Program-made: the position numbers and the translations under genes
Notes under the pieces: generated by a model
Databases searched by the model: none
What the model was told of the DNA's origin: nothing
What the model saw: only the letters and a program-made list of their open reading frames with translations
Part shown: piece after piece, positions 1 through 37,435 of the stretch
Numbering within the stretch: the stretch's first letter is position 1
Layout of the letters: every line of letters starts with the position of its first letter
From: a virus
Virus record (IMG/VR): IMGVR_UViG_3300029448_000140
Coordinates: 1-37,435 of that record
DNA: 37,435 nucleotides
Reading direction: 5' to 3' (one strand)

Positions 1-984
1 CTTGTATTCTGCTACTTGTACGGCATTTTCTATATCAAAGATATGAAATGCTGAGTAGTCTTGACTGTCTCCTCTTGCTACGTCAGCTACTACCATGTAG
101 TCTTTTGAGTAGTCAGGCGTCTCCCATATCCACATATTACCGTCTATTCCTCTACGTTCAAGAGGTTCTTGCATTTGAGTTTCTTCGTAGAAAGTCATGT
201 CTTCAGGTTCAAATACAGTATCGCCGGAAGATAGGAAGTCACAATCACATTCCTGTGCTGCCATTCTAGGACCTAAGTCACCGTCCTGTTGTTCACGCCA
301 AGCCTCATTTCTTTCCGGGTGAACGGTCCAAGGAAGTTTTATAGGAAGAAAACTATTTTCTTTAGTTTGAGCTCTTGTCCATGTTTGATGAAACCAGTTA
401 CCTACACCGTTAGGAGTTGACAGAGCTATACACTGTCCACCGGTTGCTAAAGTTTGTTGAGCTGAAGTAAACGTTTCATCGATATTATCAATAAATGCAG
501 CTTCATCCAATACAAGTAGTGATACTGCTTCAGATCTTGCAGCATCAGAGTTAGAAGAAGCAGCTTTAATTCTAGATCCATTTTTTAACCTTAAACTTAA
601 TTTATTCTTTTCTACAGATTTCATACGTAACCATTTAGGTAGCTGGTCGTACATAAACTGTACCTTAGTTACCAGGTTACGTGCTGTAGCTTGAGTTGTT
701 GCAAGAGTAAGTATGTTTTTGTCTTTATGAAAGGTCATTAACCATAACGAGTAGCCTGCTACTAAAGTAGAGATACCTAGCTGTCTAGACTTGAGAGTTA
801 TAGCGTACTGGTTATCTTTATAAAGCTGTAGTACTTTTTCCTGGAAAGGGTAAAGGTTAAATAGAATACGACCACGTGTTGGATGCTGTATATAGCAGTA
901 CTTTTTCATAAAGTAAACCGGGTCCTTGGCACACTTTACGTATTCTTGAGTTATAACCTTTTTTATTTGCTCTTGTTGATTCAT
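1..984 (-). CDS. 17: Terminase large subunit (T4 gp17-like), C-terminus beyond window
   Basis: This is the DNA-packaging motor ATPase and headful nuclease, which works at the portal of the prohead. I translated the leftward frame from the ATG at 984; it stays open to the window edge (328 residues). The ATPase domain has a deviant Walker A, SRQLGIST, at residues 66-73, a Walker B LLVLDEAAF at about 156-164, and an STPNG coupling motif near 189. The nuclease domain begins with VVADVARGD near residue 297, which would carry the first metal-binding Asp. The classical Walker A lysine is replaced by Ile; in phage terminases the basic residue is commonly moved to the start of the loop (KSRQ here). 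The rest of the nuclease domain is missing because the window ends. A TATTTATA box lies 3 nt before the start. Identification is strong. Confidence 0.95.
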   Translation of the reverse strand, partial: MNQQEQIKKVITQEYVKCAKDPVYFMKKYCYIQHPTRGRILFNLYPFQEKVLQLYKDNQYAITLKSRQLGISTLVAGYSLWLMTFHKDKNILTLATTQATARNLVTKVQFMYDQLPKWLRMKSVEKNKLSLRLKNGSRIKAASSNSDAARSEAVSLLVLDEAAFIDNIDETFTSAQQTLATGGQCIALSTPNGVGNWFHQTWTRAQTKENSFLPIKLPWTVHPERNEAWREQQDGDLGPRMAAQECDCDFLSSGDTVFEPEDMTFYEETQMQEPLERRGIDGNMWIWETPDYSKDYMVVADVARGDSQDYSAFHIFDIENAVQVAEYK

Positions 985-987
985 ATA

Positions 988-995
988 TATAAATA
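988..995 (-). promoter_or_regulatory. TATTTATA box before terminase
   Basis: On the coding strand TATTTATA ends 3 nt before the terminase ATG at 984. It is one of a recurring set in this window. It may be a late expression signal; its mechanism is unknown. Confidence 0.45.
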
Positions 996-1003
996 TGAAA
1001 TCT

Positions 1004-1555
1004 TTAGAAATCTACTATTTTTAACTCGCCAGATTTAGTTTGGAGTAAATTACCTTCGTGTAGATCTAATTCATTAAACTCTAATCCCCTAAATCCTACC
1101 TTGTCATAGTCGGCAATAATGTCTCTGTAAAAACTCTGTAAATAAGAAGGTATATCGTCTATTTTAGGAGTACCGTTTAAGTTTTTCTGAATGTCGTGAA
1201 TCTCTTTTGCGTACTGTATATTTTTACCGGTTAACGGATACAGTAGGTCTTGAACCTTGATAGCAAGTCTAGGATTAATAACTTGTATTTCATATATATT
1301 AATAAATCTATTTGTTTTACCGGCTTTTTTTATAAGTCTAGACTCTATTATTTCATCTGAGTCTGTAGTAACTTTTATAGTTAAGTCTTTATCTTTTATC
1401 TTAAAAACTTTACCATATTGGCCTGATCCTAAGAAGTGGTCTAGACCTTCGTACTGATCTAAGTATTCTAGATACTTATTATTATCTTTGATAAGCTTTT
1501 TAATATCTTCCCAAGAACTGACGTGTTGAATGTCGTATATGTTCTCAGTTATCAT
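1004..1555 (-). CDS. Minimal protein-kinase-like protein ending at the DF motif
   Basis: This 183-residue protein has the hallmarks of the protein kinase/aminoglycoside kinase fold. They are a glycine-rich loop GSGQYGKVF (residues 43-51), a candidate ATP-binding lysine in TIKVT (K61), a candidate helix-C glutamate (E71), a catalytic loop LDLHEGN with D164 and N169, and KIVDF as the last residues, where D182 would be the metal-binding Asp of DFG. The chain stops there, so the activation loop and the C-lobe helices after it are absent. It overlaps the upstream gene by ATGA and lies 19 nt before the terminase gene. It could be a compact kinase, a pseudokinase or a nucleotide-binding structural protein. 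The substrate is unknown. Confidence 0.65.
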   Translation of the reverse strand: MITENIYDIQHVSSWEDIKKLIKDNNKYLEYLDQYEGLDHFLGSGQYGKVFKIKDKDLTIKVTTDSDEIIESRLIKKAGKTNRFINIYEIQVINPRLAIKVQDLLYPLTGKNIQYAKEIHDIQKNLNGTPKIDDIPSYLQSFYRDIIADYDKVGFRGLEFNELDLHEGNLLQTKSGELKIVDF

Positions 1556-1959
1556 TTTGATCCCAAAATAATTGCAGCTCCGGCTAAGATACCGGTAGTA
1601 TATTGAAAGAATTTTCTACGTCCTACCTGCTTATCCAACTCCATCTCTAAGGTAATAGCAATAGTATCGTACTTTTCTACTTGCTTTTTACGATTGGTAT
1701 CAACTGATTGTAGGTTAAAGATCTGTTCTTCAAGTGAGAAAATCACACTATCCTTTACTACTACCTTCTGTTCTACCAGAGACAGTTTTATTTGAGTGGC
1801 ATCAAGCTCTTTTCTTAAAGCGTCTCCTAAGAGAATATCCTTAATTACTGCTCGTGCTATCTTCTCCGGTAGGATTACTAAAGAGGTATCCGTAACGGTC
1901 TGTGAAAAACTCGGTAAGCTGACTAGCATTAAAAGTATCAACAGCAGTAACTTCTTCAT
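1552..1959 (-). CDS. Secreted coiled-coil protein, possible outer spanin partner
   Basis: This 135-residue protein starts with a clear signal peptide: two Lys, a Leu-rich core and a likely cleavage after LPSFSQ. The FSQ ending is common in Bacteroidota signal peptides. Residues 45-110 look like coiled coil. Residues 116-133 form a second hydrophobic stretch (TTGILAGAAIILG). Its first 119 bases overlap the preceding gene in another frame, an arrangement typical of Rz/Rz1 spanin pairs. It has no lipobox cysteine, so it is not a classical outer-membrane lipoprotein spanin. A role in lysis is inferred from topology and overlap only. Confidence 0.5.
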   Translation of the reverse strand: MKKLLLLILLMLVSLPSFSQTVTDTSLVILPEKIARAVIKDILLGDALRKELDATQIKLSLVEQKVVVKDSVIFSLEEQIFNLQSVDTNRKKQVEKYDTIAITLEMELDKQVGRRKFFQYTTGILAGAAIILGSK

Positions 1960-2224
1960 TGGCTTCTTCTCTTATTTTCTCAATCTTATCATCTTGAACT
2001 TCTATTTCTTGATCTAGAGCCGTAATTTCAGTATTGAGAGAATCTATGGTTATTATTAAAGTTTCGTTTTCAGAATGTAAGGAGTCGATTTTGGCATCGA
2101 GAGCCTCTATTTCTTTTTTATAAATATCTATGTAACTAATGTCCTTATTAACCGTAATATAGTAAACGGTTCCTAAAAGAGCAATTAGTAGTAAGATATA
2201 TACAGAACGTTCTTTTGTTTTCAT
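1841..2224 (-). CDS. Membrane-anchored coiled-coil protein, possible inner spanin
   Basis: This 127-residue protein has one N-terminal transmembrane segment at residues 8-25 (VYILLLIALLGTVYYITV). A long heptad-rich coiled coil follows at about 35-90, then a Ser/Thr-rich tail. This is the topology of an inner-membrane spanin (Rz-like) or another envelope-spanning phage protein. It is overlapped out of frame by the next, signal-peptide-bearing gene. The coding strand reads TATTTAGATGCA shortly before the start, a weak version of the TATTTATA box. No enzyme motif is visible. The lysis role is an inference. Confidence 0.5.
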   Translation of the reverse strand: MKTKERSVYILLLIALLGTVYYITVNKDISYIDIYKKEIEALDAKIDSLHSENETLIITIDSLNTEITALDQEIEVQDDKIEKIREEANEEVTAVDTFNASQLTEFFTDRYGYLFSNPTGEDSTSSN

Positions 2225-2235
2225 TGAAAATGCAT

Positions 2236-3405
2236 CTAAATAATTTCTGTACCTCTAGCTTTAAAATTCATGCCAAAACGGGACTGAGCTGTATTGCTAG
2301 TTGGGCTCTTAGCAAAAAGCATAGGTAGTACTAATTTTGGATTTGAAGGGATGGGCTTTTTTCTGTCTGTAAAAAAATAATCTCCACTTCTTTTCTTAAT
2401 ATGAGCATATATAGTTGGATAATCTTCTATGAATTCTTCTATAGAAATTATATCACCGTTAACATGAAGCTCATTTTCTTTTACTTCACTTTCTACAGTC
2501 ATTGGTCCAATATAATATACATGAACTGGTCCGCCGAATCTTTCAATACCTGTTAAAATAGTTCTCATTATATCTTTAGGAACAGCTCTATTAATATCTT
2601 TGAAATAAGGAGTTCTATATAAATTAGTACTGTAGTCAATATCAGGTAGGGATTCAAAAATTTTCTTATAATGTTCGTAAGCGTCATAATAAAATTCTTC
2701 TATAAAGGACTCAACTTCAGGTCCTAAATTTGACGCCATTTTTAACCCGCCGCCAGCTATACTTGGAGAGGCTGAACCTTTTGCAGATATATTTATATCA
2801 CCGTTTGAGGTTTTGATAACTATATCTGAATAGGCTTCTCCTTCAGGTGGGTCGGGCATTTTTTGGGCACCGGTTATACCAGTAATCTTTTTTCCATTTT
2901 TTCCGACAAGATCAAAAGGTTTACCCTTGAACTCATTAATAGCAGCTATTAGACTTCTTTCTTGTCTTTCAGATGACTCTGCTTTTGATTTACCTGTACC
3001 TCCTAAATCAGGAGTTTTAGTTATATCATGAAAAGTATAGGTACTCCCTTCTGCGTCTTTAAAAAATGGGACTCTGTTTATACTTCTAGATATTTTCCTA
3101 ATTTTTTCAACTTCTTGATTATAAAATAAATTAAAATACTCTTCTTTTGTAAACTTAAGAACTTTTTCTTCTCCAGACTCTAGTTTGAAAGGGGAACCTT
3201 CTTTAATCTTATTAGCAATAACTTCAAGTCTAATAAACTTTCTAGTATCGCTAGACAGATCTTTCCATTCTAATTTTTTTTCAGAAAGCAGATTAAAACC
3301 AAACATGGATTCAAATATAGCTAAATCTTGCTCATTGTTAAAGTCGGGATAGCCTTTCTCACATCTGACTGACCATTCAAATAAAACTTTACCTAAGAGG
3401 TCCAT
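2236..3405 (-). CDS. Phage protein, possible PD-(D/E)XK-type nuclease fold
   Basis: I do not recognise this 389-residue protein by family. The middle has a pattern that could be a restriction-endonuclease-like core: a Glu-bearing helix near residues 146-158, then YSDIVIKTSNGDINISAKG at 192-210. There, D194 and the S-A-K triplet (S207, K209) would match the D-(D/E/S)-X-K arrangement on two beta strands. The canonical acidic residue before the Lys is Ser, so activity is uncertain. It overlaps the preceding gene by TAATG, in the run of small phage-specific genes upstream of the terminase. It could equally be a structural protein. Confidence 0.4.
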   Translation of the reverse strand: MDLLGKVLFEWSVRCEKGYPDFNNEQDLAIFESMFGFNLLSEKKLEWKDLSSDTRKFIRLEVIANKIKEGSPFKLESGEEKVLKFTKEEYFNLFYNQEVEKIRKISRSINRVPFFKDAEGSTYTFHDITKTPDLGGTGKSKAESSERQERSLIAAINEFKGKPFDLVGKNGKKITGITGAQKMPDPPEGEAYSDIVIKTSNGDINISAKGSASPSIAGGGLKMASNLGPEVESFIEEFYYDAYEHYKKIFESLPDIDYSTNLYRTPYFKDINRAVPKDIMRTILTGIERFGGPVHVYYIGPMTVESEVKENELHVNGDIISIEEFIEDYPTIYAHIKKRSGDYFFTDRKKPIPSNPKLVLPMLFAKSPTSNTAQSRFGMNFKARGTEII

Positions 3406-3956
3406 TATGCCTCCGGTTCTTCACCTGGTTCTTCAAATTCTACATCTTCGCCTTCCTCTTCCTCTCCGGCATCAAAATCTTCTTCTCCACCGGCAGGCTC
3501 TTCAAAGTCGCCTCCACCGCCGAAGTCATCACCACCGCCGCCGAATTCGTTATCATCTTCCGCATCATTTTCAGCATCCATGTCGGCAAGACTCTTCATA
3601 GGTCCGGCTTTAAGTAGTTCGTTTAGTTTATCAAGTGCTTGTTGAAATTCAGAAACGTAATTAAGTGCATATTTCTTACCGGCTATTTGAGCTTGGAAAC
3701 CAGCACCATTCCACTTTAAAAAGAACTTTTCACCATTCTGTAAAACTACTTGAAAGGTAGAAGGTTTAGGTGCTATCCACTTAACTTCATCAACAAACTC
3801 TTCGTACTCGGCTGTAAGTAGTGCTATAAGTTGACGTTTAAGAGTAGGAAACTTTCCTAGTATCTCTTGGGAGGCTGTCTTAAGTTCTTGTTCAGAAAGA
3901 ACTTCGTAAAAAGCTTCTTCAAGTAGTTCTCTAATTTGTTCTTTATTTATTTGCAC
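3405..3956 (-). CDS. Acidic-tailed phage protein (possible head-internal protein)
   Basis: This 183-residue protein starts at a GTG (3956), overlapping the upstream gene by 14 nt. The N-terminus is an amphipathic helix (MQINKEQIRELLEEAF), a type shared by several other proteins here. Residues 60-120 form a small globular region. The last 60 residues are almost only Asp, Glu, Gly, Pro and Phe in GGGGDDFGGGGDF-like repeats. Such an acidic disordered tail could mimic DNA or bind basic proteins. The complementary strand gives a long spurious frame opposite this tail. Function unknown. Confidence 0.5.
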   Translation of the reverse strand: MQINKEQIRELLEEAFYEVLSEQELKTASQEILGKFPTLKRQLIALLTAEYEEFVDEVKWIAPKPSTFQVVLQNGEKFFLKWNGAGFQAQIAGKKYALNYVSEFQQALDKLNELLKAGPMKSLADMDAENDAEDDNEFGGGGDDFGGGGDFEEPAGGEEDFDAGEEEEGEDVEFEEPGEEPEA

Positions 3957-6021
3957 AATGTCGTGGATTAGATTTCTTTAAATATGGTCTCTTACAAGTA
4001 GTACCTTTGACATGCTTTCTACCACATCTATGACAGCATGTGGCTTTTGCTTCATTTAACTTTTTTTTTTGAATCATCATTTCTACTGCCTCTCTAAGAG
4101 CAAGTCTGAATTCAGGATCTCTACTTAAATTTGCGTAAAGTTCATCAGAAAAGCCATCTTTACCTTGACTAATAAAGTTATCAAACTCTTCCATGGCTTC
4201 ATCTGGGTCTTTAACGTACTTAAGAATTACGTCATAAATTTTACTAAGCTCTTCAGGGCTTTCTTGTAAGGGTTGTTTACTTTTCTCGAAAAGGTAATCT
4301 TTAATATCTCTTAAGTTAATATCAAAAGCGTTTGCTATACGGAAGATGTATTCTGCTGCAGTACCTTGTATATCGCCTGATTCTTCGCCATGTACTCTAA
4401 TATCATGTATGACATCATCTAGTACACTGCTACGTTCGTTTAAGGGTTCTTCACTTTTCTCGAAAAGGTAATCTTTAATATCTCTTAAGTTAATATCAAA
4501 AGCATTAGCTATGTGAAAGATATATTCGGCTGCAGTACCCTGTACGTCTCCTGATTCTTCACCGTGTACTCTAATATCATGAATAACATCATCTAGTACA
4601 CTGCTACGTTCGTTTATTTCTTCTTCAAGAGCCATTGCATCTAAAGCATCTTCTTTCCCTTCGAACTCTAAATAATGTTGAGCAGCAGAAATATAGTCTT
4701 TAGCTTTAATTAGCTTAGCCTGCCACCAATTTGGAAAATCTACTTCACCTTCCATTCTATCGTACTTAGCAAGTTCTTTATAGAGTTTGGCAGCATAGAC
4801 GGCTGTATCGTAAGCATACTGCTTTAACATACCTGGTTCATCATCCTGATGACCAATGTCTAAATCGTCTTGAGGTACTTTTTTATATTCTTCACTACCC
4901 TCTAGTCTAGTTCTTAAATCCTCAGGAAGACTCTCAATACCGCTTGTAAGGAGTATATCTAATGACTCTCTGGCTTGTTGTTCTAATTGATGACGGGGCA
5001 TTTCCGGGTGCATTTCAGCATAAAAGTTATGTACTACTTTCATTAATTCGTTTTGATCTTCTGATTCTACCTCCTCATTAGAGTAGTAATGCTTTACTCT
5101 CTTAGAAGATTTAATAATTTTTTCAAATAATTCAGTACCGCCTTGTACTACAGTATCACTACCTTCTTCGTAAAGATTTACCATACCATTTGGTCCAATA
5201 CCTATTTTAAACATTCTTTCAGTTCCTTCAAGCTGTATGGTATCGCCTATTAGTAATGTGTTACCTTTAATATCTTTGGCAGAATCGTCGTGTTGTTCAG
5301 TTTTCATTGCTTTTTTTATGGCTTGATCTTTAGCTGCTAAGTAATCATCAGAATCTATATCACCGTCTCCGTCGTGATCTTTACCTTTCTTTTCTTCTAG
5401 ATACTTAGAACGAAAGTGTTTTACTAAATTATTTTTAATAACATCTCTGTTAAGAACTGGCTTACCGGATGGAAGAACTCCAACTTCTCCAACTACTTTA
5501 TCAAAAGTAAAGTCTGTTAAATGAAGTTCCTTACCGGAAACATAAAAAGAAAATTCGTCATCTCCTCCATCGCCTTCGTAATCTACAGTAAGCTCAAAAC
5601 TACCGCCTTTAGGAGAACCTTCTATACCTTTTACCTTCATAGCTACTACAGCCTCACCTAACTGCTCTAAGGCACTATTAAGAGCCTTTCCTACTTCGGC
5701 AGCTATATGTTTAATTTCAATCTGAGAGTATTCGATGTTATCTTGTTCGTTCATATCGTCGTCAGCTAATTTAACGTCAATTCCTCTTTTAGCTAATTTT
5801 TCAGCCTCTCTAGCATCAGAAGTTGTTACGGAACCGTCAGTGGCTTCTTCTGGATTGTATTGAGTTACCGCAGGAGTTTTAGATCTCATTTTATCTTTAG
5901 GGTCAGACTTACGTGCACCTCTTTCTTCGGCATCTTTAGTAAGACGTCCTTTTACAAGGTTACCAGATTTAGTATAGTAGTGGCCGGCCGGAGCAGTTTT
6001 AGTTTCGTTAGTCATATTCAT
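3943..6021 (-). CDS. Large multidomain phage protein with EF-hand-like loop, internal duplication and C-terminal zinc finger
   Basis: This 692-residue protein is probably virion-associated. Residues 1-90 are polar. DHDGDGDIDSDDY at 215-227 matches a calcium-binding EF-hand or dockerin-type loop. Residues 469-526 and 527-584 are a nearly perfect tandem duplication of a 58-residue unit beginning NERSSVLDDVIHDIRVHGEE. The C-terminus (662-689) is basic and rich in Cys and His, with CCHRC, a Cys at 676 and HC at 688-689, so probably a zinc site. It starts by ATGA overlap with the upstream gene. I know no named family for the whole protein; scaffold or head-internal roles are possible. Confidence 0.45.
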   Translation of the reverse strand: MNMTNETKTAPAGHYYTKSGNLVKGRLTKDAEERGARKSDPKDKMRSKTPAVTQYNPEEATDGSVTTSDAREAEKLAKRGIDVKLADDDMNEQDNIEYSQIEIKHIAAEVGKALNSALEQLGEAVVAMKVKGIEGSPKGGSFELTVDYEGDGGDDEFSFYVSGKELHLTDFTFDKVVGEVGVLPSGKPVLNRDVIKNNLVKHFRSKYLEEKKGKDHDGDGDIDSDDYLAAKDQAIKKAMKTEQHDDSAKDIKGNTLLIGDTIQLEGTERMFKIGIGPNGMVNLYEEGSDTVVQGGTELFEKIIKSSKRVKHYYSNEEVESEDQNELMKVVHNFYAEMHPEMPRHQLEQQARESLDILLTSGIESLPEDLRTRLEGSEEYKKVPQDDLDIGHQDDEPGMLKQYAYDTAVYAAKLYKELAKYDRMEGEVDFPNWWQAKLIKAKDYISAAQHYLEFEGKEDALDAMALEEEINERSSVLDDVIHDIRVHGEESGDVQGTAAEYIFHIANAFDINLRDIKDYLFEKSEEPLNERSSVLDDVIHDIRVHGEESGDIQGTAAEYIFRIANAFDINLRDIKDYLFEKSKQPLQESPEELSKIYDVILKYVKDPDEAMEEFDNFISQGKDGFSDELYANLSRDPEFRLALREAVEMMIQKKKLNEAKATCCHRCGRKHVKGTTCKRPYLKKSNPRHCANK
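4270..4617 (-). repeat. 174-bp in-frame tandem duplication inside a CDS
   Basis: Two adjacent 174-bp units (4270-4443 and 4444-4617) encode the same 58-residue helical segment. The amino acid differences I see are V/I and H/R internally and a few at the linker (SEEPL versus SKQPL). Many nucleotide differences are synonymous, so the duplication has been kept under protein-level selection. Confidence 0.9.
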
Positions 6022-6443
6022 AAGCTTTCTTGATTACGTTTTGCCCAATCGAAAGATACGGAATCTTCGTCAATAGGTCCACCTTTTGCCCATGTATTAC
6101 AAGTTCTAGCTGAATGGCATTTAAAATGGTGCATCCAGCAGTAGCCAAGTACTCCATCTTTATCAGAAGTTTCTCCGGGCATACATTCGTTTATTCTAGG
6201 AGAGATGTCAAAAGCAACGCAGTTACCACATAGAGAAGCTTTAGCTGCTTCAACAGTAGTTTGCCATTTTTCGGCTATCTTATCCCAGTAGTCACCAGGT
6301 TCGTCAACGTTTAGAGGACCGTAAGATATCCAGTCTGCCTTTATTGCGTGGTCTCTATTCTTAGTATTAAACTCAACATCTTGAGTTGCTCTAGGACAAG
6401 ATTCCCACTTTTCTGCTTCTAGTATAAGTTCAAGTAGTTTCAT
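6018..6443 (-). CDS. Cysteine-rich metal-binding phage protein
   Basis: This 141-residue protein begins MKLLELILEAEKW, which resembles a T4 capsid-targeting peptide with a gp21-type cleavage site (I-L-E|A). The body is Cys/His-rich: SCP near the N-terminus, CGNC, a single Cys before MPGE, then YCWMHHFKCHSARTCNTW. Seven cysteines suggest an iron-sulfur or zinc centre. I recall similar proteins in marine T4-like phages, without known function. The gene ends by ATGA overlap with the next one. A TATTTATA box lies 6 nt before its start. Confidence 0.5.
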   Translation of the reverse strand: MKLLELILEAEKWESCPRATQDVEFNTKNRDHAIKADWISYGPLNVDEPGDYWDKIAEKWQTTVEAAKASLCGNCVAFDISPRINECMPGETSDKDGVLGYCWMHHFKCHSARTCNTWAKGGPIDEDSVSFDWAKRNQESL

Positions 6444-6449
6444 AGTATA

Positions 6450-6457
6450 TATAAATA
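6450..6457 (-). promoter_or_regulatory. TATTTATA box
   Basis: Coding-strand CCTATTTATA lies in the 18-nt gap before the gene starting at 6443, with 6 nt between box and ATG. That spacing would give a leaderless transcript if the box were a -10 element. Confidence 0.45.
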
Positions 6458-6461
6458 GGTT

Positions 6462-7046
6462 TTATTCTACAATACGTAAGACCTCTGTCCATAGGTACGT
6501 ACACTCGTCAAAATTTTTAGGAGTTGTTTTAATAAAAGTATATTTTCCCTCTTGAAATAAATCTATATTCTGTATGCTTGCTTCTTTAAATTTATTAAAA
6601 AAATAAGAACTAGAGTCTTTTAGACCTAATATACCAACCTTAGCATATTCGACAACATTATCTACAAAAATTTCTTGATCTACATACTGTAGACGTTCGT
6701 ACTCAGGGTTATAAGTAAAAAGAGTTTCACCGGTCTCTATATTTGTAAACTCTACTCCAGTAGTTTTAATTAACTGTTCAATCATCTCTAACTGAAAGAA
6801 AACTTTTACGTATTCGTCTCTATTATAAAAATGTCCTGAACAGCTAGGAGTAGTTCTAATCTGTTTGTCATGAAGAACCGTAACAACCGGTTTAAGTAAG
6901 TCATCAACCGATTCTATAAACTTATTACCTGATGCAATAATGTTTTCGTTATCAGAGTATTTATGAAAGTACCAGCCTGAGTGTTCAGATATGTACCAGT
7001 CATACTTATGAAATACTTCATGAGGTATGAGAGTATCGAGTAGCAT
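6462..7046 (-). CDS. Hypothetical phage protein with T-x-S-C-S-G-H motif
   Basis: This is a 194-residue soluble protein. The only motif I see is TTPSCSGHF at about residues 65-73. Similar S-C-x-G-H/R motifs occur in TYW3-like proteins, but the resemblance is too short to assign function. The rest is rich in aromatic residues, Glu and Ile. It overlaps the upstream gene by one base (TAATG). Function unknown. Confidence 0.35.
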   Translation of the reverse strand: MLLDTLIPHEVFHKYDWYISEHSGWYFHKYSDNENIIASGNKFIESVDDLLKPVVTVLHDKQIRTTPSCSGHFYNRDEYVKVFFQLEMIEQLIKTTGVEFTNIETGETLFTYNPEYERLQYVDQEIFVDNVVEYAKVGILGLKDSSSYFFNKFKEASIQNIDLFQEGKYTFIKTTPKNFDECTYLWTEVLRIVE

Positions 7047-7528
7047 TACTGGCAGTGGTAATTCAGGTATCTTTGCAAAGCCTTAGCGTAGGTAGTACCT
7101 TTGTCTTTTAACTTAGCTCTTTCCGCTCTTACTTTAGAGCAAGATAACTTACCTAGTCTTTTCTTAAGTATACCTGGGTTCATTGGTTTATGAACGTCTT
7201 CCGATCTGGTTTTTTTAGGGCTCTTTCTACATTTATAAACCTTGTCGTGAGGGCAAAAGTATTGACCGTACTTACACTTTAATTCATTTACTTTTTTTGC
7301 AGGTCTATATCCGGAACCGTAAGGTGCAGCTTTACCGTCGTGCTTGTAAGAAGGATCAAGATTTTCAGAATATTTACTAATGTGAATAGCTGTCATTTGA
7401 TCTTCGGCACCTTTTCTAGTTTTATGAGTACCTAATCTTTTACCACCTTTCTTAGGGTATACAGCGTATTCGTCTCCCACTTTACGGATAACTTCTCTAA
7501 CTATTTCACGTAGTTCTGATTTCTTCAT
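7046..7528 (-). CDS. Basic phage protein with N-terminal targeting-like helix
   Basis: This 160-residue, strongly basic protein starts MKKSELREIVREVIRKV, one of the recurring amphipathic N-termini in this window. Residues 20-52 (YAVYPKKGGKRLGTHKTRK and on) match a short module I associate with many phage proteins, where a Lys/Gly hairpin precedes a helix. Four cysteines near the middle (CKYGQYFCPHDKVYKC) and at 130 may bind metal. The high charge suggests DNA contact, possibly inside the head. Function unproven. Confidence 0.45.
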   Translation of the reverse strand: MKKSELREIVREVIRKVGDEYAVYPKKGGKRLGTHKTRKGAEDQMTAIHISKYSENLDPSYKHDGKAAPYGSGYRPAKKVNELKCKYGQYFCPHDKVYKCRKSPKKTRSEDVHKPMNPGILKKRLGKLSCSKVRAERAKLKDKGTTYAKALQRYLNYHCQ

Positions 7529-7905
7529 TACGATAGTGTTAAAAGGTATTTTGTTGTGTAAATAAGTTCTGCTATTTCATCTTCGATAGATTTAAGAAAT
7601 GTATCTTCAGGTAATAGTTTACTTACCTTATCAATAAATTTAGATAGTTCTTCAAAGTAGTTATTAGTTTCTACAGGATTTTCTAGAATTAAATTACTAG
7701 CTACGTATCCTCTAATAACTCCATATTTACCTTGATACACTTCTGCATATCTATCCACTAAGTCAATAATTTTTTCGTAATACTCATTTAATGCCTTATG
7801 ACTAGTATACGAGGCCGTTTGTAAATGAAATACATGGGCCTGGGTTCTAGAATGCATTAAAGTAGCAATATACTTTCCAACTACACCGGTTACTTTTTCT
7901 TCCAT
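7528..7905 (-). CDS. Dps/ferritin-like helical phage protein (DUF5856-type)
   Basis: This all-helical protein has 125 residues. It carries HSRTQAHVFHLQT (about 18-30), then a segment centred on ALNEYYEKIIDLVDRYAEV (about 38-57) and QGKYG. The spacing of His, Asp and Glu on two long helices resembles the ferroxidase helices of Dps/ferritin-like proteins. I recall this phage family as DUF5856. If right, it may bind metal or protect DNA; in the virion gene cluster it could be packaged. It overlaps its upstream neighbour by 16 bp. Confidence 0.55.
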   Translation of the reverse strand: MEEKVTGVVGKYIATLMHSRTQAHVFHLQTASYTSHKALNEYYEKIIDLVDRYAEVYQGKYGVIRGYVASNLILENPVETNNYFEELSKFIDKVSKLLPEDTFLKSIEDEIAELIYTTKYLLTLS

Positions 7906-8381
7906 TTTCCGCCTTTACCTTTGTACCATTTAGAGGCCCAGGCGTTGGCGTATGCAGATGGATAAACATCAAACTTTCTTTTAGCAGCCGCTATAGCTCT
8001 AGACCAGAGACCACTATTGGTGGGTTTGTAATCTGATTCTAATATTGTAAAGTATAACTCTGCTTTTTCTTCTTTTGTCACTTTTGCTTTCTTTGTGTTA
8101 GGGACAAACTGTTTACCGGTCTTACCGGCTTTCTTTTTCTTTCTTGCTGTAGCTGCTCTTTCTGCTTTTGAGAGAGATTGAGCTTTAGCTTTAGGTAGAC
8201 AGCGAGAAGGTACTTTTTTATTTTTCATGGTTCCGCAAGGACCGGTTATATTACCTTGAGTATCTATTCTAACCCATTCCTCGTCAAACCAGTTTCTGAG
8301 GCTTTCTACAGAGAGTTCTTCTTTTATGAGTTCTCTCATAAATGCAACCATATCAGATGATATCTTCTTTTTATTCCTCAT
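7890..8381 (-). CDS. Basic phage protein (DUF6321/DUF5872-like)
   Basis: This 163-residue, very basic protein starts with a helix (DMVAFMRELIKEELSVESL) like the other N-termini noted here. SLRNWFDEEWVRID, then GPCG and SRCLPKAKAQSLSKAERAA, resembles the phage DUF6321 module. The C-terminus, SRAIAAAKRKFDVYPSAYAN then AWASKWYKGKGGKWKKK, matches a module widespread in phages (DUF5872-like as I recall it). Lys-rich linkers suggest nucleic acid binding. Names are from memory and should be treated as tentative. Confidence 0.5.
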   Translation of the reverse strand: MRNKKKISSDMVAFMRELIKEELSVESLRNWFDEEWVRIDTQGNITGPCGTMKNKKVPSRCLPKAKAQSLSKAERAATARKKKKAGKTGKQFVPNTKKAKVTKEEKAELYFTILESDYKPTNSGLWSRAIAAAKRKFDVYPSAYANAWASKWYKGKGGKWKKK

Positions 8382-8743
8382 CAGGACATTGAAACTAGTT
8401 TAGCTACTATACCAATTAGAGCAGTAAAAAGTATCCATAGAGCTTTCGTAACTGTATCTTTCCATGCTACCAAATCATCTATTTTCTCTACTTTATCCTG
8501 AATACTTTTACGAAAGTATGTATTCTGATTTGTTTTAACGATAACGCCGTCTTCTGGGTTTAGAAGAGTGTATTTTAAATCGGAAACGTCTTCTTTCATT
8601 TCTTTCATATCTGAGGCCATGGCTACTAACTCCCCGTTAGGGAGTTTATTTTTCATGGATTTTATCTCAGATAGAAGGGACTCAAGTAGTTCTTGCTGCT
8701 CGGGCATTAGCTCTGGGTATATAGTTTTAAGATAATATACCAA
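8381..8743 (-). CDS. Coiled-coil protein with C-terminal membrane anchor (XhlA/holin-like topology)
   Basis: This 120-residue protein is translated from a TTG at 8743, preceded by coding-strand TATTTAT. Residues 14-90 are predicted coiled coil. Residues 100-117 are a transmembrane segment (LWILFTALIGIVAKLV), leaving almost no C-terminal tail. This matches the layout of XhlA-type hemolysin/holin-associated proteins, so a role in lysis is possible; a virion or membrane adaptor is the alternative. It overlaps the next gene by one base (TGATG). Confidence 0.45.
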   Translation of the reverse strand: MVYYLKTIYPELMPEQQELLESLLSEIKSMKNKLPNGELVAMASDMKEMKEDVSDLKYTLLNPEDGVIVKTNQNTYFRKSIQDKVEKIDDLVAWKDTVTKALWILFTALIGIVAKLVSMS

Positions 8744-8749
8744 TAAATA
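8742..8749 (-). promoter_or_regulatory. TATTTATT variant box overlapping a TTG start
   Basis: Coding-strand CTATTTATTG contains a one-base variant of the TATTTATA box. Its last bases overlap the TTG start of the gene ending at 8743. Confidence 0.3.
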
Positions 8750-8751
8750 GA

Positions 8752-9330
8752 CTACTTTTCGAAGGATTGATTAACTTGTTTAGTGAAACTAGCTAAATCT
8801 TTAAGTATTTTTTCTTTTTGAAGAGTACTGTTATTATTCCAATCCTCTACATCACCTTGTTCGGTAACAAAATCACTACTCTCTTCCAGTTTACCTATAA
8901 TATATTGCTCAAGATCTTTAGCAAATTCTTTTACATTACCTTGCATCATTGCTTTTTCATACTCTTCGTACTTACCTAATTTTGTTAAGTTAGCCTCATA
9001 ATCTATAGTACAGTCAAAACAGAAACCGTGGATGCGAAACATCTTTTTAGCAAGCCAATGACTCATAGAGCCTTTGCATTTAGGACAAGTCAAAGGAATC
9101 TTATAAGCATCTTTAGCAGCATCTAACTTAGTTATGTTCTGTCTTAATCCTCCCTCAATAGTCCAAGTACGTCCGTCTTCCTCCCAAATATCTCCTTCTT
9201 TTCGGGCTATATAAGTTTGCTTATAACCTGAACCGACTTTAGTTTTAGAAGTATAATCTTTTTTTACTAGATTACGTATACGTTCAACGTCAGACTTTTT
9301 AAATTCTTTCTTTAGTAGTGTCTCACTCAT
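8752..9330 (-). CDS. Zinc-ribbon phage protein of conserved T4-like family
   Basis: This 192-residue protein has a CPKC...CFDC pair (residues ~82-85 and ~104-107) that forms a probable zinc ribbon around a basic MSHWLAKKMFRIHGF core. The N-terminal segment KSDVERIRNLVKKDYTSKT and the following GGLRQNITKLDAAK are, as I recall, conserved in many T4-like phages. Its function is not known to me. The C-terminus is helical and acidic. It overlaps the next gene by 8 bp. Confidence 0.5.
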   Translation of the reverse strand: MSETLLKKEFKKSDVERIRNLVKKDYTSKTKVGSGYKQTYIARKEGDIWEEDGRTWTIEGGLRQNITKLDAAKDAYKIPLTCPKCKGSMSHWLAKKMFRIHGFCFDCTIDYEANLTKLGKYEEYEKAMMQGNVKEFAKDLEQYIIGKLEESSDFVTEQGDVEDWNNNSTLQKEKILKDLASFTKQVNQSFEK

Positions 9331-9877
9331 AACCGAGTTCTTTAAATTTATTTAAAATAGGAGTTAGGTTTGTTGTATTTTCTGGGTGATGTATACCTAT
9401 ACCTCCGGCGTTATTCCACCTCTCTATAGTATCTTCTCTATCGTCTATAAGTATTGAATTTTCATCAGCAAAATCATGCTTCTCTTTTGCTCTTCTAAAA
9501 TTTACTTTTGGTTGAGTATTAAGATGATCTTTAACCCAAATATTTTTACCTAGACGTGATTCATTGGCACGGGAAGGAGAAGTTAAAAGTTGTGGATTAT
9601 AAGGTTTAATAAAATTCCAAAGCATTTTGCCCATTGGTGTCCAATCCATTTTAGACCAGAATACAAGTCCTACTTCATTATCTATAAGATTCCAAAATTG
9701 GTTTTTACCAAATCGGTCTTCATACTCTCTAGGATTCATTCCTGTAAAATGTTCAAACCTAGCTCTGAAGTTGCAGAGTACTCCATCCATATCACAATAT
9801 ATTTGATAAGGAGGAATTTCTTTAATTTCTCTCAACGGATCAGGTCCACCTAGAAGTTCTAATAACGTTTTAGCCAT
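9323..9877 (-). CDS. HAD-family phosphatase, 5'(3')-deoxyribonucleotidase-like
   Basis: This 184-residue protein has HAD motif I YCDMDGVLCNF (nucleophile D29, acid D31), motif II LLTSPS near 97-102, and a motif IV-type ILIDDREDTIERW segment near 141-153 followed by GGIGIHH. This matches the NT5C family that removes phosphate from (deoxy)nucleoside monophosphates. The short N-terminal extension MAKTLLELL is another targeting-like start. It overlaps the nucleotidyltransferase gene by 8 bp, so the two are translationally linked. Nucleotide salvage or nucleic acid end repair are both possible. Confidence 0.75.
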   Translation of the reverse strand: MAKTLLELLGGPDPLREIKEIPPYQIYCDMDGVLCNFRARFEHFTGMNPREYEDRFGKNQFWNLIDNEVGLVFWSKMDWTPMGKMLWNFIKPYNPQLLTSPSRANESRLGKNIWVKDHLNTQPKVNFRRAKEKHDFADENSILIDDREDTIERWNNAGGIGIHHPENTTNLTPILNKFKELGYE

Positions 9878-11087
9878 TCTTAACTGTATCCTCCCAGCTA
9901 CGGAAAGTCATATTTCCAAGCATGTAGGCTTCTTTTTCTAGTTCTACTAATGCTTCGTCTTCATTAACATTAGTAGTTTTTATATTATTTATTCTTCCTT
10001 CAATATTCTGCATATGATGTATCATTTCATGTACGAAAGATCTCATTACATCTTTTGGATGACGGCCTTCAACGTAAAGTACAATCTCATTTACGTTAGA
10101 ATCATAATATGCAGTTTTACCAAAAAAATCAACTGCTTCAACCGGATCTTTTTTAATCTTTACTTCAGGTAATGGAGTTATATTCATTCCGCTACTAAGC
10201 ATATACTCTAAAATGGATCCCATATACGGGGTATAATCAAAACCTACTTTTTGATCTTCATTAGGTATCTGAACTCTAACATGGTCACCGTTGTATTTTA
10301 TATCGTAAAAGTTTTTTCCTAAAACGTTCTCTATTCTATGGTAAGCAGTTACGAGCTTAGCTCTATCTGCTGCAGAAACAGCGGACATCATCTTAATGGG
10401 AGTACCAGAATTACCTTCTTCTACGTCCTTTTCTTCACTTATAAAAACTTTATCGAAAAAGTCACCCATCTCCTCAAAGAGTTTTTGTTCTGCTTTTACT
10501 GTATCTTTTACCATGTTAAAAATAGTTTGTCTTTCTGGTTCTGTTAGTTCGTCTGGTATGTACTGTTTAAATAGGTCAAAACTATTAGATATAGCGGCTT
10601 TTCTTAGATCAGTAGCCCTTACTCCTTCTAAATCAGACTTTAAAGCTAGGCCTTTAGAGTTAGGATACTTTTCAAAAGTCTTAATTCTTGATAAGTCTGG
10701 ATAGTCTCTTTCTGTTCTAAGGTATACTGTGTTTATGAACTGTTTATCCGGATTCTGTTTTACCATTTTTATAGCCGTACGAATAGGGTCGGAATCAGGG
10801 CTAATTAGTATATCTACATTATTAGGTAAATATTTTTTATAAATGTTCCAGACCTTCAAAGAATCTTCAGCAGAAATACCATTTCTAGCTTTATTAGAAA
10901 TAATAACTACTACTGTATCTACTTTTTCTTCAGCTTTTTTCGAACGTAAAGTACCAGGAGTAATCTTTCCTGTTTGGTCGGAGTCCCATTTAGCAGCTTT
11001 GAAAGTATTTGTAGCAAGTTCCTTGACGGCTAAAAAATGCCCTTTAGTAGGTGGTTTAAAAGCTCCAGGAAAAATTGCTACTGCCAT
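9870..11087 (-). CDS. Nucleotidyltransferase fused to zincin-like metallopeptidase domain
   Basis: This 405-residue fusion begins with a HIGH-type nucleotidyltransferase domain: AIFPGAFKPPTKGHF at residues 4-18 holds the ATP-binding TKGH, and GVRATDLRKA near 155-164 resembles the second ISxTxIR motif. After a linker (190-240), the C-terminal domain carries SFVHEMIHHMQN (H353, E354, H357) and a downstream ELEKEAY (382-388) that can supply the third zinc ligand. That gives a complete gluzincin-type site. Substrates are unknown: candidate roles are NMN or CMP-sugar type adenylyl/cytidylyl transfer plus protein processing. It overlaps the kinase gene start by one base. Confidence 0.75.
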   Translation of the reverse strand: MAVAIFPGAFKPPTKGHFLAVKELATNTFKAAKWDSDQTGKITPGTLRSKKAEEKVDTVVVIISNKARNGISAEDSLKVWNIYKKYLPNNVDILISPDSDPIRTAIKMVKQNPDKQFINTVYLRTERDYPDLSRIKTFEKYPNSKGLALKSDLEGVRATDLRKAAISNSFDLFKQYIPDELTEPERQTIFNMVKDTVKAEQKLFEEMGDFFDKVFISEEKDVEEGNSGTPIKMMSAVSAADRAKLVTAYHRIENVLGKNFYDIKYNGDHVRVQIPNEDQKVGFDYTPYMGSILEYMLSSGMNITPLPEVKIKKDPVEAVDFFGKTAYYDSNVNEIVLYVEGRHPKDVMRSFVHEMIHHMQNIEGRINNIKTTNVNEDEALVELEKEAYMLGNMTFRSWEDTVKNG

Positions 11088-12019
11088 TACTTTAAGAATT
11101 GATTAGCTTTAAATATAGCTTCTGATTGTGATTCTGCATCTAGCATTTTATTGAATTTAGGATTAAGTACCATTTTAGCTATCTCATCCAATATCTTCTC
11201 ATGTTTTACAGCAGCATTATCTCTAGTTCTTTCAATACTTTTAATTTTAGTTTCCATCGACTTACGACCAGGACCTTGACCTTTTTTATCCCACGACTTC
11301 ATAAAATGTCTTTTTAGTTGCTTAACCATTGACTCGTCATCTTCTTCAAAGTTAAGGCCTTGAACTTCTGTATTATATGCCTCTAAAGGTTCTGGGTCAG
11401 TAATGTCGAAGTCTTTTGAAAAAGTAGTTTTATATTTTTCAGGATCTTTAGAAATCATCGAATCTAAGTACTGTAAGATACCTGCACCTTTTTTCTGTGC
11501 AGCTTTATTAAAGTCTTTAATCTGTTTGTCATACTCTCCACCTCGCATATTTGATACAAGTATGAAATTTTTTCCAAGTAAATCTCTGTAATTGTCTACA
11601 AGATCGTAAGCTTGTTGCCAGGTAGAAAATACAGCTGATTTTGGTACAGCACGTGAACGTTCAAAGTTAGAAATAAAAGAAATAATAGGATGAGTATACA
11701 CCATTACTACGAAAACATCATAACCCTCTTCCTGTATTTGTCTTATAGTTTCTATATCTCTCCCAGTAGTATCCCATATAAAGGATTCTTTAGCATCTAC
11801 AGCCGCAAGTACGTCTTTCCTGACCATAGGTGATGCTGCACCTAAGTTATTGTACATAGGGCTGTTAGGATCTTCTACGTACTTATCTGGGTTGTATTGA
11901 GTAATGTCTCTAGTATTTACCTTGCTAAGTATATAGGATTTCCCTGCACCAGCTCCGCCGGCCATAATAAGGGCTTTAGGTCTTCCCTCTTGTTCTAATA
12001 GTATTTGTGCTAATTTCAT
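11087..12019 (-). CDS. P-loop kinase, zeta-toxin/polynucleotide-kinase-like
   Basis: This 310-residue protein starts MKLAQILLEQEG, a targeting-like N-terminus, then has a Walker A GGAGAGKS at residues 21-28. A helical lid and WDTTGRD near 80-86 follow, as in zeta-toxin-type and other small-molecule or polynucleotide kinases. The last 90 residues are Lys/Glu-rich helices. T4-like phages often carry zeta-toxin-like genes without an antitoxin, and none is seen here. It sits with a nucleotidyltransferase and a HAD phosphatase, which suggests nucleotide or RNA-end metabolism. A TATTTATA box lies 25 nt before the start. Confidence 0.65.
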   Translation of the reverse strand: MKLAQILLEQEGRPKALIMAGGAGAGKSYILSKVNTRDITQYNPDKYVEDPNSPMYNNLGAASPMVRKDVLAAVDAKESFIWDTTGRDIETIRQIQEEGYDVFVVMVYTHPIISFISNFERSRAVPKSAVFSTWQQAYDLVDNYRDLLGKNFILVSNMRGGEYDKQIKDFNKAAQKKGAGILQYLDSMISKDPEKYKTTFSKDFDITDPEPLEAYNTEVQGLNFEEDDESMVKQLKRHFMKSWDKKGQGPGRKSMETKIKSIERTRDNAAVKHEKILDEIAKMVLNPKFNKMLDAESQSEAIFKANQFLK

Positions 12020-12798
12020 AGTTTAAGGACTGTGCTATATTTTGTATAAATAGGCTCAGTATCGGGGTTCTCTAGGTTGTATAGTTTTCGTATAAGTTGA
12101 AATAACTCAAAGTTCTCTTCTATATCATCTATCATTTTCAATTCCCAGCCCTTACCTTGAATACGTCCTTTTTGTTTAGACGAACCTCTTTTGGAAGACT
12201 TTAACCAAAGTATACCAGTTCGTTCTATCTCAATACCTTTAGATTCTTTTAGAGCTTTAGCGTAAGAGGCAAGTTGGAGATCATATGACTTATGTAGAGA
12301 GTTAGAAGTTTTAAAATCTATTAACCAAACCTCTCCATTAATTTTACAGACTAAGTCAGCTGTACCGGCATATCTATATTCGTCAGAAAAAACAAACTCT
12401 TCAGTAGAGATTAACTCGGGTTTATATGTGGTCCAGAAGTCAACAAATTTATTAATCATCTCCCAGACTTTTTCATTGTACTTGGCATTACCGTAGTCAT
12501 CCATCCAATGTAGTTCTTCGCCCTCAAGTAAAGTTTCAATAGCTTCATGTACCTGAGTACCTTCTTTACCTGCCCGTCTCATAATTAAGTCCGCATTATG
12601 CCCTACGTCTTTAAGCCATATTTCAAAGAACTTATTCTTTGGCATATACTGTAAAATAGTAGTAACAGAAGGGTAGTATACTCCTTCACTCCTTTGGTAA
12701 ACTCTTCTATCAAGAAAATTTATTTGTTTAAGATCACCGTCGAATTGAAGACGGTTTTTACTGTGTTCTTTTAGGACGTTTGTTCCTACATTTATCAT
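12016..12798 (-). CDS. PD-(D/E)XK nuclease, RecB/Cas4-like
   Basis: This 260-residue exonuclease-type protein has all core motifs: a His in the N-terminal helix (EGTQVHEAIE, H84), AGTADLVCKI with D148, WLIDFKTS with D161 and K163, and the motif QLASYAKAL with Q175 and Y179. The four-cysteine iron-sulfur cluster typical of Cas4/AddB is not visible. It follows the primase gene with a 4-bp overlap, so a role in replication, recombination or host DNA degradation fits. It is the usual length for phage RecB-like nucleases. Confidence 0.85.
   Translation of the reverse strand: MINVGTNVLKEHSKNRLQFDGDLKQINFLDRRVYQRSEGVYYPSVTTILQYMPKNKFFEIWLKDVGHNADLIMRRAGKEGTQVHEAIETLLEGEELHWMDDYGNAKYNEKVWEMINKFVDFWTTYKPELISTEEFVFSDEYRYAGTADLVCKINGEVWLIDFKTSNSLHKSYDLQLASYAKALKESKGIEIERTGILWLKSSKRGSSKQKGRIQGKGWELKMIDDIEENFELFQLIRKLYNLENPDTEPIYTKYSTVLKL
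12045..12052 (-). promoter_or_regulatory. TATTTATA box upstream of P-loop kinase
   Basis: Coding-strand CCTATTTATA lies inside the 3' end of the nuclease gene, 25 nt before the kinase ATG at 12019. This spacing would suit a promoter -10 element with a short leader. Confidence 0.4.
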
Positions 12799-13721
12799 AA
12801 TGACATTTTATATTTTAACAGAAGAGAAAGATCAAGTCTCTGAGCCTGTTGTATTAAGTTAGTAAAACCGGCAAAGCCAAGGTCACTTGGGTCTTTATCT
12901 TTTAGCTCGACGAGGTAAACGTTCTTACCCATGTCAAGCAATTGCTCAGAATATGAGAGAGCTTGTTTCTTAGCATCCCCATCTAAGGCTATGTATATGT
13001 CTTCGCTACCGGCAGACACTATTTTCTTCAGTAATGCTTGAGGAAGGCTTTTACCTAGAATAGGTATGGCATTTCTTCGGACGGCCATTGCATCAAATAC
13101 ACCCTCCACAAGTACAATTGGCTTAGACCAATTTATTTGGTTTTCAAATGCTATTATATCTTTTGAAGCTTCTGGGTTCTTATATTTCATCCAGTTGTCT
13201 TCGTAAGTACGGGCGACAAAAAAGTTTAGATTATTGTTTTCGTCGTAGGAAGGAATAACTATACGGCCGGCATATTCACCTTTGTCACAAAAGCCAATAT
13301 TATACCGTAGTATGTCTAAGTCAGATATACCTCTTTTATTTAGATATCTTCTTAACTTCTGGCCCATGATAGAAGTAGGAGAAAGATCATTTATAGAACG
13401 AAACTCTTCAGGAAGAGCTACAGAGGTATTCTGAGTATAAAACGTAGTATCGCCTTTATGTACGAATTTAAGTACTTCATGAGCTTGTTCTTTAGGTAGT
13501 TTAAGCTGGTATAGAAGAGATTTAATGGTACGGCCACGGGTACGGCAAACCCAGCATTCCCATGGATTCTTTCCTTCGGAATCAGTACCTAACTTAACCT
13601 CAAGCTTCATCTTCTTATGGTTACAGAAAGGACAGTGAAAGGCATAATTATCTCTTGCCCTTTTCTGACTCTTGCCTAGAACGTTTTCTAACGCCCCTAG
13701 TAATATTAAGTAATCTTGCAT
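12795..13721 (-). CDS. 61: DNA primase (T4 gp61-like)
   Basis: This 308-residue primase should make RNA primers for lagging-strand synthesis with a gp41-type helicase encoded elsewhere. It has an N-terminal zinc finger with C30, C33, C56 and C59 (HCPFC and CWVC), and a TOPRIM core with VLVEGVFDAM (E206) and ALDGDA (D247, D249), then DPSDLG. Length and order match the DnaG/gp61 family. A 49-nt gap upstream, without the TATTTATA box, contains the palindrome TACGTACGTA (13732-13741); this may reflect early rather than late expression. Confidence 0.9.
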   Translation of the reverse strand: MQDYLILLGALENVLGKSQKRARDNYAFHCPFCNHKKMKLEVKLGTDSEGKNPWECWVCRTRGRTIKSLLYQLKLPKEQAHEVLKFVHKGDTTFYTQNTSVALPEEFRSINDLSPTSIMGQKLRRYLNKRGISDLDILRYNIGFCDKGEYAGRIVIPSYDENNNLNFFVARTYEDNWMKYKNPEASKDIIAFENQINWSKPIVLVEGVFDAMAVRRNAIPILGKSLPQALLKKIVSAGSEDIYIALDGDAKKQALSYSEQLLDMGKNVYLVELKDKDPSDLGFAGFTNLIQQAQRLDLSLLLKYKMSL

Positions 13722-13770
13722 ATAACTGTTTTACGTACGTACTATAATATAGGAAAGTACTTTATAAAAG

Positions 13771-14037
13771 TCAAATATGTTTTGTGATACCTACCTTTAG
13801 TTCCCCTGTACCTTTAATTATCCTATGGTAAACTCCTTTAGGAACGGTAATAAAGGTATTCTTCTCTAGAGTAAAAGGTAGCTCATCTTCTAACTGAAAT
13901 TGCCAGTCGGAGTCATTTAAAGCTTGAATCGTTCTGTTTTCTTTGTCTCTATGCCATACAAGTTCTTCCGGATCAACGGATGGAGAAAATGTACGAACTA
14001 CAAAGTTCTCTTTTGTTTTTTCAGTAAACGGGAACAT
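13771..14037 (-). CDS. Small cupin-fold protein
   Basis: This 88-residue protein looks like a single-domain cupin. The first motif region is WHRDKENRTIQAL, and the second is VPKGVYHRIIKG, in which a conserved Pro-x-Gly precedes the His of a beta barrel. Such short cupins occur in marine T4-like phages with unknown substrates. It stands between the primase gene and a probable virion gene, 6 nt from its upstream neighbour. Metal-dependent oxygenase, isomerase or sugar-binding roles are all possible. Confidence 0.6.
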   Translation of the reverse strand: MFPFTEKTKENFVVRTFSPSVDPEELVWHRDKENRTIQALNDSDWQFQLEDELPFTLEKNTFITVPKGVYHRIIKGTGELKVGITKHI

Positions 14038-14043
14038 AATATG

Positions 14044-14601
14044 TTACCAAAACCCGGGGTAGTTTTTGCTTCCGCCTAAGGACTTCCAGTATCTATTGAC
14101 ACGGCAAGACCAGTATCCAGGTTTGGTTTTATCTTTTTTATCTTTACAGTTATGTCTATCGGCGAAAGCTTTTCTTCTAGCGGGATCATCTAACTTAACA
14201 GAAAGATTCTGTCCACCGCCTTTGGCACCAAATTGTACTTTTACAACATTACCTTTATTATTTTTTACGTAAACGTAAAATTTCTTGGATCCACCTCTTT
14301 TAGGTTTATTAAGATCAACATCTTTACCCTGGTATTCGGCTTCATTAAACATAGGTAGATCTAGAGGTACTTTACTACCTTCAAATATTCCGTACTCTCC
14401 AATATCAGTTTCGGAAATAAGTTCTAAATCAGCCGGAATAAGTTCTATTTGTTTTCCTTCGTATAGCTTACGTGCTTGAGCAAATAGATCTATAAATGCA
14501 TCTGATGAGTACCGATAAACATTTTCATGTAATGCTAACCCATGTTTAAGGTGGTACTCAATACCAGGGGTAGAAATAATAATATCGGTTAGCTTAATCA
14601 T
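14044..14601 (-). CDS. Conserved phage protein with basic C-terminal GYWSCR module
   Basis: This 185-residue protein has a C-terminal half that matches a module I recognise from many myoviruses. FYVYVKNNKGNVVKVQFG is followed by LDDPARRKAFADRHNC and then KPGYWSCRVNRYWKSLGG. The two cysteines with the nearby His may bind metal. The N-terminal half is acidic and unrecognised. The start overlaps the upstream gene by ATGA. Function unknown; a virion-internal or DNA-binding role is plausible. A TATTTATA box lies 74 nt upstream, inside the neighbouring gene. Confidence 0.5.
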   Translation of the reverse strand: MIKLTDIIISTPGIEYHLKHGLALHENVYRYSSDAFIDLFAQARKLYEGKQIELIPADLELISETDIGEYGIFEGSKVPLDLPMFNEAEYQGKDVDLNKPKRGGSKKFYVYVKNNKGNVVKVQFGAKGGGQNLSVKLDDPARRKAFADRHNCKDKKDKTKPGYWSCRVNRYWKSLGGSKNYPGFW

Positions 14602-15059
14602 TTAAAATCTCTAGAATAAAATTTTGCAAGTATATTATCATTAATATACTCTTGATTGTTCTCCAAAACTTCATATATAAATAGGTATTTGCACTCAAAG
14701 TAAGTAAGATGCTTTTTATTATCTACAAATTTAAGAATTTCTCTTTTAAAGTCCGACTCCTTACCGTTTTTAACCAACTCTTTAATTTCTACCTGAGAGC
14801 CGTAATAAGTCTTCCAGTCAGATTCTTTTATAACTTTCTTCTTAGCAGGAGCTCGACCACCAATACCTTTAGCCTTTCTTTCTTCTTTTATCTGCTCTAA
14901 CTCTCTTTTTCCGATCTTTACATTACGTTCAAAATAAAGCACTTTCTTTCCTATGTACTTTCTGTTTGAAGGTAAGTGAGTAACTAGATATATAAATCCA
15001 TACGTATCTTGAGGCATTTCCTCAATACTCTCAATAACCTTATCTCTAAATAACCACAT
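14598..15059 (-). CDS. GIY-YIG nuclease, SegE-like
   Basis: This 153-residue protein has the GIY-YIG core as GFIYLVTHLPSNRKYIGKK (residues 21-39; G21-F-I-Y24 and Y35-I-G37), then a Lys/Arg-rich insert and DWKTYYGS near 100-107. This corresponds to T4 SegE-type putative endonucleases. The Glu in YFECKYLF near 131-138 could be the metal ligand. It is a single-domain protein with no DNA-binding tail. It lies between tail genes and the replication genes, as free-standing homing-type nucleases often do, but it may simply be a phage nuclease. Confidence 0.7.
   Translation of the reverse strand: MWLFRDKVIESIEEMPQDTYGFIYLVTHLPSNRKYIGKKVLYFERNVKIGKRELEQIKEERKAKGIGGRAPAKKKVIKESDWKTYYGSQVEIKELVKNGKESDFKREILKFVDNKKHLTYFECKYLFIYEVLENNQEYINDNILAKFYSRDFK
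14676..14683 (-). promoter_or_regulatory. TATTTATA box inside the GIY-YIG gene
   Basis: Coding-strand CCTATTTATA is 74 nt upstream of the gene starting at 14601. It may be an internal promoter-like site, or chance in AT-rich coding DNA. Confidence 0.25.
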
Positions 15060-16222
15060 TAAATATCAAATTTTACAACAAATGTCATATCGTTTGTTTT
15101 AGACTTAGGTATAGGCTGTCCTAATTTAGCTACTGCAACAAGTTCATGAGCATCATTATACAGTCCTACAGTAGTGACATAAGGACTAAATTCACTGCCA
15201 GTTACATTGTTAGCAGGCAATCCACCTGAGTATGAAATAGAGCCTGATAATGCGTCTTCAGGTTGGCAGGCGGAAGGATTAGTAGAAAATAAAAAATCTG
15301 AGGATAGTGTCTTGCAGTAGTTATTAGAAGTAAAAATAGGTTGGGTGGATTCAAAACTAGCTGTGTAAATTGATATACCTGTACTATTAAGTACCGAGTT
15401 GATACCGTCATCTGTAATAAGCACTAGCCCGTGTTTGTAGAGAATATCTCCGTAAAAATCCCTAGTACCGACTGTGCTAGTAAGGTATGCAGGAACTGTA
15501 CCAGAGCCTGATAAAGCACCTTCTCCGTTATCTTGTAGCGTAAATTTATTTCCAGAATATATTGGGATCCCTCTACTTAATGTACCAGATGAGATAGAAC
15601 AGTTACCGCTACTAATCCTGCTACCAAAACTGTCTATCCGTATCCATGTATTCCCATCTGAGTAGTACCCTGGAGCATTAGTATCGTCAGTTAGTTCGGG
15701 ATTATCAAATAAATCAATATTATTTTTTAATACTCTATTTTCTCCGTATACTGTTGGAGTACTGTCTGGGTATTCATTACATGCTCCTGCGTCATCGTCA
15801 TTATCGAATCCAAGGTTTTCAAACTTATAGGCCTGTATCCCTAGGTCTATAGAGAAGGAAAAAGAACCAGGTTTAATATGTGTTCCTGCGAGATCCTTTG
15901 GTATAGAAATAATAGAAGCAGACTCTGGTAATATACGTGAACCTGAAAATAAAGAGGTGTCTAAATAGTGCTCTAATGATCCAGAAACTAAAATACCACT
16001 TTCATCATTAAAGTCGTTGTAATAAAGATGATTTATACTTCTGTAATTTAAAGCTTCATTATAGTCGCTATCCGCTGGAAGTAAAGATCCGGTATCTCTT
16101 ACAGCGGCTTCTACAGTTATTCCATACTCACCGAATGAAGAACTGTTAAACGTTCTGTTTTTGTGGGCGTTATAAACCGATATAAAACTATCTGTAGATC
16201 TTAATTTTTTAAAAGCGCTCAT
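15059..16222 (-). CDS. Tail-associated structural protein, paralogue 1
   Basis: I place the start at ATG 16222 (MSAFKKLRSTDSF), giving 387 residues, because the identical MSAFKKL opens the next paralogue and a TATTTATT box sits 3 nt before it; a TTG 15 bases upstream is in frame but inside the previous gene. The protein is rich in Ser, Gly, Asn and Tyr, typical of beta-rich fibre or baseplate proteins. It shares YRSI..LYY and a C-terminal TTVGLYNDAHELVAVAKLGQ with the two genes upstream. Probably baseplate or fibre-related virion protein. Confidence 0.6.
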   Translation of the reverse strand: MSAFKKLRSTDSFISVYNAHKNRTFNSSSFGEYGITVEAAVRDTGSLLPADSDYNEALNYRSINHLYYNDFNDESGILVSGSLEHYLDTSLFSGSRILPESASIISIPKDLAGTHIKPGSFSFSIDLGIQAYKFENLGFDNDDDAGACNEYPDSTPTVYGENRVLKNNIDLFDNPELTDDTNAPGYYSDGNTWIRIDSFGSRISSGNCSISSGTLSRGIPIYSGNKFTLQDNGEGALSGSGTVPAYLTSTVGTRDFYGDILYKHGLVLITDDGINSVLNSTGISIYTASFESTQPIFTSNNYCKTLSSDFLFSTNPSACQPEDALSGSISYSGGLPANNVTGSEFSPYVTTVGLYNDAHELVAVAKLGQPIPKSKTNDMTFVVKFDI

Positions 16223-16225
16223 ATT

Positions 16226-16233
16226 AATAAATA
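16226..16233 (-). promoter_or_regulatory. TATTTATT variant box
   Basis: Coding-strand GATATTTATTAATATG places this one-base variant of the box 3 nt before the chosen ATG at 16222. It supports that start over the upstream TTG. Confidence 0.35.
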
Positions 16234-17160
16234 TCAAACATCAAGTTTAATTACAAACGTCATATCCGTATCAGTCGACTTAGGTATAGGTTGCCCTAAT
16301 TTGGCAATTGCAATTAACTCCTGACTGTCGTTATAGAGTCCAATTGATGTAACGTAAGGTTTAAACTCACTACCTGATATGTTGTCTGCTATGTTTCCAA
16401 ATTCGTCTTTTAAAGAGGAAGGGTTAAGTGAAAAGTTAAATTCCTCATCTCTGACTTTTACTGTATAGTTAGCAGTATAAATCGGGTTAGTACTCTTCCA
16501 ACTTAAATCAGGTCTACCTAGATTACTAAAGTACTTAGCGAACTTTTCTTTAGTAAATATAGCTAATCCATGTGTATAAATCAAGTCGCCAACATAATCA
16601 CCTTCGGATGTTCCTAAAAAGCCTGTTTCATTAGCTATAATTCTACCTTCTCCGTCCTCAATTATAGAACCAGTAGGTTTATTTTCTATGTAGTCTCCGC
16701 CTGCAGGAATAGTTTCTAGAACGTAATCTCCTTCATCGTAAACATAGCTGTCGTCTAATTTTCCGGATAAGAATGAACCAGGAAATATTCCTGTTCCCAC
16801 TACATTTCTATTTAACGAAACTACACCAGCTCTACTATTTAAATTTCTAGAACCGGAATGATTAAGAGAAGATTGAAAGTAGTTCTCAAAAGAACCGGTT
16901 AAAAATAAACTACCCGAGGAGTTGTTACTATAATATAGTTCTTGAATACTTCTATAATATAGTAATTGTTCAAAAGAATAAGGTTGATATCTTAATGACT
17001 CCTTAAAAGTATAACCAGAGTATACTAAAGATCCAGATGTACCGGGATTGAAGGTTACTTGATCGGCAACATTAGTACTGCCGGAAGTATAAAAAGACTT
17101 CTTAGCAAGATGAGATGTTACAAATACATCTCGCCGATCTAGTTTTTTGAAAGCACTCAT
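16234..17160 (-). CDS. Tail-associated structural protein, paralogue 2
   Basis: This 308-residue protein starts MSAFKKLDRRDVF. It contains YYRSIQELYYSN and SGSLFLTGSFENYFQSSL in the middle, and ends with TSIGLYNDSQELIAIAKLGQ and PIPKST before a final beta strand ending KLDV. These features line up with paralogue 1, so the pair arose by duplication with extensive divergence in the N-terminal third. Composition suggests a beta-rich virion protein. It lies 3 nt from the upstream paralogue. No receptor-binding motif is recognisable. Confidence 0.6.
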   Translation of the reverse strand: MSAFKKLDRRDVFVTSHLAKKSFYTSGSTNVADQVTFNPGTSGSLVYSGYTFKESLRYQPYSFEQLLYYRSIQELYYSNNSSGSLFLTGSFENYFQSSLNHSGSRNLNSRAGVVSLNRNVVGTGIFPGSFLSGKLDDSYVYDEGDYVLETIPAGGDYIENKPTGSIIEDGEGRIIANETGFLGTSEGDYVGDLIYTHGLAIFTKEKFAKYFSNLGRPDLSWKSTNPIYTANYTVKVRDEEFNFSLNPSSLKDEFGNIADNISGSEFKPYVTSIGLYNDSQELIAIAKLGQPIPKSTDTDMTFVIKLDV

Positions 17161-17163
17161 TCA

Positions 17164-18162
17164 TTAGTAATCTAACTTAATTCTTACTAGTGCTTCTTTT
17201 GTAGAGTTTTTAAGTAAAGGTCTGGATAATTTTGCAACCGCAAGTAAATCTTGATTATCGTTATATAACCCTACTGTAGTTATATAAGTTTCTGGAGAGT
17301 CAATAAGAACGTCATGTCTAAGTTCACCAGAACCTGTTAGAATAGATGGATTAGTACTATAATTAAATTCACTATTACGTGCTCTAGCAAATATAAAGTT
17401 AGAAGATACCGTCTCTTGAGAAGATAGTTTAAAACTTCCACCTGATACTATAGCGTTGAAAAGTTTTTTAGGATTCTCGTTATTAGTATTAGTACTATTT
17501 CCTGTTGCAAGTGCTAAACCTCCGTCGGCTACTGTTGCATCTAAAGTTGCCTCATTTAATAAGATGATACCAACGTCGGGTAAAAGCTTACCATAACTAC
17601 CTGAGTTTGAGACAGAAGCTGATACATTAGCTTTAAGCTCGTACACTCTACCGGCATCGGTGAACGTTTGGGTGGTAGTTGTAGTAGAGGTGTCAGTTAG
17701 TATTATTGAATCTGACCCTTTAGTTAGAGTGAGTTCAAAACTACCTGGAAGAATCTTCTCCTTGTACCTACCTCTGTCAATAGAAAGTATGTAGAAGCTA
17801 TCAGATGTAAAAGTATTATCTCCTGAACCGAACGTAAAATTAGAATCTTCATCTCCTAGTACTAGGGTTCTATATTGCCCGTAAACTGTATCTGAAGGGG
17901 ACTTGCCGGCGATACCGCTATTAAATAGTACTGTACCTGCTCCGTTTTTGTTAGCGTATCCTACTGTAAATTGTATTTCTTCTCCTGAACCGGAAGGATC
18001 CTGATTAAAAATGTTTACGTAATAGTCACCAGACGTACTATTATACTGGGTTGAAGAAGTGTAGAAAGAAGAAAGAGTAGTTACATTACCGCTCCAAGCA
18101 GATGTAGTAACTGATTCTGCACTTATTAGAACGTCATCTGCGTCAAATCTTTTGTACGACAT
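17164..18162 (-). CDS. Tail-associated structural protein, paralogue 3
   Basis: This 332-residue Ser/Thr/Gly-rich protein starts MSYKRFDADDVLIS and has the same C-terminal signature as paralogues 1 and 2 (TTVGLYNDNQDLLAVAKLSR, then a final KLDY). ILPGSFELTLT in the middle corresponds to IKPGSFSFSID and IFPGSFLSGKL in the others. The outer parts are unrelated in sequence. Coding-strand AAGAGA precedes the ATG, a weak ribosome binding site. Probably a virion protein of the baseplate or fibre region. Confidence 0.6.
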   Translation of the reverse strand: MSYKRFDADDVLISAESVTTSAWSGNVTTLSSFYTSSTQYNSTSGDYYVNIFNQDPSGSGEEIQFTVGYANKNGAGTVLFNSGIAGKSPSDTVYGQYRTLVLGDEDSNFTFGSGDNTFTSDSFYILSIDRGRYKEKILPGSFELTLTKGSDSIILTDTSTTTTTQTFTDAGRVYELKANVSASVSNSGSYGKLLPDVGIILLNEATLDATVADGGLALATGNSTNTNNENPKKLFNAIVSGGSFKLSSQETVSSNFIFARARNSEFNYSTNPSILTGSGELRHDVLIDSPETYITTVGLYNDNQDLLAVAKLSRPLLKNSTKEALVRIKLDY

Positions 18163-18167
18163 GTCTC

Positions 18168-18824
18168 TTAGTTAGTTTTAGTAATAGTAACTGGAATGGA
18201 TACTCTAGCTCCAGAATCTCTTCCTATTACGGTTAGTGTTGTCTGTAAACTTGTTCTAGTACCGAATAATGTATTTACAGTTGTAGCTCTCAAATTAATG
18301 CTAGTTCCAATAACTGTCTTTGATACGTTAGTACCTAAAGTAGTTGTACTGTTTAACTTTTGAGCTTCTGCAGTAGCTATACCTGTACCAGAGAAGTCAC
18401 CCATTAAACGTGCATCGGCTATAGTAGCTTGATATCCACCGTTTTCAAATACAGAAGTGGCGCCTAGGTAGTTTAACGTTTCAGGTGATATTGCAAGAGA
18501 AGCTCCTTGTTTTAATGAAATAGAAGAATATCCAACATTAAGTATAGGAAGTTTAGCTGTACCCCTTGGAAGAGTAGTAAGCTTGTATTTCATAATTTGA
18601 GTTTCATCTGGAAAGGCTTCAAGTACTGGCATGTTCTCGATGGCTTCGCCGTAGTATGCAGAACCAGATGGGTGAGAAGGATTATAAAGAGTATAATCTA
18701 TTTCATCATCTGATAAGGCAAATTGAGTTATTTTGAATGAACCGTCTCCGCGGGCGAGTAACTCTCGTCCTTTTTTAGTTAATATTGCGTCTACGGTTAC
18801 AACAGAATTATTTAAGTATCCCAT
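18168..18824 (-). CDS. Conserved T4-like virion structural protein
   Basis: This 218-residue protein begins MGYLNNSVVTVDAILTKKGR, followed by a region (LARGDGSFKITQFALSDDEI) that I recognise as strongly conserved in marine myoviruses, where it is annotated as a virion structural protein. The C-terminal half is beta-rich and Thr-rich. It lies at the head of the set of three paralogous tail genes. A TATTTATA box sits 29 nt before the start, giving an A-rich leader (CAATTAAACAAACACAAA) without a Shine-Dalgarno sequence. Confidence 0.65.
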   Translation of the reverse strand: MGYLNNSVVTVDAILTKKGRELLARGDGSFKITQFALSDDEIDYTLYNPSHPSGSAYYGEAIENMPVLEAFPDETQIMKYKLTTLPRGTAKLPILNVGYSSISLKQGASLAISPETLNYLGATSVFENGGYQATIADARLMGDFSGTGIATAEAQKLNSTTTLGTNVSKTVIGTSINLRATTVNTLFGTRTSLQTTLTVIGRDSGARVSIPVTITKTN

Positions 18825-18853
18825 TTTGTGTTTGTTTAATTGCTACTATATAA

Positions 18854-18861
18854 TATAAATA
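18854..18861 (-). promoter_or_regulatory. TATTTATA box in the 57-nt gap before the structural gene
   Basis: Coding-strand CATATTTATA is 29 nt before the ATG at 18824. This gap is one of the longest in the tail block, which makes a promoter reading more natural here than where the box touches the start. Confidence 0.45.
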
Positions 18862-18881
18862 TGTTATATATGATATTTTTA

Positions 18882-21800
18882 CTATTCTATATTTGTTACT
18901 ATTCCCCGATCGTTGGTTGTATAAACCTCTCCTGTGTCAAACCTATATACTTTAGCACTAATTAACCGTTCATACCCTGAAGAGTTAGTTGGGGTTGGGG
19001 GAATTTGTTTACTAAGTATAGTTCTTTTATATGTACTGGATGTTACTATATTATTAGAATTTATAGTGGAAGGAATTAACGTTCCATCGCTAAATCTTTT
19101 AATATCTAAAATATTTAAAGTAATGTCAGGAGAACTACTACCGTCCCCTTCAAAACCATCAAAGTAGAATTGAAGAGCAGCATTAACTATATCAGTTGAT
19201 GGAGGACTAATATGAGTTTCAAAGGTTTGTACTGTTCCTTGAGTAATATTTTTTATATCTACACTTTTACTAGCTTTGACAGTTGTACCGTCTATAAGCC
19301 TAAGGGTAAGATTAGAACCTCCTGAGTTTATAGCGGATTGCAGTAGGTTTTCAAATAAAAGAGTATAAGTAACTCTAACCAAATTCGACGAACCAACAGG
19401 TCCAATAGAGCCAGAATAACGGGCTTCCCCTAAGTTACTATTCGGAAGGTTTACTGTAAAATTAGTTACACTTATAGCCGATACAGTAGGGTTACTTGGT
19501 GTACCGGAGACTGCGGATGCAACTGAGGTGAGTGTTAAGTCATTTTTTTTATTTAACCCGTAGGTATTAAAGTAAACTTCAACGTCGTCTTCTTTTTTAT
19601 CAGATCCACTAAATATTGCTTCAATTTCAGCTGTTGTAGAATTAGTACTAAATAAGCTACCATTAAATGAAGAGAAAGTTAAAGACGGTTCTTGACCTAC
19701 TGTAGCAGTCCCTTGAGCTATATTTGTAGTCTCTGTACCGTCATATCTACCGTTTCTCCAACCAGTAGAGTAATAGTTTGAATCCTGGATTTCAGCAAAA
19801 AATCTTTTATCTAGTCCTTCTACGCCATTAGCTATACTACTGGATATAACTTCGTAATTCCCGGGTAAGAACAATCCTCTATAAGAGCCTTGCGTTGGGG
19901 TATATGTTCTTTCGTCAACCGTAAGTCGGGTAGTAGAGTTTCGTACCGAATCTACACTGTTACTTGTAGATGCAAAATCGTTAAATCTAAATAATTCGTT
20001 AGATTCGGGTAAAAGTCCAACATTGTACTGTTGAGAAGAAGATACTCCCAATTGAGCTGAGCTTGTGGGAATAGTTATAACATCAGTAAGTTTATAATAA
20101 TAGGCATCTTTAAGTCTCTTTCTTGTGTGTATTCCGGATGAATAAAATCCTTGACCATCCTCTTTATACTTTGCTTGTAAATTAGTTATACTAACCTCCG
20201 GAATATTATTAGGAGGAGAACCTACTGCTTGAACGGTAACTCTAAACAAAAACTCTACATTTTGAAGAGGCGACCCTGTTTCATTTTTAAAAGAAAGTAG
20301 TTGAGTACCTGTTTCAAAATTATTTAAGTCTAGAGAAAAGCTCATTCCGCTATATGCAACGTCTGTTGTTTTATCCCTTAGTTGAACTATTAATTTTGAA
20401 TCTGTTCCACCTTGTGAAGTATGTAAAACTTGGTAGTTAAATGGTATGTCAACTTGAGTATTATTAGGAATATTAGCAAAATCTATTTCTAGTGAGGCAG
20501 AGTAGGGCTCGTTTCCGCCTACTGTATCTCCTGTAAAACTAATCTCATGTGAAGAGTTTATAGAGTTTTCACTTACTAATAATTGTATATTTTCGTCTTG
20601 TAATTCCTGTCCACTATTATTGACGAAGGAAAGCCTTCTAGGAGAAGTAACAAATTCATTAGTAGTTATGAACTTTACATACTCAAAAACTACTTCAGTC
20701 GCATTCTCAAGTACGCTAGCAATGTTACCTGCATTAGGACTTACTGTTGGAATAGCTAAGGCTTCTATAGTGGACGAGGTGTAATTACTAACTATACTTT
20801 GAGAGATCCATAAAGTTACGTTATCTGTGGATGAAAAGTCAGATTGTATAAAAGAGCTTAAACTGGAGAAGGAACTAGATGGAAAAAACTTAAAAGAAAA
20901 ACCAGAATTTTTTATATACTTAAACGGATTATCTTCATTTAGGTTCCCGTTGGAAACTTTAACTAAACTACCTGAGAATTCACCGGTGTAACTAGCTTCG
21001 TCGTGATTATTACGAGTTAGTATCTGATACCCTCCAGAAGGATTAGCATACGTTTCTGTATAGGAAGAAGTATATTCACCGTCTAAACCTGTACTACCGG
21101 TTATAAAAGCAGTTTCAATGTTTGCATCTATAGAGAAATTAGTACTATAATAACTACCTGTATAATCTAGGTCTGTAGAGGTGTGTAGAAATTTAGGAGA
21201 GGTTTGATTGGACCACTTAACTTCCGGCTGTTTAACTTTACTTCTATCAAGAATATGTGGCTTAACTATTATACCGGTACTTATATTTGATCTGGCAGGC
21301 ACAAAGTCTTTAATAACTCTAAATAGTGAATTATCAAAAAACTTAATTAGTCTTACAAAATCAAAAGCATTATAAACATTAGTATAGCTTGAGCCGGATG
21401 TAAATACTGTATCTGCCAACTCGTCTAAAGTAGCGTAATTACTAGAGTAGGCAAGTCCCGGATCACCAATGTATTCGTCAATATTAAACGAAGACATAGA
21501 AGGATGAGCCTTAATAAATTTATTTAGGTTATCGGTAGGAGAGAAACCTACTTCAACCGTATGCAAATCTGTACTGTAATCTTTACCGGGTTTAACTACT
21601 GAGGTAAAGCTAGATAGGGTACTTCCGGTTGTTACTGTATCTGTATTACTTATCCGTATTTTATCTAACGAACTTGTAAATTCAGTTTCTGATCCGTAGA
21701 AAATGGACCCGCTTTCTGTAGCACCGCCATACATTTTTATTGAAAGAGTATCAGAAGGAACTCCTAGAGAGTTAATTAATGCTCTTAATCCTCTTTCCGT

Positions 21801-23438
21801 ACCTTTAGATTTTAATAGTAACGGTATATTGTGATAAATTCTTTTATAAACTTCTTTTTGATAAGAAGATTTAGGCATAGGCTGTAGATGTGAATTACCT
21901 AAAGATCCTGTTAGACTTCCTGATCCTTCTACAGCGACTATAAGTGATCTTATATCTTCGCTTCCAGAATTATAGCTTTCACCAGTAAAGGCTGAGAATA
22001 AGTTTTCTAATGCTTCGTTATTATTGTATAAAGTTATACCGAAGTTCTCTACGGCATCTCTTACTAGATCTTTAGATATACCAAAATCTAATCTATTGTC
22101 AGCGTCATACTTACTAGTTACAGCTTTTGAATAGATCCATAAGTTATCAAAATGCTGACCTATCATATCTACAAAAAGGGAATAGGGAGCATTATTTAAA
22201 TCTTCTCTAATAAAAGAAGGAATCGTATTAGTTAGTCTATCTTGATTCTGAGCGTCAAAGAGCGAAGCTTGGTTTATTTTGCCAGTATACCAGGACTGTA
22301 CTTGACTACTACCGGTTGAAAAAAGAGTATAAGGTCGAGTAGATGAATTTTTCGGCCACGCATCTGAACCTGTTTCGAAATATAGATACCTATCATAATG
22401 GTCAAAATTATTTACTATACCTCTTATATTTTCCTCAATACTTGCTGTAAGAGACGCTCTTGCGACGATTTGGTTTCTATAGGATTCAAGTAAAGAAGCC
22501 TTATAGTAAAAATTCCGTATCCTCTCTTCCGCTGAAGAAAATTGTATAAATTCAGAAAAATCCGAATGATCAATACTAATTTGAGCCCCTTTTTCATTGA
22601 ATAGAGAATAAACTTCATAATACGAATTAGTAACTGGATAGCTAAAAAGTTCGTCATAGCTTAAGTATCCAGTTGGGTTATTGTTTTCTTCTACTAATTC
22701 TATATTAAAGTTTGCTCCTCTAAGAGCAATGGTACCGTCAACAGCCTCGGCATCTACTTTAGTAGTTACTTCGTATAAAACACTGTTACCTATAAGCTCT
22801 TCTACAAGGAAGGTACTCTTTACTGTAAATTCAGTAGGTAGAGCATCGTAGAATCTAATAAAAATAGCTTGATCACCTTTATATTCACTAGTTTCAATAT
22901 TAACTGCTATTGGTAGCTTATTTTTACCAAAGTTAGTTCTAAAGTCTTCAAAGTACGGCTGTTCTTCTAATCTTGTTTTAATCTGATTAGTAAAGTCTAC
23001 GATTGTATCTTTATCTAGATCGTTTGTTAAAGCACGAATCTCTCTTCTATCAGGAGATATACTCTCAACGTAGAAAATAGGTCTAGTATTTGAGTTTGAA
23101 TAGAGAGTGTTTACAAAGTTATAGAGGACATTTATATCTCCATTCTCGTACCCGGCATCGACTACATCCTTAGTGGGATCTACAATAATGTCAACTACTT
23201 CATCAAGTACGTTAGAAGAACCAGCTTGAATGCTGTAGTTAGTGGAATTCACCTTACTTTGAAGTAATCTACCATCTAAAGAATAAAAATGAACATCAAC
23301 TCTGTGTTTGCCCTGATTGAACTGGGTGTCTATCTTCTGAGTTTGAATTAATGGTAAATCTTTATTGCTTAACTTGTTGAAGTTAGTTAGAGATTCGGGT
23401 GTACCAACCTTTACGTTATATGTAGTTTTTATATCCAA
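18882..23438 (-). CDS. Large baseplate/tail structural protein
   Basis: This is the largest gene in the window (1518 residues). It starts at a TTG (23438), preceded 9-10 nt upstream by AGGA on the coding strand. The N-terminal ~250 residues are mixed alpha/beta; residues ~350-750 include helical segments with conserved aromatic residues (FDHYDRYLYF, DMIGQHFDNLWIYSK). The C-terminal half is Ser/Thr/Asn-rich with several beta-sandwich-like units. Position just after the gp6-like gene suggests a baseplate wedge or peripheral protein comparable in role to T4 gp7/gp10. I cannot match it to one of these by sequence. Confidence 0.6.
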   Translation of the reverse strand: MDIKTTYNVKVGTPESLTNFNKLSNKDLPLIQTQKIDTQFNQGKHRVDVHFYSLDGRLLQSKVNSTNYSIQAGSSNVLDEVVDIIVDPTKDVVDAGYENGDINVLYNFVNTLYSNSNTRPIFYVESISPDRREIRALTNDLDKDTIVDFTNQIKTRLEEQPYFEDFRTNFGKNKLPIAVNIETSEYKGDQAIFIRFYDALPTEFTVKSTFLVEELIGNSVLYEVTTKVDAEAVDGTIALRGANFNIELVEENNNPTGYLSYDELFSYPVTNSYYEVYSLFNEKGAQISIDHSDFSEFIQFSSAEERIRNFYYKASLLESYRNQIVARASLTASIEENIRGIVNNFDHYDRYLYFETGSDAWPKNSSTRPYTLFSTGSSQVQSWYTGKINQASLFDAQNQDRLTNTIPSFIREDLNNAPYSLFVDMIGQHFDNLWIYSKAVTSKYDADNRLDFGISKDLVRDAVENFGITLYNNNEALENLFSAFTGESYNSGSEDIRSLIVAVEGSGSLTGSLGNSHLQPMPKSSYQKEVYKRIYHNIPLLLKSKGTERGLRALINSLGVPSDTLSIKMYGGATESGSIFYGSETEFTSSLDKIRISNTDTVTTGSTLSSFTSVVKPGKDYSTDLHTVEVGFSPTDNLNKFIKAHPSMSSFNIDEYIGDPGLAYSSNYATLDELADTVFTSGSSYTNVYNAFDFVRLIKFFDNSLFRVIKDFVPARSNISTGIIVKPHILDRSKVKQPEVKWSNQTSPKFLHTSTDLDYTGSYYSTNFSIDANIETAFITGSTGLDGEYTSSYTETYANPSGGYQILTRNNHDEASYTGEFSGSLVKVSNGNLNEDNPFKYIKNSGFSFKFFPSSSFSSLSSFIQSDFSSTDNVTLWISQSIVSNYTSSTIEALAIPTVSPNAGNIASVLENATEVVFEYVKFITTNEFVTSPRRLSFVNNSGQELQDENIQLLVSENSINSSHEISFTGDTVGGNEPYSASLEIDFANIPNNTQVDIPFNYQVLHTSQGGTDSKLIVQLRDKTTDVAYSGMSFSLDLNNFETGTQLLSFKNETGSPLQNVEFLFRVTVQAVGSPPNNIPEVSITNLQAKYKEDGQGFYSSGIHTRKRLKDAYYYKLTDVITIPTSSAQLGVSSSQQYNVGLLPESNELFRFNDFASTSNSVDSVRNSTTRLTVDERTYTPTQGSYRGLFLPGNYEVISSSIANGVEGLDKRFFAEIQDSNYYSTGWRNGRYDGTETTNIAQGTATVGQEPSLTFSSFNGSLFSTNSTTAEIEAIFSGSDKKEDDVEVYFNTYGLNKKNDLTLTSVASAVSGTPSNPTVSAISVTNFTVNLPNSNLGEARYSGSIGPVGSSNLVRVTYTLLFENLLQSAINSGGSNLTLRLIDGTTVKASKSVDIKNITQGTVQTFETHISPPSTDIVNAALQFYFDGFEGDGSSSPDITLNILDIKRFSDGTLIPSTINSNNIVTSSTYKRTILSKQIPPTPTNSSGYERLISAKVYRFDTGEVYTTNDRGIVTNIE

Positions 23439-23447
23439 TTATTTTTC

Positions 23448-24467
23448 CTAATCTGCAAATAAGGGCCCATTAGTACCGTTTGCATTGCCTCCACCACCAC
23501 CGGTTCCGTCAGAGCCTTCATTATTATTAAAATCATCACCTTCTTGACCAGGACTTGAGTCGTCAGTAGAGCCGGTATCGGGATCGCTAGATAGAGGTCC
23601 GCCAAGAGGATTTTGATCCCCGTTACTGGGAAGTTCAGGTAATACTAAGTTTAAAGTTATTTTATTAGATGCAGTTTGTAGTCTGTTATTTTTAACTTCA
23701 TAAGTAAACTCAATGACGGAAGGTCTAGTATCTAGAAGTTCCGGGTTATCAATAGTAAACCTGATATTATTGTCGTTTGTGATTTCAGCTATACCGTAAG
23801 TAGTTTTTTGCTGAACGCCGATTATTTCTATACTTGTAAAAGGTAGAGAATTGAAACCGCTGTAGGCATTAATGATCTCTCTAGCCACATCTATTTCTTT
23901 TGTAGCACCTATAACCATTGGCGGTATATTAAACGATTTTCTAATATTTGGTGCAACGAAATCCGGTGTATCTTCCCCGGTTGTTTGACCTGCTGTTTGG
24001 GCTGCTGCAAGTGCTGCTAATGCATCATCTAGTCCATCTAGTCCTTCTATGTCAACATCAAATTGAGGTGGTTCTGCTAAAGCTGCTAAGAGTTCATTAA
24101 ACTGGTCATTAAGAGCTGAAGCTGATCCTCCGCCTGCTGCTTCTATCTGTAAGTTGATATTTTCTTGACGTGATTGTAGTAGTTGGTCTCTTAAGCTGGC
24201 GATTTCGTCTAATAGTGGTTGAATATCTTCAGTTGTTCTTTGAAACCCTACTAATTCACTACTTCTGCGTACTAGGTATTCGTGAGAGTTTATATCTCCA
24301 AAGACCGATATAGATAAAAAGAGATTGTCGTATTCGTTAAAGAAATCTTCGACGGTAAAGGTTACACCATCTCCGTCTAAAGTAAAAGTAGTAAATCCTC
24401 TACCACCTGTAACTCTATTAAATTGATCTTTATTATAGACCGTCTTTTTAAGATCTATCTTAGCCAT
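23448..24467 (-). CDS. Baseplate-region structural protein with coiled coil and Gly-rich tail
   Basis: This 339-residue protein has an N-terminal globular part (1-75) and a coiled coil at about 80-112 (LLDEIASLRDQLLQSRQENI). An Ala-rich helix follows, then a beta-sandwich-like segment at about 175-280 that resembles Ig/cadherin-type repeats. The end is a disordered Gly/Asp/Asn tail with GTGGGGGNANGTNG. The layout suggests an oligomeric spacer or fibre-attachment protein. It overlaps the upstream gene by 8 bp. Confidence 0.5.
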   Translation of the reverse strand: MAKIDLKKTVYNKDQFNRVTGGRGFTTFTLDGDGVTFTVEDFFNEYDNLFLSISVFGDINSHEYLVRRSSELVGFQRTTEDIQPLLDEIASLRDQLLQSRQENINLQIEAAGGGSASALNDQFNELLAALAEPPQFDVDIEGLDGLDDALAALAAAQTAGQTTGEDTPDFVAPNIRKSFNIPPMVIGATKEIDVAREIINAYSGFNSLPFTSIEIIGVQQKTTYGIAEITNDNNIRFTIDNPELLDTRPSVIEFTYEVKNNRLQTASNKITLNLVLPELPSNGDQNPLGGPLSSDPDTGSTDDSSPGQEGDDFNNNEGSDGTGGGGGNANGTNGPLFAD

Positions 24468-25572
24468 TTCTAACTATCTTAAAGATGTTAGCGTTATCTA
24501 CTACTGTAGTACTGCCGTCTAATGTTGTTTTAATTAAAATCCTATAATATCTTTCCGGCTGTAATCCGTTCATATAAACATCAAAGTAAGGTCCGGAGCT
24601 GTCGCAACTAACTTTGGTAAAATCTGTATCAAAATTAACTACCATCTCTTCTGAGTGTTCGTCTCTTAGCCCCCAATAGGAGGCAGAAGGAAGAGCATAG
24701 TTAGTTAAGTATACTGAGGATGTAGTAAAAGTTCTTGTTGGATATTTCGGTTTAGCGGCTATTCTAAATCTCTGTTTTCCTTCGTCTATATACTCCCCTT
24801 TATTATTCTTAATATTTATAGTACTTAAACTATTATCAAGAACGGAAAGACTTCCGGTACTGTATGAACTATCATCCCATTTAAAGTCTAAAGAAGGAGG
24901 GTAAATTGTGTTTGTATCTGCACCGAAATACCTCAATTGTGCGGATGCAGTTGTATTAAATTCTAGATTATCAGGTAATTTTAGTATAAATCCGTTATTT
25001 ACAATAGACTCACTATAATGTAGAGTTACTGCGTTAGTTACATTGATATCTAAATCTAAAGTACTATTAAGCGGAAACACTTGTTCAGCCTCTAAATCTA
25101 CTCCATTTGAACCAGTATACCAAGTACCGCCTCCGGCTTGACCGGAAATAAAGGAACCAGTTAAAGGAACTGGAAATCCTAGTGTGCCGGGCCAAGCATT
25201 ATTTCTACCTGCCTCTCTGTACTGCCAACTTACTCCTGTTTCATCGATGGGATGATCACCAAATTTACCGGTACCGTTCTCCCAGCTCTGTCCTATTGGG
25301 TATGCGTATATACTGTGCGTTGTTGGTAGGTTTGATGCTTCAGCTAAATAAACATGTAAGCTAGAAGACCAAGTAGATGCTCCTATTTTATTATCAACTA
25401 CGTCTTTAATTTCGTTGTTGTTAAACTTAATAAGGGTTCTCTTAGTTCTACCGAGGCCAGTTATATCTCTATATCCCCCGATCTCTAGTATTTCGTCTCT
25501 ACCAGCATTAGCAGTAGGAGTTTCACTATAGATAAAAGTATCAGATTCCGGAAAAATTTTATATATTGCCAT
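24460..25572 (-). CDS. Structural protein with DNRLRE-like beta domain
   Basis: This 370-residue protein begins AIYKIFPESDTFIYSETPTA, then NAGRDEILEIGGY and RTLIKFNNNEI. This is the pattern of DNRLRE-type beta-sandwich domains (a strand with D-x-x-I/V, an N-A-G turn, then R-x-L-I-x-F). The remainder is beta-rich with aromatic residues and ends in an Ig-like unit (YFDVYMNGLQPERYYRILIK). It sits directly downstream of the gp6-like gene with a 1-nt gap and is probably part of the baseplate periphery. Confidence 0.55.
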   Translation of the reverse strand: MAIYKIFPESDTFIYSETPTANAGRDEILEIGGYRDITGLGRTKRTLIKFNNNEIKDVVDNKIGASTWSSSLHVYLAEASNLPTTHSIYAYPIGQSWENGTGKFGDHPIDETGVSWQYREAGRNNAWPGTLGFPVPLTGSFISGQAGGGTWYTGSNGVDLEAEQVFPLNSTLDLDINVTNAVTLHYSESIVNNGFILKLPDNLEFNTTASAQLRYFGADTNTIYPPSLDFKWDDSSYSTGSLSVLDNSLSTINIKNNKGEYIDEGKQRFRIAAKPKYPTRTFTTSSVYLTNYALPSASYWGLRDEHSEEMVVNFDTDFTKVSCDSSGPYFDVYMNGLQPERYYRILIKTTLDGSTTVVDNANIFKIVRNG

Positions 25573-25573
25573 C

Positions 25574-27409
25574 TTATAAAGTCGTTATTCTGCCCTGAAT
25601 GTCAGTGGTTGGATATTTTACTTCAAAAATACAAGGATCTTGAGAAGGATAAACTATATTTCCTCTAGTTGCACCCTCAACGTCGTAAGCGTATTGAGAA
25701 TATTCTTTTCCGTTTAACGTTCCTACTTTGTTATTAACTTTTAAATTCTGTACTGATTGAACACCTTTAACTTTGTCAAGCAGAGTATATATAGGAGAAA
25801 AGTTAATAGGTTGGTTAATAGACCAATTTGATATATTAAAATAATCAATGAGTCTATTTGTACACTCCAATAGTACATCTCTACCGATATAGTTAGGGAG
25901 AGGTAAAATTTCAAACTGTACGCCTATGTTAACAACAAAAGCATCCTTAATATTTACTGCATCAGTAATCATAATGTACTGTGAGAGGTATTGCTTTAGG
26001 TTATTCTTAAGTGAGGTGGACGATGTTGTAAGTTTACCGTTTATATCTTGACTTAAGGTATAGAGTGATATAGCTAACGGATTGTTATCTACTATAGTAT
26101 CTACGTTACTTTCAGTATTTGAAAGCTGATCCTGTATAGCATACGCCTTAGCTATAGATCCAAATCTAGCTGGCATGCTGAGGGCTCGTATAGCATAATC
26201 CCTAAGAGATACTGTTCTACCCTGCTCATTAAATGATCTTAATGAGTTCTGCCTTAATTCTTCAGTAGTGTCCCCATCTTTACCTCCTGAGGCAGGTTTA
26301 GGATTATCTATTGTTAAGTCACTAATACTTATAGAGCCGTCAGTAACTAATGTGCTTATGGTATCTACTGAGTTGGATTCCTCATTAGCAGAAACTCCTC
26401 CACCTTTCAAATACCTTATAGTTAAGGTAGTACCTGCTGAAGGAGCTAGTCCGTAAGCTTGAGTAAAAAGAAAGTTGGTTGGGTCATAAGCTATATCAAT
26501 TTTACTAACACCTTGAGCTGTACCCATACCTACGTTTGTAGGGTTAGGTGTTATATCAGAGTCGTCATCTCCGGTAATACCTGATCCGAACTGAAGTGTT
26601 AGTTGCCCGGAAGAATTAAATCGACTTACAAATCTTCTTGGAGTTCTAACCAGGCTCAAACTAGTAGGTACAAGACCTTTATCAGATTCTGTATTAGCAG
26701 ATTCGGCAAAAATTGTATCTTGACCTAGGAAAGGTACTTCGTACCACCTATTCGTACTGTCATCAGTTACGTCTAATATACCTATGATGTCTGTATCGTC
26801 AATTGTTATAGTAGCAAATTTTTCTACTTTATCAAAAGTTTGAGTTGTTGTTATAATCTCAGCTGAAAAAGCTTTGGCCTTCTTAGTTAGAGTGAATTCT
26901 TCTGGATCTCCGGAGCCATCAAAACTAGTTATACTAGCTATTGTAGGATCATAAGAACTAGAAAAATTAAAATCTACTGGGTTTTGCAATACGAATTGAG
27001 TACCGTTGCCGGATGAAGCTTTAAGTACTGTATTAGCTTCTACTATAGCTTGTCCGTCTGTAGGGTATTGGGGTGCACCAGCACCGTTATCTAAAACTGT
27101 TAATGAAATATCTAGCTCAACTTCAGATGCAGAGGTAACCTTGGGTCTATACCCCATCATATATGCTAAATTATATAAGTTACCTGGGTTCTTAGCATGT
27201 TGTAGGAAGGTTTCCTGTAGTTGAGTATCTTGATAAAAAGAAAGTACGTCTCCAACGTAGGATGCCATTTCTATAAACATCATACCTGGAGAGGTGGGAG
27301 AAAAGTCATTATAAGAATCCGGAAAATAATTTTTAGCGTACTCTATTAATTGACCTCTAAAGTCACTAAATTCTCTATTGATATACTTTATGTCTCTTTC
27401 TTGGGCCAT
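25574..27409 (-). CDS. 6: Baseplate wedge protein (T4 gp6-like)
   Basis: This 611-residue protein should form the ring of wedge subunits around the hub and control sheath contraction. The N-terminal region (FSDFRGQLIEYAKNYFPDSY, then SPGMMFIEMASYVGDVLSFY) is the conserved start of gp6/gpJ-type baseplate wedge proteins. The middle has the beta-rich insert, and the C-terminal part carries LRQNSLRSFNEQGRTVSLRD followed by a gpJ-like domain to the end. Gene order gp25-gp6 is as in other T4-like and Mu-like phages. It overlaps the gp25 start by one base. Confidence 0.9.
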   Translation of the reverse strand: MAQERDIKYINREFSDFRGQLIEYAKNYFPDSYNDFSPTSPGMMFIEMASYVGDVLSFYQDTQLQETFLQHAKNPGNLYNLAYMMGYRPKVTSASEVELDISLTVLDNGAGAPQYPTDGQAIVEANTVLKASSGNGTQFVLQNPVDFNFSSSYDPTIASITSFDGSGDPEEFTLTKKAKAFSAEIITTTQTFDKVEKFATITIDDTDIIGILDVTDDSTNRWYEVPFLGQDTIFAESANTESDKGLVPTSLSLVRTPRRFVSRFNSSGQLTLQFGSGITGDDDSDITPNPTNVGMGTAQGVSKIDIAYDPTNFLFTQAYGLAPSAGTTLTIRYLKGGGVSANEESNSVDTISTLVTDGSISISDLTIDNPKPASGGKDGDTTEELRQNSLRSFNEQGRTVSLRDYAIRALSMPARFGSIAKAYAIQDQLSNTESNVDTIVDNNPLAISLYTLSQDINGKLTTSSTSLKNNLKQYLSQYIMITDAVNIKDAFVVNIGVQFEILPLPNYIGRDVLLECTNRLIDYFNISNWSINQPINFSPIYTLLDKVKGVQSVQNLKVNNKVGTLNGKEYSQYAYDVEGATRGNIVYPSQDPCIFEVKYPTTDIQGRITTL

Positions 27410-27819
27410 TACTGTTCTATATTAATTATAATCTCGTCTTGAATATCTGATTCCGTAACTCTGTACCTTAGGAAAGTTACAAACGTGTTAGTATCAGGTT
27501 CGCTGGATATTTGAAGTTCAAGTATCTCTACTCTAGGAAAATATATGTTTATTGTATTAGAAATATCTGCTTTAACTCTTCTTAGAGTGTCTTCTGTAAT
27601 ATTTTCAAATAGGTAGCTTCTAAGGCCTGTACCTAAGAACGGGTTTAAGTATCGCTCACCGTTTCCGGTTAGTAGTAAGTTTATCAAATTAGTTTTAACG
27701 GCATCTTTGGATGTGTACGTAGAGTTAAAAACTCCTCGACCAGAAAATGGCAAAGAAACTCCGATGGCCTTTCTAGGCTGTAAATCTAACGGATCTATAC
27801 GTTTAACATCAAATGCCAT
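27409..27819 (-). CDS. 25: Baseplate wedge protein (T4 gp25-like)
   Basis: This 136-residue protein belongs to the GPW/gp25 family, the wedge component that nucleates sheath assembly. The core DAVKTNLINLLLTGNGERY, then NPFLGTGLRSYLFENIT, is the family signature (LLxTxxGER...P.xG..L...LFE). The C-terminal strand pair (VEILELQISS and TFVTFLRYRVTE) completes the fold. Length is normal. It is followed directly by gp6 with a TAATG-type overlap, so the two wedge proteins are co-translated. Confidence 0.92.
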   Translation of the reverse strand: MAFDVKRIDPLDLQPRKAIGVSLPFSGRGVFNSTYTSKDAVKTNLINLLLTGNGERYLNPFLGTGLRSYLFENITEDTLRRVKADISNTINIYFPRVEILELQISSEPDTNTFVTFLRYRVTESDIQDEIIINIEQ

Positions 27820-28223
27820 TATCCACCTACTCTAAACTTGTCTTTTTCTACGGATTTATTATATACTGCTGCAGCCTTTCCTACAAAATCCAACTTACTA
27901 ATATCTAAACCAGGTTGAGGACCAGCAGGAGCAGAGATAGGCATAGAGTTTGTATTAAAATTTACTGACTCCATACCGGGTTGTATATTACTACCGAGTA
28001 CGTTTTTAAAGTCTTCTCTTGTCATACTCTGTTTAGTCATATTAAGCATTTCCATTATTGGATCGCCAGACTTAATAGATTTCTTCTGCACCGGTTGAGC
28101 TACGGTTTTGGATGTAGGACTTGAAGCATTTGCAACTGCCTCGTTTAAGAGCTCTTTTATCTCCTCTCTTACAGCTTCTTTAACTGCTTCCTTTATTATA
28201 TTTTTTAGTTGATTTGCCTTCAT
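27819..28223 (-). CDS. Small baseplate-region protein with targeting-like N-terminal helix
   Basis: This 134-residue protein begins MKANQLKNIIKEAVKEAVRE, a long amphipathic helix of the type repeated across this window. Then follows a Pro/Ser/Gln-rich disordered linker and a short conserved-looking end (LDFVGKAAAVYNKSVEKDKF). By position it might correspond to a gp26-type accessory wedge or hub protein, but I see no sequence support. A TATTTATA box is 3 nt before the ATG. It overlaps gp25 by one base. Confidence 0.4.
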   Translation of the reverse strand: MKANQLKNIIKEAVKEAVREEIKELLNEAVANASSPTSKTVAQPVQKKSIKSGDPIMEMLNMTKQSMTREDFKNVLGSNIQPGMESVNFNTNSMPISAPAGPQPGLDISKLDFVGKAAAVYNKSVEKDKFRVGG

Positions 28224-28226
28224 ACT

Positions 28227-28234
28227 TATAAATA
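28227..28234 (-). promoter_or_regulatory. TATTTATA box before baseplate genes
   Basis: Coding-strand CATATTTATAAGTATG places the box 3 nt before the start at 28223, in a 19-nt intergenic gap. Confidence 0.45.
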
Positions 28235-28242
28235 TGGTTTAC

Positions 28243-29103
28243 TTAAACTTGTGAATTATCTATTCTGAATTTAACTTGTCGCTTTAAAACGTCGATTGAC
28301 GAACTGAAAGAACTGTCGCTTTTAAACTTAATAACACCTTGAAGAGTTTCAGCTACAGCCTGTCTTTTTGGGGCACGAGTATATTCAGATATAACTTGTA
28401 TAATTCTAATTATATATTCTCTGCCATCGGGACCAGTATAACGTTCATCTTCTACGGAGTCTGCTTCCTCCTTGAGTTTATCTTCGTTCTGTAAGTTAGA
28501 GCCAAGTCTTTTGTTAAAGTCCGCTATACATTGAGCAGCTTCTTCTTCGGTCCCATTTACAATTTTATCTATACATTCAGCTGGAAGGTCTCCGTCTGCT
28601 AAAGCACAGAATTGCAATGCTATATCTACCCGTTTACTAACTCGTTCAGCGGATTTTAATACCTGGTTAAGTGATTCTGTTTGAGCAACTAAGCTTCTGA
28701 TTGTTGAGCCGCTGTTTCTTAGTTGAGTACTGAATTCCTTTATTAGGTTTAAGATATCTGAGAAGGTTGTAGTAAGTCCGGCTGTAAGAGCTAGACCCGG
28801 TATAGGAAGAGCTTTTAGAGTACTTACTACTCCGGAAAGTGCGCTAGATCCAGCCTCCAAAGGACCAGCAAAAGCTTCAAATCTCTTGAGTCTATCTGAG
28901 ATGTTGTTTGATAGTTGTGCTATATTGTCTAGCTGATTTTTAATATTCTTTAGTTCTTCGTCAGAGGGACAACCGTCTTTTAGTTTATCTTGTATAGAAT
29001 CTAGAGATGAACCAACCTTAGTTTGAAACTCTCCTTTTAACTTTCCTATCTGCGTAGCTATAGAGGTACTAAGTCCGGATTCTGGAATGTTAAGAAAAGC
29101 CAT
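28243..29103 (-). CDS. Helical baseplate/tail protein
   Basis: This 286-residue protein is mainly helical. There is a coiled coil at about 50-75 (NIKNQLDNIAQLSNNISDRL) and a small-residue-rich amphipathic stretch (ALPIPGLALTAGLTTTFSDI) that could insert in a membrane or pack in the hub. Four cysteines (in DGCPSD, QFCALADGDLPAEC and AQCIAD) may pair. The C-terminus is beta-rich. It is encoded between the spike and gp25, so it is probably a hub or tape-associated component. I cannot name a T4 homologue. Confidence 0.5.
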   Translation of the reverse strand: MAFLNIPESGLSTSIATQIGKLKGEFQTKVGSSLDSIQDKLKDGCPSDEELKNIKNQLDNIAQLSNNISDRLKRFEAFAGPLEAGSSALSGVVSTLKALPIPGLALTAGLTTTFSDILNLIKEFSTQLRNSGSTIRSLVAQTESLNQVLKSAERVSKRVDIALQFCALADGDLPAECIDKIVNGTEEEAAQCIADFNKRLGSNLQNEDKLKEEADSVEDERYTGPDGREYIIRIIQVISEYTRAPKRQAVAETLQGVIKFKSDSSFSSSIDVLKRQVKFRIDNSQV

Positions 29104-30242
29104 TACTCGGTAAATACTTTTTTAGACTTTAAGGAGTCAAGTTGAGATTTCAAGTTCTGTAGTTTTGGTCTCATTTCTGCAGATGCGGCAACCATTTGCG
29201 GTTCTGCTAGTTCAGGTAACTTAGCCTGACTATGTACTTGTGCCATTGATAATAGAATATCCAATAAATTTCTCAGAAGATCAACACTTTGATCACCTTT
29301 TAGTACTGGCTGTTCTGCTCCAGCCCCCAAATACATGGAAGGACTATCTAACTGCAAGTACTCTGAACTGTCTATATTTACTGTTGTACTGGAGAGCCCG
29401 ATAGATTTTACAGAATTAAGTAGTAAGTGGTCATCTTTTGCATGTAATACTACTCTACCGCTGTCAATAATAACCTGTCTTCCTTGAAATATATTTAAAT
29501 CGTCAGGTTTAGTTTCTCTATATGTATCTCTTTTATCCGAAGATTGGGTTAAAGGTATAGTGTGGTTGGAAGTCATGTAAATAGAGGCATCATCAGTATT
29601 TACATTTTCAACATAGTTTTTAAATATATCAGCTTCAGGGTCCTGACCTACTCTTATTATAGTAAGCGGTTGCCCGTTATTAGAATCATCCGTAAATATA
29701 TTTTTAGGATGTTTATATCCAGATAGTCTTATACTCTGTCCGAGTCTGCCTTCTACATAAAGATCTCCAGGAAAGGGCTGTAGTGTTGCTATATCTTCTC
29801 TTTCAACTACGTCTTTACCTAGTTTTGCTTCAGTTTTTCCATTGATTATATCTGGAAGAGCGTTATGGTGTGCGTTATTCCAGAGATTTAATGGTTTAAT
29901 ATAGTAGTCGCGGGTACTGTAGGAAGTTTCGTTAACTGAGTTAGATGGTTCGTTGACTATTTCAACTACTTCATCTATGAGGGGTATTCTCTTAAGTATG
30001 GACTCCCCGCAATAGGCAAAAGGAAGATTTTGAGGATCTGTTTCATCCTGATTACTTCTAAGAACTTTATAACGAATACCGTTTATAGCATCAAGTTTAC
30101 CAAACTCGTTAAAATCCTGATGAGATTCATCTAAGACTATATCAACTACTCTAGCAAAGACACGTTCCTTTATAGGTTGTGATTGAATATTACCGGAGTT
30201 GAAAAAACTGCTAGCATTAGCAAGATTAGGATTATATGCCAT
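29103..30242 (-). CDS. 5: Baseplate hub/spike protein (gp5-like)
   Basis: This 379-residue protein is probably the central spike or hub that punctures the envelope. The N-terminal OB-fold-like region (IKERVFARVVDIVLDE, then NGIRYKVL) is followed by FPGDLYVEGRLGQSIRLSG and QPLTIIRVGQ, a signature I know from gp5-like hub proteins of marine T4-like phages. Residues ~245-320 (RQVIIDSGRVVLHAKDDHLL and on) look like the triple-stranded beta-helix spike. No lysozyme domain is present, unlike T4 gp5. The C-terminus is a helical region. It overlaps the upstream gene by 11 bp. Confidence 0.75.
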   Translation of the reverse strand: MAYNPNLANASSFFNSGNIQSQPIKERVFARVVDIVLDESHQDFNEFGKLDAINGIRYKVLRSNQDETDPQNLPFAYCGESILKRIPLIDEVVEIVNEPSNSVNETSYSTRDYYIKPLNLWNNAHHNALPDIINGKTEAKLGKDVVEREDIATLQPFPGDLYVEGRLGQSIRLSGYKHPKNIFTDDSNNGQPLTIIRVGQDPEADIFKNYVENVNTDDASIYMTSNHTIPLTQSSDKRDTYRETKPDDLNIFQGRQVIIDSGRVVLHAKDDHLLLNSVKSIGLSSTTVNIDSSEYLQLDSPSMYLGAGAEQPVLKGDQSVDLLRNLLDILLSMAQVHSQAKLPELAEPQMVAASAEMRPKLQNLKSQLDSLKSKKVFTE

Positions 30243-30624
30243 CTCCTTCCTCTTGTTCTTCTTGATTCAACTCTTCTTCTACTGCTTCTATTTTTTCCTC
30301 AATAGTATCTTCTGCCTCAATTAGTCCCTGCAAGTCTATTGAATCAAACCAATCACCGTCACCAGAGCTCTTCTGAATAGAAGTTTCAAGCCTCTGTACG
30401 ATGGTAGCTATCTTAACTAACTGTTCGTCGTTTTTAACTCCAATTTCAAGATACTCTTTAATCATAGGTACAACAAGAGTTGCATCACCTACGTCTTCGA
30501 TTAGAGGCTTTAATTCTGAGATGAGTGTGGATATCTGTTTATCTTTCTTACGAGAATTATCGTAAATTTCAGAAAAAAGATCGGATAACGATTTACCTTT
30601 AAATATTTCAGTCTCGAATCCCAT
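30232..30624 (-). CDS. Acidic coiled-coil protein at start of baseplate module
   Basis: This 130-residue protein is almost entirely helical. The C-terminal 35 residues are Glu-rich coiled coil (EEKIEAVEEELNQEEQEEGD). The middle has LISELKPLIEDVGDATLVVP. There is no recognisable family. It is the first gene of the tail block after the sigma factor, with a TATTTATA box 10 nt before the ATG, and its 3' end overlaps the spike gene. It may be a chaperone or assembly factor for the hub; that is only inferred from position. Confidence 0.45.
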   Translation of the reverse strand: MGFETEIFKGKSLSDLFSEIYDNSRKKDKQISTLISELKPLIEDVGDATLVVPMIKEYLEIGVKNDEQLVKIATIVQRLETSIQKSSGDGDWFDSIDLQGLIEAEDTIEEKIEAVEEELNQEEQEEGDGI

Positions 30625-30634
30625 GGTTTTTACT

Positions 30635-30642
30635 TATAAATA
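30635..30642 (-). promoter_or_regulatory. TATTTATA box at head of tail module
   Basis: Coding-strand TATATTTATAAGTAAAAACC precedes the ATG at 30624 by 10 nt, in the gap between the sigma factor gene and the first tail gene. This is one of the better promoter candidates. Confidence 0.45.
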
Positions 30643-30659
30643 TAAGAGGGATATATATT

Positions 30660-31355
30660 TTACCGGTATAGGAATCCTTCAGCGTACCTCTCATTGTACA
30701 AATGGTAGAATCTTTCCTTGAGAATTTTTATTACTCTGGTGAGATGGGGAGTTTTACAGTCGGTTATTTCTCTTATATAGATGTACAGAGCTTTCTTTTT
30801 AAAGATTTCTAAATCTCTACGGGTGGAGAAGATGGTTAGAATGGCATCTGCGATCTGCTTATCAGAGTCTTTAAAGAAGAGGTCATCAAGTTCGTCGTAC
30901 ATTTGTTCTATATAAACATCAAAAAACTCTGTTAAGGAAAGGGCATTAATATGGATAATCTCATCTGGAGCTTGAACGTCTTGTTCATACTCGTCGAAGG
31001 TGCCTTTCTTTTTTAACTTCTTATAGTTCTTATTATTGTAATTAATAAGCCATCTTTTAATAATGGTCCCAAAGTAGGAATAAGATTTAGCTCCTTTAGA
31101 GGGATCGAATTTGTCTATCTTCTCCTCTATCACTAAAGCTATGATCTTATGCTTTAAATCCTCTACATCGTCTACATCGGTATAGTAGAACTTAAAGGTA
31201 TGTATAATATTTTCTGAGAGTTTATAGAAAGGGTAATGTAGGTGACGTTCAAAAATCTTAGCTTTTTCATTCACATCATCAGTAGAGTTATAAGCTATAA
31301 TATAGTCGTCTACTTCTCTCGGCCAGTACTGGTTATTTTTCTTTTTTCTCGGCAT
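30660..31355 (-). CDS. 55: Late-transcription sigma factor (T4 gp55-like)
   Basis: This would direct host RNA polymerase to phage late promoters. I choose the ATG at 31355 (MPRKKKNNQYWP, 231 residues) because GAGGTGG lies just before it on the coding strand; an in-frame ATG at 31412 would add 19 residues and lengthen the overlap with the previous gene. The core IDKFDPSKGAKSYSYFGTII, then KRWLINYNNKNYKKLKKK, matches sigma region 2 as kept in gp55 (aromatic/basic -10-binding helix). No region 4 is seen, as expected. The TATTTATA boxes could be its target. Confidence 0.8.
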   Translation of the reverse strand: MPRKKKNNQYWPREVDDYIIAYNSTDDVNEKAKIFERHLHYPFYKLSENIIHTFKFYYTDVDDVEDLKHKIIALVIEEKIDKFDPSKGAKSYSYFGTIIKRWLINYNNKNYKKLKKKGTFDEYEQDVQAPDEIIHINALSLTEFFDVYIEQMYDELDDLFFKDSDKQIADAILTIFSTRRDLEIFKKKALYIYIREITDCKTPHLTRVIKILKERFYHLYNERYAEGFLYR

Positions 31356-31635
31356 TTTCCACCTCGAAGGTGTACCTATCAAGTTCTTCCTGTATATTTT
31401 TAAGACCTTCAAAGAAGAATCCTACTTCATCATCCGATTGAAAGGTTCCTTTGGAGTCTAACTCGTCTATACTTTTTCTACTGTCAAGGATAGTTTTGTT
31501 TAGTTTAATTAAGTAAGTCGTCTGTAGCTCAAATGCATCTATATAGGCTTCTAATTTACGAAGAAGATTTACAATAACAAACATAAAAATAAAACAAAGT
31601 ACAGAAACTAAGGTAAGAAGTATTTCTAGAAGCAT
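31333..31635 (-). CDS. Small membrane protein with cytoplasmic coiled coil
   Basis: This 100-residue protein has one N-terminal transmembrane segment (LLEILLTLVSVLCFIFMFVI, residues 2-21). A helical region follows, then SDDEVGFFFEGLKNIQEELD near 68-87, a segment I associate with small genes next to gp55 in T4-like marine phages. The Lys/Glu-rich end overlaps the chosen sigma factor start by 23 bp. It could anchor a complex to the membrane; function unknown. Confidence 0.5.
   Translation of the reverse strand: MLLEILLTLVSVLCFIFMFVIVNLLRKLEAYIDAFELQTTYLIKLNKTILDSRKSIDELDSKGTFQSDDEVGFFFEGLKNIQEELDRYTFEVENAEKKEK
31359..31365 (-). promoter_or_regulatory. Shine-Dalgarno for the gp55-like gene
   Basis: Coding-strand GAGGTGG ends 3 nt before the ATG at 31355. 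Clear Shine-Dalgarno sequences are rare in this window, and this one decides the start. Confidence 0.5.
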
Positions 31636-31637
31636 AA

Positions 31638-32369
31638 TTAGATATTTTTAATTAGATTAGAAAGGTTTTTTGAACCTTTAACCTTCTTAGGACCTTTACG
31701 AGTTTTTTTAACTACTTCTTCTTGAGTATGGTCCTTAGACTGGTACCAAGTATCATATTCTACTTTAGAGGCTAGATAATCGGCCTGATGTAGAATATTT
31801 ACTATGTTGGTTCTAAATTTAGAATCTGGATTGAATCCTATGAAGTAGGCTTTATTAGCATCATCGTAAATACCGTCGTGAAGCCTTATAGCCATATACT
31901 CATTATGTGATAAACTAATACCAAATTTTTGAAGTATGTACAGGGACCTATCTTGAATTAACATAAACGGCAATTCCTTATTAGGAGTATACTGTTCGTT
32001 TAAGTTTTTCTGTCTCCATTGGTCATTTTGTCGTAGGTACCCTTCCTTCTCTCCATCCCCTACCTTCCCTAAATCATGGAATAGAGCGGAAAATACTAAC
32101 TCTTCATCAGTAAAGTTTATATCGGCACCCATTTCTTCCCATAAAGCTTTAGTTTTTAGTGCACAATATACTACTCTATTAACGTGGTCGATATACCCGC
32201 CGGGAAAAGCATTATGAAAATGGGACTTTCCGGAAGCAGGGGCAAGTATCATCTTATCCGATAATTCTTCCAACATTGCTTCTACCTGCTCTTTTCTTTC
32301 TTCACTAATGAACTTTTCTACTATGGCTAAATGTTTATCCCAATTCTTAGATATTTGTTCTGCTTCCAT
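31638..32369 (-). CDS. HD-domain metal-dependent phosphohydrolase
   Basis: This 243-residue protein has the full HD signature: GGYIDHVNR with H62, SALFHDLGKV with H98 and D99, AIRLHDGI with H164, and LHQADYLASKV with D197. The family removes phosphates from nucleotides or cyclic nucleotides. In T4-like phages an HD hydrolase next to gp55 is common as far as I recall. Possible substrates are dNTPs or signalling nucleotides such as (p)ppGpp; a role against nucleotide-based host defence is speculative. The C-terminus is Lys-rich. It overlaps the small upstream gene by one base. Confidence 0.8.
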   Translation of the reverse strand: MEAEQISKNWDKHLAIVEKFISEERKEQVEAMLEELSDKMILAPASGKSHFHNAFPGGYIDHVNRVVYCALKTKALWEEMGADINFTDEELVFSALFHDLGKVGDGEKEGYLRQNDQWRQKNLNEQYTPNKELPFMLIQDRSLYILQKFGISLSHNEYMAIRLHDGIYDDANKAYFIGFNPDSKFRTNIVNILHQADYLASKVEYDTWYQSKDHTQEEVVKKTRKGPKKVKGSKNLSNLIKNI

Positions 32370-32542
32370 TAGTCTTGAACTTCTCGATTAAGTAGGGTTT
32401 GTATATTAGAAGTAATTTCAAGAATCTTTCCTATAAGGTCAAAACCTTCTTGAGATTCATTACGGCTAATATGGTAACCTACTTTTTTAATTTGAGCTTC
32501 AATACGCTCTATATTCTTTTCTATAACTTCTTTATTTCTCAT
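32369..32542 (-). CDS. Small 57-residue helical protein
   Basis: A short frame runs from ATG at 32542 (MRNKEVIEKNIERIEAQIKK) to a TAA that overlaps the HD-protein ATG (TAATG). The tight overlap and the Glu/Lys/Ile helical composition support a real gene. The coding strand has TATTTTATATATG just before the start, a looser version of the TATTTATA box. No function can be assigned. Confidence 0.55.
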   Translation of the reverse strand: MRNKEVIEKNIERIEAQIKKVGYHISRNESQEGFDLIGKILEITSNIQTLLNREVQD

Positions 32543-32666
32543 ATATAAAATATATTATTTAATAGATATGTTATATAGATAATATTATATATTAAATATA
32601 CCTAATAACTCTTTAAGAAAAATAAGAAATAAAATTACTAATAGCAACTTTAAAGCTAAAAAAAAG
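32543..32666. other. AT-only intergenic spacer
   Basis: This 124-nt spacer, almost pure A+T, separates two leftward genes. I see no hairpin with a following U-run and no convincing promoter. AT-rich TATATA runs at 32543-32600 could be a regulatory or melting region. Confidence 0.3.
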
Positions 32667-33104
32667 TTAAATTAGTTCTAATTCTGGGTAGTAAAGTTTT
32701 CTTACTATCCCAAGTAGCTTTTTAATAACAGTGCATTTTTCGTATTCTTCGGTAAATATAAAATGTTCTAAGTACTCCTCAAGAGAATTTTCTACTGTAC
32801 CGTACCCCAAATCTCCTATAGTATCAAAGAAAGGTTCTAACTTAGTATAAGAAACTTTATTAAGATAACCAAACATTTTATTAAAATACCTAGATTTTAC
32901 CAAATGACGAACTTTCTGGTATTCGTCGTATTTCCTACTGGTAAACATTTCGTCTAGCCTCCAGTAACTTTCTATACCTCTTACGGCTGTATTAAGTAAC
33001 ACAGCGTCTTCATTCATCAGGTTCTCTAAACCAGCTTCCTTGTAGATAACCTCATCGCCTTGGTTAAAAACTTCAAATATGAGATCTATATTTAAGCTAT
33101 TCAT
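32667..33104 (-). CDS. Hypothetical protein at head of the leftward block
   Basis: This 145-residue soluble, acidic helical protein is not recognised. I choose ATG 33104 (MNSLNIDLIFEVF) because a TATTTATA box is 3 nt before it; the longer in-frame start at 33188 adds 28 residues of low-complexity AT-rich coding and would use up the divergent intergenic region. The segment SYWRLDEMFTSRKYDEYQKV followed by RHLVKSRYF has many aromatic and basic residues. It is the first gene of the leftward transcription block, divergent from the gene at 33202. Confidence 0.5.
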   Translation of the reverse strand: MNSLNIDLIFEVFNQGDEVIYKEAGLENLMNEDAVLLNTAVRGIESYWRLDEMFTSRKYDEYQKVRHLVKSRYFNKMFGYLNKVSYTKLEPFFDTIGDLGYGTVENSLEEYLEHFIFTEEYEKCTVIKKLLGIVRKLYYPELELI

Positions 33105-33201
33105 GCATATAAATATAGTTAAAAAGAATCCTAAGTTAAAGTTGGAAGATAACTTTTTTTTTAATATTTTTATAGTATATGAATTCAATAAACAAAAGGT
33201 T
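33105..33201. promoter_or_regulatory. Divergent intergenic control region
   Basis: This 97-nt spacer separates the leftward late block from the rightward accessory block. Leftward, it holds TATTTATA at 33108-33115. Rightward, TTGGAA (33142-33147) and TATTTT (33165-33170) are 17 bp apart, a weak sigma70-like pair. AAAGTT and AACTTT around GGAAGAT (33138-33156) form a short hairpin followed by a T-run, which could act as an attenuator. All of these are candidates only. Confidence 0.35.
33108..33115 (-). promoter_or_regulatory. TATTTATA box at head of the leftward block
   Basis: Coding-strand CTATATTTATATGCATG puts the box 3 nt before the chosen ATG at 33104. It supports that start. Confidence 0.45.
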
Positions 33202-33726
33202 ATGACAACAAAAAGATTAGATATAATTTCTGAAGAAGAGGCGAGTAAACGAGGACTCTATACACTAGAAGAGGATCCATTAGCACTTGATGTATCTCAC
33301 GCTAGGTACTTTTCTCTATCTCCTCACCCAGATACGAAACTACAATCTAAAGGCTGGGAGAAAGTCACTTACTACGTTGACAGATCTTATAATAAACATG
33401 TATTCGAACCAGGAAGGGGCTCCGAATGGGTTTACGTGCTATCAAATACTTCAATGCCGGGGATGGTAAAGATAGGGTATACGAAAAACGCTCCAGAACT
33501 ACGCAGTGAACAGCTTTATAAAGGTACAGGAGTTCCTACACCATTTAGTTTAGAGTTTGCCAAGCAGGCAATTAACGGTGAAATGTTAGAGAGGTTGGTA
33601 CACAAGCATTTAAAAAGTGATAGAGTTAATAACGAAAGAGAGTTTTTCTATACTAAACTTGATCAGGTAATAGAAACTATAACCAAACTACACGACGATT
33701 TAGAAAATAAGGATTGGACTTTATGA
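33202..33726 (+). CDS. T5orf172/MUG113-type GIY-YIG-like protein
   Basis: This 174-residue protein starts at ATG 33202 (MTTKRLDIISEEE), with AAAAGG just before it. The C-terminal half is a T5orf172 domain: EWVYVLSNTSMPGMVKIGYT at 75-94 gives the Y-V-L and K-I-G-Y-T strands of a degenerate GIY-YIG fold. It is followed by R101, LERLVHKHLK with H134, and NNEREFFYT with E147. These are the residues usually present in active members. Phage members may cut DNA or be accessory effectors. It overlaps the next gene by ATGA. Confidence 0.8.
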   Translation: MTTKRLDIISEEEASKRGLYTLEEDPLALDVSHARYFSLSPHPDTKLQSKGWEKVTYYVDRSYNKHVFEPGRGSEWVYVLSNTSMPGMVKIGYTKNAPELRSEQLYKGTGVPTPFSLEFAKQAINGEMLERLVHKHLKSDRVNNEREFFYTKLDQVIETITKLHDDLENKDWTL

Positions 33727-33938
33727 GTGATTTTTATTCTCCTAGCGAGTTTAAACAGAATACTTGGGAATACGATGACGACGAAGAAGAGCCTACGCAA
33801 ATAGATTTAAAGTACGAAATGTACTGTAGAGTTTACTTATGGGATTTAGATGAACCGCTCTCACTAAATGAGTTTAAGCAGAAATTGCAGGAAGACGAGA
33901 ACTTTAGAGCAGTGTGGGGGCCGGAAGAGGATGAATAA
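33723..33938 (+). CDS. Small acidic protein
   Basis: This 71-residue, strongly acidic protein starts at the ATG overlapping the previous stop (ATGA), MSDFYSPSEFKQNTW. DDDEEEPTQIDLKYEMYCRV is in the middle and GPEEDE is at the end. Coupled translation with the T5orf172 protein suggests a partner, for example an inhibitor or DNA mimic. No family is recognised, so this is conjecture. Confidence 0.5.
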   Translation: MSDFYSPSEFKQNTWEYDDDEEEPTQIDLKYEMYCRVYLWDLDEPLSLNEFKQKLQEDENFRAVWGPEEDE

Positions 33939-33940
33939 AG

Positions 33941-33966
33941 ACGCGCCGCCGCGCTTTTTCGCGCAG
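33941..33966. other. GC-rich island with short hairpin
   Basis: A run of almost only G and C (ACGCGCCGCCGCGC) sits in very AT-rich DNA just after the acidic-protein stop. GCGC can pair with GCGC across a TTTTTC loop. It could be a weak terminator or protein site; there is no long U-run after it. Confidence 0.35.
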
Positions 33967-34081
33967 AATTTCACCTTCCCTACCGGTCGGCAAATCCCCT
34001 CTCTCCCTTATTCAAGCGAATATCTATATAACTTATTAACAACAATAATAACCTTTAACAGATTTAATTTATCAAGGTAAT

Positions 34082-34222
34082 ATGGCAAGAAATACAGCAG
34101 GATCAACCCGGTTTGTAAACCCTAAAAAGAAAAGACCCGGAGTTGTATCTAAAAACAATACATCCAACCATAAACAGTCAAAGAATTACAAAAAAGCCTA
34201 TAGAGGTCAGGGTAGGAGATAA
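34082..34222 (+). CDS. Small basic protein (Bacteroidota-type)
   Basis: A 46-residue frame runs from ATG 34082: MARNTAGSTRFVNPKKKRPG, a middle with NTSNHKQSKNYKKAYR, and the end GQGRR. I recognise this pattern (Lys/Arg-rich N-terminus, SKNYKK-YRGQGR end) as a tiny conserved protein common in Bacteroidota genomes and their phages, function unknown, possibly ribosome or RNA associated. It is preceded by an A-rich leader without Shine-Dalgarno sequence. Its presence is the best host clue in the window. Confidence 0.65.
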   Translation: MARNTAGSTRFVNPKKKRPGVVSKNNTSNHKQSKNYKKAYRGQGRR

Positions 34223-34257
34223 ACATTTATCTTCGTATATTCTACTTATACGGTCAT

Positions 34258-34290
34258 GACTGGGTTTTATCAGGGTTACGTCAGGGTGGG
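34258..34290 (+). repeat. Three 11-bp direct repeats, CAGGGT family
   Basis: Three adjacent 11-bp units GACTGGGTTTT, ATCAGGGTTAC and GTCAGGGTGGG lie in the 148-nt spacer between the basic protein and the membrane protein. Units 2 and 3 match the reverse complement of units at 36159-36213 at 8 of 11 positions. The period is one helical turn, as expected for co-operative protein binding. Confidence 0.5.
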
Positions 34291-34370
34291 TAACTGAGTG
34301 AGATGGTAGACTAGTGTTAAAGTTGACTATTTAAATAATAACAACCACAATCATAACAAATTTAATCATC

Positions 34371-34649
34371 ATGGATTTCTATTTTATTAAAAATTGGTTA
34401 CTAGAAAGGTATAAAGAAAGAACTACTTGGGACGGACATATGTTAATCCTAGTCGGTCTTGGTATCTTCTTACTTAAGCCTCTACTTACTTTTATTGCCT
34501 GGGCGGCTATAGGGTATGGTCTTTGGACGTCATTTACTCCGGAGATAAAAGATACTCTAGAGAAGTTTGAGTTAGGTGAAAAAGTTGAAAAACTAAAAAC
34601 TAAAATGAAAGAGTTAGGTATACCTGATAATAATTGGAAGGACATATAA
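34371..34649 (+). CDS. Small membrane protein
   Basis: This 92-residue protein has a hydrophobic stretch at about 25-52 (MLILVGLGIFLLKPLLTFIA, then WAAIGYGLW), enough for one or a hairpin of two transmembrane segments. It is followed by a Lys/Glu-rich amphipathic helix (LEKFELGEKVEKLKTKMKEL). The N-terminus is positively charged. Holin-like or superinfection-exclusion roles are possible but unsupported. Its leader resembles that of the basic-protein gene (AACAAxxxxAATxATAAC, then ATTTAAT before the ATG). Confidence 0.55.
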   Translation: MDFYFIKNWLLERYKERTTWDGHMLILVGLGIFLLKPLLTFIAWAAIGYGLWTSFTPEIKDTLEKFELGEKVEKLKTKMKELGIPDNNWKDI

Positions 34650-34651
34650 TT

Positions 34652-34846
34652 ATGTCCGAGGATTTTCAAGTATCCTCATCAATGGTTCCGGTTAAGCTTG
34701 AATTTTTAAGTGAACATCCGGATGAATTGTATGAATGGGATGATTTTATGAAGTATTTTCCTATAATGCAGGGGAATCTTCATATGCATCCTGTGTTTTG
34801 GAAGGTGTATACACACCAATTGCATTTAAAAAATAACAAGAATTAA
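34652..34846 (+). CDS. Small hypothetical protein
   Basis: This 64-residue protein starts at ATG 34652 (MSEDFQVSSSMVPVKLEFLS), 2 nt after the previous stop; an in-frame earlier start would overlap the membrane-protein gene. It is rich in aromatic, Met and acidic residues, with ELYEWDDFMKYFPIMQGNLH and HPVFWKVYTHQ. No family is recognised. Confidence 0.4.
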   Translation: MSEDFQVSSSMVPVKLEFLSEHPDELYEWDDFMKYFPIMQGNLHMHPVFWKVYTHQLHLKNNKN

Positions 34847-34852
34847 CGTAAA

Positions 34853-35266
34853 ATGGTTAAAATAGACCTATCTTGGGCAGAAGTTGATGGTTTAATCTCT
34901 CTTTTATCTAATGAAATTTACTTAAGTGATAAGAATTTTTCCGGTATATACGGAGTTTCCGATGGAGGTAAGATAATATCCATACTTTTGCATAAAAGAC
35001 TTGATATTCCTTTACTAAATCAACCTCAAAATCGCTGTCTTCTTGTAGATGAAGCAGTTGATTCCGGAAAACGCCTTAAAAAACTACAAGATGAGCATCT
35101 TTCGACCGTAGTTGGGGGGCTAATCTACACGGCTGCGTTAATTGAAAGCAAGAATAGCCAATTTTCCCCTGATTTTACCGGTAGGTTGGTGGGATATCAA
35201 GACTGGATTGTGTTTCCCTGGGATTACGATATACATGCCGTAGAAAATGTAAATAATTTAATTTAA
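34853..35266 (+). CDS. Phosphoribosyltransferase-like protein, probably inactive
   Basis: This 137-residue protein is a colinear paralogue of the next gene. IYGVSDGGKIIS at 32-43 aligns with the pyrophosphate loop, and LLVDEAVDSGKRL at 63-75 with the PRPP-binding motif. QDWIVFPWD near the C-terminus aligns with the WxxxPW end of purine phosphoribosyltransferases. The Pro-Arg of the pyrophosphate loop is Ser-Asp, DD is DE, and the Thr after the Gly is Arg. These losses suggest weak or no catalysis. It may be a regulatory subunit that pairs with its neighbour. Confidence 0.65.
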   Translation: MVKIDLSWAEVDGLISLLSNEIYLSDKNFSGIYGVSDGGKIISILLHKRLDIPLLNQPQNRCLLVDEAVDSGKRLKKLQDEHLSTVVGGLIYTAALIESKNSQFSPDFTGRLVGYQDWIVFPWDYDIHAVENVNNLI

Positions 35267-35279
35267 TTTTAACAGTTAT

Positions 35280-35780
35280 ATGAAGTACTTAAAACTAAGT
35301 TGGGAGTTAATTGATGAACTTACCGACAAAATAGCCACTGAAGTTAGTAGAAACTATAAAGAAATCAAATTTATTTACGGAATCCCTCGAGGAGGCCTTA
35401 TTCCTGCAGTAATATTATCACATAAGTTAGGTATAAAACTAATAAATGAGGTTTTCTCTCATACTCTGGTAGTAGATGACATAGTTGATACCGGTGAAAC
35501 CATGAAAATACGGCTAACTGAGGCAAATATATGGGGAGATACTCAAAATATAGTTACAACATCTCTTGTAACACGAAATTCCGCTAAATTTAAACCTAAT
35601 ATTACCGGGATGAGTTTAAGAGAAGACGGATGGGTATGTTATCCTTGGGAAAATCCGAAGCACTATAGCAATGATGCCAGTGAATATAAGACAAGACATA
35701 ATAAGTCCTATATACAAGAAAATGTGCCAAAAAAAATTCCCACGATATATCCGGTTAATATACAAAAAGTTAGAGAGTAA
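35280..35780 (+). CDS. Phosphoribosyltransferase, xanthine/guanine PRT-like
   Basis: This 166-residue type I phosphoribosyltransferase should transfer phosphoribose from PRPP to a base, most likely a purine. Motifs are FIYGIPRGGLIPAV at 31-44 (pyrophosphate loop), LVVDDIVDTGETM at 63-75 (PRPP loop, fully intact), and DGWVCYPWEN, the hydrophobic base-binding end typical of Gpt-like enzymes. A 25-residue basic extension follows. It is 13 nt downstream of its degenerate paralogue. Purine salvage for dNTP supply is the simple role; restoring nucleotides depleted by host defence is a speculative one. Confidence 0.75.
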   Translation: MKYLKLSWELIDELTDKIATEVSRNYKEIKFIYGIPRGGLIPAVILSHKLGIKLINEVFSHTLVVDDIVDTGETMKIRLTEANIWGDTQNIVTTSLVTRNSAKFKPNITGMSLREDGWVCYPWENPKHYSNDASEYKTRHNKSYIQENVPKKIPTIYPVNIQKVRE

Positions 35781-35783
35781 AAC

Positions 35784-35960
35784 GTGTCAAAAGAATCTAA
35801 ACGACTTATAAGAGAGAAATTTCTAGATATACTACTGGGTAGACAAGATAAGGATCTATCTTGGATAAATATAGAGACTATTAGAGTACTATATGCCGGT
35901 AGGTTAACAATGAAGATAAGAGTAGATAAGAGTAGAAAAGGTACAAATGCCAATACCTAA
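35784..35960 (+). CDS. Small basic protein, GTG start
   Basis: A 58-residue frame starts at GTG 35784, 3 nt after the previous stop: MSKESKRLIREKFLDILLGR, a middle with DLSWINIETIRVLYAGRL, and a basic end. It fits exactly between its neighbours and overlaps the next frame by 14 bp, which supports it. No family is recognised. Confidence 0.45.
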   Translation: MSKESKRLIREKFLDILLGRQDKDLSWINIETIRVLYAGRLTMKIRVDKSRKGTNANT

Positions 35961-36063
35961 ATTTTTTCTTATCAAGGCTTTGATTACTCTATTCATTAAA
36001 ATAGGTATTGCATTCTTTGATTGGAAGAATAAGAGAGATCTTAAGAAGGGTAAGCCTTTATAA
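35947..36063 (+). CDS. Very small membrane protein
   Basis: A 38-residue frame starts at ATG 35947, MPIPKFFLIKALITLFIKIG, then IAFFDWKNKRDLKKG. It has one transmembrane segment followed by a basic tail. It overlaps the previous frame and ends the rightward block. The toxin-like layout (short hydrophobic helix, charged tail) is notable, but function is unknown. Confidence 0.4.
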   Translation: MPIPKFFLIKALITLFIKIGIAFFDWKNKRDLKKGKPL

Positions 36064-36158
36064 TCATATATATGACCCATATCTCTAAAATCTATCAGAA
36101 TTATGCATCTCTATATAGCTCGGAAACAGGTTGTAGGAAACTGTTAGGGAAATTAACT

Positions 36159-36213
36159 ATCAACTTTCTGTCACCCTGCCGTCAACCTGCCATCACCTTG
36201 ACGTCAATACGCC
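36159..36213 (+). repeat. Five 11-bp tandem repeats, consensus RTCAMCYTGMC
   Basis: Five adjacent units are ATCAACTTTCT, GTCACCCTGCC, GTCAACCTGCC, ATCACCTTGAC and GTCAATACGCC. They lie in the 200-nt convergent spacer between the rightward block and the DUF932 gene. The first and last units are the most diverged. There are no spacers between units, so this is not a CRISPR. The reverse complement (GGCAGGGTGAC) matches the repeats at 34258-34290. It may be an operator or iteron-like site. Confidence 0.65.
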
Positions 36214-36219
36214 TTCCAT

Positions 36220-36255
36220 ATAAAAAGAGTAGGAGGGCTATCAACCCTCACTACT
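36220..36255 (-). terminator. Intrinsic terminator of the DUF932 gene
   Basis: On the leftward strand AGTAGTGAGGG pairs with CCCTCCTACT around a 7-nt loop (TTGATAG), with one bulged base. CTTTTTAT follows. It begins 9 nt after the DUF932 stop codon. This is the clearest terminator in the window. Read rightward it has the stem but no U-run. Confidence 0.85.
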
Positions 36256-36263
36256 ATAGTTAA

Positions 36264-37094
36264 TTAAGAATACTCCATTAAGACTTTAGCTTCTTCAAAT
36301 AAAGCCTTATTCAAATTTATATCCTGTTCAAAGGACTTAATAGCTCTTACCTTTCTTACTTTGGTATTAATGCCTAGCTGGGTATGGAAGCCTCCATGTA
36401 TCATTTTCTCTTGTACTACATTAAAGGTATTCCATAGATCGGTTCCTTCATCTTCAGATCTTACCGGAGCTAATATTTCATCTAGAGTTAGTAAGTCTAC
36501 TTTACCTCTAAACTTACTTTCTTCTTTCTTACTTACTTGACCTCTAATCATTAGTCCTCTCATCGCTAGTTCTCTTTGCTGCTCTTTTATTAGGTTAGTA
36601 TCTTTCATACCATTCATTACAGCTACTTGCTCTTCGATACTTACTACTCGATCACCTACAAGCTTTCTCATCTCTTCAAAGCTATACCCTCTATGATTGA
36701 GCTTCATCTCTCCGAATGACTCAGTCGAGATAACCATACCATTGGCACATACGAGTCTAAATACTCCGGCCATGAACTCTACAGCTCCTAGTCCATCATA
36801 CCTATTCTTCATTACCACTTCTGGGAAGCTATAGTCGCCACCATTGCCTTTGATACGATAGTCCGGATTAGCAAATCTTACGAAGTGAGGACTAAAGGAG
36901 GTAGCTTCTTTTCTAGCCTTACGCTGGCCTACCTGTCTTACTTTCCATCCTAGCTTATCCATATCGTTAATGATAGTAGGCGTATCAGCATACACATATC
37001 TTTCAGAGACCTCTCTAGTAGGTCCGCCGGCAAAGATTACCGGTGCTTGATCTTTTATTTCGTCAGTTGTTAGAAACGTTAAATCTGTATTCAT
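36264..37094 (-). CDS. DUF932 phage/plasmid-like protein
   Basis: This 276-residue protein belongs to the DUF932 family, common in phages and plasmids with unknown biochemical role. Family features seen are GVFRLVCANGMV near 110-121, a long helical middle (SFEEMRKLVGDRVVSIEEQV), and LWNTFNVVQEKMIHGG near 223-238. Length is normal. It is preceded by a 61-nt AT-rich spacer with AAAGG upstream of the ATG and followed by a strong terminator, so it is the last gene of a short leftward unit. Confidence 0.85.
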   Translation of the reverse strand: MNTDLTFLTTDEIKDQAPVIFAGGPTREVSERYVYADTPTIINDMDKLGWKVRQVGQRKARKEATSFSPHFVRFANPDYRIKGNGGDYSFPEVVMKNRYDGLGAVEFMAGVFRLVCANGMVISTESFGEMKLNHRGYSFEEMRKLVGDRVVSIEEQVAVMNGMKDTNLIKEQQRELAMRGLMIRGQVSKKEESKFRGKVDLLTLDEILAPVRSEDEGTDLWNTFNVVQEKMIHGGFHTQLGINTKVRKVRAIKSFEQDINLNKALFEEAKVLMEYS

Positions 37095-37155
37095 ATTATT
37101 TACCTTTATTTTTATTATTCTTAATTAACTTACTTTAAGATACGAACTTAGTTAC

Positions 37156-37386
37156 TTAGTAGCAACTCTCTTCTTCCATTTCTTCCTCTAGATCATTCAT
37201 CATATCGAATAAGCTAGCATCATATCGATTACCATTACCAAGTAAGGTATCGAATCCGTATCGGCCGTAAGCAGTATAATGACTGTAACATCCTGCTTGC
37301 TTTGCTGCTGCATCTACTTTAGCTTTCGCCTCTTCTACTAACGCTATTGCTTCGTTTAGTTCTTCCATTATTTCTGAGATAGTCAT
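37156..37386 (-). CDS. Small helical protein upstream of DUF932 gene
   Basis: This 76-residue protein begins MTISEIMEELNEAIALVEEA, an Ala/Glu/Lys-rich amphipathic helix. The middle holds Tyr and Gly residues (CYSHYTAYGRYGFDTLLGNG) and the end is an acidic helix. No family is recognised. The coding strand has AGGAG 7 nt before the ATG, one of the best Shine-Dalgarno sequences here, so it is probably well expressed. It is likely co-transcribed with the DUF932 gene. Confidence 0.55.
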   Translation of the reverse strand: MTISEIMEELNEAIALVEEAKAKVDAAAKQAGCYSHYTAYGRYGFDTLLGNGNRYDASLFDMMNDLEEEMEEESCY

Positions 37387-37393
37387 GATTAAA

Positions 37394-37398
37394 CTCCT
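37394..37398 (-). promoter_or_regulatory. Shine-Dalgarno AGGAG
   Basis: Coding-strand AGGAG is 7 nt before the ATG at 37386. It contrasts with the late genes, which mostly lack such a sequence. Confidence 0.6.
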
Positions 37399-37435
37399 AA
37401 TGGGGTATCGATCCAGAAGTAAAGAAGCATCAAAG

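Follow-up and report, generated by a model that had tools for sequence, protein, structure and literature searches.

Substrate binding and regulation of protein kinases are usually ascribed to the C-lobe, and the minimal atypical kinases Bud32/PRPK and RIO retain a reduced C-lobe after the DFG motif. Kinase-PolyVal (PF18762) is described by Iyer et al. (2017, PMC5512222) as a member of the kinase superfamily which has lost the whole C-terminal subdomain and kept the active-site residues, with stand-alone versions occurring in the Bacteroidetes lineage. For the T7 gp0.7 homologue JSS1_004, PMC12345140 reports that phosphorylation by the isolated kinase domain inhibited the nicking activity of DndFGH in vitro, and that in vivo removal of the shutoff domain left a JSS1 mutant with almost no resistance, phosphorylation alone being insufficient. 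By analogy with T7, we infer that the kinase domain of JSS1_004 has no C-lobe. Phage kinases without a C-lobe are thus already published, at least in the account of Kinase-PolyVal (PMC5512222), and the protein analysed here, P0001, extends a known, little-studied theme.

P0001 is encoded on the minus strand at 1004-1555 of the window, i.e. the whole 37,435-base virus record that was analysed, and comprises 183 aa with an ATG start and a TAA stop. The original prediction had recognised a Gly-rich loop, an ATP lysine, an Asp-x-x-x-x-Asn motif and a terminal Asp-Phe in this protein. Indeed, all four were found on the minus strand: the Gly-rich loop G43-S-G45-Q-Y-G48-K-V50 at 1406-1429, with the pattern G43xG45xxG48, the ATP lysine Lys61 at 1373-1375 (in model strand 58-63), the catalytic loop D164-L-H-E-G-N169 at 1049-1066, and D182-F183, the DF of DFG and at the same time the C-terminus, at 1007-1012. 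Glu68 (1352-1354, minus strand; model helix 66-78) is, by its position, a candidate partner of Lys61. The activation segment and the C-lobe, both features of the canonical PF00069 domain, are absent, as had been claimed. The stop codon lies only 19 bases before the start codon of the next gene, so no C-lobe is encoded directly 3' of P0001. At the DNA level, the pattern D-[hyd]-H-xx-N-[hyd]-11x-D-F-TAA matched once in the window and in 0 of 100 dinucleotide shuffles; a chance motif is ruled out by this shuffle test together with the kinase-like predicted fold.

The gene adjoins the terminase gene, as had been noted earlier with no strand given. The large subunit gene terL (1-984, minus strand; phrog_2 E 3.7e-46, PF03237 E 1e-13) follows directly downstream and is cut by the window edge. 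Upstream, a gene at 1552-1959 (minus strand) overlaps that of P0001 by 4 bases; its product has a signal-peptide-like N-terminus, is o-spanin-like by place only, and gave no family match at E<=0.01 in the PHROG and Pfam profile searches. The gene before it (1841-2224, minus strand) probably encodes an Rz-like spanin (phrog_739, E 1.7e-5), with the phrog_95 integrase family scoring slightly better (E 9.5e-6) and many coiled-coil families matching too. Across the 11 family-I loci examined (L001-L006, L060-L064), terL lies 3' of the gene in every one, and both upstream spanin-like genes are present in 9, the other two (L005, L063) having little upstream sequence. Late expression of the P0001 gene is plausible from its place beside terL and the spanin-like genes. 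Further upstream, the product of window 2236-3405 (minus strand) is patchily conserved among the close relatives (e.g. 41-43% or short matches only), with highly conserved neighbours.

Structure prediction followed by fold searching, as the original prediction had proposed, gave a kinase-like fold rather than one unrelated to kinases. The best AlphaFold2 model of P0001 had a pLDDT of 85 and a pTM of 0.81 (74-79 for the other four models), with low confidence at residues 36-47, the Gly-rich loop (pLDDT below 50), and it contains the N-lobe and the catalytic-loop structure. A Foldseek search of the PDB with this model returned 85 matches at E<=0.001 (best E 8.4e-5), and the best 50 of the 85 were all protein kinases, with modest query-length TM-scores of 0.34-0.46. 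In VIA-align, the best match was CDK2 (Z 7.7, middling by the scale of the tool; rmsd 4.1 A over 118 residues), and the alignments ended at residue 146 of CDK2, 169 or 168 of p38 and 275 or nearby of Aurora A, positions which we take to be the DF of DFG. The match of the predicted structure to protein kinases thus extends as far as the DF of DFG and stops there. In BFVD, 66 matches at E<=0.001 included uncharacterised phage proteins of 146-224 aa as well as phage proteins named protein kinase. Family scores from the sequence were low: P0001 reached 15.2 bits against Pkinase (PF00069), below the cut-off of 31.7, the best PHROG kinase had an E of 6.1e-4, and PADLOC mad6 matched residues 17-58 at E 0.0014. 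The sequence search of P0001 against the PDB gave no convincing match and that against NCBIfam no match. For a more divergent group of phage proteins (family II, alignment A7), the model had a pLDDT of 87 and its best match was CDKL1 (Z 10.6, rmsd 3.4 A over 131 residues).

The end of the chain is conserved among relatives. Six close IMG/VR relatives (86-97% identity) are each of 183 aa and stop at the same VDF (6/6), and the other complete family-I relatives end at D-F or D-L. The median dN/dS of the P0001 gene is 0.050 (21 pairs), compared with 0.037 for the available part of terL (21 pairs) and 0.24 for the upstream gene (15 pairs). More distant members were compared in an alignment of 19 sequences (A6), 12 of family I including P0001 and 7 of a branch typified by Flavobacterium phage immuto. 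Residues G43, G45, G48, K61, D65, E68, N169, K179 and D182 occur in all 19, followed at the C-terminus by F in 11, L in 1 and V in 7. Asp164 and Gln102 are present in 12/12 family-I and 0/7 immuto-type sequences, and His166 in 11/12 and 0/7, respectively. The residue set of the superfamily (Gly-rich loop, beta-3 Lys, catalytic Asp, Asn and DFG Asp) is therefore complete in all 12 family-I members, the catalytic Asp being kept even in members that share only about 29% of their residues with P0001. Family II has the catalytic Asp and the DFG Asp in 9/9 sequences, and hhalign joined A6 and A7 with a probability of 94.5 and an E of 7.8e-8 over 153 columns reaching the last residue of both.

We also examined how exact the DF end is. 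Scans based on two alignments (A4 and A5) used N-lobe peptide patterns. Apart from P0001, the seed sequences of these alignments had been collected with a DF-stop pattern; consequently, L060, L062-L066, L068 and L077 merely recover genes already known, and the end-point test rests on the new loci L061, L067, L069, L070-L073, L075 and L076, with L074 cut by its contig. Among these new loci, L061 (about 40% identity to P0001) ends CDL, L067 and L069 end LDF, L070-L073 end LDI (L070 and L071 being identical in sequence), and L075 and L076 run on to DINKN, i.e. end 4 residues after the Asp. L044, which came from the DF-stop pattern and has 26% identity to P0001, ends IDF. In viral contigs, 16 of the 17 stretches matching the DF-stop pattern lie in frames judged by eye to be kinase-like (the exception is L052); 6 of the 16 were already known from the close-relative search, and the contig edge truncates L050 and L054. 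Of the 31 stretches in genome contigs, 30 fall in interrupted, short or unrelated frames, and the remaining one, L101 from a Bacteroidota MAG, resembles a kinase tail, in an open frame of some 42 codons that lacks an N-lobe. On these sequence comparisons, the DF-ending kinase-like protein is not peculiar to a single phage.

A control pattern with the stop placed five codons later gave 8 stretches. Two of them recovered DF-stop genes once more; the other 6 (L111-L116, some nearly identical to one another) were phage frames, called kinase-like by their catalytic motif only, whose last residue is the sixth after the DFG Asp. Because other phage frames do end at that point, this control is not a null. 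L111-L116 carry the motif D-[MF]-H-xx-N-F-G-Y, and L112 had no tblastn match in the phage collection. When the pattern was made to continue as DFG, 35 stretches were obtained, comprising many longer kinase-like frames and several chance frames; L131, L133 and L139 are short and end 8-11 residues after the Asp. Very short tails thus vary in length (6 residues here, 21-22 in T7-type proteins), so that on the sequences compared the common feature is the missing C-lobe, and the exact DF end is the extreme form within a range of very short tails. No match was found by tblastn with four other family members in the phage collection. The A6 profile matched in 5 of 296 Bacteroidota genomes, all six matches lying in open frames of at least 319 aa. 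The kinases of S-CBWM1 (E 8) and Leo2 (E 0.6) were left out as relatives, their chains continuing well past the DFG Asp.

Immuto gp093, annotated as a hypothetical protein, is a distant homologue of P0001 (E 2e-8; 36.6% identity, covering 55% of the query) and shares its end point, but differs in its length of 146 aa, its DV end, its replaced catalytic Asp and its genomic place. In immuto and at L044, the gene is flanked on one side by a homologue of window 13771-14037 or 14044-14601 and on the other by the primase gene, and does not adjoin terL. In IMG/VR, 32 immuto-type loci with 21 distinct sequences were examined, one locus (L010) a 100% match to immuto, and 30 of the 32 end IDV or VDV. 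The other two, L037 and L041, are copies with early frame breaks (56 and 79 aa). At the position five residues before the Asn, Asp occurs in 0 of the 30 intact loci, where S (27), R (2) or L (1) is found. Correspondingly, the 7 immuto-type sequences of A6 have S or R at the catalytic Asp and keep the Gly-rich loop, Lys, Asn and DFG Asp. Since the catalytic Asp is lost and the nucleotide-binding residues are kept, the immuto branch looks like a pseudokinase, as judged from these residues. The alternative first posed for P0001, a small enzyme or a pseudokinase, is thereby partly resolved: the catalytic Asp is retained throughout family I in A6 and is missing from every intact immuto-type locus.

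As in Kinase-PolyVal, the C-terminal subdomain is missing from P0001 and the active-site residues remain, and Gln102 of family I, in model strand 97-103, may be equivalent to the Gln of the last N-lobe strand of Kinase-PolyVal. In contrast to Kinase-PolyVal, the Glu before strand 2 was not found in P0001 by eye (SGQYGKVF, compared with EGAEQKVY/SGAEQKVY in L157 and L158), and the chains of L157 and L158 (open frames of 169 and 213 aa, respectively) run on for 12 residues beyond their DFG-like Asp whereas P0001 ends at the DF. These two are the only clean complete frames among 7 PolyVal loci: L159 is interrupted by an internal stop, L163 is incomplete, and the frames taken for L155, L156 and L160 are full of stops. 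P0001 gave no listed match to PF18762 with a limit of E 10, HMMER filters dropping weak matches, and none of the 21 records of relatives had a match over the cut-off. In hhalign, the P0001 family reached a probability of 5.4% over 43 columns against Kinase-PolyVal. On these sequence comparisons, P0001 is not classed as a member of PF18762. The family itself matched in 9 of the 296 Bacteroidota genomes. The one weak PF18762 match in the records of relatives (E 0.0061, 12.2 bits) is in the 74,815-base record G019, which holds L054 and L059, on the same strand just upstream of the DF-stop protein; some DF-stop proteins may thus be PolyVal-like.

T7 gp0.7 has DMHSGN at 195-200 and a DFG-like Asp at 213, with 29 residues between this Asp and residue 242, presumably the end of the kinase domain. 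T7 gp0.7-type proteins resemble P0001 in the Gly-rich loop, the D-x-H-xx-N motif and, by our reading, the lack of any stretch long enough for a C-lobe that would separate the DFG-like Asp from the basic part, and two of four homologues, the Kayfunavirus versions, end 21-22 residues past that Asp. Unlike P0001, these proteins are longer and have DP in place of DF, and those of T7, KN3-1 and Dagda_B1 continue for more than 100 further residues with a basic part. Sequence similarity is weak, P0001 matching phrog_15752 (T7 gp0.7-type) at E 0.0025 on residues 23-68 and its family matching T7 gp0.7 in hhalign with a probability of 3.2% (E 0.014). T7 gp0.7 itself gave no match in a sequence search of the PDB. 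PRPK (Z 9.6) and Rio2 (Z 8.7) were among the best 50 structural matches for the family-II model; P0001 differs from both types in having no C-lobe after the DF.

We estimate at roughly 50% the probability that P0001 is a functional, compact, ATP-dependent phage protein kinase. The conserved residues and end point, the purifying selection and the predicted fold support this reading, as do family II and the precedents of Kinase-PolyVal and the T7-type kinases. Against it stand the low family scores, the modest TM-scores and middling Z, the poorly predicted Gly-rich loop, the immuto branch, which preserves residues that determine the fold in spite of its lost catalytic Asp, and the in vivo result for JSS1. 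Such a kinase would consist of an N-lobe, a hinge, two helices, the catalytic loop and strands 7-8, and its chain would stop one hydrophobic residue past the metal-binding Asp. ATP and metal would be bound via Lys61, Asn169 and Asp182, and Asp164 would serve as the catalytic base in transferring phosphate to a protein. The peptide platform of the C-lobe may be lacking altogether, or its role may be taken by the N-terminal helical extension or by the target itself. If the parallel with the T7 gp0.7-type kinases of phages holds, this target may be a protein of the host or a defence protein. The immuto branch would then have descended as a pseudokinase that still binds nucleotide.

Several other explanations were weighed against this reading. 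P0001 might be a pseudokinase, acting as an ATP-binding scaffold or an allosteric partner, e.g. of terminase or another late protein, with no phosphotransfer. The missing C-lobe and the fate of the catalytic Asp in the immuto-type branch (0/30 intact loci, with the nucleotide-binding set kept in the 7 aligned sequences) are consistent with this, as is, for a terminase partner, the position of terL in 11/11 family-I loci; however, the catalytic Asp is present in all 12 family-I and all 9 family-II sequences aligned, and the gene does not adjoin terL in immuto and L044, so we consider a pseudokinase possible, if doubtful. A small-molecule phosphotransferase of the APH/choline-kinase type is unlikely. 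The D-x-H-xx-N motif without the HRD His, which P0001 has, is found in APH-like enzymes, and the L044 protein matched APH_6 at E 0.0049 (16 bits, cut-off 325), but the best 50 structural matches are protein kinases, and the acceptor pocket of APH/choline-kinase-type enzymes is made largely by the C-lobe, absent here. There is likewise a low probability that the protein, kinase or not, is packaged in the virion and delivered with the DNA. Immuto gp093 and several family-II proteins start with a short hydrophobic-x-E stretch which resembles the capsid-targeting sequence of T4, and in immuto 100-150 kb, with the head genes and prohead protease, a regular expression for it fitted 18/54 CDS N-termini vs 47/955 internal 14-mers (4/68 vs 37/829 in immuto 50-100 kb). 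Yet the expression was chosen post hoc, some of the 18 are unlike a targeting sequence, and no such stretch was seen by eye in residues 1-17 of P0001.

That P0001 is half of a split kinase, its C-lobe coming from another gene product, is very improbable: the catalytic loop is already within P0001, and its gene neighbours, to which this point is confined, are spanin-like genes and terL. A precedent exists in another bacterium, for which PMC9758233 describes a HipA kinase that is probably composite, the product of a pair of adjacent genes. A truncated pseudogene is scarcely credible. P0001 does end midway in the canonical domain, but this explanation is rejected by the end point shared with its relatives and a dN/dS of 0.05; a longer C-terminus, which would mark the copy as truncated, was not found among the close, the other complete family-I and the immuto-type relatives, the immuto-type loci ending at D-V in 30 of 32 cases, with 2 broken early.

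Beyond the compact kinase reading for P0001 itself, we tentatively suggest, with clear reservation, that tailed phages have a set of kinases in which a single hydrophobic residue follows the metal-binding Asp and closes the chain, which place the free C-terminal carboxylate at the active site, and which catalyze phosphotransfer without any C-lobe. If so, these proteins, with lengths of roughly 180-230 aa, would rank with the smallest proteins that consist of the kinase fold on its own. The DF-ending phage proteins with their active-site residues kept, forming two divergent families, offer a natural test of the minimal fold for phosphotransfer, and the immuto branch would serve as a natural pseudokinase for comparison. 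The DF-ending proteins are also candidates for host-takeover or counter-defence roles among the 'hypothetical proteins' of phages.

Some features of neighbouring genes were also observed. Many unrelated proteins near the head genes of immuto (100001-150000) share the N-terminal hydrophobic-x-E stretch, and in the window such N-termini were seen by eye at 6018-6443, 7046-7528, 11087-12019 and 27819-28223. The product of 11087-12019 (minus strand), with the N-terminus MKLAQILLEQE, is a zeta-toxin-like P-loop kinase (PF06414, E 3.8e-11). In addition, window 9870-11087 (minus strand) encodes a 405-aa protein that matches the phrog_395 cytidyltransferase at residues 152-207 (E 8.5e-9) and has a homologue in the immuto-type contig L012 (35% over 413 residues).
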